In this document: positions 1 to 64,000 of the stretch, piece after piece
How the letters are laid out: every line of letters starts with the position of its first letter
Numbering within the stretch: the stretch's first letter is position 1
NCBI GenBank assembly: GCA_951813395.1
Contig: OX638356.1
Location: forward strand, 2,926,501-2,990,500
Source of the DNA: Longimicrobiales bacterium
GTDB lineage: Bacteria; Gemmatimonadota; Gemmatimonadetes; Longimicrobiales; Gaopeijiaceae
Length of the DNA stretch: 64,000 bases
Direction: 5' to 3'
Notes under the pieces: model-generated
Seen by the model: only the letters and a program-made list of their open reading frames with translations
Told to the model about the DNA's origin: nothing
Databases searched by the model: none
Program-made: the position numbers and the translations under genes

Positions 1-157
1 GGTCCAGTGCCGAGGTAAAGGATTGTATGGTATACGTACCCGTGAGATCGGGCGGCATCGGATCCTGCACTACGACCATTTCGTCGCCGCAGCCCGGCAC
101 GTAGAAGAAGACGCCTGTCAGCGCGACAATGAGCAATCTGGACCGGGCACAATACAC
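1..157 (-). CDS. Lipoprotein, N-terminal fragment cut by window edge
   Basis: On the minus strand a reading frame opens with GTG at 157 and stays open to base 1, giving about 52 residues. A strong purine-rich ribosome-binding sequence (GGGGGAGG, about 164-171) sits at normal spacing and decides the start. The N-terminus has basic residues, a hydrophobic stretch and a lipobox-like Val-Pro-Gly-Cys near residue 23. An acidic segment and a stretch reading DLTGTYTIQSFTSALD follow, which resembles the start of a secreted beta-rich lipoprotein. The family cannot be named because the rest of the gene is outside the window. Bases 158-318, between this gene and the transposase remnant, hold nothing else I can support. 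Confidence 0.55.
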   Translation of the reverse strand, partial: MYCARSRLLIVALTGVFFYVPGCGDEMVVVQDPMPPDLTGTYTIQSFTSALD

Positions 158-318
158 GACAGCCTCCCCCTTGGATACTCGACGCCTACGTTTCAACGTA
201 TATGTCGGCAATCCCTGCAACCAGTGATAGCGTTGTCCAATGAGAAGTGAGTATGAACAGGAAGCCGGTTTCCAACGGGAAGTGAGCATGAGCGAGGGTG
301 CGAGCAGATCATGGGAGC

Positions 319-1412
319 ATGATCGTGACACTCCACACCGAACGGATTCGGACCCTGGACGACGTCCGCGCCTTCCTCGACGGGAACAAGGCTGCGGACA
401 TCACCCCCCACAACCGCGAGGCCGCGTACGCGTTCATTGAGCGCACGCTGGTCAGGTTCCGCTACCACTTCGGCCTGTTAAGGGCCGGGAAGGGCCTTGT
501 GCGGGAGTTCCTCGCCAAGGTCACCGGCTATTCGGAGGCGCAGCTGACCCGGCTGATCACGCAGCAGCGCCGCACGGGCCATATCCGCGACCACCGGCTT
601 CGTCCACCTGCCCGGCCCTTTCCGACGTTCTACACGCCCGGCGACGCGCTGCTGCTGGCCGAGATGGACGAGGCGCTGGGCCAGCTCTCGGGTCCGGCGA
701 CGAAGCCGGCCCTGTGGCGCATGTTCCATGTCTTCGGCGACAGGCGCTTCGAGCGACTGGCGGAGATCTCCAACGGCCACATCTACAACCTGCGGAGACG
801 CCGGGCGTACCGGAACGCGAGGACCACGTTTCGCACGACCCGGGCGGTGCCCTCGCCGATCGGGCAGCGGCGCAGGCCCCGGCCGGAAGGCCGGCCCGGC
901 TTCGTGCGCGTCGACACCGTCCACAGCGGCGACCGCGACGGAGAGAAGGGGGCCTACGTGATAAACATGGTCGACGAAGTGACGCAGTACCAGCAACTTG
1001 CGGCGGTTCCCCGGATCACCGAGCACTACATGGTTCCCGTGCTCGAAGCGCTCGTCGGCGCGTTCCCATTCCGCGTCTCGGCCTTCCATGCCGACAACGG
1101 GTCCGAGTACATCTCCTGCGCGACTTCCTCTCCCCCTTCCTCAACCACCACCGGCCCTGCCTGTTCGCCGTCGAGACCGAGGGGAAGGGCGGGCGCCGAC
1201 GCCGGAGGTATCCCCAGGCGCTGGTCATGACCCCCTACGAGAAGCTCGTCTCACTGCCCGGGGCCGACGGCTTCCTGAAGCCGGGCGTCACCTTCGAGCA
1301 GCTCGGCGCCGCTGCGCATGCCGCGACCGACCTGGAGGCCGCCGGGGAAGTCCAGCGCGCCCGCAAGGAGCTCTTCCGCCTCGTCGGCATGGCGATGAAC
1401 CCCGCCGCGTGA
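319..1412 (+). pseudogene. Integrase-core (rve/DDE) transposase, broken by internal deletion and frameshift
   Basis: The 5' part (start ATG 319, MIVTLHTERIRTL) encodes a helix-turn-helix-like N-terminus and most of an rve/DDE integrase core. The first Asp is in VRVDTVHSGD (about residue 199) and the second in HADNGSEY (about residue 259). Just after that second motif, near 1113-1117, the frame changes. The C-terminal part (DFLSPFLNHHRP, MTPYEKL, PGVTFEQL) continues in another frame to 1412. In intact relatives several tens of residues, including the catalytic Glu, separate these blocks, so a deletion has removed the third catalytic residue and shifted the frame. The frame-1 reading alone ends at 1230 in nonsense sequence. 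The element should be unable to transpose itself. A near-identical copy of its 3' end occurs at 4216-4485. Confidence 0.8.
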
Positions 1413-1460
1413 TCCAGCACGCCAGGCCACCCCACCCCCAATATCCATCCACCCTTCACC
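1143..1460 (+). repeat. Direct repeat, left copy (transposase 3' end plus downstream tail)
   Basis: Bases 1143-1412 match 4216-4485 over 270 bp without indels and with only a few substitutions. The match continues past the stop codon (tgatccagcacgcc) and, after a 48-bp insertion in the right copy, resumes at aggccacccc through the sequence around 1460. Both copies are in the same orientation and flank the YHYH/MORN/SCO1 genes. Confidence 0.8.
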
Positions 1461-1575
1461 CCTTCACCTTTAACGAAATCGAGTCTCGACCTGTATTCAG
1501 GTGGAGTGGGCCGGCGAACGCGAAGCGTGCTTGCCCGGATCACCCGCCGACACGAACCGAGCCAGCCGAGGACGA

Positions 1576-2355
1576 ATGAACCACCCCGGAAACGAAGCAG
1601 ACCCGACCCGACCCCGCACTGCCGGCGGCGCGCCCGCGCTCGTCGCGCTCCTTTGCGTCTCGTCGTGCGGGACCGAGGCCCAAACGGCTCCCGAGCCTCC
1701 GGGCGAGCTCGCTCCGGCCTTTGCGGAGTTCGACAGCGTCAACGTCACGGTGGCGCTGAACGGCGCCCTCGTGACTATCGAGAGCAACGGGCTGCCCAAC
1801 CACACCTCGCCCTACTGGTCTCCGAATCACCCGCTCTTCGTGGAGCCAACCGCGACCACGCGGGAGCGGATGGCCCCCGGCTACATCGACGACTTCAACG
1901 GGAGCTACGCCCTGACCATCTCGGCGACTCCGGAGCTGGCATCGTCGAGCCGGGCGACCGGCCTGGGTCCGATCGGCATTGCGGTCAGCGGAGCGATGAT
2001 CTACAACGACTCGGAGGGCCCGGGAAGACCGCTCGACTGGGCGATCGGTTCGCTCGACTACGTGGGCGCGCACACCGGCCCGCAGAGCTACCACTACCAC
2101 CTCGAGCCCGTCGCGTGGACGGACGACGACGAGAAGCTCGTCGGAGTGATGGCGGACGGGTTCTTCCTATACGGTCGGCGGGACCCCGACGGCTCGCATC
2201 CGGCCGACCTGGACGCCTCGGGAGGACACACCGGCCCGACGCCGCACGATCCGGAAGGAGAGTACCACTACCACATCCAGAACGCGCTCTACCTGGACCG
2301 CTACTACATACTCTTTCCGGGCGACTACCAGGGGACGCCAAGTGCGATCCGCTAG
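1576..2355 (+). CDS. YHYH-domain lipoprotein
   Basis: This gene encodes 259 residues from ATG 1576, chosen because a signal peptide with lipobox Cys31 (LLCVSSC) follows it. The mature protein carries two YHYH tetrads, at about residues 172 and 230, inside conserved SYHYHLEP and GEYHYHIQN contexts, which is the hallmark of the YHYH domain family. That family has no settled enzymatic role; clustered His and Tyr residues suggest metal binding, which is inference. It is the first gene of a three-gene operon and overlaps the next gene by 14 bp. The downstream SCO1 homologue makes a copper-related envelope role plausible. The whole operon lies between two transposase remnants. Confidence 0.8.
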   Translation: MNHPGNEADPTRPRTAGGAPALVALLCVSSCGTEAQTAPEPPGELAPAFAEFDSVNVTVALNGALVTIESNGLPNHTSPYWSPNHPLFVEPTATTRERMAPGYIDDFNGSYALTISATPELASSSRATGLGPIGIAVSGAMIYNDSEGPGRPLDWAIGSLDYVGAHTGPQSYHYHLEPVAWTDDDEKLVGVMADGFFLYGRRDPDGSHPADLDASGGHTGPTPHDPEGEYHYHIQNALYLDRYYILFPGDYQGTPSAIR

Positions 2356-2998
2356 CGCCCCGCGGTCGGCCCCGCCCGGCCGCCGAGATCGCCGCGCCGC
2401 CTGGTCGCCGGGGCCGCCGGCCCTTATCGCGTGCGCCCTCGCTCTCGCGGGCTGCCAGGCCGTCGAGGTGGACTACGGTGATCTGGAGACGCGCCGCGGC
2501 GACGGTATCGTCACTCTCCGGGGCGAACCCTTCGGCGGCGCAGCGGTCCGATACGCCCCGGCCGGCTCCCTCGTTGAGCGCGCGACCTACCGCGCGGGGC
2601 GGAGGGACGGCCTCGCGGAGCGCTGGCACGCCGACGGGACGCCGAGTTTCCGGGCGACCTACCTCGGCGGCCTGCGCCACGGAACGGCGGAGACCTGGTG
2701 GGAGGACGGCACGCCGCGCTCGGTGTCGCGCTACGTGCGCGGGGTGGCGCACGGGCTCCAGAGCGAGTGGTACCGGAGCGGGGCCCGGTTCAAGGAGGTG
2801 CGTCTGGTGAACGGCCGCGAGGAGGGCCTTCAGCGAGCCTGGCGCGAGAACGGCAAGCTCTACGCTAATTACGAGGCGCGGGACGGTCGCACCTACGGCC
2901 TGAGGCGAAGCAAGCTGTGCTTCGAGTTGACCCGGGACGACGTGAACCAGGACGACGTGAACCAGGGCGCCGTGCGCCTCGGAGGGACGGCGCCGTGA
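2342..2998 (+). CDS. MORN-repeat lipoprotein (YwqK-like)
   Basis: A GTG at 2342 starts a 218-residue protein within the last codons of the YHYH gene. The N-terminus is a signal peptide with lipobox LALAGC (Cys38). Residues about 55-195 contain several copies of a MORN-like repeat of about 22 residues (for example GLAERWHADGTPSFRATYLG, then HGTAETWWEDGTP). This repeat type is often annotated as 'toxin-antitoxin system YwqK family antitoxin', but no toxin gene is adjacent and a structural or binding role at the membrane is equally likely. Near the C-terminus the seven-residue stretch DDVNQ(DDVNQ) is tandemly repeated. The stop overlaps the SCO1 start (GTGA), so the two are probably co-translated. 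Confidence 0.75.
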   Translation: MRSASAPRSAPPGRRDRRAAWSPGPPALIACALALAGCQAVEVDYGDLETRRGDGIVTLRGEPFGGAAVRYAPAGSLVERATYRAGRRDGLAERWHADGTPSFRATYLGGLRHGTAETWWEDGTPRSVSRYVRGVAHGLQSEWYRSGARFKEVRLVNGREEGLQRAWRENGKLYANYEARDGRTYGLRRSKLCFELTRDDVNQDDVNQGAVRLGGTAP

Positions 2999-3717
2999 CC
3001 ATCGTGACCTCCGCGAGCGTGGGCCGGGCCGCAAGTCGCGCCAGCGTGATAGGCGGCGTGGCGGCCGGACTCGCCGCCGCAGTCCTGCTTGCGACGAACG
3101 ACGGCCGCCCGACCGACGCTCCAGGCGGCGAAGCTCGATCTCTGCCGTACTTCGACGACGAGAGCTTCACGCCTCGCTGGTACGACGACCACTCCGATCT
3201 GCCCGCCGACTTTCACTCGGTCGGCTCGTTCAGCCTCGTCGATCAACACGGTGCCGAGGTCACCCACAAGACGCTGGGCGGCAAGGTCTACGTGGCCAAT
3301 TTCTTCTTCACCGCCTGTCCCGGGATCTGTCCAACGACGATGGCGAGCATGGCCCGTCTCCAGTCCGACCTGGGCGCCTTCGACGACGTGGCGCTGGTCT
3401 CCCACTCGATCACTCCCGAGGTGGACGACGTGCCGGTGCTCCGGGCCTACGCGGAACGGATGCGGGTCGTCTGGGCGGGATGGCACCTTGTCACCGGGCG
3501 CAGGCAGGTCATCGACGACCTCGCCAAGCGCGCCTACTTCTCCCACGAGGATATGGGAAGGGCGGCGGAGGCCGGGGCCCCCGACACCTTCCTACACACC
3601 GAGCAGCTTTTTCTAGTCGACCGCGACGGACACATTCGCGGCGTCTACAACGGGACGAGCCGCACCGCCGTCGATAGGCTCGTGGACGATGTCGAGGTGC
3701 TGAGACGCGAGCGCTGA
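2995..3717 (+). CDS. SCO1/SenC family copper-binding thioredoxin-fold protein
   Basis: The start is taken as GTG 2995, which overlaps the upstream stop as GTGA, giving 240 residues. An N-terminal hydrophobic segment (about residues 18-36) anchors or exports the protein. The thioredoxin-like domain shows the SCO copper site: Cys108 and Cys112 in FFFTACPGICPTTM, and the distal His201 in DTFLHTEQLFLVD. SCO proteins deliver copper to the CuA centre of cytochrome c oxidase or act as thiol reductants in the periplasm. No oxidase genes are nearby, so the target is unknown. Upstream YHYH and MORN lipoprotein genes form its operon. Confidence 0.9.
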   Translation: MTIVTSASVGRAASRASVIGGVAAGLAAAVLLATNDGRPTDAPGGEARSLPYFDDESFTPRWYDDHSDLPADFHSVGSFSLVDQHGAEVTHKTLGGKVYVANFFFTACPGICPTTMASMARLQSDLGAFDDVALVSHSITPEVDDVPVLRAYAERMRVVWAGWHLVTGRRQVIDDLAKRAYFSHEDMGRAAEAGAPDTFLHTEQLFLVDRDGHIRGVYNGTSRTAVDRLVDDVEVLRRER

Positions 3718-4215
3718 AGGCGGGTTGAGACCATGAGTTGAGAGGCGCCCGGGGCCGGCCCCGCGTCTGCGCCTCCGCCGGGAACGCCCCTCCCGGTGCG
3801 CCGACCGTCCGATTACTCTATCGGTATGTCCCAATGGAGCATGATGTCCCGGCGGTGGAGCACGATGTCCCGGTGGTGGAGCATGATGTCCCAATGGAGC
3901 ATGATGTCCCGGTGGATGCGGAGGGAGCGCGGATCCCCACTCGGTCGACCCAGGGGCGGAGCGTCGTGCCCCAGCAACGGGAGGCACCGCAGCCGCAGGA
4001 GGTGCCCCAGCCGCGAGAGGCGCCCGAGCTTTCGCGCGCTCTCGTTCGCGGTCGCGGCCCTCGCCTGCCTACCCGCACTCGCGGCGTCCCAGCTCCGGCT
4101 CCCGCAGGCGGAGCGAGACGGGCTCGCGAAGCCAGCCTTGGCGTCGGCGCTCCGACCCGCTTCCGGCCTGTCGCTCGGTCAATCCCCCGACTCCGTTCTC
4201 AGGATCATACGCCGT
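3718..4215 (+). other. Intergenic remnant region with possible broken secreted-protein ORF
   Basis: No intact gene is convincing here. One frame, open from about 3796, begins with the tandem repeat at 3826-3918. It later encodes a signal-peptide-like stretch (FRALSFAVAALACLPALAAS, about 4030-4090) and then about 40 residues before running without a stop into the transposase remnant at 4216. This could be the 5' stub of an exported-protein gene interrupted by the mobile element. It could also be chance coding in GC-rich DNA; I favour neither strongly. Confidence 0.3.
3826..3918 (+). repeat. Degenerate tandem repeat, units of 18 and 21 bp
   Basis: Five units start with ATGTCCC: 3826-3843 (18 bp), 3844-3864 (21 bp), 3865-3885 (21 bp), 3886-3903 (18 bp) and a partial unit from 3904. 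The first and fourth units are identical. Unit lengths are multiples of three, so all frames stay open. One frame reads Met/Trp/Ser-rich peptides (MSQWSM, MSRWWSM) and another reads EHDVP repeats. Confidence 0.85.
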
Positions 4216-4485
4216 AACCACCACCGGCCCTGCCTGTTCGCCGTCGAGACCGAGGGGAAGGGCGGGCGTCGACGCCGGAAGTATCCCCAGGAGCTGGTCA
4301 TGACCCCCTACGAGAAGCTCGTCTCGCTGCCCGGGGCCGACGGCTTCCTGAAGCCAGGCGTCACCTTCGAGCAACTCGGCGCCGTTGCGCATGCCGCGAC
4401 CGACCTGGAGGCCGCCGGGGAAGTCCAGCGCGCCCGCAAGGAGCTCTTCCGCCTCGTCGGCATGGCGATGAACCCCGCCGCGTGA
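4216..4485 (+). pseudogene. Transposase C-terminal remnant (second copy)
   Basis: These 270 bp encode the last 89 residues of the same integrase-core transposase as at 319-1412 (NHHRPCLFAVETEGKG through MAMNPAA, stop 4485). There is no catalytic domain upstream, so it is a 5'-truncated relic. It differs from the left copy by only a few bases, which implies a recent duplication or a recent insertion of both. Confidence 0.8.
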
Positions 4486-4722
4486 TCCAGCACGCCGCCC
4501 CCTCGGCTCGCTCCGCTCGCCTCGCGGGCGGCGCCTTGCCCGCCAGGCCACCCCAACCCCAATATCCTTCCCTCCATCACCCCTCACCTTCACACCCCCT
4601 CGGCCCCACTCACCGGCTCGTTCATGCTCATGTCCGGGTTGGAAAACACTGTGATCCCGATGTTCGCGTACTCGCGGCGGCAATGGAGCGCCGCCACCCG
4701 GTCACCCAAGGACGACAAGCGA
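4486..4722 (+). repeat. Transposase downstream tail with 48-bp inserted GC-rich repeat
   Basis: After the stop, the sequence shared with 1413-1460 is interrupted by a 48-bp insert (about 4497-4544) containing ggctcgctccgctcgcc and the hairpin-forming gggcggcgccttgcccgcc, then resumes as aggccaccccaacccc. The insert looks like a small palindromic dispersed repeat or a terminator. The remainder up to 4722 holds no gene I can support and probably contains the promoter of the ProX-like gene. Confidence 0.5.
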
Positions 4723-5241
4723 ATGCTGCTGATCACCGGCGACAGGCCGAGGGGCCCGCGCGAGCTCTTCAAGCGGCTGGATGACCTCGGCGTGTCCCAC
4801 CGCACGATGACACACGACCCGGTCTTCACCGTCGAGGAGGCGCAGCACTTGCGGGGGCGCATCGAAGGCGCCCACTCCAAGAACCTCTTCGTGCGCGACA
4901 AAAAGGAACGGCATTGGCTGGTTTCCTGCCTGGCCGACCGAAAGCTCGACCTGAAATGGCTGGCGGGAGAGCTCGGTACAAGGCGGCTCACCTTCTGCAG
5001 TGCGCGGCGCCTTGGCGGCTATCTCGGGATCCGGCGCGGCAGCGTCTCCCCGTTCGCGATCATTAACGACAAAACCGGCATTGTCCAGGTGGCGCTCGAC
5101 GCGGAGCTGCTGGCTGCGGAGCCCCTCAACTTCCATCCGCTGGACAACTCGAAGACCACAACGCTGTCCACAGCGGGCCTGTTGCGCTTTCTGGACGCCG
5201 AGGGCCACCACCCCCACATCATCCGCTTTCCGGCAGGCTGA
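4723..5241 (+). CDS. ProX/PrdX-like prolyl-tRNA editing deacylase (YbaK fold)
   Basis: The 172-residue product from ATG 4723 has the length and motifs of the free-standing YbaK/ProX (PrdX) editing domain. HSKNLFVRDKKERHWLV carries the Lys-Asn-Leu-Phe signature, and RLGGYLGIRRGSVSPFAI with NFHPLDNSKTT matches the rest of the active-site pocket. Proteins of this family hydrolyse mischarged Ala-tRNA(Pro) in the cytoplasm. The upstream in-frame ATG at 4624 lies closer to the transposase tail and would add residues unlike the family, so 4723 is preferred. The gene stands alone, convergent with the serine hydrolase that follows. Confidence 0.88.
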   Translation: MLLITGDRPRGPRELFKRLDDLGVSHRTMTHDPVFTVEEAQHLRGRIEGAHSKNLFVRDKKERHWLVSCLADRKLDLKWLAGELGTRRLTFCSARRLGGYLGIRRGSVSPFAIINDKTGIVQVALDAELLAAEPLNFHPLDNSKTTTLSTAGLLRFLDAEGHHPHIIRFPAG

Positions 5242-5246
5242 TCGGT

Positions 5247-6368
5247 TCAGCGGAAGGCGGGCAGGACGTGCTGGACCACGATGTCCATGGTCACTCGCTC
5301 GTAGTCCTCGGCCGCTTCGCCCATGCGCCACCAGTTGTTGGTCGTGACGACGACCAGATTGAGGCCCGGCACGACAACGACATACTGTCCGCCGTGACCC
5401 CACGCGAAATACATGGGCTCGGGGGCGTCGGGAGCGACCCACCACAGGAATCCGTAGGAGATTCCCTTCAGCGAACCGGAGTCGAAGCGCCAGTCGAATC
5501 GGCCCATGGTGGACCGGTCGACCCAGTCGGCAGGAATGATCTGCCGTCCCCCGCTGGATCCCCGCTGCAGATAGAGTTGTCCGAACCTCGCCAGGTCGCG
5601 CGGTCGCAAATCGAGTCCCGCACCCCCGTTGTGGAACCCGCCGCCCAGACTCTCCCACCGGCTCTTCGCAATGCCCATGGGATCGAGGAGCACGTGCTGG
5701 GCAAAGTTGGGAAGGTACATGGTGGTCGCCTGCTCGATCACCACGCCGAGCAGGTGCACGGCACCCGAGTTGTAGGTGAATTGGGTCCCGGGCGCCGATG
5801 TCAGTGGCTTCTCGAGCACGAAGCCGAGGTAGTCGCCCGAACGAATCCAGTCGATGTACGATCCGAATCCGCCCGACTCGTCCCATTCCAGGCCACTGGT
5901 CATGGTGAGGAGCTGTCGCACCGTGATTGCCCGCTTGTCCGGCTCGATCCGCCCCGTCACCCCGTCCAGATAGTCGCCGATCGGATCGTCCAGTCCGTCG
6001 ATGTCCCCGCGCGCGATCGCAATGCCGGCAAGCGCCGATACAACACTCTTGGTGACGGACCGGACATCGTGCAGCTCTTCTTCGGCCCCGTCGCCAAAGT
6101 ACTCCTCGACGACCAGCCGTCCATCCTTGACGACGAGCAGGCTGCGCATGCGGTCGTTCGCGCCGGCCAGTTCCACGGCGCGCGCCATGCGTTCCGGCGA
6201 ACCTCCGACGTCGGCCAGGGAGGCCTCGACCCAGGGCAGGGCCAGATCGATATCGAGAGGGCCCGAGGGTCCGGGACCCAGGGGCCCCTCACTACACGCC
6301 GCCAATAGACCGGCTGCCGCGGCAGCGGCCACCTGTCTCAGCTTTGGCCGTATTTCGTGCGGATGCAC
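5247..6368 (-). CDS. Secreted serine hydrolase, beta-lactamase/PBP fold (class C-like)
   Basis: The protein has 373 residues. The N-terminus is a lipoprotein signal peptide (AAAAAGLLAAC, Cys25). Catalytic motifs of the class C beta-lactamase/esterase family are present: Ser104-x-x-Lys107 (SVTKS), Tyr-x-Asn (TYNSG) and His-Gly-Gly (WGHGGQYV). Such proteins are usually esterases, peptidases or carboxypeptidases rather than true beta-lactamases; the substrate cannot be read from sequence. The gene ends 5 bp from the convergent ProX-like gene and faces the divergent gene at 6673 across a 304-bp gap. Confidence 0.88.
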   Translation of the reverse strand: MHPHEIRPKLRQVAAAAAAGLLAACSEGPLGPGPSGPLDIDLALPWVEASLADVGGSPERMARAVELAGANDRMRSLLVVKDGRLVVEEYFGDGAEEELHDVRSVTKSVVSALAGIAIARGDIDGLDDPIGDYLDGVTGRIEPDKRAITVRQLLTMTSGLEWDESGGFGSYIDWIRSGDYLGFVLEKPLTSAPGTQFTYNSGAVHLLGVVIEQATTMYLPNFAQHVLLDPMGIAKSRWESLGGGFHNGGAGLDLRPRDLARFGQLYLQRGSSGGRQIIPADWVDRSTMGRFDWRFDSGSLKGISYGFLWWVAPDAPEPMYFAWGHGGQYVVVVPGLNLVVVTTNNWWRMGEAAEDYERVTMDIVVQHVLPAFR

Positions 6369-6672
6369 TCGCCCGCCCCATCACGAGGAGCAATCAACGC
6401 CTTGCACACCGAATCTGCACGAAAACCACCACTGCGCGCCAGTCGACGCACCACCCATCCTCCGGTCACGCCTTGTCCCGACCGAGGCGTCCCGGTACCT
6501 GCTCGCGTCGCGCAACCCCTCATCAACGACCCCTAGCGCCACAGCGGAGAATCGTCGAATCTTCGGAAACCGATTCCCGCCGCAGATCGTTAATGCGTGA
6601 TCGGGGGACCGGATCGCCGGACGGGACTTCCAGCCCCGCCGGGACCGTCAGCAATGGGAAGGATGGAATGTC
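6369..6672. other. Divergent intergenic region
   Basis: This 304-bp stretch separates two divergent genes and should hold both promoters. I see no tRNA, no convincing short ORF with a ribosome-binding site, and no clear inverted repeat. It is somewhat less GC-rich than the flanking genes. Just upstream of 6673, aatgggaaggatgg offers a plausible ribosome-binding sequence for the plus-strand gene. Confidence 0.4.
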
Positions 6673-7314
6673 ATGAAACGTCTGGAGCGTCTGGCCCCGA
6701 CCACGCGTCCCCTAACGTCGTGCGCCGCCGCGATTCATCCAGGGCTGCTCGCGTTGGCCGCGTTGGCCGCGTCCGCCGCATGGAGTTGTGCGTCTCCCCA
6801 GGTAGCGAACCCCGAAGAGCAGGTCGCCCAGGCGCTCGCGGCCGCGCCGGAGGAACTGGCCGAAGGAGCCCGAGTCCTCGGCTACGCCACCGACGGCTCT
6901 GTCGTGCAGCTTCGCGAGGGATCCAACGACTTCGTCTGTCTGGCCTCCAACCCGGCCAACGAGCGATTCTCTTCGTCCTGCTACCACGCTTCGCTGGAGC
7001 CCTACTTCGCCCGCGGCAGGGAACTGGACGCGGTGGGTACGAGTCGCGAGGACCGGTACCGCATTCGCTACGAGGAAATGGAGGCGGGCTCGCTCCAGAT
7101 GCCGGTCATGTCCGCCGCCCAGTACATCTTCGACGGGACGTGGAACAGCGAGACGCGAACCGCCGAGGGCATGGTGCGATGGGTCATCTATGTGCCCGGA
7201 GCAACCGAGGAGTCGATCGGGCTGTCGGCCGTGCCGGTCGAGGGCGGCCCGTACCTGATGTTCGCAGGCACCCCGGGCGCCCATATCATGATTGTTCCGC
7301 CTCGGGACGGGTAG
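6673..7314 (+). CDS. Secreted protein of unknown function
   Basis: This gene encodes 213 residues. A long N-terminus with a hydrophobic segment (about residues 22-38) ends in AAWSCAS, which could be a lipobox. The mature part has two Cys in LREGSNDFVCLAS...SSSCYHASLEPYF and a conserved-looking C-terminus (VRWVIYVPGATEESIGLS, then MFAGTPGAHIMIVPP). I do not recognise the family. The presence of paired Cys, many aromatic residues and no repeats suggests a small folded periplasmic domain. It is followed after 12 bp by the cardiolipin synthase gene and may be co-transcribed with it. Confidence 0.7.
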   Translation: MKRLERLAPTTRPLTSCAAAIHPGLLALAALAASAAWSCASPQVANPEEQVAQALAAAPEELAEGARVLGYATDGSVVQLREGSNDFVCLASNPANERFSSSCYHASLEPYFARGRELDAVGTSREDRYRIRYEEMEAGSLQMPVMSAAQYIFDGTWNSETRTAEGMVRWVIYVPGATEESIGLSAVPVEGGPYLMFAGTPGAHIMIVPPRDG

Positions 7315-7326
7315 TCGTCTGTCGGC

Positions 7327-8769
7327 ATGATTTCGACCCTGGGTGCTGTTTTCGTTACTGCCGGGGTCATCGGGTTGCATACGGTCTTCGTGATCTTCGT
7401 GCTTCTGCGGCCACGCGTCCGCCAGCCATCTTCGCTTGCGTGGATTCTCGTGATCATCGCGGTCCCGTTTGGCGGGATCGTCCTGTACCTGGTCGTGGGC
7501 GAGGTGCGCACCGGCAGCAAGCGCAAACGCCGTCACCGCACGATCCAGAAGAACATTCGTACCGTCCTTCAGCGCGCGTGGCACCAGACAACCGCCACAG
7601 CGGTCGTGCCCTGGGGCAGCGAGGCCATCGCCCGGCTCGCCCGCCTCGGCAGCGAGACGCTGCCACGCAACGGGAACCGGCTGAGACTGGTGGCGTCGGC
7701 GGGGCGTTTTACGCAGGCGCTTGTGGCGGACATCGACGGTGCGCAAGACCACGTCCACGTGTTGTCCTACATCTATCTTGACGACAACGTCGGGCGAACG
7801 GTCGCTGCCGCGCTCGTCAGGGCAAGGACGCGGGGGGTCGCATGCCGCCTGTTGGTGGACAACGTCGGATCGAGTGACTTCCTGAAATCGGAGCTGTGCC
7901 GCACGCTCAGGAATGCGGGCGTTCAGGTGGTCGCCGCACTGCCGACGCGGATCACGCAGATTGCCTCCATCCGCTTCGACATGCGCAATCATCGAAAATT
8001 CGCGGTCGTGGACGGTCGCGTCGGCTATACCGGAAGTCACAACATCGCGGAAGAGGCGTTTCACCCAAAGCCGCGTTTTGCACCGTGGATCGACGCGACG
8101 CTCCGTATCGAGGGGCCCGTGGTGCGTGACCTGCAGGCCCTCTTCGTCGAGGACTGGTTCATGGACACCGAGGAGAATCTCGACCACCTCATTGGCCAGC
8201 CGCCCGAGGAGTTCCCGGACGGCCGCATAGTGCAGATCGTCGGCACGGGCGTGAATTCGCAGAACCAGGCGCTGGTGCGCGTGATCCAGTCCGCCGTCCA
8301 CATGGCTCGCGAAGAGCTCATCCTCACCACGCCCTACTTCGTCCCGGACGAGGGTACGCTCGCCGCTCTTACCACGGCGGCCATCCGCGGCGTCAGGACG
8401 ATCATCGTCGTCCCGGCGAAGAACGACTCGCCCCTCGTCGCGCTCGCGAGCCGGAGCTTCTACGAGACGCTCCTCAACGCGGGCGCCGAAGTGCACGAGT
8501 TCACGAAGGGGCTTCTTCACGCCAAGACCATCACCGTGGATCGCGATTTTGCGCTCGTGAGCACTGCCAACCTGGACCGGCGCAGCTTCGAGATCAATTT
8601 CGAGCTCAGCACGCTGATCTACGACAGCGACTTCGCCTCGGAGCTTCGCCTGCTTCAGAAACGCTATCTTGAGGACTGCACCGAGGTCGACGCGGCCAGG
8701 TGGTCGGAGCGCAATTGGCCGCGCAGGTTGGCGGAAAACGCCGCAGGCCTGGTGTCCGCGCTGCTGTGA
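7327..8769 (+). CDS. cls: Cardiolipin synthase (phospholipase D superfamily)
   Basis: The 480-residue product fits bacterial cardiolipin synthases. It begins with two hydrophobic segments (about residues 5-28 and 36-57) of the PLDc_N type. Two HKD motifs follow: His222 in NHRKFAVVDG with GSHN after it, and His398 in LHAKTITVDRD followed by STANLDRRSFEINFE. The enzyme joins two phosphatidylglycerols, or PG and another phospholipid, to make cardiolipin in the inner membrane. The stop overlaps the start of the methyltransferase gene (GTGA). Confidence 0.93.
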   Translation: MISTLGAVFVTAGVIGLHTVFVIFVLLRPRVRQPSSLAWILVIIAVPFGGIVLYLVVGEVRTGSKRKRRHRTIQKNIRTVLQRAWHQTTATAVVPWGSEAIARLARLGSETLPRNGNRLRLVASAGRFTQALVADIDGAQDHVHVLSYIYLDDNVGRTVAAALVRARTRGVACRLLVDNVGSSDFLKSELCRTLRNAGVQVVAALPTRITQIASIRFDMRNHRKFAVVDGRVGYTGSHNIAEEAFHPKPRFAPWIDATLRIEGPVVRDLQALFVEDWFMDTEENLDHLIGQPPEEFPDGRIVQIVGTGVNSQNQALVRVIQSAVHMAREELILTTPYFVPDEGTLAALTTAAIRGVRTIIVVPAKNDSPLVALASRSFYETLLNAGAEVHEFTKGLLHAKTITVDRDFALVSTANLDRRSFEINFELSTLIYDSDFASELRLLQKRYLEDCTEVDAARWSERNWPRRLAENAAGLVSALL

Positions 8770-9890
8770 ACCCGCCGCCCGGCGAAATGCCCGCCGCGGT
8801 GGCGGCCGAATGGGCCCGGAACCGGCCGCGCGGCGAGACGGCAACGCCGGACGCCACGGCGATTGTGCTGGGCGACCCCTCCCCCCACCTCCCCCGTGCG
8901 CTGGAAGATCTCGGGCGCACGGTCACGAGATGGCACCGGCTGCCGTCTGCGGACCAGCACTACACGCCCTGGCCTCCGACAGGCCCGTTCGGTGAGGTGT
9001 GGGCGCGAATGCCGCGCTCCTCACTGGAAGCCGCCATGCTCCTGCACGCTGCCGCGGCCCGAGTGGATGACGGCGGCCGTATCCACCTTTACGGCGCAAA
9101 CAACGAGGGCATCCGGTCGGCGGCGCGGCATTTCCCGGGCGGGACCGACGAGCCGCGCCCCGCCCTGATCAAGCGCCGCTGCCGCGTGCTCACCGCCGTG
9201 AAGACGGCGCCGCCACCGCGGCCGGACGGCCTCGACAGCTGGAAGCTCGAAGCACCCGTGGACTGGGGCACCGGCGCGCGAGGCTGGACCTTCTACCCCG
9301 GCGTCTTCGCGTACGGCCGCCTCGACCCGGCGACGGCGCTGCTCATCGAGGTCCTGCCCGAGATCCCCGCCGGATCGCGCGTCCTGGACTTCGGCGCGGG
9401 AACGGGTCCCATCGGGGCCGCGGTTCTGGAACGCGCGGGCCCCCACGCCCGGGTCCACCTGCTGGAACCCGACGCCATTTCCCTGGCAGCGGCCGCCCTG
9501 AATGTGCCGGACGCCACCCCGGCGCCGGGGAGCGACCTCTCCGCCGTCCGGGGCCCGTTCGACCTGATCGTCACCAACCCGCCGATCCACGTCGGCGGCG
9601 CGCACAGCCTGCGCACGGTCGAGGCGCTTGCGCAGGGCGCCCCGGCGGCGCTCGCGAGGGGTGGCAGTCTCCTTCTCGTCGCACAGCGCCGGCTTCCGCT
9701 TGCCCGCATCCTGAGCGATTCGTTTCGCGATGTCCGTCCGGTGGTCGACAGGGGGCAGTTTCGAGTCTGGCGCGCCACGGACGCACTGCGGTCAGCCATG
9801 CGGACGACGCGGACGGCGGCGGGACCGCGGGGTTCGCGCACCCGGGCAGTCAACGCGCGTCGTGGACAATCCTCCCGTCCACGACGGTGA
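8766..9890 (+). CDS. RsmC-like class I methyltransferase (MTS domain)
   Basis: GTG 8766 overlaps the cls stop as GTGA and is the preferred start (374 residues); an ATG at 8790 is the alternative. Like RsmC/RlmG enzymes, the protein has a degenerate N-terminal half and a catalytic C-terminal half. The SAM-binding motif VLDFGAGTGPIG and the NPPIHVGG tetrad, equivalent to the NPPFH of guanine-N2 rRNA methyltransferases, are both present. The likely role is methylation of a guanine in ribosomal RNA, by family rather than by direct evidence. The last 41 bp overlap the convergent amidohydrolase gene, and the final 40 or so residues are Arg-rich and probably disordered. Confidence 0.8.
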   Translation: MNPPPGEMPAAVAAEWARNRPRGETATPDATAIVLGDPSPHLPRALEDLGRTVTRWHRLPSADQHYTPWPPTGPFGEVWARMPRSSLEAAMLLHAAAARVDDGGRIHLYGANNEGIRSAARHFPGGTDEPRPALIKRRCRVLTAVKTAPPPRPDGLDSWKLEAPVDWGTGARGWTFYPGVFAYGRLDPATALLIEVLPEIPAGSRVLDFGAGTGPIGAAVLERAGPHARVHLLEPDAISLAAAALNVPDATPAPGSDLSAVRGPFDLIVTNPPIHVGGAHSLRTVEALAQGAPAALARGGSLLLVAQRRLPLARILSDSFRDVRPVVDRGQFRVWRATDALRSAMRTTRTAAGPRGSRTRAVNARRGQSSRPRR

Positions 9891-11541
9891 TCAGCGCGGT
9901 CAACCCGGGGATCCCGGCGTCGGGCACCGCAAGGTAGTCGCCGGACAGGACCGCCAGGTCAGCGGCCATTCCCGGGGCCAGGGTGCCCCGTTCCGACTCC
10001 GCAAACACCTGATAGGCGTATCCCGCGGTCATGGCGCTAAGCGCCGCCCTGCGGCCGACCGCGTGCTCGGCGCCCATGATACCCGCCGAAATCGTGCCGC
10101 GGGTTGCGAAGTGGTAGAGCACGGCAAAAGGGTTGTGGGGGATCACCGGTGAATCGGTCCCGAGTGAAACCGGGATCGCCTCTTCGGCATAGAGGCCCAG
10201 GGGGGTCGTCAGCGCCGCGCGTTCGGCGCCCCAGTAGTCGACCAGGCTCGGCGCCGCCACGTACAGGTGATGCTGAGCGGTGACCGTGAGGCCCAGCCGG
10301 CGCATGCGCTCGAACTGGTCGGGCGCGGGTATGAAGCCGTGCTCGATCGTCCACCGCCGGTCCGCGATGGAGGTGGCGGCGTCCGCCTGTTCATACGCGT
10401 CCAGAACCAGGTCGATCGCGGCGTCGCCGACCGCGTGTGTCGCGACGCGCCAACCCAGCGCATTCAGTTCCCGGACGGTTCCGCGGAACAGCTCGGTCGG
10501 CATCGTCTGCAATCCATGGAAGTTGCCGCCTCGGCCCCACGGCTCCTCGTAGGGTTCCCGCATCCATCCACCCTCGAAGCCCCCGTCGACACCCAGCTTG
10601 ACGCCCCCAACCGACAGGTGGCCCATGGTGAGGTCCGGAGTGGCGCCCCAGGACTCCACAACGTCCCGCACCTCGTCCGCCGGCGTGCCCCGAAGGCGGA
10701 ACAGGAACTCGACCCGCACCGCAAGCCGGTCTTCCTCGGCCAACCGCCGCAACATGAGGAACTGTTCCGGCGTACCGCCCGGTATCCGCAGCGCGGTCAC
10801 GCCCAGGGCGTTCATCACGGCCTGGGTCTCGAGGAAGCGCGCCGTCGGATCCTCGCCGGCTCGATCCGGGAGGCGCACCGGGTCCTTGGCGCGATCCACC
10901 AGTTCCCCATTGAGACGACCATCGTCGTAGCGCCCGATTCGCCCACCCGGCGGTGACTCGTCGGTCTCGTCGATGCCCCACCGCGACAGGGCCGCCGAGT
11001 TGAGGATGAACTCGTGACCCCCGCGCACCACCACGACCGGGTGGAGGGGCACCGCGCGGTCGAGGTCGTCGCGCAGGGGCAGCCTCTGTTCCGCCAACTG
11101 GCCCTCGTGCCAGTTGCTGTTGGTGATGACGAGGCCGCCGGGTTCGGTCCCGGCGGCTCGGGCCGCGATGGCGCCCAGCACGTCGGCCATGGTGCGAGCG
11201 GCAGAGAGGTCCACCCCGGGCCCGCCACCCAATGCGTGGAAGTGGTTGTCCGTCAGGCCGGGTACGACGCTGCGGCCATCCAGGTCGACGACATGGGTGT
11301 CGGGACCGCGGAGCCGGAGCACTGCGGCGTCGGATCCCACCGCCTGCACCCGCCCCGCCCGCACGGCCAGCGCCGCCACATCGCCAGGGCCGGGGTCACC
11401 GGTGAAGACCCGGCCGTTGCGGAAAATCAGGTCGGCTCGCGGGATTTCGGGGGCGCAGGCGCTGAAGGCCGCGAACAGGCAGACCGCGAGCAACGCGCGC
11501 ACGACCTGCCGGCCGGGAGCAGCGATGGTGACGTTTTCCAT
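9850..11541 (-). CDS. Exported amidohydrolase family 3 (YtcJ-like) lipoprotein
   Basis: The protein has 563 residues. The signal peptide ends in lipobox FSAC (Cys29). The metal-dependent hydrolase core shows GLTDNHFHALGGG (His100-x-His102), HAVGDAAIDLVLDAYE, ERRWTIEH-like WTIEHGF and the late GTDSPVIPHNPF Asp motif, in the order expected for amidohydrolase family 3. These enzymes hydrolyse amide or imide bonds in small molecules; the substrate is not predictable. It is monocistronic, convergent with the methyltransferase gene, and separated from pstB by 53 bp. Confidence 0.88.
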   Translation of the reverse strand: MENVTIAAPGRQVVRALLAVCLFAAFSACAPEIPRADLIFRNGRVFTGDPGPGDVAALAVRAGRVQAVGSDAAVLRLRGPDTHVVDLDGRSVVPGLTDNHFHALGGGPGVDLSAARTMADVLGAIAARAAGTEPGGLVITNSNWHEGQLAEQRLPLRDDLDRAVPLHPVVVVRGGHEFILNSAALSRWGIDETDESPPGGRIGRYDDGRLNGELVDRAKDPVRLPDRAGEDPTARFLETQAVMNALGVTALRIPGGTPEQFLMLRRLAEEDRLAVRVEFLFRLRGTPADEVRDVVESWGATPDLTMGHLSVGGVKLGVDGGFEGGWMREPYEEPWGRGGNFHGLQTMPTELFRGTVRELNALGWRVATHAVGDAAIDLVLDAYEQADAATSIADRRWTIEHGFIPAPDQFERMRRLGLTVTAQHHLYVAAPSLVDYWGAERAALTTPLGLYAEEAIPVSLGTDSPVIPHNPFAVLYHFATRGTISAGIMGAEHAVGRRAALSAMTAGYAYQVFAESERGTLAPGMAADLAVLSGDYLAVPDAGIPGLTALITVVDGRIVHDAR

Positions 11542-11594
11542 GACAGCGACAATTCAACCGGTCCGGCTCCCGGTCAACGGTCACCCTCGGCCGA

Positions 11595-12380
11595 TCACCC
11601 GTAGCGCCCCTCGATATAGTCGGCAGTCTCGGAGCTTTCCGGGTTCAGGAACACTTCATCGGTGCGGCCGTGTTCGATGATCCTCCCCAGCAGCATGAAC
11701 ACGCACTCGTCGGACGCCCGTCGCGCCTGCGCCATGTTGTGTGTGACGATCAGGATCGTGTAGTCCCCGCGCAACTTCCAGATCAGCTCCTCGACCGCTT
11801 CCGTCCCGGCCGGATCCAGTGCCGAGCAGGGCTCGTCCATCAGCAGCACCTCCGGTTTCACCGGCAACAGGCGTGCAATGCACAGCTTTTGCTGCTCCTC
11901 CAGCGACAGTCCGGTCGCGGGCCTGTCCAGCCGGTCCCTGACCGTGTCCCACAGGAGGACCTGCCGCAGCGAGGACTCCAGGATCCGGTCCTCCTCGGCC
12001 GCCGACACCTTGCGCAGCCGCGCTTCGTGCAGCCTGAAGCCGAACAGGACATTGTCCCTTATGGAGATCGGCAGCGGATTCGGACGCTGGAAGACCATGC
12101 CGATGCGCTTGCGCACCTGAACCAGTTCGACTCCATCGGCGAAGATGTCGTGGCCGAGGATGCTCACGCTCCCGGTCGTTCGCACGTACCCGAGTCGTTC
12201 GATGATTCTGTTGCACGTGCGCAAGAGCGTGGTCTTGCCGCACCCCGACGGACCAATCATCGAGGTAATGATCCCCCGCTTCACCTCCAGGTCGACGTCG
12301 TAAAGCGCCTGGAAGTCCCCGTACCAGAGGTTCAGGCCCCGGGTCTCGATGGCGTATTCGCCGCGGTCGCCGTCAGCCAA
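11595..12380 (-). CDS. pstB: PstB-type phosphate transporter ATPase, copy 2 (degenerate signature)
   Basis: This is the last gene of the pst operon. The best start is TTG 12380, overlapping the previous stop by 8 bp, giving 261 residues (PstB is normally about 250-270). Walker A (GPSGCGKTT, about 43-51), Q-loop Gln98 (MVFQRPNPLP), Walker B (LLMDEP, Asp182-Glu183) and H-loop His214 (VTHNM) are canonical. The ABC signature is not: LSLEEQ replaces LSGGQ (about 158-163). PstB normally works as a homodimer powering PstCA. Here the defect complements those of the neighbouring PstB, suggesting a heterodimer. The C-terminus (ETADYIEGRYG) is typical of PstB. Confidence 0.88.
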   Translation of the reverse strand: MADGDRGEYAIETRGLNLWYGDFQALYDVDLEVKRGIITSMIGPSGCGKTTLLRTCNRIIERLGYVRTTGSVSILGHDIFADGVELVQVRKRIGMVFQRPNPLPISIRDNVLFGFRLHEARLRKVSAAEEDRILESSLRQVLLWDTVRDRLDRPATGLSLEEQQKLCIARLLPVKPEVLLMDEPCSALDPAGTEAVEELIWKLRGDYTILIVTHNMAQARRASDECVFMLLGRIIEHGRTDEVFLNPESSETADYIEGRYG

Positions 12381-13134
12381 AACGTCCCTCGATGTAGCCG
12401 GTGGTGCGTTCGTCCCGGACCTTGCCCTCGAAGAGATCCTCGGTGATGCCGATATCGACCATCTCACCCATCAGAAAGAAGGCCGTGCGGTCCGCCAGGC
12501 GGCGCGCCTGCTGCACCAGGTTCGTCACCAGCACGATCGTCAGCTCGGAGCGAAGCTCCCGGAGCACGTCCTCGATCCGCATGGTCGTCACCGGATCGAC
12601 CGCGATCGAGAACTCGTCCAGGAGCAGCAATTCGGGCTCCTGCGACAGCGCGCGCGCAATCGTGAGGCGCTGCTGTTGTCCACCGGAAAGCAGGCTCCCC
12701 AACGAGTCCAGCCGGTCCTTGACCTCATCCCACAGGGCGGCACGGGTCAGGCACCGTTCGACCACCTCGTCCAGTTCGGCCCTCTTGCGAATCCCCCGCA
12801 GCCGCGGCGAGAAGGCCACGTTGTCGTACACGGTCATCGGCAGACCCACCGGCAGCGGCAATACGACCCCGATCCTGCTGCGCAGCGCGTACACGTTGCG
12901 CCAGTCGTTGATGTCCTTCCCGTTGAGGCGGATGCTCCCCCGCACCTCCATCCCCGGATTGAAGCCGTCCATGCGGTTGAGCGCCCGCAGGAACGAAGTC
13001 TTGCCGCTGTTGGCGGGGCCGATGATCCCGAAGATTTCGTGCCGGTGGATGTCCAGCGCAATGTCCCGCAGCGCCGGCTGTCCATCGTAGGAGATAGTCA
13101 GATCCCGCACTTCGATGATCGGGGGTTCTACCAC
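12373..13134 (-). CDS. pstB: PstB-type phosphate transporter ATPase, copy 1 (degenerate Q- and H-loops)
   Basis: GTG 13134 overlaps the pstA stop and gives 253 residues, ending in TGYIEGRFG like other PstB proteins. Walker A is present in the unusual form GPANSGKTS (39-47), Walker B is intact (LLLLDEF, Asp173-Glu174) and the ABC signature is intact (LSGGQQQRL, 149-157). The Q-loop reads GVVLPLPVGLP, so the Gln is replaced by Pro93. The H-loop His is Asn205 (VTNLVQQ). On its own such a protein should hydrolyse ATP poorly. The partner encoded immediately downstream has the missing residues. A longer open frame upstream to 14316 is antisense-like overlap with pstA, not a fusion. Confidence 0.88.
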   Translation of the reverse strand: MVEPPIIEVRDLTISYDGQPALRDIALDIHRHEIFGIIGPANSGKTSFLRALNRMDGFNPGMEVRGSIRLNGKDINDWRNVYALRSRIGVVLPLPVGLPMTVYDNVAFSPRLRGIRKRAELDEVVERCLTRAALWDEVKDRLDSLGSLLSGGQQQRLTIARALSQEPELLLLDEFSIAVDPVTTMRIEDVLRELRSELTIVLVTNLVQQARRLADRTAFFLMGEMVDIGITEDLFEGKVRDERTTGYIEGRFG

Positions 13135-13997
13135 TTCTTCAACCCCCGCAGGTAAACCCGGAAGCCAATCGAGATCGCGTTCATCAGCAACACGATCGAG
13201 ATCAGTACCAGCGCCACACCGAACGGAATCTCCTCGGGCACGCCGGTCTGCTGGGTCGCGATGTAGTACAGGTGGTAGGACATCGCCATCGTCTGATCGA
13301 GCACGCTGTTGGGAAGGAAGGCCACGAACGCGGCGGCTCCCGTGAACATGATCGGTGCCGTTTCGCCGGCCGTCCGGGAAACCTCGAGGATCACCCCCGT
13401 GAGGATCCCGCTGATGGAGTTCGGAAGAACAACCTTGCGAATCGTCTGCCAGCGGGTCGCGCCCATGTTCCAGCAGGCCTCGCGGAACGCTTGCGGTACC
13501 GCCTGGAGCGACTCGCGGGTCGCGACAATGACGACCGGCAGCGTCATCACGGCGAGGGTCAGGCTGGCCGCAAGGATCGAGGCTCCGATGTTGAAGAAGA
13601 GTACGAACGCACCCACGCCGAAGAGCGCGTGCACGATCGACGGGACTCCTGCCAGGTTGATGATCGCCAGGTTGATGGTCCGGGTCAGCAGGTTGTCCGG
13701 CGCGTACTCGCTCAGATAGAGGGCTGCGGCCACGCCGACCGGCACCGACGCCAGCAGCGCCACCGCCACCAGCCAGACGGTTCCCACCAGTGCCGGGAAG
13801 ATCCCGCCGGCCGTCATCCCGTCCCGCGGCGCCGAGAAGAGGAACTCCCACGAGATCGCCGGCCCACCCTTCACCACGAGAGTGCCGGCGATGATCAGCA
13901 CCGGAATCACCAGGGTGACGGTCATCAGGAAGAATACGGCCCGGGCCACACCCTGGGCCCGTTGGCTTCGCCTGTTGAGCGTCGTGGCGGTAAACAT
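13128..13997 (-). CDS. pstA: Phosphate ABC transporter permease PstA
   Basis: The product has 289 residues and six predicted membrane segments. The binding-protein-dependent transport core contains the EAA-type loop FREACWNMGATRWQTIRKVVLP, preceded by ESLQAVP, and SRTAGETAPIMFTGAA typical of PstA. It forms the inner-membrane phosphate channel with PstC. It starts 3 bp after the pstC stop and its own stop overlaps the start of the first pstB, consistent with one transcript. Confidence 0.93.
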   Translation of the reverse strand: MFTATTLNRRSQRAQGVARAVFFLMTVTLVIPVLIIAGTLVVKGGPAISWEFLFSAPRDGMTAGGIFPALVGTVWLVAVALLASVPVGVAAALYLSEYAPDNLLTRTINLAIINLAGVPSIVHALFGVGAFVLFFNIGASILAASLTLAVMTLPVVIVATRESLQAVPQAFREACWNMGATRWQTIRKVVLPNSISGILTGVILEVSRTAGETAPIMFTGAAAFVAFLPNSVLDQTMAMSYHLYYIATQQTGVPEEIPFGVALVLISIVLLMNAISIGFRVYLRGLKKW

Positions 13998-14000
13998 GGG

Positions 14001-14951
14001 CTATTTCTTCCGGATGCCGCGAACCACCACGTCCGCAGTCAGGTTGATGATGAACGTGACCAGGAACAGGAAGATGCCCAGCGTGAAGAGCGCACCGTAG
14101 TGGTTCGATCCGTACACCGTATCCCCGAGTTCGGCGGCGATCGTCGCCGTAAGGGCGCGAACGGAGTCGAAGGGACTCGTGGGCAGGTTGATTGCATGGC
14201 CCGACGCCATCAGTACGGCCATGGTCTCCCCGAACCCCCTCCCGACGCCAAGCAGCACCGCCGCCAGAAGTCCGTTCTTGCTGGCCGGGATCACGACCCT
14301 GCGAATCACCTCCCACCGGGTGGCCCCCAGGGCCTCCGCAGCCTCGCGGTAGGTGTCGGGGACGGCCTTCAGCGCGTCTTCCGCAATGGTCGTCATGATC
14401 GGCGCCGCCATCAGTCCCAGGATGAGCCCTGCATTCAGCACGCCCAGCCCTACCGGCACGTCAAACGTCTCGATGATCAGCGGGTTCATTATCGACATGC
14501 CGACGAACCCCCACACCACCGAGGGAATCGCGGCGAGCATTTCCACCAGGATCTTGAGCGCTTCCCGCGTCTTCCCCGTGGCGAACTCCCCGATGTAGAG
14601 CGCGGCGCCCAGCGACAGGGGCACGGAAAACAGCATCGCGAAGCCCGTGACGCTGGCGGTGCCCACCATGAGCGCCAGCGCCCCGTAGGTCGGGTTGTTG
14701 GAGGTGGGGCGCCATGCGATCGACGTAAAGAACTCCCCCGGATCGAGCGCCCCGAGGACGAAGTCCAGCCCCTCCTTGGTGACGAATACGAAGATCCCGA
14801 GGATGAAGATGATCGCGGAGATCCCGCCCACGAAGACGAGGGCCTGGGCCACGCGGTCCACATACCATGCCAGGTCGCGGCGATCCATCGCACCACGCGG
14901 ACCCATCGGGGATGGCGGCGGCGCGGTCGCGGTTTGGTCCGGAGGCGTCAC
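14001..14951 (-). CDS. pstC: Phosphate ABC transporter permease PstC
   Basis: The start is placed at GTG 14951, which overlaps the stop of the PhoU-like gene (GTGA) and gives 316 residues; ATG 14906 is an alternative. After a Pro/Thr-rich cytoplasmic tail, six membrane segments follow, with the permease loop TYREAAEALGATRWEVIRRVV and GVGRGFGETMAVLMASGHA typical of PstC. A large periplasmic loop between the first two segments (LDFVLGALDPGEFFTSIAW) is also family-typical. Its partner PstA follows directly. Confidence 0.92.
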   Translation of the reverse strand: MTPPDQTATAPPPSPMGPRGAMDRRDLAWYVDRVAQALVFVGGISAIIFILGIFVFVTKEGLDFVLGALDPGEFFTSIAWRPTSNNPTYGALALMVGTASVTGFAMLFSVPLSLGAALYIGEFATGKTREALKILVEMLAAIPSVVWGFVGMSIMNPLIIETFDVPVGLGVLNAGLILGLMAAPIMTTIAEDALKAVPDTYREAAEALGATRWEVIRRVVIPASKNGLLAAVLLGVGRGFGETMAVLMASGHAINLPTSPFDSVRALTATIAAELGDTVYGSNHYGALFTLGIFLFLVTFIINLTADVVVRGIRKK

Positions 14952-16030
14952 ACGTCGTCCCGAACCCCCAGGGTCGTCATCAGTCGGCGAATCCGCTGCA
15001 TGAGTTCCCGGTACAGTTTCTCGATATTCGGTTCGTCGCCGCTCACGTCCTCGTCCAGATCCCACCGGAGAACGGCGGTCCGATCGGGGAGGGAACCATG
15101 GCTGTCAGGATCCACTCCGAGCCCCACGATCACGTGATGGTGCCGCAACGGGTCGAGCGCATCGGCGAAGGCCACGGGAGCGGCTTTGGCCGGCAGAACG
15201 ATGCCCCGGCGCCGGCAGAACGCAAGCAGGGCCGGAGCAAACCCGGTCGCGGCCTGAAGCCCCGCCGACCCGATGCGGCCGGCATTCGGATAGCTCTCAA
15301 CACACGCCAGTTCCGCCATCTTGCTGACCATGGCGTTGTCCGCATCCACGAAGAGCATGCGGTAACGCTTTTCTCCCTTTCGTTCCCCGGTGGCGGCAAA
15401 AATCGTCTGCTGACAGATGTTCTCCGCCTGCTCCGCCGTCCGCTGCATGAGCCGAAAGACCAGCAGCGCGCCGAAGAGGTCGCGTGCGGGGCGAGGGTCC
15501 GAGTCCGCCGCCGAACTCAGGATCTCAAAGGCGTAGGGGTAGACCGCCGCAGTCTGCGCCGCGAAACCCCGCGAAACCCGCGCCGCGTCCGTGTCACCTG
15601 CCATGAACCCGTCCAGAGCGGCCCTCAGAGCCCGTCCCGCATGTTCGCTCATCAACCCGATATTGTGCAGCACGGTATCGGGCAGCGGTGACTCGATCTG
15701 CCGCGCCACTCGACAGATCGCGACCGAGTAGTCGCCCACGCGCTCCATGGCGACGGAAAGCCGAAGCACGCCGGAGACGAACCTGAGGTGACTTCCGCTG
15801 GGAAGATACCGGGCCACGAACAGGTGGCACAGGTGATCGATCTCGCGGGTGGCCTGATTGACCGCCCGATCCTTGATCAGAGTCTCGTTGGCCAGGCGCC
15901 GGTCGAGGTCGAGGACGGCCTGCACCCCGTGCCGGAGGTTGTGCAGGACCTGTTCTCCGATGTCGCCCAGCCGCGTGCGGATCGCTACGAGGTCGGCTTC
16001 CAGGCGCTGGTCGTAGAGGCTCAAACGCAC
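14948..16030 (-). CDS. PhoU-domain protein fused to inactive LMW-phosphatase/arsenate-reductase-like domain
   Basis: The start is GTG 16030, overlapping the pstS stop by 10 bp, and the product is 360 residues against about 220-240 for ordinary PhoU. Residues 1-215 form the helical PhoU region, with a good metal-binding motif MERVGDYSVAI (95-105) and a weaker second one (LMQRTAEQAENI, 194-205). Residues about 222-355 resemble low-molecular-weight tyrosine phosphatase/ArsC: a P-loop-like FVDADNAMVSKM, GRIGSAG, and the C-terminal VLRWDLDED...IEKLYRELMQRIRRLM helix pattern. The P-loop Cys is Asp229 and the Arg is Val235, so catalysis is unlikely. PhoU normally links the Pst transporter to PhoR control. 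The added domain could sense phosphate or a phospho-protein (inference). Confidence 0.82.
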   Translation of the reverse strand: MRLSLYDQRLEADLVAIRTRLGDIGEQVLHNLRHGVQAVLDLDRRLANETLIKDRAVNQATREIDHLCHLFVARYLPSGSHLRFVSGVLRLSVAMERVGDYSVAICRVARQIESPLPDTVLHNIGLMSEHAGRALRAALDGFMAGDTDAARVSRGFAAQTAAVYPYAFEILSSAADSDPRPARDLFGALLVFRLMQRTAEQAENICQQTIFAATGERKGEKRYRMLFVDADNAMVSKMAELACVESYPNAGRIGSAGLQAATGFAPALLAFCRRRGIVLPAKAAPVAFADALDPLRHHHVIVGLGVDPDSHGSLPDRTAVLRWDLDEDVSGDEPNIEKLYRELMQRIRRLMTTLGVRDDV

Positions 16031-16890
16031 TCCATCTCGGTGTAGGGTGCATACCCACGCTCCAGAATCACGCACTGGCCCTCCTGCGAGAGGATCCAGT
16101 CCATGTACTCCCTGACTGCACCCTGCGGCTCGCCCGCGGTGTACATGAAGAGTGGGCGGGCGATAGGATAGCTTCCGTCGACGGCCGTGGCGATGGTCGG
16201 CTCCACGCAGTCCCCGCCCTCGTTCGCCATCACGCAGGGCATGCTGACGTGGTCCGTGGCGTATGCGAGCCCGCTGTAGCCGATGGCGCACGGCGTGTTC
16301 TCCACCAGGTCGACCACGTCCTTTGAGCCGTGCATGTCCCGGGACCCGAGCTTGTACTCGGTGTCGTCGCCGAGCACGGTCTCCTTGAAGTAGACGTAGG
16401 TGCCCGAGTTGTTCTGGCGGCTCACAAGAACGATCTCGTCCGAGTCGCAGCCCGGCACGGCAACTCCCAGATCGGACCACCTCGTCGCCGTGCCGCCTTC
16501 CCCGTACACGGTCTTGAGCTGCTCCAGGCTCATGCTCCGGATCGGGTTGTCGGCATGCAGATAGACCGCGAGCGCGTCGTATCCGACGATGTATTCGACG
16601 GGTTCGACCCCGTTCTCCCTGGCCGCATCGAATTCCGCCTCACGCATCTTGCGGGACGAGTTCGCGATGTCCACGGTGCCGTTGATCATCGCCGAGATGC
16701 CGGTCCCGGAACCCCCGCCCGTGACCGCCACGGCGACACTCGAATTGACCGAGCTGTACACTTCGGCCCACGCCTGGGCGACGTTCAGCAGGGTATCCGA
16801 GCCCTTGTTCTGGATCATGGCCCGTTGCGCCCTGTCGGCGCCGCCGCATGCGAGGACCAGCAGCGCGGCAATAGGGATGACTTTCTTCAT
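16021..16890 (-). CDS. pstS: Phosphate-binding lipoprotein PstS
   Basis: The protein has 289 residues, starting MKKVIPIAALLVLACGG with lipobox Cys15. The phosphate-binding fold shows GSDTLLN, the glycine-rich TGGGSGTGISAMINGTVDIA with ANSSR following, and SRQNNSGTYVYFKE, all contacts seen in PstS proteins. Several Cys in the C-terminal half may form disulfides. It is the periplasmic receptor that hands phosphate to PstCA. It follows the porin gene after a 117-bp gap containing GTCAC repeats and its stop overlaps the PhoU-like gene. Confidence 0.92.
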   Translation of the reverse strand: MKKVIPIAALLVLACGGADRAQRAMIQNKGSDTLLNVAQAWAEVYSSVNSSVAVAVTGGGSGTGISAMINGTVDIANSSRKMREAEFDAARENGVEPVEYIVGYDALAVYLHADNPIRSMSLEQLKTVYGEGGTATRWSDLGVAVPGCDSDEIVLVSRQNNSGTYVYFKETVLGDDTEYKLGSRDMHGSKDVVDLVENTPCAIGYSGLAYATDHVSMPCVMANEGGDCVEPTIATAVDGSYPIARPLFMYTAGEPQGAVREYMDWILSQEGQCVILERGYAPYTEMECV

Positions 16891-16930
16891 TCGGTTTCTC
16901 GCTCCGTTTCGTGATGTGGTGTGTTTGAAC

Positions 16931-16961
16931 GGTCACGACGATTTGTCACGACCGGGTCACC
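16931..16961. promoter_or_regulatory. Candidate PhoB-type operator upstream of pstS
   Basis: In the gap between the porin and pstS, GTCACGAC occurs at 16932-16939 and 16945-16952, followed by GGTCACC at 16955-16961. Half-site starts are spaced 13 and 11 bp. PHO boxes are direct repeats of about 7 bp at 11-bp spacing containing a GTCA core, so a PhoB-like site is plausible but unproven. Confidence 0.35.
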
Positions 16962-17007
16962 GGGCGGTGACGACATTGTGCCAATGATGCCCATGCGACG
17001 AATTCGG

Positions 17008-18075
17008 TCAGTAGTACAGATAGGTCTGCAGCTTGAAGGAGACTTCCCGCCTGCCCGCGGCGGAATCGTAGATGTCCAGGTTCGCCCCGATCCGGTTCTT
17101 GCCGGCCACGTAGAGGAACAGCCCGGGCGTCAGGAGCAGTCCGCCGTCGTCGCCAGAGGCGCGGTCGGGATCCCCCCAACTCACGCGTGCCATGGGCTCC
17201 ACGGCCTCGAAGCTGCCGCTCTCCAGCGGCACATGCCGGCTCAGGATCACCTGGCCGGTCAGAAAGCTCGGGATCTCGCCCTCGTCCGACCGCGGCTTTC
17301 GCCAGTTCGCGCCACCGATCAGGCCCACTTGCAGGTGCGTCCCGCTTCGGAAGCCGCCGATCTCGAGGTCGCCGCCGAACGCCGTGGCCGTTGCGCCCTC
17401 GCCATGCGGGCCGACGAAGTCATGCCTGGACGCGTTGGCCGAGACCGAAACGCCGTCCGCCAGACGCAGCGTCACTCGACCCGCGACCGACTTGCCCGAG
17501 TTCTCGTCCGCCCCCGAGGTGCCCGTGCCGTTCGTGAGCGTAGCCATGTAGGACAGCCTGTCCCCGATCGAACCGTCGGCCTTGAAGCCGATATCCCGAT
17601 CGGAGTAGGCGAGCTTTTCCGTGAAGCGACTCAGCGCGCACGTGCCTCCCGGGCCCGCGCAACCACTGAAACCGTTGATCCGTCCGGTCCTTTCCACCAC
17701 CACGATGTCGGTCGAACTGTTGAGCTCGAAGATGTCGAAGGCCCTCTTGAACTGACCCACCGAGAACCGGAACGACGGGCTCACGTTGAGGCGGAAGTAC
17801 GCGTCCTTCAGTTCCAGTTCGCCTCCCCCGAAATCGGGCTGGACTCGCGCATCCAGGAGTTCCGAGACCCCGATGTCCAGCGTGAACCGTGCCCGCCGTG
17901 TGAAGAAATCGGTCGACTTCCCACCTTCGGCCGAACTCGTGGCAAACTGGGAATGGAGTCGCCCGCCGAAGCGCACCTGGGCGCTGCGCGCGGTAATCTC
18001 CACCTGTGCCCGGGTGGTTTCGGCCGTGCCGGCGGCGCAAAGAACAGCCATCGCAAGCATGCGGAACCTGATCAC
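17008..18075 (-). CDS. OprP/OprO-like phosphate-selective porin
   Basis: The product has 355 residues with a Sec signal peptide ending near TTRAQ. The rest is a typical outer-membrane barrel pattern of alternating residues, with VRFGGRLHSQF, FFTRRARFTLDIGVSELLDARVQPDFG and FRFSVGQFKRAFDIFEL matching the phosphate-selective porin O/P family, and a C-terminal aromatic residue (LQTYLYY). It should allow phosphate or related anions across the outer membrane. It is the first gene of the pst locus, which supports the assignment, and candidate Pho-type repeats lie about 100-175 bp upstream. Confidence 0.85.
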   Translation of the reverse strand: MIRFRMLAMAVLCAAGTAETTRAQVEITARSAQVRFGGRLHSQFATSSAEGGKSTDFFTRRARFTLDIGVSELLDARVQPDFGGGELELKDAYFRLNVSPSFRFSVGQFKRAFDIFELNSSTDIVVVERTGRINGFSGCAGPGGTCALSRFTEKLAYSDRDIGFKADGSIGDRLSYMATLTNGTGTSGADENSGKSVAGRVTLRLADGVSVSANASRHDFVGPHGEGATATAFGGDLEIGGFRSGTHLQVGLIGGANWRKPRSDEGEIPSFLTGQVILSRHVPLESGSFEAVEPMARVSWGDPDRASGDDGGLLLTPGLFLYVAGKNRIGANLDIYDSAAGRREVSFKLQTYLYY

Positions 18076-18175
18076 CCGGTGTACCTCCCGATTTAAGAGC
18101 GTCCGGCACGGGACCGGACTCGCCGAGCCGGCCGGGCCGGCACGACCACCTGAAGAGCTACATGCTACCGGGCAT

Positions 18176-18249
18176 ATGTAACGAAACAGTCACATAACCA
18201 CTGCCAGGCAGTCACCGGAGAAACAGACACGTAACGGGCACGTCACGGG
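18176..18249. promoter_or_regulatory. Candidate Pho-box region upstream of the porin/pst locus
   Basis: Two pairs of direct repeats at 11-bp spacing lie here. The first is ATGTAAC (18176-18182), gaaa, CAGTCAC (18187-18193), ataa: a 7-bp half-site plus 4-bp A-rich spacer layout like the enterobacterial PHO box. The second is cacgtaacggg (18228-18238) followed directly by cacgtcacggg (18239-18249), one mismatch. Both give GTAAC-N6-GTCAC. Position, about 100-175 bp before the porin start, suits an activator site. Confidence 0.42.
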
Positions 18250-18252
18250 CGG

Positions 18253-19608
18253 CTACTGCGAAGGCAGCGCAGGCTCCCCTTCCTCGCTTCCGGCCGTGTC
18301 GCCGCCAACCGCGCGCTTCAGGACTTCCTGGATGTCGAGTCCCAGCACCGACGCCAGCCCCTCCATCGTCCCGTAGGCGCCCTTGACGCGCTGGTTCAAC
18401 GCATTGGACACGCCCTCGCCCTGGCCGCCGTCCATGACCACCACGCGGTCGATGTCCACCCCCTCCACCGCCCCCACCGCGATCTCCAGCAACTCGGGCA
18501 ACTTCTCCGCAATGAAGACCGCGAACGCGGCGTCGCCACCCGCGCGGACTTCCCCGTAGAGGCGCCGCAACACCTCGACCTGCGCCTTCCCGCGCTCGAG
18601 GATCGGAGCCGCCTCGGCCTGGGCGTGCGCAAACGCCGCCATCTTCTCCGCCTTGGCCGGTTCGACGACGTCGGCGAGCAGCCTCTGCTCCTCACGCTCC
18701 ACGCGCTTCATTTCCAGGATCCGCTCGGCCTCCACCTCCGCCTCCATCGCCTTCACCCGCGCGACCTTCTCGGCGGTCTCCCCCTCACGGTCGAGTTCGG
18801 CCTGGCGAACACGCAGCGCGTTCTGCGCCTCGGCCACCTTGATCGCCGCCGCCGCCTCCCGCACCTCCGCGCGCCGGCTCGCCTCGGCCTGCGCCTCGCG
18901 CGTATCCGCCCGCTTCCGCGCTTCCGCGATTTCCGCCTGGCGGATCGCCTCCGCTGATTTCTCCCGTCCGATCGCGGCCAGGTACCCGCGCTCGTCGCTC
19001 ACGTTCTGGATCTTGAGCACGTCCAGATGGAACCCCAGCGAGGCCAGATCCTCTCCCGCGTCCTCGGACAGCGCCTTGGCGAACCCGAGGCGATCCTCGT
19101 TGACCTCTTCGGGCGTCAGCGTTGCGAGCACGCCGCGCAGGTTGCCGGTCAGGGTGTCCTGGGCGAGCGCCTTGATCTCGTCCTCGCTCTTTCCGAGCAG
19201 TCTCTCGACGGCGTTGTTGAAGACCCACTCCGGCTCGGAGGCGATCTTCACGTTGGCGATGGCCTCGACGTTCAGGGGGATGTTGCCCTTTGAAAAGGCA
19301 TTCCGCACGGACACCTCGATGGGGATTGTCTCGAGGTTCATGTGCTGAACCGTTTCGATGATGGGAACGCGGAAGACGCGGCCCCCGGAGATGGACCGGT
19401 AGCCCACGCTTTGACCGTCCGTGAGCAGGCGGTTGCGCCCGGTCAGCACCGCCGCCCGGTTCGGCGGCGAGATCACGATCAGCGTCTTGATCGTCGCGAC
19501 CAGCACGATGATTACCAGCACGAGCACCAGGCCCGCCATTAGGGCACCCAATGGAGTGAACACCTGCCACCTCCTGTATTTGTCCTGGGGGCTGCCGCCC
19601 CGGTTCAT
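18253..19608 (-). CDS. Flotillin-like SPFH membrane scaffold protein (YqiK type)
   Basis: The start is ATG 19608, overlapping the NfeD-like stop (ATGA), giving 451 residues. One membrane segment (about residues 18-42) is followed by an SPFH/band 7 domain (VISPPNRAAVLTGRN, IPIEVSVRNAFSKGNIPLNV) and a long Ala/Glu-rich coiled coil (about 205-345, many EAR/AEA repeats). Flotillins organise membrane microdomains and influence fluidity and protein assembly. Pairing with an NfeD-like protein is the classical bacterial arrangement and here the two genes are translationally coupled. Confidence 0.9.
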   Translation of the reverse strand: MNRGGSPQDKYRRWQVFTPLGALMAGLVLVLVIIVLVATIKTLIVISPPNRAAVLTGRNRLLTDGQSVGYRSISGGRVFRVPIIETVQHMNLETIPIEVSVRNAFSKGNIPLNVEAIANVKIASEPEWVFNNAVERLLGKSEDEIKALAQDTLTGNLRGVLATLTPEEVNEDRLGFAKALSEDAGEDLASLGFHLDVLKIQNVSDERGYLAAIGREKSAEAIRQAEIAEARKRADTREAQAEASRRAEVREAAAAIKVAEAQNALRVRQAELDREGETAEKVARVKAMEAEVEAERILEMKRVEREEQRLLADVVEPAKAEKMAAFAHAQAEAAPILERGKAQVEVLRRLYGEVRAGGDAAFAVFIAEKLPELLEIAVGAVEGVDIDRVVVMDGGQGEGVSNALNQRVKGAYGTMEGLASVLGLDIQEVLKRAVGGDTAGSEEGEPALPSQ

Positions 19609-20186
19609 TCCTCCAGCAGCCTGGGCCCGACCGGGGCCACAGCCGCGATTCCATCGTTCATCTCGACCACGACCACGGGCTGACCCGGACTCAGCGTCGG
19701 TGTACCCCCGGATGCGTCGGCGTTTCGGGCGCGCAGCCGCACCCTGCGGTCCCCCCTGCGGACGGTTACGGTACCGTGACTGCCCGGTCCAACCTCCAGC
19801 GACACCTCGCCCGTCAGTCCGACAAAGGACCCCTCCCCCTTGAGCGCCCCGGATTCGGTGCGTTTGAGGTACCCGAAGACGGTGCTGATCACTGCGCCCG
19901 ACGCCAGCCCCGTCGCCCCCGCGATCGCCGCCGTGAGCATGGGCTGGCCACCGCCCCACACGAGATGCAGAAGCGCCCCCGCGGCGCCGAAGCCGAAGAT
20001 GGCGTTGATGAGCGCCCGCACCGAGAAGACCTGTGCGATCCCGGTCCCCGCCGCGGTTTCGGCCAGGTCCGCGTCGACGTCGACGTCCGCGTCGAAGTCC
20101 ACATCGGCCTCGAGAAAGTCGCCGAAAAAGGACATGGCCAAGAGGCCGCCGCCGACCGCGAGGCAGAACACGTAGGCTGTGAGCAT
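19605..20186 (-). CDS. NfeD-like membrane protein with OB-fold domain
   Basis: The product has 193 residues. An N-terminal membrane segment (residues 2-22) is followed by an acidic loop with Asp-Ala/Val repeats (EADVDFDADVDVDAD). Two or three further hydrophobic segments follow, then a C-terminal beta-barrel domain (about 120-193: GLTGEVSLEVGPGSHGTVTV, GQPVVVVEMND) typical of the OB fold of short NfeD proteins. It lacks the ClpP-like protease of long NfeD. Its partner flotillin gene begins within its stop codon. Confidence 0.8.
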   Translation of the reverse strand: MLTAYVFCLAVGGGLLAMSFFGDFLEADVDFDADVDVDADLAETAAGTGIAQVFSVRALINAIFGFGAAGALLHLVWGGGQPMLTAAIAGATGLASGAVISTVFGYLKRTESGALKGEGSFVGLTGEVSLEVGPGSHGTVTVRRGDRRVRLRARNADASGGTPTLSPGQPVVVVEMNDGIAAVAPVGPRLLEE

Positions 20187-20316
20187 TGCGGCCCTCCTTG
20201 TTGCGGTCCGGCTATTTTCCTACGCTGCACGACCTGGTCATGTTCACGCGTTCATCGGCTCGGCAACGTATCCCGAATGCGCGCCCGGCGACATCCACCC
20301 GGAACGGAGTCACCAC

Positions 20317-22278
20317 TTGATCTACAGACGGACGGCCGCGTACATCCACCTGGGACTCGCCACGATCATCGCGCTCTCGCCCGCCGGGGGCTCCGCCCAG
20401 CGAGGTGCCGCAGAGGGTGAATGGCGGTATTACGGGGGAGATGCCGGCAGCACTCGCTACGCACCGCTCGGCCAGATCGACCGGGAGAACGCGGCTTCCC
20501 TGGAGATCGCGTGGCGGTGGCAGGCCGCCAATTTCGGCCCGGCGCCCGAGTACAACTACCGAACCACCCCCCTCATGGTCGAAGGCGTACTGTACGCCAC
20601 GGCGGGGTACAGGCGCATCGTCGCGGCGATCGACGCCGGCACCGGCGAGACGCTGTGGACGTATCGGCTGGACGAGGAAGGCCGGGCAGCGCCGAGGCGG
20701 AATTCGGGCAGGGGCGTCGCCTGGTGGGAATCGGCCGAGACCGGACCGCGCATCTTCTTCGTGACTCCGGGCTTCCAACTGGTCGCGCTGGATGCGGCGA
20801 CAGGTCGTCCCATACCCGACTTCGGCGATGGCGGCGTGGTCGAGCTGCGCCTCGGACTGGGGCGCGAACTCGACCTCGTACGCGCTCCGATCGGCTCCAG
20901 TTCCCCCCCGATCATCGTGGACGATGTGATCGTCATCGGGTCCGCCCTGCCCTCCGGCGGCGTGCCGCCGGCGCCCGAGATGCCACCGGGGCATGTGCGC
21001 GGGTACGACGCGGTCACCGGGGAGCTCCTCTGGACCTTTCACACGATCCCGCAGCCGGGCGAGTTCGGCAACGACACCTGGGAGGACGGCTCCTGGGAGT
21101 ACACGGGCAACGCTGCCGTCTGGACCGCGCTGAGCGCCGACCCCGAACTCGGCTTCGTCTACCTTCCCGTCGAGCTGGGCACCGGCGACTACTACGGGGG
21201 CCACCGGCTCGGCGACAATCTGTTCTCCCAGAGCCTCGTCGCGCTCGACGCCGCCACCGGCGAAAGGGTGTGGCACTTTCAGACCGTACACCACGGCATC
21301 TGGGACTACGACCCTCCGGCCGCGCCGGTGCTGGCGGACCTCGTGGTCGACGGCCGCGAGATCCCGGCCGTTGCACTGATCACCAAGCAGACCTTCACCT
21401 TCGTCTTCGACCGGAGGACCGGTGAGCCGGTGTGGCCCATCGAGGAGCGGCGGGTGCCGCAGACGGACGTGCCCGGCGAACGGACCGCCCCCACTCAGCC
21501 ATTCCCCACGAAGCCGCCGCCCTACGACCGTCAGGGCGTGGATCCGGGTGACCTGATCGACTTCACCCCCGAACTCCGCGCCGAGGCGGAGGAGATCCTG
21601 GCCCAGCTGCACTACGGCCCGCTGTACACGCCCCCCACGAGGCCGATGGAGGGCGGCACCCAGGGCACGCTGATGGTGCCGGGCTCGCTGGGCGGCGCCA
21701 ACTGGCCCGGCGGAGCCCTCGACCCGGAGACCGGATACCTCTATGTCCAGTCGGCGACCGCACCCAGCGTGATCGCGCTCTCAACCGACCCCGAGATCTC
21801 CACAATGGACTACATCCGCGGCGGCGGGCTCCGTCTGCGCCAGGGCGGCGGACCCCGGGGACTGCCACTCTTCAAGCCTCCGTGGGGCAGGATCACGGCA
21901 ATCGATTTGAACGCGGGCGAGATCGCGTGGCAGGTTCCCAACGGCGACGCGCCCGACTACGTGAAGGAGCATCCGGCCCTCGAGGGGGTCAACGTGGGGA
22001 GGACCGGGCGGCCGGACCGCGGGGGGGTCCTGGTCACCAGCACGCTCCTGTTCGCTGGCGAAGGCGGCGGCATGTTCGCCGCGTACGGATCGGGAGGGAA
22101 CATGTTCCGCGCGCACGACAAGGCCACGGGCGAGATCGTCGCCGAGATCGAGCTGCCCGCCAACCAGACCGGGCTGCCGATGACCTACATGCACGAGGGC
22201 AGGCAGTACATCGTCGTGGCTGTGGGAGCGAGGCGGCATCCGAGTGAGCTGGTGGCGCTGGCACTGCCGGAGGCGTGA
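20317..22278 (+). CDS. PQQ-dependent dehydrogenase-like quinoprotein (eight-bladed propeller)
   Basis: The start is probably TTG 20317: a ribosome-binding sequence (ggaacggag) lies just upstream, and the next 28 residues form a signal peptide ending GSAQ. This gives 653 residues. The sequence matches quinoprotein glucose/alcohol dehydrogenases: WRYYGGDAGSTRYAPLGQI at the mature N-terminus, repeated tryptophan-docking motifs (GETLWTYRL, GELLWTFHTIP, GERVWHFQTVHHGIWDYD) and LNAGEIAWQVPNG. It likely oxidises a sugar or alcohol in the periplasm and passes electrons to quinone or a cytochrome. PQQ biosynthesis genes are not in the window. Confidence 0.85.
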   Translation: MIYRRTAAYIHLGLATIIALSPAGGSAQRGAAEGEWRYYGGDAGSTRYAPLGQIDRENAASLEIAWRWQAANFGPAPEYNYRTTPLMVEGVLYATAGYRRIVAAIDAGTGETLWTYRLDEEGRAAPRRNSGRGVAWWESAETGPRIFFVTPGFQLVALDAATGRPIPDFGDGGVVELRLGLGRELDLVRAPIGSSSPPIIVDDVIVIGSALPSGGVPPAPEMPPGHVRGYDAVTGELLWTFHTIPQPGEFGNDTWEDGSWEYTGNAAVWTALSADPELGFVYLPVELGTGDYYGGHRLGDNLFSQSLVALDAATGERVWHFQTVHHGIWDYDPPAAPVLADLVVDGREIPAVALITKQTFTFVFDRRTGEPVWPIEERRVPQTDVPGERTAPTQPFPTKPPPYDRQGVDPGDLIDFTPELRAEAEEILAQLHYGPLYTPPTRPMEGGTQGTLMVPGSLGGANWPGGALDPETGYLYVQSATAPSVIALSTDPEISTMDYIRGGGLRLRQGGGPRGLPLFKPPWGRITAIDLNAGEIAWQVPNGDAPDYVKEHPALEGVNVGRTGRPDRGGVLVTSTLLFAGEGGGMFAAYGSGGNMFRAHDKATGEIVAEIELPANQTGLPMTYMHEGRQYIVVAVGARRHPSELVALALPEA

Positions 22279-22328
22279 GGGTCCGGCGTATTGGGTCGCA
22301 ATGCCGGGACGCCCGTTGCTCGCGTCCC

Positions 22329-23132
22329 TCAGGCGCTCATGGAAGCCGCTGGCGGATTCGCCATCCCGGCTTCAAGTCGGAGCATGGACTTCGTCAGACG
22401 CTTCTCGACATCGGTGATGGCAGCCGTCGTCCGCCGCTCAAGCCCGCCGATCGACTCGGTTACACGATTCTCGACCCTGTCGATCCGCGCGTCGAGGCCC
22501 TTTATCCCCTCCGTAAGGTGACGGAGGTCGTTCTGGCGGAGCATGTCGATCTCACTCTTGATACCGTCTCTGAACTCGTCGCGAAGGTTGCCGATTTCGT
22601 CGCGAAGGTTGCCGATTTCGCCGCCAAGATTGCCGATTTCGCCGCGCAGCGTGCCGACCTCACCGCGGAGTTCGCCGCGTAGCGTGCCCACCTCTTCGCG
22701 GAGTTCGCCGACTTCACCACGGAGCGTACCGACCTCACCGCGGAGTTCGCCGACTTCACCACGGAGCGTGCCAACCTCACCGCGAAGCTCGCCGACTTCA
22801 CCACGGAGCGTGCCGACCTCACCGCGGAGTTCGCCGACTTCACCACGGACCGTGCCAACCTCACCGCGAAGCTCGCCGACTTCACCACGGAGCGTGCCGA
22901 CCTCACCGCGGAGTTCGCCGACTTCACCACGGACCGTGCCCACTTCACCGCGGAGTTCGCCGACTTCACCACGGACCGTGCCCACTTCACCGCGGAGTTC
23001 GCCAACCTCACCACGGAGCGTGCCGATTTCACCGCGCAGGGTGTCTGTCGCCCGGGCAACGATCCGCCACACCGCCGCCACCGCCACCACCAGTCCGGCG
23101 ACCGCCGACATCGCCAGCCACACCTCGTTCAT
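22329..23132 (-). CDS. Membrane-anchored coiled-coil protein of near-perfect heptad repeats
   Basis: ATG 23132 starts a 267-residue protein: one membrane segment (about residues 3-24), then about 21 heptads of the form GEVGELR / GEVGTLR / GEVGTVR (about 32-180). A more divergent helical tail ([10 protein letters not shown], then [20 protein letters not shown] and [15 protein letters not shown]) follows. Val and Leu alternate at 3/4 spacing, as in the core positions of a two- or three-stranded coiled coil, but each heptad also holds two glycines, which is unusual. One short unit (GELR) inserts four residues, a stutter. The family is not recognised; topology resembles DUF1640-like or spacer proteins. 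Confidence 0.75.
22640..23045 (-). repeat. 42-bp tandem repeats encoding paired heptads
   Basis: The coiled-coil gene contains about eight to nine tandem units of 42 bp, each coding for two heptads (GEVGELR plus GEVGTLR or GEVGTVR). Adjacent units differ by only a few bases, so repeat number is probably variable by slippage or recombination without breaking the frame. Confidence 0.85.
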
Positions 23133-23307
23133 CTCGTCCTCCGCTCCCGCGCCCGGTCCGCGATGGGCCAGACCCGATTCAAAGATATGAAAGCCGCTGC
23201 CGCGATGCCACGCGGGCGCAGGCGGAATCGATGACCCCCGTAGCTCACGTGATTCGGCGTCCCGGACGCCGGCAGCCGAACGATGGCGACCGGTGGTGGG
23301 CGCAGAC

Positions 23308-24870
23308 ATGGCTGGATCGGCCTTCTTCCAGTATTCTCCCGAAGTGACTACTCCAACCCAGATCCCCCGGCTCCTCCAATCCGGCGCCGCCAACGACACC
23401 GCCTTCTCGGCCCCGGGGCGGCGCGACCTCACCTACGCCGGCCTGCGCACGCACGTCGAGGTCACCGTGGGCGCGCTCAACCGCCGGGGCATCGGGCGGG
23501 GCGACCGGGTGGCCATCGTGCTGCCCAACGGGCCCGAGATGGCGAGCGCCTTCGTGGCGATCGCGGCCGGCGCCACCACCGCGCCCCTCAACCCCGCGTA
23601 CCGAAGACCCGAGTTCGAGTTCTACCTGCAGGACCTGCGGGCGAAGGCGCTGGTCGTGGCCGAGGGCGACGACTCGCCCGCCCGGGCCGCCGCCGCCGCG
23701 CTCGGGGTGCCGGCCATGGAAATCCGTGCGGAGCCGGACAGTCCTGCAGGCACCTTCTCCTTCGTGGGCGAGCCCCAGGGCGCACCCGCAAAGCGAGGAG
23801 GCCTCGCCGGGCCCGACGACGTCGCACTCGTCCTCCACACCTCCGGCACCACGTCGCGACCCAAGATCGTGCCACTGCTCCACAGGAACGTGTGCGCCAC
23901 CGCCGAGAACATCCGCCGAACGTTGCGGCTGGAGCCCGGCGACCGCTGTCTCAACGTGATGCCGCTCTTCCACATACACGGGCTGATGGCGTGCGTGCTG
24001 TCGACGCTGCACGCGGGTGCGAGCGTCTGCTGCGCGCCGGGGTTCAACGCGCTCCGGTTCTTCGGGTGGCTGGCCGACGCCGACCCCACCTGGTACTCGG
24101 CGGTCCCCACGATGCACCAGGCGATCCTCGCGCGCGCACCGCGCAACCGCGACGTCGTGGAACGCCTCAGCCTCCGCTTCATCCGCTCCTCGTCCGCGGC
24201 GCTGCCGTCGCGCGTGATGGCCGAACTGGAGGAGGCATTCCAGGCGCCGGTCGTGGAGGCCTACGCCATGACCGAGGCCGCGCACCAGATGACGTGCAAC
24301 CCGCTGCCCCCGGCGGCCCGCAAGCCCGGCACGGTGGGGATTGCGGCCGGCCCCGAGGTCTCGGTGATGGACGCCGCCGGGAGCCACCTCGCGCCGGGCG
24401 AGGAGGGCGAGATCGTCATCCGGGGGCCGAACGTCACGCCGGGCTACGAGAACAACGAGGCCGCGAACCGCGAGGCCTTCACGCACGGGTGGTTTCGCAC
24501 CGGCGATCAGGGCTTCCGCGACGAGGACGGGTATTTCACGATCACCGGGCGCCTCAAGGAGATCATCAACCGGGGGGGCGAGAAGATCTCGCCGCGCGAG
24601 GTGGACGAGGTGCTGATGGACCACCCGGCCGTGCAGCAGGTGGTCACCTTCGCGATGCCGCATCCGAAACTGGGCGAGGAGGTGGCGGCGGCGGTGGTGC
24701 TGCGCGACGGTGCGGAGGCGGGTTCGGGCGACGTGCGCGACTTCGCGGCCACGCGCCTGGCCGGGTTCAAGGTGCCGCGCAAGGTGGTGATTCTGGACGA
24801 GATCCCGAAGGGCCCCACGGGGAAGCTGCGTCGCATCGGATTGGCGGATCAGCTGGGCTTGGGGGGATGA
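23308..24870 (+). CDS. Acyl-CoA synthetase (AMP-binding), oxalate-CoA-ligase-like
   Basis: The product is 520 residues from ATG 23308; GTG 23344 is also possible. Adenylate-forming motifs are in order: the P-loop LVLHTSGTTSRPKIVPL, MPLFHIHGLMA, the substrate region WYSAVPTMHQAIL, EAYAMTEAAHQM, GWFRTGDQGFRDEDGYF, GRLKEIINRGGEKISP and the catalytic Lys in PKGPTGKLRR. HTSGTTSRPK, FIRSSSAALP and MTEAAHQMTCNPLPP are closest to plant AAE3/yeast Pcs60 oxalyl-CoA synthetases, so oxalate or another short acid is a fair guess. A PanE-like reductase follows 70 bp downstream, perhaps in one operon. Confidence 0.85.
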   Translation: MAGSAFFQYSPEVTTPTQIPRLLQSGAANDTAFSAPGRRDLTYAGLRTHVEVTVGALNRRGIGRGDRVAIVLPNGPEMASAFVAIAAGATTAPLNPAYRRPEFEFYLQDLRAKALVVAEGDDSPARAAAAALGVPAMEIRAEPDSPAGTFSFVGEPQGAPAKRGGLAGPDDVALVLHTSGTTSRPKIVPLLHRNVCATAENIRRTLRLEPGDRCLNVMPLFHIHGLMACVLSTLHAGASVCCAPGFNALRFFGWLADADPTWYSAVPTMHQAILARAPRNRDVVERLSLRFIRSSSAALPSRVMAELEEAFQAPVVEAYAMTEAAHQMTCNPLPPAARKPGTVGIAAGPEVSVMDAAGSHLAPGEEGEIVIRGPNVTPGYENNEAANREAFTHGWFRTGDQGFRDEDGYFTITGRLKEIINRGGEKISPREVDEVLMDHPAVQQVVTFAMPHPKLGEEVAAAVVLRDGAEAGSGDVRDFAATRLAGFKVPRKVVILDEIPKGPTGKLRRIGLADQLGLGG

Positions 24871-24940
24871 GGGCGGCAATCCGGGGCGCGGCGGCCGTGG
24901 GCGCCAGGTGCGGCGGCGCGACCGCGGCGGGGCGCCTGCG

Positions 24941-25927
24941 GTGAAGGTCGCGATCTACGGCGCGGGGGCGACGGGCGGTTACCTGGGGGTCAAGCTGGCG
25001 CTGGCCGGGGTGGACACCACGCTGATCGCGCGCGGCCCCCACCTCGAAGCGATGCAGCGCGACGGCGCGCGGCTGCTCATCGACGGCGACGAACTCGTCG
25101 CGCGCCCCTTCTGCACCGACGATCCGGCGGAGGCGGGCCCGCAGGACTACGTGATCATCACGCTCAAGGCACACTCCACGACGCGCGTCGTGGACGCCAT
25201 GCAGCCGCTCCTCGGCCCCGACACGGCCGTCGTCACCGCGCAGAACGGGGTGCCGTGGTGGTACTTCCACCGCGTCGGCGGCGAGTGGGAGGGCACGCGC
25301 CTGGAGAGCGTGGATCCGGGGGGCCGGCAGTGGGACGGGATCGGGCCGGAGCGGGCGATCGGCTGCGTCGTCTACGCGGCGACCGAGATCGTGGAGCCGG
25401 GCGTGATCAGGCACCTGTACGGGAACCGTTGCACGCTGGGCGAGCCGACCGGAGAGAAGACGCCGCGGATCAGGGCGCTGAGCCGGGCGCTCATCGGGGC
25501 CGGCGTGCGGGCGCCCGTGCGCGGCATCCGACAGGAGATCTGGATGAAGCTGCTCGGCAACGTCTCCTTCAACCCCATCAGCGCGCTCACCCTGGCCACC
25601 CTGGACAGGGTCGCCACCGAGCCCGGCACGCGGGGAGTGGCGCGCGGGATGATGGAGGAGACGAAGGCGATCGGCGAGGCGCTCGGCATCCGCTTCCGGC
25701 TCGACATCGAGAAGCGCATCGACGGGGCGGCGGCGGTAGGTGCCCACCGCACCTCGATGCTGCAGGACCTGGAGCGCGGCCGCGCGATGGAGATCGACGC
25801 GCTGGTGACGTCGGTGCAGGAACTGGGACGGCTGGTCGGGGTGCCGACGCCGACCATCGACGTGGTGCTGGCGCTCGTGCGGCAGCGGGCGGAGATGGCG
25901 GGGCTGTATTCGCGCAACGTTTTTTGA
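24941..25927 (+). CDS. panE: 2-dehydropantoate 2-reductase family (PanE/ApbA)
   Basis: GTG 24941 places the dinucleotide-binding motif KVAIYGAGATGGYLG at the very N-terminus, as usual in this family; the 328-residue length fits. The C-terminal helical domain has WMKLLGNVSFNPISALT (with the catalytic Lys-Asn region) and HRTSMLQDLERGRAMEIDAL, a strongly conserved PanE/ApbA block. Canonical members reduce ketopantoate to pantoate with NADPH for coenzyme A synthesis. With an acyl-CoA synthetase upstream, reduction of another 2-keto acid is also possible. It is convergent with the Nramp-like gene. Confidence 0.88.
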   Translation: MKVAIYGAGATGGYLGVKLALAGVDTTLIARGPHLEAMQRDGARLLIDGDELVARPFCTDDPAEAGPQDYVIITLKAHSTTRVVDAMQPLLGPDTAVVTAQNGVPWWYFHRVGGEWEGTRLESVDPGGRQWDGIGPERAIGCVVYAATEIVEPGVIRHLYGNRCTLGEPTGEKTPRIRALSRALIGAGVRAPVRGIRQEIWMKLLGNVSFNPISALTLATLDRVATEPGTRGVARGMMEETKAIGEALGIRFRLDIEKRIDGAAAVGAHRTSMLQDLERGRAMEIDALVTSVQELGRLVGVPTPTIDVVLALVRQRAEMAGLYSRNVF

Positions 25928-25939
25928 CGCGCGCTCCGC

Positions 25940-27433
25940 TCAGCCTCCGAAGAGCGCCACGTCGAAGATGCTGTCCAGTATGAGGATAAGGCTCATTCCC
26001 GTGAACACGACGATGCTGATCCAGGTGAAGGTGCGCGCAAACGGCGACGGGTAGAAGTGGGGGTCGTCCTTCGGGATCACCTTGAGGCAGTAGTAGAAGT
26101 TCAGGCAGAAGATGACCGGGGCGACGAAGTAGGCGAGCGCCGACGCCACGAGCACGAGGTGGACCGGCCGGGGAACCAGGGCGATGAAGACGACCGCGGT
26201 CACCAGCGAGAACAGCATGGTCGCGCGGTAGATGTTGTACTCGGAGTACCAGCGCCTGCGGTGGTCCGCGGTGAGACGCCGGGCCGAGGTGCCCGCGAGC
26301 GCCGCCGTGGGCCGAAAGAGGTTGCGGCAGCACGCCCCCACGATCCGCGGCCAGCCGTCGAAATAGTTGAAGGCGGTGGAGAAGGTCGCCGCAAACGCGC
26401 CGAGCATGAAGATCGTCATCATCCACGGGCCCACGCTCTCGGTGAAGATCCCCGCGATCTCGCCCATCACCGCCCGGCCCTCGACCGGGTTCGGGTAGAG
26501 CCAGACCGCTGCGAGCAGCAGGAAGATGGTCGCGATGATGAACGACACGACGTGCCCGAGCCGGAAGTCCCAGATGCTGATCCTGAAGCAGCGCCGGCTG
26601 TACTCCACCGCCCGCGCCGGCAGTCGGCGGACATCGACGGTGAGGTCGGACATCCTGGGGGCGAACGGGTCGAAGCTGGGCGCCAGTCCCGCGGCCTCCA
26701 GCCGGCTGCGGATCCTCGCCATCCCGGTACGCTTTGCCTTGCCCCACTCGGAAGCCTGCAGCGACACGTCGATGCCTGTGGGCAGGAGGCCGAGGAAGCC
26801 GGCGATGACCAGCCACGACCCCGCGGGCGCGTCGAAAATCAGGAAATGTTCAAGCTCGCCGATCGGCGCCGGCCGCACGAAGTAGACCACAACCGCCGAG
26901 ACGAACAGCAGGCCGCCGGCGATCTTGGCACCCGCCTCGAGCGCCGCGTACCGGCCCCAGAGGAGGATGATCACCGACACTGCGCCGATGAACGCCCCCC
27001 ATCCCCAGAGCGGCACCTGCAGCCCGAGTTGCGCCGAGAACAGGTAGTACAGCACCGCGGCCGCGGCGATCAGCCGCCCCGCCTGCCCCACCGCGCACTG
27101 CACGATGGTCGTAATCAGCACGTACCAGACCGGCACCTTGCCCGGAGCGGTCGCATAGGCCGCCATGAGGCTCTTGCCCGTGGCGTTGGTGAACCGGAAC
27201 GCCAGCTCGAAGCCGTAGTACTTGAAGACGTAGGCCAGCAGGACGCACCACAGCAGCGCGTACTCGAAGCGTCCTCCGGCGGTCGGCGCGGTGACCAGAT
27301 GGCTGGTCCCAATCCCCGTCATCATGAGGATCATCCCGGGTCCGAACTGGCGCAGCAGACTGCGCGGACTCATGTCGGGGATCTTCAGATCGTCGAAGGA
27401 GGGTGCGGATGGCTGTCGCGTGGAGTCGGACAC
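25940..27433 (-). CDS. Nramp-fold transporter with non-canonical metal-binding motifs
   Basis: The product is a polytopic membrane protein of about 497 residues from GTG 27433; an open frame extends to a TTG at 27511. Nramp-family features are clear: GPGMILMMTGIGTSHLV at the first helix, GGRFEYALLWCVLLAYVFKYYGFELAFR next, and the later helix WLVIAGFLGLLPTGIDVSLQASEWGKAK. The Asp-Pro-Gly-Asn of helix 1 that binds Mn/Fe in classical Nramps reads Gly-Thr-Ser-His, and the Met-Pro-His of helix 6 reads Leu-Pro-Thr. The substrate is therefore probably not a standard Mn2+/Fe2+ site cargo. A perfect inverted repeat lies just upstream (27505-27524). Confidence 0.8.
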   Translation of the reverse strand: MSDSTRQPSAPSFDDLKIPDMSPRSLLRQFGPGMILMMTGIGTSHLVTAPTAGGRFEYALLWCVLLAYVFKYYGFELAFRFTNATGKSLMAAYATAPGKVPVWYVLITTIVQCAVGQAGRLIAAAAVLYYLFSAQLGLQVPLWGWGAFIGAVSVIILLWGRYAALEAGAKIAGGLLFVSAVVVYFVRPAPIGELEHFLIFDAPAGSWLVIAGFLGLLPTGIDVSLQASEWGKAKRTGMARIRSRLEAAGLAPSFDPFAPRMSDLTVDVRRLPARAVEYSRRCFRISIWDFRLGHVVSFIIATIFLLLAAVWLYPNPVEGRAVMGEIAGIFTESVGPWMMTIFMLGAFAATFSTAFNYFDGWPRIVGACCRNLFRPTAALAGTSARRLTADHRRRWYSEYNIYRATMLFSLVTAVVFIALVPRPVHLVLVASALAYFVAPVIFCLNFYYCLKVIPKDDPHFYPSPFARTFTWISIVVFTGMSLILILDSIFDVALFGG

Positions 27434-27504
27434 GGCTGGATCCGGGGCCGGGGAAGCTGAATCGGACCGGTCAGAATACCCCGGCGGGCGGGGCGTAGGC
27501 AAGA

Positions 27505-27524
27505 ATGTCAACTTTGGTTGACAT
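27505..27524. promoter_or_regulatory. Perfect inverted repeat upstream of Nramp-like gene
   Basis: ATGTCAAC (27505-27512), spacer tttg, GTTGACAT (27517-27524): an 8-bp perfect palindrome with 4-bp spacer, about 70-90 bp upstream of the favoured Nramp-like start. Its layout suits a dimeric repressor such as an MntR/DtxR or MarR-type regulator; the regulator is not in the window. Confidence 0.5.
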
Positions 27525-27822
27525 GATGTCTACTTAAGATTACATCAGCAGCTAGCCGTCGGTCTCGGCCAGCTCGAAATCCTCGGGCTGCCGGTACCGG
27601 TAGACCGTGTCGATGAACAACTCTTCCTCTTCCCCTACCGTCCCCCATCCCCCGTGCGTACATTGGTGCGGGTTTGTGGGCGGGGCGGGATTTGACTCCC
27701 GCGCCTCCGCCCCGTCGCTCGGGCTTAAGGAGTGATCGGATGGCCACCGACTTGACGCCGGATCGCCGTTCCCCTTCGGACGAATACCGTCCGGCACTGA
27801 ATCCGTAGCCGCGCTGCCGCCC
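27525..27822. other. Divergent intergenic region before the Kor operon
   Basis: About 300 bp between divergent genes. I see no tRNA and no convincing gene. A short minus-strand frame ends at 27552 with a protein-like tail (ELFIDTVYRYRQPEDFELAE) preceded by gaagaggaagag and a TTG, which would give a 23-residue peptide; support is too weak to call it. The GC-rich stretch around 27680-27720 can form a hairpin (ggcggggcggg with ctccgcccc). Promoters for both flanking genes should lie here. Confidence 0.35.
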
Positions 27823-29709
27823 TTGCTGAAGCCCACCGACACCCGAAATCCCGACCACTACCACCGCGTGGTGGACTGCCAGTGGGGGTGTCCGGCCCAT
27901 ACCGACATCCCCGAGTACATTCGGCTCATTGCCAACGGGCAGTACACCGAGTCGTACCTCCTGAACCGGAAGTCGAACATCTTCCCGGGGATTCTCGGAC
28001 GCACCTGCGACCGTCCCTGCGAGCCGGTTTGCCGGCGGGTGCGGCTGGACGGCGAACCGGTCGCCATCTGCCGCCTGAAGCGGGTCGCCTCCGACCTCCG
28101 CGACGACATTACCGGATTCCTGCCGACGATTCCGGAGGAGAAGAACGGAAAGCGCATCGCCTGCATCGGCGCGGGCTGCGCGTCGCTCACGGTCGCCAAC
28201 GACCTGATGCCGCTCGGCTACGAGGTCACGATCTTCGAGAAGCTGGCCAGGCCCGGCGGTCTGATGTGGACCAACATCCCCGAGTTCCGCCTGCCGGCCA
28301 AGGTGCTGTGGGAAGAGATCGACTACATCCTCGACATGGGCGTCGATCTGCGCCTGAACAGCTCCATCGACAGCCTGGCCGCGCTCCTTGAAGAGGACTA
28401 CGACGCCGTCTTCATCGGTTCGGGGGCGCCCAAGGGCAAGGAGCTGAACCTGCCTGGCCGCTGGGATTCCGAGCAGATCCACATCGGGATCGAGTGGCTG
28501 GAGTCGGTCCGCTTCGGACACATCGACAGCTGCGGGGACCGCGTGCTGGTGATCGGCGTGGGGAACACGGCCATGGACTGCTGCCGGACCGCGCAGCGCC
28601 TGGGCGCCAGCGACGTGAAGGTCATGGCGCGCAAGACCAAGCCGTACTTCAAGGCGTCCCCCTGGGAGCTGGAGGACGCGATCGAGGAGCAGGTCGAGAT
28701 CCTGGAGAACCACTCCCCGTCGCGCTTCATCATCGAGGACGGCAAGGTGGTCGCGATGGAGTTCGACCTCGTCACCTGGACTCCGGGCGAGAACGGGCGC
28801 CTGAAGGCCGAGGTCCACGACAGCAAGATCATCGAGTGCGATGAAGTGATCCTCGCGATCGGGCAGGACACCGCGTTCCCCTGGATCGAGCGCGACATCG
28901 GCATCGACTTCAACAAGTGGGACATGCCGATCGTCGACAAGACGACGTTCATGACGTCGGTCCCCGGCGTCTTCATGGGCGGCGACGCGGCGTGGGGCCC
29001 CGAGAATATCATCTGGGGGGTCGAGCACGGCCATCAGGCGGCGATCTCGATCCACGCCTGGTGCGAGGGCCGGCCGCTGACGGACCGTCCGCCCGAGGGG
29101 ATGAACCTGATCAGCCAGAAGATGGGGCTGCACGAGTGGTCGTATTCCAACGACTACGACGAGGCCGAGCGCGTGAAGATGCGCCACGTGGACCTGCAGG
29201 AGCGCTTCAAGCGGCTCGACATCGAGGTCGAGGAGGGATTCGACATCGAGCAGACGCTGACCGAGGTGGAGCGCTGTCTCAACTGCGACATCCAGACGCA
29301 CTTCGAAGCGGACCTGTGTATCGAGTGCGACGCCTGCATCGACATCTGCCCCCTCGATTGCCTGACGATCACGCACAACGGGCCCGAGGAAGATCTGACG
29401 CAGCGCCTCACGGCCCCGCTCCTGAACTACCCGGAAGAGCCGCTGTTCATTTCGGAGGATCTGCCGCAGACCGGGCGGATCATGGTCAAGGACGAGGACC
29501 TCTGCATACACTGCGGACTGTGCGCGGAGCGGTGTCCCACGGCGGCCTGGGACATGCGCAAGTCGGACCTGCTGGTCCCCTACGCGGGGCTCGAGGCCGG
29601 CGAAATGCATCCGGGCATGTCGATCATGAATCTGGCGCTGAACGGAGGATCGGCCGATGGCGAACCGGCGGGGCCCGGAGCTGCACTGACGGGGGCCGGA
29701 GCGGGCTGA
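27823..29709 (+). CDS. GltD-like flavoprotein/ferredoxin subunit of 2-oxoacid oxidoreductase
   Basis: About 628 residues from TTG 27823; the start is uncertain because no clear ribosome-binding sequence is seen. The N-terminus has the Cys-rich [4Fe-4S] module of glutamate-synthase small subunits (CQWGCPAHTDIPEYI, then CDRPCEPVCRR). Next come an FAD site (RIACIGAGCASLTVAN), an NAD(P)H site (VLVIGVGNTAMDCCRTAQ) and GVFMGGDAAWGPENIIWGVEHG. The C-terminus is a two-cluster ferredoxin (CIECDACIDICPLDC and CIHCGLCAERCP). It should pass electrons between NAD(P)H and the KorAB enzyme encoded next, with which it overlaps (TGATG). The arrangement replaces a separate ferredoxin. Confidence 0.85.
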   Translation: MLKPTDTRNPDHYHRVVDCQWGCPAHTDIPEYIRLIANGQYTESYLLNRKSNIFPGILGRTCDRPCEPVCRRVRLDGEPVAICRLKRVASDLRDDITGFLPTIPEEKNGKRIACIGAGCASLTVANDLMPLGYEVTIFEKLARPGGLMWTNIPEFRLPAKVLWEEIDYILDMGVDLRLNSSIDSLAALLEEDYDAVFIGSGAPKGKELNLPGRWDSEQIHIGIEWLESVRFGHIDSCGDRVLVIGVGNTAMDCCRTAQRLGASDVKVMARKTKPYFKASPWELEDAIEEQVEILENHSPSRFIIEDGKVVAMEFDLVTWTPGENGRLKAEVHDSKIIECDEVILAIGQDTAFPWIERDIGIDFNKWDMPIVDKTTFMTSVPGVFMGGDAAWGPENIIWGVEHGHQAAISIHAWCEGRPLTDRPPEGMNLISQKMGLHEWSYSNDYDEAERVKMRHVDLQERFKRLDIEVEEGFDIEQTLTEVERCLNCDIQTHFEADLCIECDACIDICPLDCLTITHNGPEEDLTQRLTAPLLNYPEEPLFISEDLPQTGRIMVKDEDLCIHCGLCAERCPTAAWDMRKSDLLVPYAGLEAGEMHPGMSIMNLALNGGSADGEPAGPGAALTGAGAG

Positions 29710-31634
29710 TGGCGGTGGACAACCGACTGTCCGCGATTGGCGGCGACGCCCCCGCGAGCACCAACGGCGAGCGGCCCGCGCCCCGCGTCAACGACCTCGC
29801 CTTCAAGATCGGCACGGTCAACGGCACGGGGTCGGCCAGCGCCAACGGACTGCTCCGCAGCGCGATCTTCCGCATGGGCATTCCGGTGTCGGGCAAGAAC
29901 CTCTTCCCGTCGAACATCCAGGGGCTGCCGACCTGGTACGAAATCCGCGCCAACGGGGACGGTCACACCGCGCGCACGGCCCGGTTCGACATGGTCGTGG
30001 CCATGAACCCGGCCACCTACGAGCGGGACGTCAAAGAGGTCACCCCGGGCGGATGGGTCATGTACGACTCCAGCTGGCCCCTGCCCCGCGACCTGGACCG
30101 GAACGACGTGACTTTCCTGGGGATCCCGCTCGCGAAGATGACCGTGGACAACTTCAAGGGATCGCGCGTCCGGATCCTGATGAAGAACATCTGCTACGTG
30201 GGTGCGCTGGCGGCGTTGCTGGACATCGACCTCGACATCGTGCGCACGCTGCTCAAGGAGACGTTCGCGGCCAAGGCCAAGCTTCTCGACGCCAACTTCC
30301 TCGCGATCGACCTGGGCTACGACTACGCGCGCGAGCACTTCGACTGTCCCCTGCCCGTCCGCCTCGCACCCATGGACGGCAACGAGGACTCGATCGTGAT
30401 CGACGGCAACACGGCCGCGGCGCTGGGGTGCGTCTACGCGGGGGCCACCGTGGCCGCCTGGTACCCGATCACGCCATCGACGTCGCTGGTCGACGCCTTC
30501 ACCGGCTTCTGCCACCAGTTCCGCAAGGACCCCGAGACGGGCAGGAACCGCTTCGCGATCATCCAGGCCGAAGACGAACTGGCCGCCGCGGGGATGGTCA
30601 TCGGGGCCGCGTGGGCGGGGGCGCGCGCCTTCACCTCGACCAGCGGGGCCGGCCTGTCGTTGATGAGCGAGTTCATCGGCCTGGCATACTACGCCGAGGT
30701 GCCGTCGGTCTTCTTCGACGTGCAGCGGGTGGGTCCGTCGACGGGCATGCCGACGCGGACCCAGCAGGGCGACATCCAGTTTGCGGCCTACGCGTCGCAC
30801 GGCGACACGAGGCACATCGTCATCTTCCCCGCGAACCCGCACGAGTGCTTCGACTTCGCGGTCGGGGCGTTCGACCTGGCGGAGCGCTTCCAGACGCCGG
30901 TGTTCGTGCTGACCGACCTGGATATCGGGATGAACGACTGGGTCATCCCGAAGCTCGAATGGGACGACTCGTACCGGCCGGACCGCGGCAAGGTGCTGAC
31001 CGCGGAGGAGCTCGAGGCGGCGACGGGGCCGTTCCACCGCTACCTGGACGTGGACGGCGACGGGATCCCGTGGCGCACGCTGCCGGGGGTCCATCCCAAC
31101 GGTGCCTACCTGACCCGCGGCTCGGGTCATGACCGGTACGGCAACTACACCGAGGACTCGGAGCCGTACGCGGACGTGCTGGCACGGGTGGGGCGCAAGA
31201 TCGACGGCGCGGCGCCGCATCTGCCGGCGCCCGAGATCCGGCTGCGCGACGGCGCGAAGATCGGGCTGGTGACGATCGGCGGGTGCCGGGGCGCGGTGCT
31301 GGAGGCGGTGGACGAGCTTGTCGAGCGCGGGATCGAGGCGGACTACATGCGCGTGCGCGCCTTCCCCTTCCACCCCGATATCGAGCCGTTCCTGGCCGCT
31401 CACGAGGTCAACTTCGTGATCGAGCAGAACCGGGACGGGCAGTTGCGGAAGCTGCTGATCGCCGAGACGGACGCCGAGAAGGCCGCGCTGGTGTCGATCC
31501 GCTACTACGGAGGCTATCCGATGAGCTGCCACCACGTGATGGACGGGCTCGCGCGTCATATCGACATCGGTGCGGACAGCGGGCCGCGCGAAGCCGCCGC
31601 GCTCGGCGCGGCCGCCCCGGGAGCCGCCCCATGA
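29709..31634 (+). CDS. korA: 2-oxoacid:ferredoxin oxidoreductase, fused gamma-alpha subunit (KorA)
   Basis: The product has 641 residues and starts inside the upstream stop. Residues about 30-215 are the gamma domain (FKIGTVNGTGSASANGLLRSA, MNPATYERDVKEV). The rest is the alpha subunit, with the pyruvate:ferredoxin oxidoreductase pyrimidine domain (GNTAAALGCVYAGATVAAWYPITPSTS, IIQAEDELAAAGMVIGAAWAG, SGAGLSLMSEFIGLAYYAEVP). With KorB it interconverts a 2-oxoacid, probably 2-oxoglutarate, and succinyl-CoA plus CO2 using low-potential electrons. The exact 2-oxoacid is not proven by sequence. The stop overlaps korB (ATGA). Confidence 0.9.
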   Translation: MAVDNRLSAIGGDAPASTNGERPAPRVNDLAFKIGTVNGTGSASANGLLRSAIFRMGIPVSGKNLFPSNIQGLPTWYEIRANGDGHTARTARFDMVVAMNPATYERDVKEVTPGGWVMYDSSWPLPRDLDRNDVTFLGIPLAKMTVDNFKGSRVRILMKNICYVGALAALLDIDLDIVRTLLKETFAAKAKLLDANFLAIDLGYDYAREHFDCPLPVRLAPMDGNEDSIVIDGNTAAALGCVYAGATVAAWYPITPSTSLVDAFTGFCHQFRKDPETGRNRFAIIQAEDELAAAGMVIGAAWAGARAFTSTSGAGLSLMSEFIGLAYYAEVPSVFFDVQRVGPSTGMPTRTQQGDIQFAAYASHGDTRHIVIFPANPHECFDFAVGAFDLAERFQTPVFVLTDLDIGMNDWVIPKLEWDDSYRPDRGKVLTAEELEAATGPFHRYLDVDGDGIPWRTLPGVHPNGAYLTRGSGHDRYGNYTEDSEPYADVLARVGRKIDGAAPHLPAPEIRLRDGAKIGLVTIGGCRGAVLEAVDELVERGIEADYMRVRAFPFHPDIEPFLAAHEVNFVIEQNRDGQLRKLLIAETDAEKAALVSIRYYGGYPMSCHHVMDGLARHIDIGADSGPREAAALGAAAPGAAP

Positions 31635-32701
31635 GCTACATCAAGAAGCCCCGCGTGCACCACCCGGGCCTGACCCGGAACCGGCTGGGCCTGACCCGCC
31701 GCGACTACGAGGGCACCATGTCCACGCTGTGCGCCGGGTGTGGTCACGACTCCATCACCGCAGCGATCATCGAGGCCTTCTGGGAGCTGGAGATCGCCCC
31801 GCACGAGGTGGCCAAGACCTCGGGGATCGGGTGCAGCGGCAAGACCCCGACCTACTTCCTCAAGGAAGCGCACGGCTTCAACGGGGTGCACGGCCGCATG
31901 CCGTCGATCACGACCGGGGCGCACGCGGCGAACCGCGAACTGGTGTGCATCGGCGTTTCGGGCGACGGCGACAGCCTCTCGATCGGGATGGGCCAGTTCG
32001 CGCACGTGGTGCGGCGCAACGTGGACATGCTCTACATCATCGAGAACAACGGCGTCTACGGGCTCACCAAGGGGCAGTTCTCCGCGTCGGCCGACGTCGG
32101 TTCGACCGCCAAGCGCGGCCAGGTCAACCGCGAACATCCCATCGACTCCGTCCTCCTCAGCCTGAACCTGGGTGCGGGATTCGTGGCGAGGAGCTTCTCG
32201 GGCGACAAGGAGCAGCTCGTCCCCATCCTCAAGGCGGGACTGCGCCACCGGGGCTTCGCGCTGATCGACGTGATCTCGCCGTGCGTCACCTTCAACGATC
32301 ACCGCGGCTCGACCAAGAGCTACCAGTACACCCGCGACAACTACAACCAGCTCGTGTACGCGGACTTCGTGCCGCCCGCCGAGGAGATCGCCGCGTCATT
32401 CGAGGCCGGCGACGTCCGCTCGGTCCAGATGCACGACGGGAGCCGGATCGCGTTCCGCAAGGTCCCCGACGACTACGACCCCACCGACCGCGACCAGGTG
32501 TACGGCTACATCAGGGAGCGCCAGCGCGCGGGCGAAGTCGCAACGGGGCTGTTGTACGTGGAGGAGGCACCGCAGGAAGGCGAGCACTCCGACTTTCACG
32601 GGCTCCAGGCCACGGTGGACGAGCCGCTGTCGAGCTATCCGTTCGAGGATCTGTGCCCGGGGGCGGACACGCTGGAGAGGTTGCAGGAAAGGTTTCGGTA
32701 G
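31631..32701 (+). CDS. korB: 2-oxoacid:ferredoxin oxidoreductase beta subunit (KorB)
   Basis: The product has 356 residues. The thiamine diphosphate site is GVSGDGDSLSIGMGQFAHVV...IIENNGVYGLTKGQ. Cysteines for the [4Fe-4S] cluster appear in LCAGCGHDS, GIGCSGKTP and ISPCVTFND, the usual four positions of KorB. It binds KorA from the gene before and exchanges electrons with the GltD-like subunit. It closes the operon; a 6-bp stem hairpin follows immediately. Confidence 0.92.
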   Translation: MSYIKKPRVHHPGLTRNRLGLTRRDYEGTMSTLCAGCGHDSITAAIIEAFWELEIAPHEVAKTSGIGCSGKTPTYFLKEAHGFNGVHGRMPSITTGAHAANRELVCIGVSGDGDSLSIGMGQFAHVVRRNVDMLYIIENNGVYGLTKGQFSASADVGSTAKRGQVNREHPIDSVLLSLNLGAGFVARSFSGDKEQLVPILKAGLRHRGFALIDVISPCVTFNDHRGSTKSYQYTRDNYNQLVYADFVPPAEEIAASFEAGDVRSVQMHDGSRIAFRKVPDDYDPTDRDQVYGYIRERQRAGEVATGLLYVEEAPQEGEHSDFHGLQATVDEPLSSYPFEDLCPGADTLERLQERFR

Positions 32702-32702
32702 G

Positions 32703-32717
32703 GGGGCGGTTCGCCCC
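32703..32717. terminator. Hairpin between convergent korB and propeller gene
   Basis: GGGGCG (32703-32708), loop gtt, CGCCCC (32712-32717) forms a compact 6-bp all-GC stem directly after the korB stop and before the 3' end of the convergent gene. There is no T-run, so Rho-independent function is uncertain. Confidence 0.35.
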
Positions 32718-32730
32718 GGCCCTGGTCGCG

Positions 32731-33987
32731 CTATCCCCCTTCCCCCCTCCGGACCCGGTACCTGACTACCCGCTGCACCCCCTGCTCGTCCTCGGTCACG
32801 GCCCACACGCGGTCGCCGCTGAAGACGGGGACCGGAAAACCGGAGAACTCATCCGGCGCCACAACGGCGCCCAGAAAGGTCCCGTCGGGCTCGAAGACGT
32901 CGTAGCGGGTCTCTTCCTCCCAGGTCACGGGGAATGAGCCGGGGTCCTCGGGATCGTGATCCGCGTTGTCCACCGGACGTCCCTCGGTTGACAGCTGCAC
33001 CCAGATGCGTCCGTCACGGCCGGCCAGCAGGGCCCGGAAGAACGGCTTGTACTCCGGGATCGCCGGGCCATCCCATTCCCAGTCCGGCAGCGACATCCGT
33101 ATGCGCCCGACAGTGAGGTCGCGCTGGTAGGCCCGCTCCGCATCCGCTGTCGGGACGGGATCCTGGCTGCGCTCAATCCGGAGAACGCCGTCGTCGCGCG
33201 CGAGCTCGATCCGGTAGTCGGAGGACAGGCCGGTGAGGAAGTGACCGCTCGGGTGCACGGTCCAGTGAAACCGGGGTGTGAAGGGGACGCCATAAGTCAC
33301 GGACATGCCGGGCGCCTCGGCACTCACGCCGGGCGCTTCATAGTCGTTCGAGGGTGTCGGAACGGTGTCGAGATGCGTCCCGTCCGGACCCAGCACGATG
33401 ATCTCCATGACGAGCTCGTCCGCGCGGTCCAGGTCGCCGGCGAGCAGATAGGTTCGGCCGCGCTCATCGGTGTACAGCGGCGACAGCGTGTAAAGGCTCC
33501 CGGTGTAACTCCAATCTGCCACCTCACCCTGGCCCGGGCCGAATACCGTGACGCGCTGGTTGCCGAGATCGCGTACGGCAAGGCGCCCGTCCGGCAGCGC
33601 GGCGATGGCCTCGGGCCTGGTGAACTCCCCAGGACCCTCGCCTCGGCGTCCCAGCGTCTCCACGTACACCCCGAGCGAATCGAAGACCCGGACATGCTGC
33701 GCCTGAAAGTCCAGGACGTAGACTGTCCCGTCGTCGGCCACCGCGATGGATCGGATGCCGCCGAACAGATACTCCTCGGGGCCGTCCATCCGACCGATGG
33801 TGACCTCGGGCACGAGGATGGCCTCGGTGCCCCAGACGCTTCCCGAGAGGGTGCGGACGACCGTCGTGTCACCGAAGGCCTCGATAACGGTCTCGGGGGT
33901 GGACTCCGGCGGATCCGCGTCGGTACCGCAGGCGATGAAGACGGCGGCAGCCGCGGCTGTCAACAGGGCAAACGCATCTGTTCGCAT
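32731..33987 (-). CDS. Six-bladed beta-propeller lipoprotein
   Basis: ATG 33987 is chosen for its excellent ribosome-binding sequence (gaggaggtgcagcc) and signal peptide with lipobox FIAC; the product has 418 residues. Propeller blades are visible as GGIRSIAVADDGTVYVLDFQAQHVRVFD, GRRGEGPGEFTRPEAIAALPDGRLAVRD and GRIWVQLS. The GEGPGEF motif marks the 6-bladed beta-propeller (NHL-like, BF-type) group common in Bacteroidota and Gemmatimonadota. The role is unknown, probably binding or sensing in the envelope. Two similar proteins are encoded at 41520 and 42879. Confidence 0.82.
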   Translation of the reverse strand: MRTDAFALLTAAAAAVFIACGTDADPPESTPETVIEAFGDTTVVRTLSGSVWGTEAILVPEVTIGRMDGPEEYLFGGIRSIAVADDGTVYVLDFQAQHVRVFDSLGVYVETLGRRGEGPGEFTRPEAIAALPDGRLAVRDLGNQRVTVFGPGQGEVADWSYTGSLYTLSPLYTDERGRTYLLAGDLDRADELVMEIIVLGPDGTHLDTVPTPSNDYEAPGVSAEAPGMSVTYGVPFTPRFHWTVHPSGHFLTGLSSDYRIELARDDGVLRIERSQDPVPTADAERAYQRDLTVGRIRMSLPDWEWDGPAIPEYKPFFRALLAGRDGRIWVQLSTEGRPVDNADHDPEDPGSFPVTWEEETRYDVFEPDGTFLGAVVAPDEFSGFPVPVFSGDRVWAVTEDEQGVQRVVRYRVRRGEGG

Positions 33988-34135
33988 GGCTGCACCTCCT
34001 CGCTGGCGGCCGTCCGCAATAGGGACAGTGGGGCACCGGTGCATGGTTGTATGACGACCGGTCAGGGTGTCCAGGGGCGGGATGATCGGCAATAGTACTC
34101 GCGGCACGCCTCGCACGTCTGCCCGCCCCGCTCCG

Positions 34136-34696
34136 TCATGGCCACAGCCACCCGAAGGTGCCGCCCGTGAGCAGCGCGTAGATCAGCCCGTCCAGCATGC
34201 TGCGGAAGGTCGCGGGCCACCCCTGCGACATCCAGATGGCGTCCTGGGCGTGCGCAAGCGCGTATCCCATGAAAGCCGTGGTCGACACGGCCTTGAAGAC
34301 CGCCATGTACTCGGCGCCGGGGCCGAGCGCCAGCCCGGTGACGTAGGCTGCGAACAGCCCCACGACCACGCAGTATGCAAACCACTGGATGAACCGTTTG
34401 CCCATGGCCGACGGATCGCCGGGGCGCAGAACCGTCATGAACATCGTGGGGCCGCGTCTGGCCCTGGCCTGGAACTCCTCGCTCTTCATGACCTCCATGC
34501 TCTCCGCGCGGGGAATCAGGTAGTTGCCGGGGGCGAGGTCGAAGCCACGCAGGGCGTCCATGACGCCGTCCTCGTCGGAGACGCCCTGGAAGTCGTTCCT
34601 GTGCCAGTTGAGGAACATGTGGATGACCGAGCTCGCGACCAACACGAGCACCGCGGCCACGAGAATGGGAAGCCAGAGACTCAGGGCGGGAACCAT
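34136..34696 (-). CDS. Unrecognised small membrane protein
   Basis: The product has 186 residues and a good ribosome-binding sequence (aaaggagcaaccac before ATG). Four hydrophobic segments are predicted: about 7-27, 107-127, 133-152 and 167-185. Between the first two lies a cytoplasmic domain with ALRGFDLAPGNYLIPRAESME and MTVLRPGDPSAMGKRF, which looks well structured. I do not recognise a characterised family. It lies between a propeller gene and a peptidase gene on the same strand, but gaps of 54 bp and more give no strong operon signal. Confidence 0.72.
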   Translation of the reverse strand: MVPALSLWLPILVAAVLVLVASSVIHMFLNWHRNDFQGVSDEDGVMDALRGFDLAPGNYLIPRAESMEVMKSEEFQARARRGPTMFMTVLRPGDPSAMGKRFIQWFAYCVVVGLFAAYVTGLALGPGAEYMAVFKAVSTTAFMGYALAHAQDAIWMSQGWPATFRSMLDGLIYALLTGGTFGWLWP

Positions 34697-34750
34697 GTGG
34701 TTGCTCCTTTGTTTGGGTTTACCGGGTAGCTGCGCTCGGGCGCGACCCGC

Positions 34751-36220
34751 TCACCGGATCACGTACCATTCGGTCTGATACGGCCGGAAGTAGCGGTAGC
34801 CGTCCGGCGTCAGGTAGCCGTCGTCCTCCATCGGGATTCTGACGGTGCCGCCGCCGTACTCGGGGATCGCGGTCGTGGCGCTGAACTCGATCGAGCGGTA
34901 GGAGCCGTCGCGCAGGTGCGAGTCCCACTCGGGCGGCGAGGACAGGTCCATGTCGCGGGCGTTGATCGCGGGGCCGAGCGCGTGGCCATGATAGCCGATG
35001 GGGTGCGAGTACAGGCTGGGCAGGAAGTCGACGTCTTCCAGCAGCGCCGCGATCGCGAGCGTGGCCTCCCAGCCGGTCATTCCGGGGCGGGGCGCGGCGG
35101 CGAAGGCTTCGTGCACGATGTTGGCGTTGGCCAGCGCGGTCCCGAGCCCGTCCGGCACGTCATCCTCGCCGTCGCGCAGGATGTACGCCACCTTCTGCCA
35201 GTCGCTCGCGAAGCCAAGGTAGTCGAAGCCGCAGTCGAGGTGGATGATGTCGCCCCGCTGAAAGACCATGTCGTCAGGGGACGGGTGCACGTACGGGATC
35301 ATCTCGCCGCTCGTCTCGTCGAAGCGCTGCACCGCCACGTGGATCTCGAACCAGGGCTTGCCGCCCACCCCCAGCTCGGCGATGGTCTCGTCGAAGAACC
35401 ACTTGATGTCTTCGGCCCGGGTGACGCCGGGCGTGATCACGACGTTCGAAAGCGCGGTCTGCGCGATCACGTCGGTGGCGAGGACGAGCTGTCGGTAGTG
35501 CTCGAGTTCGCCGGGCAGGCGAGTGTCGAAGACCTCCTCGATGAGCGGGGCCGCCGGGACGAATCGCGACTCCGCCTCCGGGCCGAGGGCGTCTGCGAGG
35601 AAGAGGTAGCTGTCGTGCGTGAGGCTGCTGTCGTGACCGCGGTTGCCGCCGATGGCGAGGCCGATCGTGGCGGGATCATGGCGTTCCCACAGGACCCGCA
35701 GCCCGGTGCTCGTGTCCTGGATCCCGCGGGCATTGCGGGCGGCGGGCAGGGGCTCGAAGAAGCGGCGGAAGTCGGCGGTGGGCCGCCAGTAGTCGGAGTA
35801 GGCGGCCAGTCCGTCGTCGCCCGCGTCGACGAACACCATCACGTCGCGCCGGCGCGCGTACTGAAGCGGGGGCGCGACGTGGTACAGCGCCGGATCCTGG
35901 TGGAACTCCTCGCTCACCACGATCCACATCTCGATCCCGTGCGTGCGCATCTGGCCGAGCAGCAGCGCCCGCTTCTCGGCGAGCCACTCCAGCCGCAGCT
36001 CGTACTGCGCCCGCATCCCGAGCAGTTCGGGCATCCCCGGGATGACCCGGCCGTCGAAGAGTTCAACGGGCGCGGAGGAGACCCTCGGCCGGTCGCCGTC
36101 GGCAGGAGCGCCGGCAGGAGAGCAGGAGGGGAGGAGGGCGGCGGTGGCGAGCGCGGCGACGGCCGCGCCCCACGAGGGCAACCGTGTGGGAGCGGCGCGA
36201 GGGAATGGTGAAGAACTCAT
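34751..36220 (-). CDS. Exported M24 family metallopeptidase (Xaa-Pro aminopeptidase-like)
   Basis: The product is 489 residues from ATG 36220, with a signal peptide and lipobox near LLPSC. The C-terminal pita-bread fold keeps the metal ligands: the two Asp in HLDCGFDYLGFASDWQKVA, His in HPIGYHGHALGP, Glu in RSIEFSATTAIPE and Glu in IPMEDDGYL. The N-terminal domain has IEMWIVVSEEFHQDP. Members cleave N-terminal residues before proline; an exported lipoprotein form is common in this kind of genome. The stop lies 54 bp from the small membrane protein gene start. Confidence 0.85.
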   Translation of the reverse strand: MSSSPFPRAAPTRLPSWGAAVAALATAALLPSCSPAGAPADGDRPRVSSAPVELFDGRVIPGMPELLGMRAQYELRLEWLAEKRALLLGQMRTHGIEMWIVVSEEFHQDPALYHVAPPLQYARRRDVMVFVDAGDDGLAAYSDYWRPTADFRRFFEPLPAARNARGIQDTSTGLRVLWERHDPATIGLAIGGNRGHDSSLTHDSYLFLADALGPEAESRFVPAAPLIEEVFDTRLPGELEHYRQLVLATDVIAQTALSNVVITPGVTRAEDIKWFFDETIAELGVGGKPWFEIHVAVQRFDETSGEMIPYVHPSPDDMVFQRGDIIHLDCGFDYLGFASDWQKVAYILRDGEDDVPDGLGTALANANIVHEAFAAAPRPGMTGWEATLAIAALLEDVDFLPSLYSHPIGYHGHALGPAINARDMDLSSPPEWDSHLRDGSYRSIEFSATTAIPEYGGGTVRIPMEDDGYLTPDGYRYFRPYQTEWYVIR

Positions 36221-36353
36221 CAGGGCAGCGCCTCCGGAAAGAACGACCTTTGCGACCCGTAGCGTCGGCGTCACTCATCCATCTTGCCGTCCACGGAAGC
36301 GCCCGCAAGTGTAAGGCAACCGCCGGACACGCCCCCGAGCCCCAGGTTGCGCC

Positions 36354-37427
36354 ATGAGAATCGCCAAAGCCCACGCCCCCGCCGTCCTGCTGGCGTTCGC
36401 CGCCTGCCAGGCAGCCGACCCGCCATCTTCGGCCCCGGCCGACGACGCCGCGCCCCCGCCCGGCTCCGACTTCGAGGGGCCCGCCTTCGAGTTCGAAGAG
36501 GTCGTGCCCGGCGTCTACCACGCCCGGGGCACCGGCAGCCTCGCCGTGGGATCGCACGGAGCGGTCATCGTGAACGAGGAGGACGTGCTGCTGGTCGAGT
36601 CGCACATCTCGCCGGCGGCGGCCCAGGCGGTCGTGGACGAGATCGAGGCGCTGACCGACAGGCCCGTCCGGTACGTGGTCAACACCCACTACCACTTCGA
36701 CCACGCGCACGGCAACCGGATCTACCCGCCCGAGGTGCACGTCATCGGCCATGAGGTCACGCGCGAAATGCTGGAAAACGGGGGATCGATGGGACGGTCG
36801 TACCAGATGTTCGTGGGGGGGCTGCCGGACCAGATCGCCGCGCTCGAGGAGCAGGCTGCGGCTGCGGAGGACGAGGAAGAGCGCGCCGAGCTGGAGGGCC
36901 GGCTGGCGTACATGCGGAACTACCTGGCGGGCCAGGAGGCGGTCGAGCCGATGGGTCCGAACACGACCCTGTCCGAGCGCATGACGCTGTTCCGCGGGGA
37001 CCGCGAGATCCGGCTGCTCTTCTTCGGCCGCGGCCACACCGGCGGCGACGTGGTAGTGCATCTGCCGGGGGAGCGCGTGATCGTCACCGGCGACCTGCTC
37101 GTCCCGGGCCTGCCGTACATGGGCGACGGCTTTCTCGACGAGTGGGACGACACCCTGGAGCACCTCAAGTCACTGGACTTCGACTGGGTCCTGCCCGGCC
37201 ACGGCAACCCGTTCCAGGACAGGGAGCGAATCACCTACCTGCAGGAATACATGCGGGACCTGCAGGCGCGGGCGGCGGAGCTGCACGCGGAGGGGATGAC
37301 GTACGAAGAGGCGGCGGCCCGGATCGACATGACCGATCACGCGGACAACTATCCCCAGATCACGGGACCGGGCGTGCCGGCGGTTACGGTGCAGCGGATC
37401 TTCGAGCTGCTGGACGGGGGGAGCTGA
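36354..37427 (+). CDS. Exported metallo-beta-lactamase-fold hydrolase
   Basis: The product has 357 residues, with a signal peptide and likely lipobox AFAAC. Metal-binding motifs are complete: NTHYHFDHAHGN (HxHxDH), GRGHTGGDVVVHLPG, IVTGDLL and VLPGHGNP. A Glu-rich helical insert (LEEQAAAAEDEEERAELEGR) sits between the two halves. The overall pattern is like the class B3/hydrolase branch of the fold and does not by itself imply antibiotic resistance. It is transcribed divergently from the M24 peptidase gene. Confidence 0.87.
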   Translation: MRIAKAHAPAVLLAFAACQAADPPSSAPADDAAPPPGSDFEGPAFEFEEVVPGVYHARGTGSLAVGSHGAVIVNEEDVLLVESHISPAAAQAVVDEIEALTDRPVRYVVNTHYHFDHAHGNRIYPPEVHVIGHEVTREMLENGGSMGRSYQMFVGGLPDQIAALEEQAAAAEDEEERAELEGRLAYMRNYLAGQEAVEPMGPNTTLSERMTLFRGDREIRLLFFGRGHTGGDVVVHLPGERVIVTGDLLVPGLPYMGDGFLDEWDDTLEHLKSLDFDWVLPGHGNPFQDRERITYLQEYMRDLQARAAELHAEGMTYEEAAARIDMTDHADNYPQITGPGVPAVTVQRIFELLDGGS

Positions 37428-37516
37428 ACGGGTCATTCAGGTCATCAACGATTATCATTCACACCATGAATGATCCAGTTGGTGGCCACGACCCCCGTCC
37501 GGGAAGGAGTCCCGCC

Positions 37517-38140
37517 ATGAGACAGCCGCTCGCACTCTCACTATGCGCATTCCTGCTGGCGATTTCCACCAGTGCCGCCCAGGCGCAGAGAACCACCGAC
37601 TTCATGCTGGGAGCCGGGGCGACCATGGGCTTCGCGACGGACGAGGAAGCCACGGAAAGCCGCATCGGACTGAACGTCGTGGGAGGCTTGTCGCTTCGGA
37701 TCATCGACATGGTCGGCCTGCGGGCCGAAGCAGGCTTTGTCCAGAAGGGCACCGGATCGCAGATCAGCGAAGACGGCGCGACCGGTGACCTGGACATCGA
37801 GATCGACTATCTCGTGGCGCGTGGTCTGCTTGAGATCGGCGGCGACTTCCACATTCTCGCCGGTGCGAGCCTGGGGCGTGACCTGCAATGCAATGTGGCC
37901 ATCGACGTTTCGGTCGAAGGGCGCGACCTGTCGACCGAACGGAGCTGCGACGAGATGGAACTCGACACGAACGACGATGTCGGGATCGTTGGCGGGGCGG
38001 GCTACAGACTCGGTCCCCTCGGCGTCACGCTGCTCTTCACCGAGGGGTTGTCCGACATCTTCTCCAACGAAAACGCACCCGAGGGCCGCAACCGCAGCAT
38101 CTCGCTCACCGGATCCATCCGCATCCCGATGGTCGGATAG
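37517..38140 (+). CDS. Small outer-membrane beta-barrel protein
   Basis: The product has 207 residues from ATG 37517, preceded by gggaaggag. The signal peptide ends AAQAQ. Alternating short beta strands follow (DFMLGAGATMGFATDE, IGLNVVGGLSLRI, GLRAEAGFVQKGTG, LEIGGDFHILAGASLG, ISLTGSIRIPMVG), typical of the 8-stranded outer-membrane protein (PorT/OmpA-barrel-like) group. A loop contains two Cys (LQCNVAI, ERSCDEM) that may pair. Its function is not recognisable. Confidence 0.78.
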   Translation: MRQPLALSLCAFLLAISTSAAQAQRTTDFMLGAGATMGFATDEEATESRIGLNVVGGLSLRIIDMVGLRAEAGFVQKGTGSQISEDGATGDLDIEIDYLVARGLLEIGGDFHILAGASLGRDLQCNVAIDVSVEGRDLSTERSCDEMELDTNDDVGIVGGAGYRLGPLGVTLLFTEGLSDIFSNENAPEGRNRSISLTGSIRIPMVG

Positions 38141-38142
38141 GC

Positions 38143-41100
38143 TCACCGCTCCGGCATTACCACCGCCTCACCCGGCTTCGGCCTCACGCCGTCGGCGTAG
38201 AGCTGCGCGTTCAGCGCGGGCACGCGCGACGTGATCAGCTCGTTGAGTGGTCCGACCAGCTCCTCCATCGTCTCCCACGCGTGGCCGACCTGCCACATCT
38301 GGTCCTCGGTCGGCAGCGTGGACGAGCCCTGGATGGCGCCGGCCACCCCCACGTTGCGGCGCGCCTCGCCCACGTCGTCGTCGATCTCGTCGAGCGCTTC
38401 GCGGATCGCCTCCAGCTCTTCCGTGAGCCCCTCGGGCGGCTCGGCCGCGGCCTCGATCAGCTCCTCGGCGGCGTCCAGCTGCTCCTCCAGGCGGTCGATC
38501 GCGCGACCGGCCTCGTAGACCGAGGGGGCCAGCGCGTGCAGGCTCATCAGCACGTCCTGGCGGGCCATGCGGTCGGCCCGGGTCATGGGGCGGCGCGGGT
38601 CGGCCTGGATTTCGACGGTCGAGGAATAGGTCTCGCCGTCCACCGTCATGCTCACCGTGTAGACGCCCGGCAGGGCGATCGGGCCCTGCGGCGTTCCCGG
38701 CTGGCCGAATCCGACGGGCTGCTGCGGGCCCTCCGGCTCGTACGGCGCGTCGTGACGCCAATCCCAGACGACCTCGTTGATGCCGGCCTCTGACGGGGCT
38801 TCCAGCGTGCGGACGCGGGTACCGTCCGAAGCGGTGATCGTGAGCGCGAAGGTGGGGCTCGCCGCGCCAGCGTCGGTGTCCGCGTCGTCGGCGGGCCGGG
38901 CGGCTCCGGTGGTTGCTGCAGGCTCCCCGTCGGCCATCGGGGCACCGTCTCCGGCGCCGGGATCGTCGCCGTCGTCCGCACCGTCGGCCTCTTCCCCCTC
39001 ATCCTCGGCCATCGGCGCTGCCTGAGCATCCCGCAGGTAGTAACGGATGAGCGTGCCGCGCGGGGGGTTGGGCGCCGAATAGGTGGCGCCGGCGAAGGGC
39101 CAGTCGCCGCGCTGGGCCCACATGATGGTCTCGCGGGCCTGCGGGAAAATGCGGCCGGCCGCTGCGAGGGTTTCGGCCGAGAGGTGCTCGAGCGGGGACA
39201 CGTCGGCCATGATCCAGAAGGAGCGGCCGTGGGTGCCGACGAGCAGGTCGTTGTCGCGGGGGTGAATGAGGATGTCGTCGACGGGGACGACGGGGAGGTT
39301 GTTCTTGAGCTGAACCCACTGTTCGCCGCGGTCGACCGAGACGAAGACGCCGACCTCGTTGCCCACGAAGAGGAGGTTGGGTGCGCGGTGGTGTTCGGTG
39401 ATGACGTTGACCGACCAGCCGTCGGGCAGGCCGTTGGTGATGCGGCGCCAGCTGTCGCCGTAGTCCTCGCTGACATGGACATGGGCCGCGTAGTCGGCGT
39501 TGCGGTGACCGTCGAAGCTGGCGTAGACCCGGCCTTCGGCGTGGTGCGAGGGCTCGAGGCGGCTCACGTAGGTGCGCTCGGGGAGGCCGGGGATGCGGCC
39601 TGTGACGTTGGTCCAGGTGGCGCCGTCGTCGCGGCTGACCTGCACGTTGCCGTCGTCGGTGCCGACGTAGAGCAGGCCCGCGGTGAGCGGGGACTCGGCG
39701 AACGCGGTGAGGTTGCCGTAGGTCGAGATGCCGTCGTTGACGGACATCTGGGGCTCGGAGCCGGGCACGCCCATGATCTCGAGCTCGTCGCGGTCGATCT
39801 GGCGGGTGAGGTCGATGCCGCCCACCTCCTCCCAGGACATGCCGCGGTCGCGCGAGCGAAGGAGGTAGTTGGCGCCGAGGTACACGGTCGCGGGGTCGTG
39901 GGGCGAGAGCTGGAGCGGCGAGTTCCAGTTGAAGCGGTAGGTCTTGGCCGTGTCGCCGTCGGCGCGCGGGCCGGTAATGGGGCGCATCGGGGTCTTTTCG
40001 CCGGTGGTGAGATCGTACCGGTTCATGTTCCCGTTCTGGGACTCGGAGAAGACGATGGTCGAGTCGGTGGGGTCGACAATCGTGAAGAAGCCGTCGCCGT
40101 ACGCGGTCTCGTACCAGTCCTGGTGGCGGATGCCGTGGAACGAACGCGTGTTGGAGGGCCCGCACCAGGGGTCGTTGTCCTGGAGGCCGCCGCAGACGAA
40201 GTACGGGTCGCGCATGTCGAAGCCGATGGCGTAGAACTGGCCCAGCGGAAGGTTGTCGAACATGCGCCAGTGGCCGGTGCCGTCCCAGCTCGCGGCCACG
40301 CCGCCGTCGCTGCCGAGGATGAGGTGGTCGGGGTCGGCGGGGTTGATCCAGAGCGCGTGGTGGTCGACGTGGACCTGCGCCGCGCCGTCGCTGCGGAAGG
40401 TGCGGCCGCCGTCGTCCGAAACCATGAGGTTGCCGCCGAGAACGTAGATGCGGTCGGGGTTGCTCGGGTCGATGCGGACCTGGGAGTAGTACATGGGGCG
40501 CGGGTTGGTGTTCGACATCTTCTCCCACGTGTCGCCGCGGTCCAGGGAGCGAAAGAGACCGCTCCGGGACTCGCCGCCTCCGGCGCCGCCGAAGAAGCCC
40601 GCGTCGGGGTCGCGGGCGTCCGCCTCGACCAGCGCGTAGACGACGTTGCCGTCCTGGCGGAAGATGTCGACGCCGATGCGCCCCTTGTCGCCCTCGGGCA
40701 GCCCCTCGGTGAGTTCGGTCCAGCTGTCGCCGCCGTCGAAGGTGCGGTAGAGGCCGCTGCCGGGACCGCCGCCGTTGAAGCCCCAGCCGGTGCGCTGCCG
40801 CTGGTACATCGCGGCGAAGATGGTGTTGGGGTCGCCCGGGTCCATGGCGAGGTCGATCGCGCCGGTGTGCTCGTCGATGTGGAGGACGTTGTCCCAGGTT
40901 TCGCCGCCGTCGTGGGTGCGGAAGACGCCGCGCTCCTCGTTCGGACCCCACAGGTCGCCCACCGCCGCGACGTACACGACGTCGGGGTTGCGGGGGTGGA
41001 TGAGGATGCGCCCGATGTGTTTGGTGGCGTCGAGCCCCATGTGCTGCCAGGTGTTGCCTGCGTCGGTCGACTTGTAGACGCCGTTGCCCCAGCCGGACGA

Positions 41101-41466
41101 CTGCCGGTTCTGCGGCTCGCCGGTGCCGACCCAGACCAGGTTGGGGTTGGACTGGTCCAGGGTGACGTCGCCGATGGAGCTGGTGGGCTGGTCGTCGAAC
41201 AGGGGTGTCCAGGATGTGCCGTGGTTTTCGGTCTTCCAGACGCCTCCGGTTCCGGTCGCGATGTAGAAGACCTGCGGCCTGGACTCGACGACGGCGAGGT
41301 CGGCGATGCGGCCACCCATGAGCGCGGGCCCGATCTCGCGGTACTGCAGGTGCGAGATGGCGGTCTCGAGGGTGGTCTGGGCGGTGGCGGGGGCGGGACG
41401 CAACACCGCGGGCAATGCCAATGCGATGGCAGCGGTGCGGAGAAAGTGGAAGCGACGCGTCGTCAT
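38143..41466 (-). CDS. Sortilin/VPS10-like BNR-repeat glycosyl-hydrolase-fold exported protein
   Basis: The product has 1107 residues with a signal peptide (LALPAVLRPAPATAQ). The first ~750 residues form a propeller with many Asp-box/BNR repeats (KSTDAGNTWQHMG, RTHDGGETWDNVL, SRDDGATWTNVTG, SEDYGDSWRRITNG). A C-terminal region has an acidic Ala/Asp-rich linker, an Ig-like segment (PGVYTVSMTVDGETYSSTV) and helices. Related proteins are called WD40/YVTN/BNR or VPS10 domain-containing and are abundant in Gemmatimonadota and Acidobacteriota; some are sialidase-like in fold only. Substrate is unknown. An antisense 802-codon frame exists on the plus strand but is a composition artefact. Confidence 0.85.
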   Translation of the reverse strand: MTTRRFHFLRTAAIALALPAVLRPAPATAQTTLETAISHLQYREIGPALMGGRIADLAVVESRPQVFYIATGTGGVWKTENHGTSWTPLFDDQPTSSIGDVTLDQSNPNLVWVGTGEPQNRQSSGWGNGVYKSTDAGNTWQHMGLDATKHIGRILIHPRNPDVVYVAAVGDLWGPNEERGVFRTHDGGETWDNVLHIDEHTGAIDLAMDPGDPNTIFAAMYQRQRTGWGFNGGGPGSGLYRTFDGGDSWTELTEGLPEGDKGRIGVDIFRQDGNVVYALVEADARDPDAGFFGGAGGGESRSGLFRSLDRGDTWEKMSNTNPRPMYYSQVRIDPSNPDRIYVLGGNLMVSDDGGRTFRSDGAAQVHVDHHALWINPADPDHLILGSDGGVAASWDGTGHWRMFDNLPLGQFYAIGFDMRDPYFVCGGLQDNDPWCGPSNTRSFHGIRHQDWYETAYGDGFFTIVDPTDSTIVFSESQNGNMNRYDLTTGEKTPMRPITGPRADGDTAKTYRFNWNSPLQLSPHDPATVYLGANYLLRSRDRGMSWEEVGGIDLTRQIDRDELEIMGVPGSEPQMSVNDGISTYGNLTAFAESPLTAGLLYVGTDDGNVQVSRDDGATWTNVTGRIPGLPERTYVSRLEPSHHAEGRVYASFDGHRNADYAAHVHVSEDYGDSWRRITNGLPDGWSVNVITEHHRAPNLLFVGNEVGVFVSVDRGEQWVQLKNNLPVVPVDDILIHPRDNDLLVGTHGRSFWIMADVSPLEHLSAETLAAAGRIFPQARETIMWAQRGDWPFAGATYSAPNPPRGTLIRYYLRDAQAAPMAEDEGEEADGADDGDDPGAGDGAPMADGEPAATTGAARPADDADTDAGAASPTFALTITASDGTRVRTLEAPSEAGINEVVWDWRHDAPYEPEGPQQPVGFGQPGTPQGPIALPGVYTVSMTVDGETYSSTVEIQADPRRPMTRADRMARQDVLMSLHALAPSVYEAGRAIDRLEEQLDAAEELIEAAAEPPEGLTEELEAIREALDEIDDDVGEARRNVGVAGAIQGSSTLPTEDQMWQVGHAWETMEELVGPLNELITSRVPALNAQLYADGVRPKPGEAVVMPER

Positions 41467-41519
41467 GATGGCTCTCGGTGTCTCGGGGGAAAGCGGAGGC
41501 TGGCTGAAGTAGCGGTCGG

Positions 41520-42731
41520 CTATTGCACGGGTGTGATCCTCGCGCGGACTACGTATGGCACGTCCAGTTCGTCGAAGACAACTGTCCAGTAGGAGTCGCC
41601 CCGGACCACCGGACTCAGCCAGAAGACGGTTTCCAGCCCCGCGGGGGCGGTGCTGCCCAGGTAGGCGCCATTGGGAGCCAGGACATCGTAGACGACCCCT
41701 CCGCCCGGCGACGAGGTCTGCACCCACAGGTTACCCTCCGCGGATGTGAACAGTCCCTTCACCGCAGGCTTCACGCCAGGGATCCTGGACCAGTCCGCCT
41801 CGGTCTCGACGTCCCGCTCCTCAAGCCAGGCGCGCACGTCCCGGATCACCGAGTCACGTTCGGCCCTGGTGACGGGCAAGGGCGGTCGCTCGGTTACCGC
41901 AACCAGCAGTGTGTCGCCGCCGGGCATCCACTTGTGGACTCGGTGCGATGGGTCGCCGAACGCGGCCGACCAGATCGCCCCGGAAGGGTCGAACGCGGTG
42001 GCTCCACCGGGATGGAACGGCACCTGGCGCACCTGCCATCCGGTGGCCGACTCCACGAGGAAGATGCTCGGGTCCTCGTCACCAACGTCTTCGGCCGCGG
42101 GGGGCAGCGCGAGCGAGGGCATTTCGGTCATCGTGGAATCAAAGACGCGCATCGTGCTCGTCGAGTGCTTGAGGACGCGTCCGTCGTCAGTCATCGCGCC
42201 CGTCCAGACCCAACCCCTCACAAAGCTCGTGAACGGGAACGAACCCACGAAGCCGTCTTCGGCATCGAATACGGATATGCGGGCGGCGTACGAGTCCGGC
42301 ACCCAGAAACGCCCTGAGGGGTCGAGCATCAATCCGTTCGCGCCGACGAACTCGCCCGGACCTTCGCCCTGCTGCCCATGGGTCGCCAGATGGGACCCGT
42401 CGCCCGCGAAGACCCGGAGTTCCATCGCCTGGGATTCGAAAACCGCGAAGCCACCGCCTTCGAGTCCCACCAGCCCCTTGATCTCGCCGAAGGACTCGGG
42501 CTTGTTCGCCTCCACGGTGCCAACGCGGATCTCCTCGACGAGCGCCCAGGTGGGAGTGGCCCGAGGCGGTGGCGTGTTGGTGACCCGCTCCAGACCCGAG
42601 GGAAGCGTGTCCCGGACGACAGTCCAATCACTCGCGGGGCGGGATTCCCCGCAAGCCAGGGTGAGGATCGCGGTTGCAGTCAGGGTCCAAAGTGACCTGG
42701 AAGCCGCTCGCGTCCTCTCGTTATCGGACAT
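41520..42731 (-). CDS. Six-bladed beta-propeller lipoprotein
   Basis: The product has 403 residues from ATG 42731 with a lipobox near LTLAC. Propeller features include LVGLEGGGFAVFESQAMELRVF, GQQGEGPGEFVGANGLMLDPSG and the later TSAEGNLWVQTSSPG. It belongs to the same GEGPGEF propeller group as the proteins at 32731 and 42879 and shares the final VPYVVRARI strand style. No catalytic residues are evident. It follows the neighbouring propeller gene on the same strand after a 147-bp gap. Confidence 0.8.
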   Translation of the reverse strand: MSDNERTRAASRSLWTLTATAILTLACGESRPASDWTVVRDTLPSGLERVTNTPPPRATPTWALVEEIRVGTVEANKPESFGEIKGLVGLEGGGFAVFESQAMELRVFAGDGSHLATHGQQGEGPGEFVGANGLMLDPSGRFWVPDSYAARISVFDAEDGFVGSFPFTSFVRGWVWTGAMTDDGRVLKHSTSTMRVFDSTMTEMPSLALPPAAEDVGDEDPSIFLVESATGWQVRQVPFHPGGATAFDPSGAIWSAAFGDPSHRVHKWMPGGDTLLVAVTERPPLPVTRAERDSVIRDVRAWLEERDVETEADWSRIPGVKPAVKGLFTSAEGNLWVQTSSPGGGVVYDVLAPNGAYLGSTAPAGLETVFWLSPVVRGDSYWTVVFDELDVPYVVRARITPVQ

Positions 42732-42878
42732 AGTAATGCCGAGACCTCCCGCTCTGGGCGGAGTCGCATGGTCCAGGACCACTGCACATGCAGATTGGAA
42801 CTTCCCCAGGCGGCGTGCAACAGTCCGGACGACGAGGCGCGACATGCGCGCAAGCGCGCCGGCGGATCGCCCGCCCGC

Positions 42879-44159
42879 CTACCGCCCCTTCGCCGAAGAG
42901 TGCCCACCCCCGGCGGGGCGTTCAACCATCCGCTTCACCACCACCGTCCGCACCCCCAACTCGCTTATCTCGACGAACGCAACGAGACCATCCGGACCGA
43001 ATGCGGCCGGCAGCGCCGTGGTTCCGGCAGGATAGCTGCCCAGATAGCGGCCGTCCGGCGTGAGCACGTCGATGGGCCCATTGTCCAGGGGGCCTTCGCC
43101 CCGCCGCAGCACCCAGATGTTGCCGTCCCAGGTTGTTGCGAGCCCGCGAATCACGGACAGTTCGGTGTGGAACTCGAGTTCCTCAATGCTCCTCCGCCGG
43201 GCCTGAAGGTTCGCGCCGGGAGCGGCGTTCTCCTCCAGTCTGTCCACCCGGCGGCGCTTCTCGGCGCGGATCATGCGGCCGGTCATCGGTTCGGGCTGGA
43301 ACGGACGACTGAGGATTCGCACGACACCCGCCCCTGCCTCGACGACCTTGACCGCATACGTCGCGGAGTCCGAAAACGCCACGCGGCCGTCGGGAAGGAC
43401 GCCCCAGTGGAGCTCCGGGCTGAATTCCGGGAGTGCCGACGTGGGCTTGGGCGCAGTGTTGACCAGATCCGTATGGTCCATGTCGCTGATGTCGACCGGG
43501 GGCAGCCAGGCCTCCGCGACCGTGTCCGTCACAATCTCCTCCCCCGACAGGTACGTTCGTTCGAACGCGTGCGACGTGGGGAACCTGACGGAGGTGCGAA
43601 AGGCCGCCGCCGATATGGTCCAGGCGGTTGCCAGCGAGGGCACTCCGATGACCGCATCCGCTCCGGGTTGGGCCACAACTTGCCCGACGTTGAGAATGGC
43701 AGAGGGCTCGGCAATGCGAACCAGGCGCTCAAATTCTCCGTCCGCGCCGAAGAGGTGGTAGCCACGGCGGCCGAGGTCCGCAACCGCCACGCGTCCATCG
43801 GCGAAGACGGCCATTGAGGCTGCGTAGCTGAACTCGCCGGGACCTTCGCCCGGTCCACCCAATTGCCGAACGAGTCGCCCGTCGGAACCCACCACGAACA
43901 CGAGTTGGTTCGACATGAGACGGTCGAGCACAGAGAGGTTGCCAGCACCGTCGAAGGCAACACTCCCGATCCATCCGAACTGTTCCCAATCCTCGCCCGC
44001 CATGGTGCCCAGACGGTACAGCTCCTCGAAGTCCGCCTCCAGCCAGCGGTCCTCGGCGGGGAGGTGGAGGGTCTGCTGGGCACTCGCCGGAGCTGCGAGC
44101 AACCCGAACAACAGGGCGTAGTATCCGCACCGTAAACCCTGGAAATGACGTGGAGGCAT
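42879..44159 (-). CDS. Six-bladed beta-propeller secreted protein
   Basis: The product has 426 residues from ATG 44159 with a Sec signal peptide ending PASAQ rather than a lipobox. Propeller motifs are [62 protein letters not shown] and [15 protein letters not shown] charged helical insert ([14 protein letters not shown]) interrupts a late blade. It is divergent from the giant Ig/LRR protein gene across about 100 bp. Confidence 0.8.
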
Positions 44160-44260
44160 CTTCAATTCGGTTCTCCCGCCAGGAAACGTGTACACGGTTG
44201 CCGGTGTATAGGTTGAGGGGCACGTTTCGGACCGCAAGCCTCTCCAAGACGTCTGGACAC

Positions 44261-47200
44261 ATGACAACCCTGCTCCGACTCTCCCGCCCTCGTCGCCTGC
44301 CGGTGGTCCTCGCCGTGGCGCTGGCGGCCGCGTGCGGGGGCGATACGACGGAGCCTCCGCCGCGACGTCCGGCTCCGGTAGTCACCACCGTCCTCGTCAC
44401 CCCTGCGTCGGCCACGATGGGCGCGATCGACGACACGGTCCGCTTCACGGCGGATGTTCGCGACCAGAACGGCCAGCCCATGACCGGCGTGGCGATCGAC
44501 TGGATCTCGAGCGACCTGTTCGTGGCGCTCCTGAACACCGTCGGCGTCGCCAGGGCGACAGGGAACGGCACGGCCACGATCACCGCAAGGGTCCGCGGTG
44601 TGTCGGGTACGGCGACGGTCACCGTCGAGCAGCAAGTCGCAGCCATCGCGGTCTCGCCTGACTCGTCGGTGCTCGTAGTCGGCGAGACACTGCCACTGGA
44701 GGCGGCCATCGCGGACGCCAACGGTCACGAGGTCCAGGGTGCCCGGGTGGCCTGGGAGTCCGGGGACACGGCGGTGGCCAGGGTGGACGAATCGGGCCGG
44801 GTGACGGCGGCGGGGGTCGGCCGAACGCTCATAACCGCGGTGTCGGGTGACGTGGTGGCCGAGGTCGCCGTGGGGGTCCTGCCGACGCCCGTACGCATCG
44901 CCATCGCGCCGGACACGATCGAGTTCGCGTCGCTGGGCGATACGACCGAACTGGCGGCCACGGCCTTCGACGCCGACGGCAACGAGATCGAAGGTCTCGA
45001 CTTCGTGTGGTCGAGCGCCGACACCACGGTCGCCGCGGTGGACGCGGTGGGCCAGGTCGTCTCCGTGGACAATGGCACGGTCGACATTTCGGCGGAGCGC
45101 GCGTCCGTTGCCGCGCTCGCCACCGTGCGCGTCGCCCAGGTCGCCGTATCGCTCGAAGTCTTGCCAGCCATCGACACGGTGGCGGTGGGCGACTCGATCG
45201 CGCTGGCCGCGCTGGCCGCCGACGCCAACGGCTACGCCATCGCGGCTGCCGCAGCCCCGGCGCTCGCCTGGACCTCCGCCGCCCCCGAGGTGGTTGCCGT
45301 GGACGCCACTGGCCTGGTCGCCGCGCTCGGGCCGGGCATCGCGGCTGTCACGGCCAGCGCCGGCGACCTTGAAGCCACTACCTCGCTCACCGTGGAGCCG
45401 GCCGCCGTCTTCGACAAGCGTGTCCTCACAGCGCTCTTCGACGTCACCTCCGGGCCGGACTGGACGCATTCGAACAACTGGCTGACCGACGCCCCGGCGG
45501 ACGACTGGTACGGGGTCGGCGTCGACGACAATGGGCGCGTCGCCTACCTGGAACTCCACGACAATGGCTTGTCCGGCAGGATCCCTCCGCAACTCGGCGA
45601 CCTTCGGAGCCTGCGGTCACTCGTCCTCTCCAGCAACGCGCTTGTCGGTCCATTGCCGGAGGAGCTTTCCAGGCTCGAACGCCTGGAATTCCTGCTGCTC
45701 TTCTCCAACGATCTCACCGGCACAATCCCGGAATGGCTGTCGGACATGCCGTCCCTGCGAGTGCTGGCACTCACCTTTAACGAACTCACCGGCCCGATTC
45801 CGAAGGAGCTGGGCCGCATGCCCGTCATCGAGGGTCTCAGCCTGAGCTGGAACGAGTTGGCAGGCAAGATCCCACCGGAACTCGGGGACCTTTCGACTCT
45901 GGTCTCCCTGAGACTGAACGCCAACAACCTCGAGGGCGGAATTCCTCCCGAGTTCGGCAACCTGGCCAACCTGCGATGGCTGGACCTGCGATCCAACCAG
46001 CTGAACGGCCCGATCCCGCCGGAGCTCGGCCGCTTGACCAACCTCGACGAGCTCGAGCTCTACTACAACGGGCTTACGGGCGAGATACCGCGCGAGCTGG
46101 GCCGCCTGACCAACCTGACCGTGCTCGGTCTGCTGGCGAACCGGCTGACGGGCGAAATACCGCCGGAACTGGGCAAACTGACCAGCCTGACCCACCTGTA
46201 CCTGGGCCGGAATCAGCTCACCGGATCGATCCCGCCGGAACTTGGCAACCTGGCCAGCCTGGAGGTGTTCGACGTGCTGAGCAACCAGCTCGGCGGCCCG
46301 ATCCCGCCCGAAATGGGGCGACTGGCGTCCCTCAGACAACTCGTCCTGTCTCGGAACCGCAGTCTGCAGGGCGAGCTGCCGCGAGAGTTCACGGCGCTTC
46401 CGCTGCGTGAGCTTCATCTTGGAGCGACGGGATTGTGCGCACCCGCGGACAAAGAATTCCGCACGTGGCTGGCTTCGATCGCGGGATGGGCGCCGCTGTG
46501 CGCCGAGGAGGGCACACACGCCTACCTGACGCAGGCGTCGCAGTCGGCGTCGGTTCCGGTGAAGCTGGTGGCGGGCGAGCAGGCGTTGCTCAGGGTGTTC
46601 GTCGTGGCCAACACCGGGGTCAGCGCGAGTTTTCCGGCCGTGCGGGCACGCTTCTTCGTCGACGGCCGGGAGGTTCACTCGGTGTCGCTGCCGGGATCGT
46701 CGCGGCCCCTTCCTCCAGCGGTCGACGAGAGTTCTCTCGACGCATCCGCCAACGCCCGCATTCCAGGCTCCGTATTGGTGCCCGGGCTGGAGATGGTGGT
46801 GGATATCGACCCCGAAAACACGCTCCCGGCCGGCACAGGCGTCCCCCGGCGGTGGCCGGAGGAGGGACGGGCTGCACTGGATGTCCGGCAAGTGAGGCCG
46901 CTCGATCTCACGGCGGTGCCGTTCCTCTACAACACGAACCCCGAGCAGGCGCTGGCCGACCGGGTGAAGACACTGCGGGCGCACGATGAACTCTTCCGAC
47001 AGACCCGCGACCTGCTGCCCGTGGAGGAGCTCACGGTCACTGCCCGCGAACCCGTGTGGACCTCGATCGACCCGGTGTTCGAGAACAGCTCGGCGCTGCT
47101 GCGCGAAACGTGGGCAACGCGGACGATGGACGGCGCCACCGGCTATTACATGGGTGTGATGCGCGGATACGGAGGGCGCGGATACATTGGCTGGCCGGGC

Positions 47201-48013
47201 AGCGTGTCCGGCCTTTCGGGCGCCACGATCGCCCATGAACTGGGCCACAACATGACCCTGCGCCACGCGCCGTGCGGCGATCCGCCGAACATGGAGCTGC
47301 TGTACCCCCATCTGAACGGCGCCATCGGTGTATGGGGCTACGACTTCCTGCGGGGACTCCCGGTCAGCCCGACGCGTCCCGACTTCATGTCCTACTGCGG
47401 ACCCGGGTGGGTGAGCGACTACAATTTCAACAAGGCGCTTCGCTTCCGCGAGACGCTGGAGCCGCAGCGGGCGGGCTCGCCGGCATCGGGCGGCCAGGGG
47501 TTGCTCCTGTGGGGCGGCCAGGGTGCCGACAGCGTCCCGATCCTGGAGCCGGCGTTTGTCGTGCGCGCGCCGCCGTCGCTGCCCGCAGAGGACGGGCCGT
47601 TTCTCCTGGCCGGACTGACTGCCCGGGAGGACACGCTGTTTTCGCTCTCGTTCGCGATGCCGGAGACGGGGGAGGGCGACGGCGAATCGGCGTTCGCGTT
47701 CGTGCTCCCGACACAGGGCTCATGGGCGGACTCGCTGGACCGCATCGTACTGATCGGCCCCCGCGGTTCGGACGCCGTGGGACGGGAGGACGTTGCGGGC
47801 CGGGCGGGCCAGGGTGCGGAGCCCGAGTCGCCGGGCCGGGCGACCGTGCTTCTGATCGATGGCGCGAGCGGCCGCGCGCGGGGATTCCTCCGGTATGCCC
47901 CCGGGCAGGTACCGACGGTGCCGGGGACATCGCTCCGCTTGCCGGAACCGGGTCTGGAGGCCGTCGTCAGCCGGGGAGTGCCTGACTCCACTGCGTGGCG
48001 GCGACAGCGCTAG
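44261..48013 (+). CDS. Secreted Ig-like/leucine-rich-repeat/metzincin-like protease
   Basis: The product has 1250 residues from ATG 44261, with a lipoprotein signal (LAAACGG). Four BIG2-type bacterial Ig domains fill about residues 30-375 ([36 protein letters not shown] and similar). About eleven plant-type leucine-rich repeats ([20 protein letters not shown] pattern, 24 residues) occupy about 383-727. The C-terminal part has a zinc protease motif [11 protein letters not shown] (His992, Glu993, His996, His1002) and a downstream Met-turn-like FMSYCG (Met1043), as in metzincins such as the M66 group, then a beta-rich tail. It probably binds a surface or polymer and cleaves protein there; the target is unknown. 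Confidence 0.85.
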
Positions 48014-49098
48014 CGGGGTACCCCCACCCGATCATTGCGGGCCAGGACACGGCCGTCAGGCTCGAATCCGAAGGGCACCGAGCGGTTGTCGGGATCCCAG
48101 AGGTCCGGGTGGGTCTGCACCTGAAGATGAAGGTGCGGCATCGTCGTGTTTCCCGAGTTCCCGGCCAGGGCCAGCCGATCACCCTTGCGAACCCGGTCGC
48201 CCCCGCTGACTCGAAGCGTCCCGTGCCGCAGGTGCGCAAGCACGACAAACAGTCCGGTGTCGAGTTCGATCACGATGACGTTTCCGGCCGCGTCGGCACG
48301 ATCGGTCACAAGGTTCGCACCCTCGGAGTCCTCCATGTCGTCCCGCGCGAAGACTACCGTTCCGTCCGCGGGCGAAACCAGCGGCTGTTCCCAGCTGTGG
48401 ACACCCGCATTGCCCCCTTCGTCGCCAAAGATCTCGCCGTTGTCCAGCCGAACCAGATCGAGCGCGAACCGCTGGTTGTAGGCAACGACATGATGACTCT
48501 GAAGCGGACTCTCACCGCCCTGCAGCACCAGCCACTCGCCATGGAACGGTGGCGCAATCTGCACGACGGCGGCGGGTCTCCCCCGGAAGTTCCCGCCGAG
48601 GACGGCGCGACCAAGATCGAATGCCAGGATCAATGCGCCGACGGCCAGTACGAGGGTAGGTCCGACGTTGGTCCGGTGCGATACCAGGAACGAAGCCGCG
48701 ACCCGCAGCACGGAAACGCCGCCCAGGATGGCAATCAGCGGCATCAGCTCCGCCGATCGCGGGAACACCGTCAGGCACGCAGCGGCGGTCACCGTCCAGA
48801 AGCTCGCGCGCCCCGCGGCCTGCAGAAGCTGTGGCCGGCGGTCGCGCCCACGGAATCCGCGGAGCAGCCCCAGGTGCAGACGCTTCTTCCGCGCCAGCCA
48901 GATGCGGCTCGCGACGGCCCAGCCCAGGCCGAGCAGAAGCAGGATCGCCAACGCCTGGTGACTGTAGAGACCGACCCGACGAAGGGAAAACAGACCCCCG
49001 AGGCCCAGCACCGTGAGCAGGGTCGTGACGATGGCGTACGCATTGATCCTCAACCTGCCGCCCCCCGACCGCGCCTCGTGTGACCCCTCATCACCCAT
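48010..49098 (-). CDS. Membrane-anchored M23 (LytM) family peptidase
   Basis: The product has 362 residues from ATG 49098. Four or five hydrophobic segments occupy about residues 18-150 (YAIVTTLLTVLGLGGLFSL, LAILLLLGLGWAVA). A C-terminal LytM-type domain follows: NQRFALDLVRLD, SPADGTVVFARDD, GNVIVIELDTGLFVVLAHL and MPHLHLQVQ with the HxH motif. Domains of this fold cut peptidoglycan cross-links or act as degenerate regulators. The first ligand region lacks an obvious HxxxD, so activity is uncertain. The gene is convergent with the metzincin gene (4-bp overlap). Confidence 0.8.
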   Translation of the reverse strand: MGDEGSHEARSGGGRLRINAYAIVTTLLTVLGLGGLFSLRRVGLYSHQALAILLLLGLGWAVASRIWLARKKRLHLGLLRGFRGRDRRPQLLQAAGRASFWTVTAAACLTVFPRSAELMPLIAILGGVSVLRVAASFLVSHRTNVGPTLVLAVGALILAFDLGRAVLGGNFRGRPAAVVQIAPPFHGEWLVLQGGESPLQSHHVVAYNQRFALDLVRLDNGEIFGDEGGNAGVHSWEQPLVSPADGTVVFARDDMEDSEGANLVTDRADAAGNVIVIELDTGLFVVLAHLRHGTLRVSGGDRVRKGDRLALAGNSGNTTMPHLHLQVQTHPDLWDPDNRSVPFGFEPDGRVLARNDRVGVPR

Positions 49099-49231
49099 GT
49101 GCGACTCCCTGGCGTTGCGGGGCGGACCGACATCGGGCCGGCTGGCGCCCTGGAGTCTGCCAACATACCCTTCGGCCTGACTTCCCGCAGCAGATTCCGA
49201 GTCCGCCTCAGTCAAGGAAACCGAGCCGAAC

Positions 49232-50137
49232 GTGTCCTACTCCCTCGATCCCCGCGTGTTCCTCTTTATCGCCCTGGGCCTGCTCACCGCCGGCCTGCTT
49301 TTCGCCTGGTACCGTGCGGCAACCGCAGCCACCCGCGCGGGCCGCACCGGCGACGGATGGAGCGGGCCGCCCAGCTTCTACGAGTACGCGGTCGGCTCCG
49401 TCACGAACTTCTTCGACACCCTGGGGATCGGCTCCTTCGCGCCCACGACCTCGCTCTTCAAGCTCAAACAGGTTGTGCCGGACGAGAACATCCCGGGCAC
49501 GATGATGATCGGGCACACGCCGCCGGTGGTGATCCAGGCGTTCATCTTCATCGCGATCATCTCGGTGGATCCGGTCACCCTCGTCACGCTGCTGGTCGCC
49601 GCGGTGCTCGGCGCGTGGCTGGGCGCGGGAGTGGTGGCGAAGCTTCCCCGCTACCGGATCCAGGTGGGCATGGGAATCGCGCTGTTGATCGCGGCCGTGA
49701 CCTTCATTCTGGCAATCTTCGACATCGCGGCGGTGGGCGGCGAAGCTACCGGGCTCTCGGGCGCGAATCTCGTCATCGCCTTCGGGTGCCTGTTCGTGCT
49801 CGGGTCGTTGATGACCATCGGCATCGGCATGTACGCGCCAACGATGATCGTGATCAGCCTCATGGGCATGAACCCGGCCGTGGCCTTCCCGATCATGATG
49901 GGCGCGTCGGCGTTCCTGATGCCGGTGGCCGGGCTACGCTTTCTGAAGGCTGGCCGCTACGGACTGAAGGCGGCGCTGGGGCTGGCGATCGGCGGTATTC
50001 CGGCGGTTCTGATCGCGGCGTTCATCGTCGGGTCGATGGACGTCACGATCATGCGCTGGCTCGTGGTCGTGGTCGTGCTGTACGCGGCGATCCTTATGCT
50101 CAGGTCGGCGGCGCAGGAGCGGCGGGCGGCCCCCTAA
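49232..50137 (+). CDS. TSUP-family permease (TauE/SafE type)
   Basis: GTG 49232 gives 301 residues with eight or so membrane segments. The two repeated TSUP motifs are visible: NFFDTLGIGSFAPTTSLFK in the first half and GIGMYAPTMIVISLMGMNPAVAFP in the second, in the usual mirror-image arrangement. Family members export sulfite, sulfoacetate or other organosulfur anions, but this subgroup has no fixed substrate. It is divergent from the M23 gene and convergent, with a 4-bp overlap, with the serine hydrolase gene. Confidence 0.87.
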   Translation: MSYSLDPRVFLFIALGLLTAGLLFAWYRAATAATRAGRTGDGWSGPPSFYEYAVGSVTNFFDTLGIGSFAPTTSLFKLKQVVPDENIPGTMMIGHTPPVVIQAFIFIAIISVDPVTLVTLLVAAVLGAWLGAGVVAKLPRYRIQVGMGIALLIAAVTFILAIFDIAAVGGEATGLSGANLVIAFGCLFVLGSLMTIGIGMYAPTMIVISLMGMNPAVAFPIMMGASAFLMPVAGLRFLKAGRYGLKAALGLAIGGIPAVLIAAFIVGSMDVTIMRWLVVVVVLYAAILMLRSAAQERRAAP

Positions 50138-51612
50138 CGCACCTTCCGCGAGTAGTTCCCGTGCACGCTGAAGCTCTCGATCGTGCCCGAGTCGTCCCGG
50201 TGGAAGACGTACGCCTCGCCCAGCTCGCCGTCGTCGCGTACGCGCTGGTACGTGTCCTCGCCGGTTCTGCGGAGTTTGGTCATCGCCTCCATCGGGTCGT
50301 TGTTGGGAACTCGGACCGCCACGAGGCTGTCGTCCCAGCGCAGGATCACGGTCTCGCCCCAGTTGGACTCGTACAGCCCTTCGTACTCGGCCAGTGAAGC
50401 CGGACGCGCGGTGCCGCCGCCGGGGTCATCCTGGATCGACTCCAGGGCAGCGCCCACCGTCGCCATCATCTTCGACCACACGTCGTCCGGGCTGGCGCCC
50501 TGCGCGCTGATCATCGCGATCCCGGCCAGCTTCCTGGCGGGTTTCAGCTGAAACGTCGTCCTGAAGCCGGGGCAGCTGCCCCCGTGGCCCACCGTGCGCT
50601 CGCCGTCGCGCTCCGAGACGGAGAAACCAAGTCCCCACATGGTGTCGAAGTCGGGGTCCACCCAGTGCACACGGTGCATTTCACGCAGCGTGTTGACGCC
50701 GAGGACCTCTGTGCCCCCGTTCTCCAGCAGACGGAACTGCCAGGACGCGAGGCGCGCCAGGTCCTCGACGGTGGAAGCGAACCCGGCGGCGGGGGCGATC
50801 CCGTGGGCCTGGAAGAAGGCCGCCTTGTGCCGCTGACCGTCGCGGCCCAGCCGGGTGTACCCCGTCGCATACCGATCACCCTTGTGCTGCTCGGGAATGT
50901 CCGTGTAGGTGTCCGACATGCCGAGCGGGTCCAGGATATGCGCCCGGATGTAGTCGTCATAGGTCATCCCGGAGGCCTGTTCGACGATCTGTCCCGCCAG
51001 CGCCATGCCCAGGTTCGAGTACTGGAAGTAGCGTTCCCCGGGGTAGAGCGTCTCCTGGTCCGAAAGCCCTTCGATGATCTCGTCGCGCGTCGGGAACGGG
51101 AAATCGGGGCCGGTCCAGTAGGGTTGCGCCGATTCGCGCGGGAGTCCCGAGGAATGCGTGAGGATCCCCTCGACGCGCACCGGCGGGCCATCCGGATGGA
51201 CCTGCTCGAGATCGTACCACGGCAGAATATCCGAGACCGGGTCGTCGAGCCGCAGCTTACCCGCGTCCCGCTGCTGCATGACGCCGATCGAGGTGAACAG
51301 CTTCGAGATCGAGCAGATGGAGTACATGGTCGACGGGGTCGCCGGCACCGCCGCGTCCGGATGCGCGTACCCGTAGCCCTTCGCCCAGACGAGGTCCTGG
51401 TCGTGGACCAGCCCGACCGAGATTCCGGGGAGCTTCTCGTAGTCCATCTTGGCGTCCAGCCAGGCCTCGAAGAGGTCAACGGCCTGTTCGAAGCGGGGAT
51501 CGCCGGTCGGATCGCCGGCGGACTGCGCACAGCCGGCGGAAGGGGCAAGACCAGGGACGACAAGGGCAAGGAGGGCGACGTGTCGGGACCGTGGACGGGA
51601 CGTGCGATTCAT
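50134..51612 (-). CDS. Secreted serine hydrolase, beta-lactamase/PBP fold
   Basis: The product has 492 residues from ATG 51612 with a signal peptide and lipobox-like SAGC. The catalytic motifs are Ser-x-x-Lys in SICSISKLFTS, Tyr-x-Asn in FQYSNLGMALAG and His-Gly-Gly in VGHGGSCPGF. HSSGLPRES after the first motif is typical of the esterase/D-aminopeptidase branch. A C-terminal lipocalin-like domain (YEGLYESNWGETVILRW) follows the hydrolase. It is a paralogue by fold of the gene at 5247 but much longer. Confidence 0.88.
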   Translation of the reverse strand: MNRTSRPRSRHVALLALVVPGLAPSAGCAQSAGDPTGDPRFEQAVDLFEAWLDAKMDYEKLPGISVGLVHDQDLVWAKGYGYAHPDAAVPATPSTMYSICSISKLFTSIGVMQQRDAGKLRLDDPVSDILPWYDLEQVHPDGPPVRVEGILTHSSGLPRESAQPYWTGPDFPFPTRDEIIEGLSDQETLYPGERYFQYSNLGMALAGQIVEQASGMTYDDYIRAHILDPLGMSDTYTDIPEQHKGDRYATGYTRLGRDGQRHKAAFFQAHGIAPAAGFASTVEDLARLASWQFRLLENGGTEVLGVNTLREMHRVHWVDPDFDTMWGLGFSVSERDGERTVGHGGSCPGFRTTFQLKPARKLAGIAMISAQGASPDDVWSKMMATVGAALESIQDDPGGGTARPASLAEYEGLYESNWGETVILRWDDSLVAVRVPNNDPMEAMTKLRRTGEDTYQRVRDDGELGEAYVFHRDDSGTIESFSVHGNYSRKVR

Positions 51613-51758
51613 GGGGACCTCTCCTATGGGACGGATCGCGTTCGCTTCCCGCAGCGCGGGCAAGCCCGTTCCATAGTGTTTGGGTCGACAGACGGGGGCA
51701 AGCTACGTTCACTCCACACCTTCGGATTCCCCGATTCCTCAAGACCGCTGCAAGGGAT

Positions 51759-53048
51759 TTGAGTCACGTCATCCGGCGAAACGCCGTACCGCTCATCGCG
51801 GGGCTCTGGTTCGCGCCCGGTCCGTGTGCAGCCCCCTTGCGGGCCCAACAACCGACCCCCGTCTCCGGCGAGGTGTCCTGCGCCGAGTGCGTGATCACCC
51901 TGGACACGGTCGCAACCCTGGGGACCTGGGACGACTCGGGCATCCCCGTCATCACCCCCTTCTCCCGCGTTGCGGTCGATCACGGCGGCCGCTTTCTGAT
52001 CACGCACCTGACCTACCCCGCGATCTCCGTGTTTTCCCCGGCCGGCGAGTTTCTCGGGATCGTGGGGCGCGGCGCGGATCGTCCGCGCGAAGACGAGGAC
52101 CGCACGATCGAATTCGCGGCGATCGCCCACGTCAATGTGGGTCCCCGCTTCATCCACGTCTTCGACTTTCGCATGGGGCGAATGTTGCTCAATCGTGAAT
52201 TCGAAGTGGTGCGCACGGACGGTTCGGTGGGGCAGGTCCTGTCGTCAGTCGTGGTGGACGCGGACCGGGTTGCCTTCGCCGTGCCCGCCGCCGAGCCGGC
52301 TGCGGTCGGTCACCGGCTCCACATCCTGGATCTCGCAGGCCGCACCACGTACTTCGGGGGTGAGCCGGCGCCGGGTCGGGACCCGCAAGGCCAACGATTC
52401 GTCGTGGCCGGTGACGACAGGACCGTGTGGGTCGTCCGCCAGCAGACCAACCGGCTGGTGCGCTGGGACCTGGAACCCGTGCCAGGGGTCACCCGCGTCC
52501 TCGACCGCAGCGTCGAGGCCTTCGAGCGCCACAACCCTCCCACCGAGACGTGGCCCAGGTCTCTCAATGTCGGCAGCATGCTCGACGAGAGCGGGCTCTG
52601 GATCGCCTGGCAGACGCCCGATCCCGAATGGACGGAGCGGATAGGCCCTGGCGGGCAGATCCCGGAAGCGCCGTGGCAGACGGTCCTGGACGGATGGCTG
52701 GACGTGATCGACCCGGCGACCGGACGCACGCTCGCGCGCTACCACGGCGACGACGCGCTGCTCGGGTTCGCCAACGGTGCCCAGTACGTCGTCTCATACC
52801 ACGAGCCCGACTCGGGCGGCGCGTACATCCACCTTCTGAGGCCGCGGCTGTCCCGGGGTCAGTCGGCGCGCTGCACAGCTCACGCTGCCTCCTCCCCGCT
52901 GCCGTCCCGAGCCGCGAACCGCGCCGCCAGCCGCCGATACAACACGGCCATCCCCCACGCCGCGCCCACCACGATCAGCAGGAGCAGCACCCACCTCAGG
53001 ACCGCCGCCCAGAACGCGGCATCCACCGCCGGCCGCTGGAAGTCGTAG
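51759..53048 (+). CDS. Secreted beta-propeller-like protein, 3' end overlapping HupE-like gene
   Basis: The start is uncertain; TTG 51759 begins a signal peptide (VPLIAGLWFAPGPCAAPLRAQQ), giving 429 residues. Mature sequence starts with CAECVITLDTVATLG and continues as propeller strands (FSRVAVDHGGRFLITHLTYPAISVFS, GQRFVVAGDDRTVWVVRQQTNRLVRWD, DVIDPATGRTLARYHGDD). The propeller ends near 52860; the remaining codons to the stop at 53048 are Ala/Ser/Arg-rich and antisense to the convergent gene. Either the true gene has read through a lost stop codon or the tail is a real disordered extension. Confidence 0.7.
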   Translation: MSHVIRRNAVPLIAGLWFAPGPCAAPLRAQQPTPVSGEVSCAECVITLDTVATLGTWDDSGIPVITPFSRVAVDHGGRFLITHLTYPAISVFSPAGEFLGIVGRGADRPREDEDRTIEFAAIAHVNVGPRFIHVFDFRMGRMLLNREFEVVRTDGSVGQVLSSVVVDADRVAFAVPAAEPAAVGHRLHILDLAGRTTYFGGEPAPGRDPQGQRFVVAGDDRTVWVVRQQTNRLVRWDLEPVPGVTRVLDRSVEAFERHNPPTETWPRSLNVGSMLDESGLWIAWQTPDPEWTERIGPGGQIPEAPWQTVLDGWLDVIDPATGRTLARYHGDDALLGFANGAQYVVSYHEPDSGGAYIHLLRPRLSRGQSARCTAHAASSPLPSRAANRAASRRYNTAIPHAAPTTISRSSTHLRTAAQNAASTAGRWKS

Positions 53049-54280
53049 GCCGTCAGCACCCCCCAGCGCTCGGCCATCCAGTGCCAGCTGGTGTGCGCGA
53101 CCAGCGCCGACACCACGATCCCCCCGATGCGCGGCGCCACCACCTTCGAGAACAGAAGCGCGAGTCCCGGCACCATGAACGCCAGCGCGAACAGCTGGCC
53201 GAGCTCCACGCCCACGTTGAAGCCGAGCAGCGACGTGTAGAGGTGCGAGCCCGCGAACTGCAGCGACTCGCGCAGCTGGAACGAGAAGCCGAACCCGTGC
53301 ACGAGCCCGAAGCCGAAGGCCCACAGCCAGCGTCGCCGCAGCGTCTTGCCCACGATGTTCTCCAGCGCCATGAACACGATCGACGCCGCGATGAGCATCT
53401 CGATGAGCGGGGGAAACCACAGCGCGTTGGGCGCGATCCCCAGCACCGAGGCCACCAGTGTGATCGAATGCGCGACCGTGAACGCCGTGACCACCGATAC
53501 GAGCGGCCAGAAGCGCCGCAGGGGAACGACCAGGCAGAGCAGGAAGAGGAGGTGGTCGATCCCGTCCAGGATGTGGGCGAAGCCGAGCGCGACGAAGCGG
53601 AGCATCGCCTGGTGCCATCTCGGGTCGAGGCGGACGCGCCCGGGATTGCCCGCGTACTGGAAGACCCTCTCCGCGCCCTCCGGCGTGACGAAGCGCAGCA
53701 CGGTGGTCGTGCGCATCCCCAGGTGTGCCCAGGCCGGGTCGATCGAGAAGCGTGAATCGGCGGACTGGATGGGGGTCTCGAGGACCACGTCGAGCATGGC
53801 CTGTTCCAGCACGAGCTCGGTGGCGGGTGGGAGCGGCGGGGCCGACATGTGGGCGACCGCTCGGTCGTAGTCCGCGAAGGACGGATCGGAAGGCAGCGAA
53901 ATGCGCGCCTCGGTCACGACGGGCGCCGCGAGCCGCACGGCCTCTTCGTAAAGCGCCACGTAGCCGGCGATCCAAAGGGTCGCCTGGTCCGCGAGCAGCG
54001 GGGTCGCGCCCTCGATGTCGACGTAGCCGGGGCCCCGGACGGGGAACGCCACGTCGCGCATGGACGTGAGCGGAACCCGCACCACCAGCCGCAGCACGCC
54101 GGCCTCGGCCCTGACGAACGCCCGCACGATCACGTCGGCGGGGATTTCGTGGGGGAGGGGGGCGAACCGCGCCGCGACCGAGGCCGCGTCCGGGACGGCG
54201 CCTCCCGCAGGCCCGACGGGCGCCAACGCCGCCGCCGCCAGCGCGACAACCATGCCGCTTCGCTGTCTTCGGCCTTTCAT
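52880..54280 (-). CDS. HupE/UreJ-family exported membrane protein
   Basis: The product has 466 residues from ATG 54280, with gggagtggg as ribosome-binding sequence and a signal peptide. The N-terminal ~220 residues are periplasmic and beta-rich. The C-terminal ~230 residues hold about seven membrane segments with the HupE/UreJ signature (FVALGFAHILDGIDHLLFLL, FTVAHSITLVASVLG, GFGLVHGFGFSF, FNVGVELGQL) rich in conserved His and Asp. Such proteins are linked to nickel or cobalt handling, though members with this long N-terminus are uncharacterised. It overlaps the 3' end of the convergent propeller gene by 169 bp. Confidence 0.82.
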   Translation of the reverse strand: MKGRRQRSGMVVALAAAALAPVGPAGGAVPDAASVAARFAPLPHEIPADVIVRAFVRAEAGVLRLVVRVPLTSMRDVAFPVRGPGYVDIEGATPLLADQATLWIAGYVALYEEAVRLAAPVVTEARISLPSDPSFADYDRAVAHMSAPPLPPATELVLEQAMLDVVLETPIQSADSRFSIDPAWAHLGMRTTTVLRFVTPEGAERVFQYAGNPGRVRLDPRWHQAMLRFVALGFAHILDGIDHLLFLLCLVVPLRRFWPLVSVVTAFTVAHSITLVASVLGIAPNALWFPPLIEMLIAASIVFMALENIVGKTLRRRWLWAFGFGLVHGFGFSFQLRESLQFAGSHLYTSLLGFNVGVELGQLFALAFMVPGLALLFSKVVAPRIGGIVVSALVAHTSWHWMAERWGVLTAYDFQRPAVDAAFWAAVLRWVLLLLIVVGAAWGMAVLYRRLAARFAARDGSGEEAA

Positions 54281-54427
54281 CCCACTCCCTCCAAACCGTT
54301 CACTGGCCCGGTCCCCGCCATTCCGCCCCGCACCTACGCTGTGCGCCCGGCCCTTGGCTGACAAGCCGTTCAGTCCGTACTTTGCCCCGAGCCGTCACAA
54401 CGCACGTCCCACCAAGGGAGCCCCCCA

Positions 54428-55600
54428 ATGAAGCGGAACAAGCTTCTCGCCGCCGTTCTCGCGCTGGCCATCGTCGCCGTGTATTTCGGCATGGACCGGA
54501 TTCAGGATGCGTCGGCCAGCGCCGTCGAAGCCCCGATGTTCGAGGTGGATCCGTTCTGGCCCAAGCCGCTCCCGGACCACATGGTGCTCGGGTCGGCCAT
54601 CGGGGTCGGCGTGGACTCCCGCGACCACGTGTTCATCGTGCACCGGGGGAACCTGACCGAACGCACGGAAGGCGGGGCCGACGCGGATCCGCCGATCGGA
54701 GAATGCTGCCGGGCTGCCCCGCCGGTGCTCGAGTTCGATCCGGAGGGCAACCTGGTGAACTCATGGGGCGGGCCGTCGGACGATTACGTGTGGCCGGCTT
54801 CGAATCACGGGATCACGGTCGACCACATGGACAACATCTGGATCGGCGGCAACGGCCCGAACGACACGCATGTCCTCAAGTTCTCGCGCGACGGCGAGTT
54901 CCTGGCCTCGTTCGGTGAACCGGAGGCCGGCGCGGCCGACAGCAACAGCCGCACGCGCTTCAACCGCGTGGCCAAGCTGGCGTTCGACGCCGAGGCCAAC
55001 GAGGCCTACCTGGCCGACGGATACGGGGGACGCCGCGTGGCGGTGCTGGACGCCTCCACCGGCGAGTTCAAGCGCTACTGGGGCGCCTACGGAAACGAGC
55101 CGGACGACACGCCGACCCCGCGCTACGACCCGGACGCACCCCTGATCCAGCAGTTCCGCACCCCCGTGCACTGCGCGGATCCATCGCGCGACGGGCACGT
55201 GTACGTATGCGACCGTCCCAACAACCGGATCCAGGTGTTCACCACGGACGGAACGTTCGTGGACGAGGTGCAGCTGGCGCCGCGGACGCTGGGAGACGGA
55301 TCGACCTGGGACGTCGCTTTTTCGCGCGACGCGGAACAGAAGTACATGTACGTGGCGGACGGCAAGAACATGAGGGTCTACGTGATGGACCGGCTGAGCC
55401 TCGAGGTGCTGACCAGCTTCGGAGACGGGGGGCGGCAGCCGGGGCTCTTCTTCGCGGTCCACAGCATCGCCACCGACTCGCAGGGCAACATCTACACGAC
55501 CGAGACCTACGAAGGGAAGCGCGTCCAGAAATTCGTCTACAAGGGAATGGGGCCCGTGACGGCCATGCACCAGGGAGCTCCCTGGCCGACGGGAAACTGA
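54428..55600 (+). CDS. NHL-repeat beta-propeller exported protein
   Basis: The product has 390 residues with a ribosome-binding sequence (aagggagcc) and an N-terminal membrane/signal segment (LAAVLALAIVAVYFGM). NHL-like blades are clear: VGVDSRDHVFIVHR, VLEFDPEGNLVNSWGG, WIGGNGPNDTHVLKFSRDGEFLASFG, HVYVCDRPNNRIQVFTTDG and SIATDSQGNIYTTETYEGKRVQKF. It resembles peptidyl-alpha-hydroxyglycine alpha-amidating-lyase-like propellers, but enzyme activity cannot be inferred. It may be co-transcribed with the lectin-like gene 27 bp downstream. Confidence 0.85.
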   Translation: MKRNKLLAAVLALAIVAVYFGMDRIQDASASAVEAPMFEVDPFWPKPLPDHMVLGSAIGVGVDSRDHVFIVHRGNLTERTEGGADADPPIGECCRAAPPVLEFDPEGNLVNSWGGPSDDYVWPASNHGITVDHMDNIWIGGNGPNDTHVLKFSRDGEFLASFGEPEAGAADSNSRTRFNRVAKLAFDAEANEAYLADGYGGRRVAVLDASTGEFKRYWGAYGNEPDDTPTPRYDPDAPLIQQFRTPVHCADPSRDGHVYVCDRPNNRIQVFTTDGTFVDEVQLAPRTLGDGSTWDVAFSRDAEQKYMYVADGKNMRVYVMDRLSLEVLTSFGDGGRQPGLFFAVHSIATDSQGNIYTTETYEGKRVQKFVYKGMGPVTAMHQGAPWPTGN

Positions 55601-55627
55601 CACACCCACGGAAGGAGCGGTGACACA

Positions 55628-56338
55628 ATGAAGACCTTTCCACTCGCAACCTGCACCGTGTTCGCGGGCGCGCTCGTGCTCGCAGCGTGCGCACCGGGCG
55701 ACGCGCCGGAAGCCGAGGGCAACGCCGACGCCGACGCCGGGGAAATGGGCGAACAGGCCCCGATGACCTTCTTCATCACCAGCGCGGGTCCCGGGGACGG
55801 CGCCAACCTCGGTGGGCTCGAAGGCGCCGACGCCCACTGCGAGACCCTGGCTTCGGCCGTGGGCGCGGGCGGCATGGGCTGGATGGCCTACCTCAGCACG
55901 ATCGGCGACGATGGCAGCCCCGCCGTGAACGCGCGCGACCGCATCGGGATGGGACCCTGGCACAACCAAGCCGGCGTGATGATCGCCAGCGACGTCGACG
56001 AACTTCATTCGGAGGCGGCCAACCTCACCAAGGAGACGATCCTGACGGAGATGGGCGACATGGTGAACGGCCGCGGCGACGACCCCAACATGCACGACAT
56101 CCTGACCGGGTCGAACATGGACGGGACCGCCTTCACCGCCGAAGACTATGACAACTGCGGCAACTGGATGAGCAACGCCGAGGACGGGAGCACGGCGGTG
56201 GGCCACCACGACCGGACCGGCGGCGGGCAGAACCCCACGTCCTGGAACGCAGCCCACGCGTCTCGCGGCTGCAGCCAGGAGAACCTGCAGGGCACCGGCG
56301 GCAACGGCTTCTTCTACTGCTTCGCGGCGGGCAACTGA
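55628..56338 (+). CDS. Lectin-like secreted lipoprotein (endostatin/C-type-lectin-like domain)
   Basis: The product has 236 residues, with ribosome-binding sequence ggaaggagcggtg and lipobox VLAAC. After an acidic Ala/Asp linker, a single domain starts MTFFITSAGPGDGANLGGL and contains ADAHCETLA, AYLSTIGDDGSPAVNARDRIG, HDILTGSNMDGTAF, CGNWMSN and SRGCSQENLQGTGGNGFFYCFA, with four or five Cys probably in disulfides. The pattern matches proteins annotated as bacterial lectins in this fold; the ligand is unknown. The stop overlaps the next start (TGATG). Confidence 0.78.
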   Translation: MKTFPLATCTVFAGALVLAACAPGDAPEAEGNADADAGEMGEQAPMTFFITSAGPGDGANLGGLEGADAHCETLASAVGAGGMGWMAYLSTIGDDGSPAVNARDRIGMGPWHNQAGVMIASDVDELHSEAANLTKETILTEMGDMVNGRGDDPNMHDILTGSNMDGTAFTAEDYDNCGNWMSNAEDGSTAVGHHDRTGGGQNPTSWNAAHASRGCSQENLQGTGGNGFFYCFAAGN

Positions 56339-57198
56339 TGCGCGGTCCGGCGGCGCTGCTGCCCGCGCTCGCGCTCGCGGCGTGCCAGGGCGGCGAAGGA
56401 GCGGAAGGCACTCCGGCCGACGGCGGCGGTTCGCCCGCGGCTGCGGCCGCCGACGTCCAGGCGGAGGCGGTCAACACCGTCTTCATCGAGGAGATGACCT
56501 GGACCGAGATCCGGGACGCCATCGACGCCGGCATGACCACGGTGATCCTGCCCACCGCCGGGACCGAGCAGAACGGCCCGCACATGGTGATGGGCAAGCA
56601 CCGCTACATCATCGACGAGGCCAGCGACCGGATCGCGCGCGAGCTCGGCAACGCCCTGGTCGCGCCTGCCGTGACCTACGTCCCGGAGGGAGAGGTGGAT
56701 CCGCCCTCGGGACACATGCGGTACGCCGGGACGATTACACTCCCGAACGAGTTCTTCATGAAGCTGGTCGAGTACGCCGCTCGCAGTTTCCGCGCCCACG
56801 GCTTCACCGACATCGTGTTCATCGGCGACAGCGGCGGGAACCAGAGGGGTATGGAGGCGGTCGCGGCGATGTTGAACGACGAGTGGGGCGGCGACGGCGC
56901 GACCGTGCATTTCATCGGCGACTACTACGCGAACAACGGCTTCCGCGACTGGCTCATGGAGCAGGGCGAGACCGAGGAGACGATCGGGCGCCACGCCGGC
57001 ATCTCGGACACGTCGATCCTGCTCTACGTGGAGCCGCGTCACATCCGTCAGGATCAGCTGGCGCCCGGCGGCGGCTTCGAGAACAGCGGCGTATCGGGCG
57101 ATCCCACGCGGGCCTCGGCCGAGTACGGCCGGGTCGGCATGGACATGCGCGTGGAGGCGGCGGTCCGGCAGATCCGCGCGGCGACCGGGTCCATGTAG
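56338..57198 (+). CDS. Exported creatininase-family protein with altered metal ligands
   Basis: The product has 286 residues with a lipobox (ALAAC). The creatininase fold is clear (IDAGMTTVILPTAGTEQNGPHM, DIVFIGDSGGNQRGM, IGRHAGISDTSILLY). The usual metal-site residues differ: EQHG reads EQNG, the Asp after the HLP-like segment reads GKHRY, HGGN reads SGGN and ETS reads DTS. Whether it is an amidohydrolase is thus uncertain. It is joined to the lectin-like gene by an overlapping stop/start. Confidence 0.75.
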   Translation: MRGPAALLPALALAACQGGEGAEGTPADGGGSPAAAAADVQAEAVNTVFIEEMTWTEIRDAIDAGMTTVILPTAGTEQNGPHMVMGKHRYIIDEASDRIARELGNALVAPAVTYVPEGEVDPPSGHMRYAGTITLPNEFFMKLVEYAARSFRAHGFTDIVFIGDSGGNQRGMEAVAAMLNDEWGGDGATVHFIGDYYANNGFRDWLMEQGETEETIGRHAGISDTSILLYVEPRHIRQDQLAPGGGFENSGVSGDPTRASAEYGRVGMDMRVEAAVRQIRAATGSM

Positions 57199-57221
57199 CG
57201 CGGACGGTGGTAGGGGGCTCC

Positions 57222-58067
57222 GTGACGGCGGGAACGGGTTGGCGCACGGCCGCGCTGGTGGCGGGGGCGGCGGTAGCCGCGGGCGTGGCGGGCATCGTGG
57301 GCGCGATCATGCCGTCCGGCCGCGCCGCCGCCCAGGACACGGCGGGCGGCGCCGAAAGCGCGACCTTTACCCTTGGCGGGGAAATAGTGGACGCGGTCAA
57401 CGGAGCACCGATCATCGCCGCGCTCGTCAAGGTCCCGGCGCTGAGAAGAAAGGTCAGCTCCGACGTGAACGGCCGGTTCCGGCTCGCGGACTTCCCGGAG
57501 GGCACGTGGGACATCGTCGTCGAGCAGCTCGGGTATCACACCCTGACCGGATCGGTCACGGTCGCGGAGGGCAGCGGGCTGAGCCTGCGCTTGAACCCGG
57601 ATCCGGTCGCGCTGGACGAGATCAGGGCCGGCGGTCTGACCTACAGGACCCGATTGCGGCGCAGGCGAAACGCCACGGAGATGTGGTCCTACGAGCTCGA
57701 CGGAGAGGCGCTCCGAGACAGCCGCCACGAGGACGTGTGGGAACTGGTGGCACGGCGCGAGGGCTTTCACTTCGAGGGGTATTCCAACTACGGCTGCCCG
57801 CTGGCCACGATCTACGGGGTGCCGCTCGTCGTGAGCCTGTACGTGAACGACCGCGCGGTGCGGATCGGGCTCTTCGACCAGTACGCACCGGCCGATTTGG
57901 CCCTGGTGGAGGTCTACGAATTCGGCGCCATAATCAAGGCGTATACCCAGGACTACCTCGATCGCATGACGCGGGAGAGACGGGTCGCGGTGTCGTCGAC
58001 GCCGGCGCTCTGTCCCTCCGAGTCGCGCACGATCTACCGGCGGGGCCGGTGGGTGGGGGTTCCGTGA
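57222..58067 (+). CDS. CarboxypepD_reg-like domain protein, tandem paralogue 1
   Basis: GTG 57222 (after tagggggctcc) gives 281 residues with a signal peptide/anchor (VAGAAVAAGVAGIVGAIM). The beta-sandwich domain (about 45-125) shows GGEIVDAVNGAPIIAALVKV, DVNGRFRLADFPEGTWDIVV and QLGYHTLTGSVTVAEG, like the N-terminal domains of TonB-dependent receptors. The C-terminal half differs strongly from its two neighbours (FEGYSNYGCPLATIYGVPL) and has no recognised family. It may be a stand-alone accessory domain that regulates or localises export. Confidence 0.7.
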   Translation: MTAGTGWRTAALVAGAAVAAGVAGIVGAIMPSGRAAAQDTAGGAESATFTLGGEIVDAVNGAPIIAALVKVPALRRKVSSDVNGRFRLADFPEGTWDIVVEQLGYHTLTGSVTVAEGSGLSLRLNPDPVALDEIRAGGLTYRTRLRRRRNATEMWSYELDGEALRDSRHEDVWELVARREGFHFEGYSNYGCPLATIYGVPLVVSLYVNDRAVRIGLFDQYAPADLALVEVYEFGAIIKAYTQDYLDRMTRERRVAVSSTPALCPSESRTIYRRGRWVGVP

Positions 58068-58837
58068 GTGTGCCCGGCAGCTGGCGCCGGCGCAGGGGAG
58101 TGGTTCTCGGCGCCGCGGTCGCGCTCGGCCTGAGCGTCTCCGGCCCGCCGCGGTTGTCGGGACAGGAGACCGTCACATACACATTGACCGGCCAGATCAT
58201 CGACGCGGTCAACGAAACACCCGTCATCGCCGGGGTAGTCAAGGTCCCCGATCTGCGCCGCTTCGTCTTCACCGATGTGAACGGCCGTTTTGCGTTCACC
58301 GACTTCCCCGAGGGCACGTGGGACATCGTGGTCGAGCAGCTCGGGTACCACACCCTCGATGGCTCGGTGACGGTGGCCGAGGGCAACGCGCTCTTCCTGC
58401 GCCTGAACCCCGACCCGATCGAGCTGGAGGGCCTGCGGGTGCGGACGCGCTCGGAGCAGTTGCTGGAACGGCGGCGGCGGCGCACCCCGTTCCGCGTCGT
58501 CAGGATCTCCACCGAGACCATCGCGAACGCGATCAATCCGGACCCGACGGCGATATTCAGGTTCAACGCGGCGGCACCGATTACGGGCTGCTCGGGCGAG
58601 GCAGACGAATGGATGACACCCGGGTGCGTCATGGTGAAGGGCAAGCCGAAGCCGATCGGGATCTTTGTGGATGAAGGGCCGCTGCTCGGCGGAATGGTGG
58701 AATTCGCGGCCCTGAGTCACCTGGACATCCATTCGATGGAGTGGATACCGCGCATGGCGATGCTCAGAGTCTACACCAGGCGGTTTGTCGAGCGCCTCGA
58801 CAACACGAGCATCAGCCTGGCGCCCCTGGTGTGGTGA
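58064..58837 (+). CDS. CarboxypepD_reg-like domain protein, tandem paralogue 2
   Basis: GTG 58064 overlaps the previous stop (GTGA), giving 257 residues. The signal peptide is followed by the same beta-sandwich (TGQIIDAVNETPVIAGVVKV, DVNGRFAFTDFPEGTWDIVV, QLGYHTLDGSVTVAEGNALF) and the motif RLNPDPIELEGLR. The C-terminal half has two Cys (ITGCSGEADEWMTPGC) and GIFVDEGPLLGGMVEFAAL, shared with paralogue 3 in outline. The start codon arrangement implies co-translation along the cluster. Confidence 0.75.
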   Translation: MSVPGSWRRRRGVVLGAAVALGLSVSGPPRLSGQETVTYTLTGQIIDAVNETPVIAGVVKVPDLRRFVFTDVNGRFAFTDFPEGTWDIVVEQLGYHTLDGSVTVAEGNALFLRLNPDPIELEGLRVRTRSEQLLERRRRRTPFRVVRISTETIANAINPDPTAIFRFNAAAPITGCSGEADEWMTPGCVMVKGKPKPIGIFVDEGPLLGGMVEFAALSHLDIHSMEWIPRMAMLRVYTRRFVERLDNTSISLAPLVW

Positions 58838-59622
58838 TGAAGCGGGGCCGACGCGCCCGGCGCGCATCGTTTCTTGTTGCGTGCCTCGCAGTCGGGGCCG
58901 GTGCGGAGGGGCTGACCGCGCAGGATCCGGCCACCTTTACGCTGACCGGGCAGATCGTCGACGCGGTCAACGGAGCGCCCGTGGTCGCCGCCGTGATCAA
59001 GGTTCCCGCACTGCGGCGTCTCGTGTTCACGAACGTGAGTGGCCGCTTCGCATTCACGGACTTTCCCGAAGGCACGTGGGACATCCTGGTCGAGCAGCTC
59101 GGATACCACACGCTCGAGGGCTCTGTTACGGTGGCCGACGGCAACGGGCTCTTCCTGCGGCTCAACCCCGATCCGATCGAGCTGGAAGGCCTGCGCGCAG
59201 TCAGTCGCGGCGACCGGCTGCTCCACGAGCGGCGCCGGCGCTACCCCTTCAGAGTGACCACGATCTCGGCATCCACGATCACGGACGCCGTGGACCGGGA
59301 CCTCGGGGCCATCTTCAGGAGACACGCCAATGCGCCGCTCGCCACGTGCCCGGAGGAGCTGGACCCGTGGCGGTCGATGGGCAGCTGCATGTACAAGCGC
59401 GGCGATCTCAAGCCCATCAGCGTCTACCTGGACGAAGCACCCCTCATGGGGGGAATGATGGAGCTGTCGCAGCTCGACTACCGGGAAATCCACTCCATGG
59501 ACTGGGTGCCGGGCATCTGGCGCTCGGACAACCCCGAACTCCGGGTCTACAGCAAGAGGTTCATCGAGCGGCTGAACAGCTCCAACACCCACCTGGCCCC
59601 GTTTTCGTGGTTCGTGCCGTAG
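58837..59622 (+). CDS. CarboxypepD_reg-like domain protein, tandem paralogue 3
   Basis: ATG 58837 overlaps the previous stop (TGATG), 261 residues. The N-terminal domain is nearly identical in motif content to paralogue 2 (NVSGRFAFTDFPEGTWDILV, QLGYHTLEGSVTVADG, RLNPDPIELEGLR). The C-terminal half repeats the theme of two Cys (ATCPEEL...GSCMYKRGD), SVYLDEAPLMGGMMELSQL and HSMDWVPG before a short tail. High conservation of the N-terminal half with diverging C-termini suggests a shared partner and variable ligands (inference). Confidence 0.75.
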   Translation: MKRGRRARRASFLVACLAVGAGAEGLTAQDPATFTLTGQIVDAVNGAPVVAAVIKVPALRRLVFTNVSGRFAFTDFPEGTWDILVEQLGYHTLEGSVTVADGNGLFLRLNPDPIELEGLRAVSRGDRLLHERRRRYPFRVTTISASTITDAVDRDLGAIFRRHANAPLATCPEELDPWRSMGSCMYKRGDLKPISVYLDEAPLMGGMMELSQLDYREIHSMDWVPGIWRSDNPELRVYSKRFIERLNSSNTHLAPFSWFVP

Positions 59623-60764
59623 TTCTGCTGGCGGCCGTGGCGGCCTGCTCCCGGACCCTTCCGGAAGCCGCTGCAGTCGGCGACCCGGTGCCGGGCTTGA
59701 CCGACGAGGAAATCGCGCGCTTCGACGCCGGCCGCGCGCTCTTCGACCGCGTGTTCGCGGTGGACGAAGGAACGGGGCCCCTCTTCAACGAGAACCAGTG
59801 CAGCGCCTGCCACACATTCCCGGCGCCCGGCGGGACGGGTGAGCAGCTCGTGATCAAGGCGACCCGCCGGCTGCCGGACGGACGTTGCGACATTCTCGCC
59901 AGCGAGGGCGGCGAGAATCTGCGGCGACAGGCGACGCCCGCCCTCGCGGAGCTCGGCATCGAGCGCGACACGATCCCGTCGGCGACGGCGGACATCGCGA
60001 CCTTTGCGGTCCCCTTCCTGTTCGGGCTGGGAGCGGCCGATCTGGTGCCCGAGCAGGCACTTCACGAGGCCGCAGATCCCGACGACCGCGACGGCGACGG
60101 CATCTCGGGCCGGGTGGGCCGCACTCCCGACGGCCGCGCGGGGCGATTCGGTCGCAAGGCGGACGTGGCATCGCTGGACGACTTTACCCACCTCGCCCTC
60201 TTCAACGAGATGGGGATCACCACCACGTCGCACCCCCGCGAGCGCGGCCCCAACAGCGCCCCGCTCCCGCAAGGCGTCGACCCCGCGCCCGACCCCGAAC
60301 TCGGCGACGGTCCCGTCGACCTCATCACCGATTTCGTGCGCATGCTGGCCCCCCCGCCCCGCCCCGCTCCCGACCCCGACGCGGCTCCGCTCATCGCGCA
60401 CGGCGAGGCCCTCTTCACGGCCATCGGCTGCGCGGCCTGCCACACCCCCCACGTGACCACCGGTCCTTCCCCGCTCGCCCCTCTCGACCGCGTCCGCGCG
60501 CCTCTGTACTCGGACCTCCTCCTCCACGACCTCGGCCCCGCCCTGGCCAGCACCTGCGCTCCAGGCGCCACCGAGACCGAGTACCGGACGGCACCGCTGC
60601 TCGGCCTCAGGCACCGGCGCCCCTACCTGCACGACCTGCGGGCCACCACGCTCGAGCGCGCCATCGAACTGCACGGCGGCGAAGCTCGATCGGCGCGCGA
60701 TGCCTTCGCGGCCCTGCCGATCGCCGACCGTCAGGCGCTGCTGCGCTTCCTGCGTTCGCTGTAG
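59607..60764 (+). CDS. Di-heme c-type cytochrome (di-heme oxidoreductase family)
   Basis: GTG 59607, overlapping the previous gene, starts 385 residues with a lipobox (AAVAACS). Two heme-c attachment sites are present: CSACHTF near residue 65 and CAACHTP near residue 275. FALPIADRQALLRFLRSL-like AFAALPIADRQALLRFL at the C-terminus and FLFGLGAADLVPEQALHE match the di-heme oxidoreductase (DUF1111/cytochrome peroxidase-like) family. It probably transfers electrons in the periplasm. Its last residues end 10 bp before the convergent plug gene. Confidence 0.85.
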   Translation: MVRAVVLLAAVAACSRTLPEAAAVGDPVPGLTDEEIARFDAGRALFDRVFAVDEGTGPLFNENQCSACHTFPAPGGTGEQLVIKATRRLPDGRCDILASEGGENLRRQATPALAELGIERDTIPSATADIATFAVPFLFGLGAADLVPEQALHEAADPDDRDGDGISGRVGRTPDGRAGRFGRKADVASLDDFTHLALFNEMGITTTSHPRERGPNSAPLPQGVDPAPDPELGDGPVDLITDFVRMLAPPPRPAPDPDAAPLIAHGEALFTAIGCAACHTPHVTTGPSPLAPLDRVRAPLYSDLLLHDLGPALASTCAPGATETEYRTAPLLGLRHRRPYLHDLRATTLERAIELHGGEARSARDAFAALPIADRQALLRFLRSL

Positions 60765-60774
60765 CCGCGGGCAG

Positions 60775-62055
60775 CTAGCGCTCGGACCGGAACAACCTGT
60801 CCGTGAGCGTAGCCACCAGAGGCACCGCCACCGTGAGCGTCACCATCCCCAGACCTTGCAGGAACTCCGTTTCCTCACGCTGGCCCGCTATCCCGAGGGC
60901 GTAGCCGGGGATGAGGGTGACCGCCGCACCGATCAGTGCCGCGCCGAGCGTCCCGTGCGACCTGTCGGTCTCGCCGCCGAGACGAGCGCCCAGCGCCGAT
61001 CCCAGCGCCGGCAGCGCCACGGCGGTGGCCGTGACCATCATGGTGGTGGTCGCACTGCATTCGGTGAACAGCACGTCCTCCTCCCGCCCCTTGAAGCCGA
61101 TGCAGCGGCTGGCTATCGCCATCCCCGCAGCCAGCCCGGCAGCGTTGCCGGCCGCGGACCCCAGGAAGACCCTGCCCATGCGGTGCGGCGCCGGCTCCAG
61201 CGACCAGTCATACCGTTGCGGGCCCAGCACCCGCCGCCTCACGTCCTCGTCCGGATTCCGCCCGGGCCTCCTGGTCTCGATGACGAGAGCCCCCCACAGC
61301 GACCCTGAACCGAATCGGGCGCCGGCCTCCGATGGCTGCACCAGCTCAATGTTTTCGACGGACTCGATCGGGAGCGTCGCGTAGAGGGTCGCCGGGTTGC
61401 GCACCAGCACGCCATCCAGGTAGACCTCCGGGGAGTTGCAGCCCGGATCGCTGCTGCCGAGGCCGCGTATGAAGTTGCCGGCGCGCGCGCCACGGAACTC
61501 GACGCAGGTCGGCTGTCCCACGACACCGCTCCGGGTAATCCGTATCCCCGGAACCTGGGCCGTGAGGAGTTCGACCAGGGTCATCGACGTATCCCGATAC
61601 CGCTGGATCTCTTCGCGGGAGATCCGGTTGAGCTGGCGGCCCGCCCCCCGACGCTCCCGGGCCCCGCGGCTCATGGCCTCGACCACCAGGGGCGCCAGGC
61701 TGATCCCCTCCTGCGCGATCCGGATCGTCAGCCGCAGGGGTTCGTCGCCCACCTCCACCTCCTGCCAGTGCGCCCCGTACGCGACATGGTTGACCGTGAG
61801 CACCCAGCTGCGCGGCGGCACGTCGGGAAAAACAAAGGACCCGTTGGCGTCGGTGATCCGCGTCCCCACACCGTCGATCCACACCTCCACATCGGCCACG
61901 GGGCCGCCCGTCGCCTCATCCATGACCTGGCCCGACACCGACGTGCCCGACTGCGCCGCAATGGCGGTCGGATCCCCCCAAAAGAGGGCAAGCGCGGCGG
62001 CTGCCAGGGCGCTCGGCCAGCCAGGCCCGGCCCACTCCCGCCAGGTCCCCTTCAT
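60775..62055 (-). CDS. TonB-plug-domain protein without a receptor barrel
   Basis: The product has 426 residues. A signal segment is followed by a CarboxypepD_reg-like domain (SGQVMDEATGGPVADVEVWI, TDANGSFVFPDVPPRSWVL) and a plug domain (TLVELLTAQVPGIRI, PTCVEFRGARAGNFIRG, EVYLDGVLVRNPATLYATLP, SVENIELVQPSEAGARFGSG). TonB receptors continue with a barrel of some 500 residues; this one ends after about 150 residues that hold hydrophobic segments (AAGNAAGLAAGMAIA, LGAALIGAAVTLIPGYALGI) more like membrane helices. It resembles proteins annotated as TonB-dependent receptor plug domain-containing. Confidence 0.78.
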   Translation of the reverse strand: MKGTWREWAGPGWPSALAAAALALFWGDPTAIAAQSGTSVSGQVMDEATGGPVADVEVWIDGVGTRITDANGSFVFPDVPPRSWVLTVNHVAYGAHWQEVEVGDEPLRLTIRIAQEGISLAPLVVEAMSRGARERRGAGRQLNRISREEIQRYRDTSMTLVELLTAQVPGIRITRSGVVGQPTCVEFRGARAGNFIRGLGSSDPGCNSPEVYLDGVLVRNPATLYATLPIESVENIELVQPSEAGARFGSGSLWGALVIETRRPGRNPDEDVRRRVLGPQRYDWSLEPAPHRMGRVFLGSAAGNAAGLAAGMAIASRCIGFKGREEDVLFTECSATTTMMVTATAVALPALGSALGARLGGETDRSHGTLGAALIGAAVTLIPGYALGIAGQREETEFLQGLGMVTLTVAVPLVATLTDRLFRSER

Positions 62056-62242
62056 ACGACTCCTCCCGCCCGCGGCGCACCATGCGACGCGAAGCTCTTG
62101 ACAAACAGTGTACCCATGTTAGCGCGCACGCGACGCATGTGCTACTGTAGTCTCGTCCATTGCGAGGATGGCCGCAGCGCGCGAGTGTGCGCGACACGGT
62201 GTATACATCCCCGCATACATCTTTGGTCCATAGGAGGACGCC
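62056..62242. other. Divergent intergenic region with possible -35 element
   Basis: The 187 bp between the plug gene and the SusC gene contain TTGACA at 62098-62103, oriented toward the SusC gene, but no good -10 hexamer at 16-18 bp downstream. A TATACA-like stretch occurs at about 62202. No other structure is evident. Confidence 0.25.
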
Positions 62243-64000
62243 ATGGAACAAGTACTTTGTAAGAGCCCGCGTACCACAGCAGGAGTCATTGCTCTTGCTG
62301 CGCTGGCGTTCGCGCTACCCTCCGCTCTCGGGGCCCAGACGGGCTCGATCCGGGGGGAGGTGGTCGACGCCATCACGCTGAGGGCAATCGGAGGCGCCCA
62401 GGTCGAGATTGTCGAAACGCGCCGGGGTGGCCTGACCAACACCTCCGGCCAGTATCTCCTCCTCAACGTCCCCGTGGGCGAGCACGAGGTGCGGGTGCAG
62501 TTCATCGGGTTCGGCACCGCGACCCAGAGCGTGACGGTGACGAGCGGCGAGACCGCCGTTCTCGACTTCTCGCTCTCGCAGTCGGTGCTGCAGCTGGACC
62601 AGATCGTGGTCACGGGAACCGCGCAGGAGACGCAGGCGAGATCGGTGGGCAACACGGTTTCCACCATCGACGCCGCGGAGATCGTGGAAATCGCCCCGAT
62701 CAGCAACGTTCAGGAGCTGTTGACCGCCCGGACTCCCGGATTGACGCTGGTCGCCAACTCCGGTCAGGCCGGCGCGAGTTCCAAGCTTCGCATCCGGGGA
62801 GCGGGATCCCTTGCCGCGGGGCTGGCGCCCGTCGTGTATGTCGACGGAGTTCGAATGAAGTCGGGTACGCAGGGTGGCCTCGACGTGGGCTGGGGCGGCG
62901 CGCAGGGTACTGACGCCCTCGACTTCCTGAACCCGAACGACATCGAGTCGGTCGAGACGATCAAGGGCCCGGCAGCCTCGACGCTCTACGGCGCGGATGC
63001 GGCCGGCGGCGTAATCCAGATCATCACCAAGAAGGGCCGTGCCGGATCAGGACTGGTGTGGAACGCTTCCTTTGAGACCGGCTACAACGCGTGGGCGCTC
63101 AATACTCCGACAAACTACTGGAGGTGCACCGCGTCCAATATCTCCAATCCGGACATCTACCCGGGATGCTCGGGTGTTGCGGAAAACACGGTGTTGGAGG
63201 ATGACCCGGTGAAGCGTCACCCGATGGCGCTTCGCCAGAACGAAGGCGGACCTGACAACTACGCCGATCTCAGCACCTTCAACCTGTCCGCGCGCGGAGG
63301 CGGGGAAGCCTTCAACTACTACCTCTCGTTCGAGAATAGCGGCGAAGAGGGCGTCTACTACAACAACTTCTCCAACCGGACCTCGGGGCGCGCGAACTTC
63401 GGGTTCACGCCCACCGAAAGGTTCTCGACGACGGTCAACGTCGGGTACGCCCGGACCCACGTGCAGATGCCGTTTGCGAACAACTCCTCGAACTCGATTC
63501 TGCGAAACGGCTTCAGGGGAAGACCCGGGTCGTCCGCACCGTGGGAAGAAGGATTCAGGGGCTTCGGACCCATGCTGGCCAACGAGTACGACAATCAGAC
63601 CGAGGCCGAGCGCACGACCATCGCCATGACCGTCAACTACCAGCCAACGGACTGGTTCACGAACCGCCTCACGCTGGGGATGGACAAGCAGGACCGCAAC
63701 AACACCGAGGTCTACCAGATCGACACCACCGGTGCCCAGCCGTGGGGAGCCACGGCCGCCGGCGGTCGGGTCCAGCGCGACCTGCCCGTCGACCACTCGT
63801 GGACAGCCGACTACGCGGGTACGATCAGCACGGACATCACCGATGACCTCGCCTCGTCTCTGTCTGTCGGGGGCCAGCTGGTCAGGGAGCAGTTCTCGTC
63901 TCACTACGTCGAGGGACAGGGCTTCGTGGCCAACAACCTGAACCTCATCGGAACCGCGGCGACGACGCTGGCGTCGCAGGGATTCGTAGAGCAGACCTCC
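62243..64000 (+). CDS. SusC/RagA-family TonB-linked outer-membrane receptor, 5' part
   Basis: The gene starts at ATG 62243 with a strong ribosome-binding sequence (taggaggacgcc) and runs off the right edge after 586 codons without a stop. The signal peptide (VIALAALAFALPSALGAQ) is followed by a CarboxypepD_reg domain (GEVVDAITLRAIGGAQVEIV, FIGFGTATQSVTV). Next come the TonB-box-like DQIVVTGTA and plug domain (NVQELLTARTPGLTLVAN, RIRGAGSLAAGLAPVVYVDG, IESVETIKGPAASTLYGADA), then barrel strands. Such receptors import glycans, peptides or other large nutrients. A partner SusD-like gene would be expected beyond the window. Confidence 0.92.
   Translation, partial: MEQVLCKSPRTTAGVIALAALAFALPSALGAQTGSIRGEVVDAITLRAIGGAQVEIVETRRGGLTNTSGQYLLLNVPVGEHEVRVQFIGFGTATQSVTVTSGETAVLDFSLSQSVLQLDQIVVTGTAQETQARSVGNTVSTIDAAEIVEIAPISNVQELLTARTPGLTLVANSGQAGASSKLRIRGAGSLAAGLAPVVYVDGVRMKSGTQGGLDVGWGGAQGTDALDFLNPNDIESVETIKGPAASTLYGADAAGGVIQIITKKGRAGSGLVWNASFETGYNAWALNTPTNYWRCTASNISNPDIYPGCSGVAENTVLEDDPVKRHPMALRQNEGGPDNYADLSTFNLSARGGGEAFNYYLSFENSGEEGVYYNNFSNRTSGRANFGFTPTERFSTTVNVGYARTHVQMPFANNSSNSILRNGFRGRPGSSAPWEEGFRGFGPMLANEYDNQTEAERTTIAMTVNYQPTDWFTNRLTLGMDKQDRNNTEVYQIDTTGAQPWGATAAGGRVQRDLPVDHSWTADYAGTISTDITDDLASSLSVGGQLVREQFSSHYVEGQGFVANNLNLIGTAATTLASQGFVEQTS

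Follow-up and report, generated by a model that had tools for sequence, protein, structure and literature searches.

The window, by which we mean the whole 64,000-nucleotide stretch of Longimicrobiales DNA analysed here, carries an operon in the order porin O/P-like gene, pstS, phoU-LMWP, pstC, pstA, pstB1 and pstB2 (Table 1). The phoU-LMWP gene encodes a PhoU protein fused to a pseudo-ArsC domain and lies between pstS and pstC, a position that the original prediction had pointed out and that is borne out both here and across the family. The open reading frame it described, 14948-16030, is real, but the GTG at 16030 is not the start used by the family; relatives share a conserved start two codons downstream, the TTG at 16024. 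The Asp at the place of the former catalytic Cys is residue 227 when counted from the TTG at 16024 and Asp229 when counted from the GTG at 16030.

Table 1. Features of the fusion-bearing pst operon, in window positions.
Feature	Position	Strand	Remarks
Phosphate-selective porin O/P-like outer-membrane protein	17008..18075	-	Upstream of pstS; close relative in L088 matches PF07396, E 8e-9
pstS, periplasmic phosphate-binding protein	16021..16890	-	TIGR02136 E 7e-67, above cut-off; PF12849
phoU-LMWP gene	14948..16024	-	TTG start at 16024; 358 aa
PhoU moiety, residues 1-214	15383..16024	-	Six-helix PhoU fold
Pseudo-ArsC/LMW-PTP domain, residues 217-352	14969..15376	-	Profile and fold matches
Former catalytic P-loop DADNAMVS	15323..15346	-	Cys to Asp, Arg to Val
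pstC permease	14001..14888, start uncertain	-	TIGR02138 E 2.9e-78, above cut-off
pstA permease	13128..13997	-	TIGR00974 E 3.4e-76, above cut-off
pstB1 ATPase	12373..13131, start approximate	-	TIGR00972 276 bits, below 343-bit cut-off
pstB2 ATPase	11595..12467, start uncertain (12467 is the first GTG of the ORF)	-	TIGR00972 311 bits, below 343-bit cut-off

As members of a PstSCAB importer, PstS, PstC and PstA score above their NCBIfam cut-offs, while PhoU and both PstB proteins score below theirs; PstS passes TIGR02136 but not TIGR00975. The same genome has a separate, ordinary phoB-phoR-pstS-pstC-pstA-pstB-phoU operon elsewhere (L038), and the fusion operon is therefore a separate, additional Pst subtype. 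In the ordinary PstB of that second operon (L038 5586-7328), the H-loop His is replaced by Tyr (ATYNRWQ) and the signature reads LSAGQ. The porin O/P-like gene is linked to the fusion operon mainly in Gemmatimonadota. Elsewhere in the window, an open reading frame on the minus strand (22329-23432) contains tandem GEVG-ELR/TLR repeats with a 42-bp unit in 8.5 copies (91% matches) and probably encodes a variable coiled coil.

Architecture of the PhoU-LMWP protein

The N-terminal half matches Pfam PF01895 (E 2.3e-17) and, over residues 6-215, the NCBIfam model phoU_full TIGR02135 (E 1.6e-30); its score of 106.3 bits lies below the curated equivalog cut-off of 130.25, as do the 113 and 117 bits of the relatives at L029 and L117. 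In the AlphaFold model of the full-length protein (pLDDT 93.2, pTM 0.82), fold search matched one half to PhoU crystal structures (4q25 and 1t72; Foldseek TMt 0.92-0.94) and the other half to ArsC. The first ExxxD motif of PhoU (ERxGD) is invariant in the family (65/65), and the second is altered to Q/K/E-R-x-x-D/E-Q. The first acidic residue of this second metal motif is gone in most relatives, the position being E in 22 of 65, K in another 22 and Q in the window's protein. When PhoU halves from 40 fusions and 13 ordinary proteins, including several pairs from one genome, were placed in a tree, the two kinds split on one branch (100/100).

The C-terminal domain alone gave no Pfam or NCBIfam match. 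A family profile of 21 sequences found ArsC 3t38 among solved chains (E 2.9e-12), a profile of 65 sequences found the ArsC chains 1y1l (E 2.4e-12) and 3t38 (E 7.5e-12), and 36 of the 65 family members individually match PF01451 (LMWPc). When the domain was modelled with AlphaFold2 (pLDDT 91.6), it matched arsenate reductases and LMW-PTPs from end to end (Foldseek E 5e-8), with 3t38 as the best fold match (Z 16.1 over 130 residues, rmsd 3.3) and 1jf8 also matched (Z 15.6 over 129 residues, rmsd 2.6). These searches show that an LMW phosphatase of the ArsC type was the ancestor of the C-terminal half. The fold that the original prediction had assigned to the C-terminal ~135 residues is thus upheld by profile, model and whole-length fold matches, and the structure prediction and fold search it had proposed as a check place the domain in the LMW-PTP superfamily. 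We regard the PhoU plus pseudo-ArsC architecture as near certain.

Three other explanations were ruled out. A response-regulator receiver domain was considered on account of the likeness of RILFVDxD to RILVVDDD; profile and fold searches give ArsC/LMW-PTP along the whole domain. A sequencing or assembly artefact is excluded by the identical architecture at 100+ independent loci, and a chance fusion within a single lineage by surveys across genomes and phyla.

Distribution of the operon and its two ATPases

A search that started from PstB1 (PstB1-first) and covered 84,980 species genomes returned at least 590 stretches, at least 507 of them encoding a relative, and 80 loci were kept. Among the matches listed, record titles name Gemmatimonadota, Acidobacteriota, Planctomycetota, SAR324 and a Bacteroidetes bin as well as alpha-, beta- (Accumulibacter, Dechloromonas), gamma- (Thiodiazotropha and others) and deltaproteobacteria, and of the 72 listed loci with contig room, 71 have PhoU-LMWP between pstS and pstC, the exception (L098) being without the fusion gene. 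Domain-first searches, in which loci were not selected on PstB, found the fusion in the window's phylum (42 of 395 genomes, E < 1e-26) and in a Pseudomonadota draw (23 of 398 genomes, E < 1e-30). In each case these matches are well separated from ordinary ArsC, which follows at about 1e-13 to 1e-15. Allowing for contig ends, all 14 Gemmatimonadota loci from this search have the same gene order; 18 of the 20 Pseudomonadota loci reach pstB1, and the remaining two are L212, which is cut by a contig end, and L205, which is a degenerate copy. The operon pstS-phoU-pstC-pstA-pstB1-pstB2 with the fusion is conserved. Dechloromonas SSD3 and Planctomycetes Poly30, both with complete records, have no PhoU match outside the fusion locus, so that the only PhoU found in some genomes is of the fusion type.

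The exceptional loci and the flanks deserve mention in their own right. The L098 genome, also from Longimicrobiales, keeps the variant importer and both PstB proteins and has lost the phoU between pstS and pstC (3175-5080). Among the loci compared, the only other layout of PhoU-LMWP is the single odd locus L205 (G462:C75:63600-76000, 4464-7097, minus strand), where the sole Pst-type partners of a second copy are a PstC-like permease and a PstB-like ATPase that is strongly degenerate (GARKCGKS, FARSAPFP, LTDEERL); pstS, pstA and pstB1 are absent and a PiT-type transporter adjoins. Perhaps this is a transporter turned regulator. PhoB/PhoR-type genes lie near the variant operon in some loci, polyphosphate kinase 2 (PPK2) genes in several lineages (flanks of L112, L115, L138, L140 and L149) and a phosphoglycerate mutase-type gene in about ten loci. 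Ordinary-looking pstC/pstA/pstB-like genes share the locus of the variant operon in L131 (6 kb flank of the match).

The two ATPases are altered in complementary ways. PstB1 keeps Walker A, LSGGQ and Walker B; its Q-loop Gln is replaced (VVLPLPVGLP; VVxPLPVGLP in the family) and its H-loop His is Asn (VTNLVQQ). PstB2 keeps the Q-loop (FQRPNP) and the H-loop (VTHNM), and its signature has changed from LSGGQ to LSLEEQ. In the PstB1-first set, this pattern is present in 81 of 81 PstB1 and 77-78 of 78 PstB2 sequences among the matches listed. The peptides used in that scan, GGQQQRLT and LLDEFSIA, selected for the PstB1 signature and Walker B, and neither the Q and H loops of PstB1 nor any part of PstB2 was selected for; no part of either PstB was selected for in the two domain-first sets, found by the LMWP domain alone, in which the complementary motifs recur. 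Complementary motif loss in two co-encoded nucleotide-binding domains (NBDs), as in degenerate-site heterodimeric ABC ATPases, is thus present here. Both ATP sites of an NBD dimer are composite, and a putative PstB1:PstB2 heterodimer would for this reason have one consensus and one degenerate site. The consensus site would combine Walker A/B and the Q and H loops of PstB2 with LSGGQ of PstB1, and the degenerate site would combine Walker A/B of PstB1, lacking Q and H, with LSLEE of PstB2. The original prediction could not reveal that the fusion protein is part of a distinct, widely distributed Pst subtype containing such a pair.

The altered P-loop and the proposed role of the domain

In the window's protein, the ancestral P-loop C-x-G-N-x-C-R-S has become D-A-D-N-A-M-V-S. 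The residues originally singled out (Asp229, Asn232, Val235, Ser236, GSAG and RWDLDED) are placed exactly when counted from the GTG at 16030, and the loss of the catalytic Cys and Arg holds across the family. Among 96 distinct sequences, 73 from the first surveys and 23 found independently in Pseudomonadota, none retains the catalytic Cys; the position is Asp in 93 and Gly, Glu and Ala in one each. The P-loop Arg is kept in 4 and lost in 92, Asn at +3 is kept in 71 and Ser at +7 in 56, while E or D occupies +1 in 50 and +2 in 62. The mean loop charge is -1.7 for the 73 sequences and -2.4 for the 23, compared with +1 in 6 of 7 standalone ArsC matches. The general-acid column (WDLxDP region) is not conserved, with E, P, D, G or S at the Asp site and Glu in the window. 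Because both Cys and Arg are lost, family knowledge indicates that Cys chemistry would be impossible, and the domain is, to judge from these residues, dead as a Cys phosphatase or reductase. The Asp that took the place of Cys is evidently under selection. Ala239, Trp323 and Leu350 are invariant and Asp229 is near-invariant (numbering from the GTG at 16030), and dN/dS among close relatives is ~0.2-0.45 for the domain and 0.1-0.15 for the PhoU half, pointing to purifying selection on both halves. The survey of fusions and P-loop positions that had been suggested with the original prediction thus reveals a conserved domain and not an unconserved linker.

We favour, with modest confidence, a model in which a distinct and widespread Pst importer has PhoU-LMWP as its fixed regulatory subunit, with the pseudo-ArsC domain docking PhoU on the asymmetric PstB1/PstB2 pair. 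The domain would function as a non-catalytic protein-docking module and, as gene order and family knowledge suggest, would orient PhoU on a PstB1/PstB2 heterodimer. Acting from one defined face, PhoU may then gate transport; where PhoBR is present, it may also report flux to PhoR. Distances of the LMWP domain track those of PhoU most closely (r 0.86) and those of PstB1 and PstB2 less (0.74 and 0.80), and all operon proteins correlate, making this signal not specific. The faster evolution of the domain relative to the PhoU half would also fit looser constraint, and L098, which retains the importer without the fusion gene, counts against the docking model.

The most interesting rival gives the acidic loop D-(E/x)-(D/E)-N a new function, as a site that binds a divalent metal or a basic partner residue or at which the Asp is itself phosphorylated, making the domain a switch and not a dock alone. 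Random decay is not expected to keep one residue in 97% of the sequences, and the frequent acidic residues at +1 and +2, the Asn at +3 and the negative loop charge agree with such a site; however, the Asp alone may be structural, capping the loop amides, and the other acidic positions vary, from DADN in the window to DRRN or G at +3 in some relatives. We consider this reading rather unlikely as it stands. Lower still is the probability of the role proposed originally, in which the catalytically silent domain binds phosphate, arsenate or a phosphoprotein as an oxyanion sensor. Backbone amides help to bind anions in the ArsC-like fold, the model gives this fold for the P-loop region with high confidence, and an anion may be bound elsewhere or through the backbone amides only. 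Yet the former phosphate loop has lost its anion-binding Arg in nearly all sequences, has Asp fixed at the thiolate position and has turned acidic, the reverse of the charge that anion binding would call for, and the sensor role is thereby weakened and not supported. That the domain is a functionless vestige or spacer would fit its faster evolution but is very improbable given its retention across phyla, its invariant residues, dN/dS well below 1 and its high-confidence fold. An enzyme using Asp as the nucleophile, to which the conserved Asp at that position might point, deserves hardly any credence with the Arg lost and the general-acid region not conserved.

Beyond the docking model, we put forward only tentatively that these operons, which occur in several bacterial phyla, encode an as yet undescribed class of ABC importer for phosphate. 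Its ATPase would be a heterodimer with a single degenerate site and would be controlled by a PhoU with a repurposed phosphatase domain, the acidic loop of which would serve as a new switch site (metal, basic partner or phospho-Asp) and link intracellular state to asymmetric ATP hydrolysis. We found no description of the PhoU-LMWP fusion or of the asymmetric PstB pair in the open-licence literature searched, and a prior description elsewhere is possible. How PhoU reads and controls the state of the Pst transporter is a long-open question. The variant modifies both partners, giving PhoU an extra domain and making the ATPases asymmetric, so that the working face of PhoU could be identified genetically. 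Its occurrence in Accumulibacter, a wastewater polyphosphate accumulator, has a bearing on phosphate removal.

Relation to known systems

PhoU, Pst, ArsC folds, pseudophosphatases, tandem pstB genes and degenerate-site heterodimers are all known kinds; what appears to be new, as far as the literature searched goes, is their combination in one conserved importer. With PhoU of the E. coli PstSCAB-PhoR-PhoB system (structures 4q25, 1t72 and 2i0m), PhoU-LMWP has in common the six-helix fold, ERxGD and the location in a pst operon. Unlike ordinary PhoU, it has the extra pseudo-ArsC domain and the altered second ExxxD motif, and its gene lies between pstS and pstC, whereas ordinary phoU stands at the end of the second pst operon of the same genome. 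In E. coli, contacts of PhoU with PstB and with the PhoR PAS domain are known (PMC4423584).

The tandem pstB1-pstB2 genes of Enterococcus faecalis and other Firmicutes likewise form an adjacent pair with non-equivalent roles in a pst-phoU operon (PMC12096839), but both E. faecalis proteins, which were aligned with PstB of S. pneumoniae and E. coli, are reported to have intact motifs (PMC12096839), in contrast to the complementary losses here. One consensus and one degenerate composite site, as predicted for PstB1/PstB2, are found in the heterodimeric ABC transporters BmrCD (PMC4046567) and MsRv1273c/72c (PMC12038006). These are exporters, as are the literature examples we met, whereas PstB1/PstB2 belong to a Pst-type importer; if our model is correct, a degenerate-site heterodimer would operate in an importer.

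With the thioredoxin-coupled ArsC and LMW-PTP superfamily (3t38, 1y1l and 1jf8), the C-terminal domain shares whole-domain fold and sequence homology; unlike these proteins, it has neither the nucleophilic Cys nor the P-loop Arg, carries an acidic loop and is fused to PhoU. A phosphatase fold in a possibly non-catalytic role is also found in the D2 domains of receptor PTPs, which recruit partners, the pseudophosphatase D2 of PTPRU being a substrate-recruiting module (PMC7320164). The LMWPc-type factor mt-SAF26 in a mitoribosome assembly complex (6sga), matched by both profile and fold, need not be catalytic there. PTPRU D2 and mt-SAF26 are eukaryotic and have other partners, whereas in PhoU-LMWP Asp is fixed at the Cys position.
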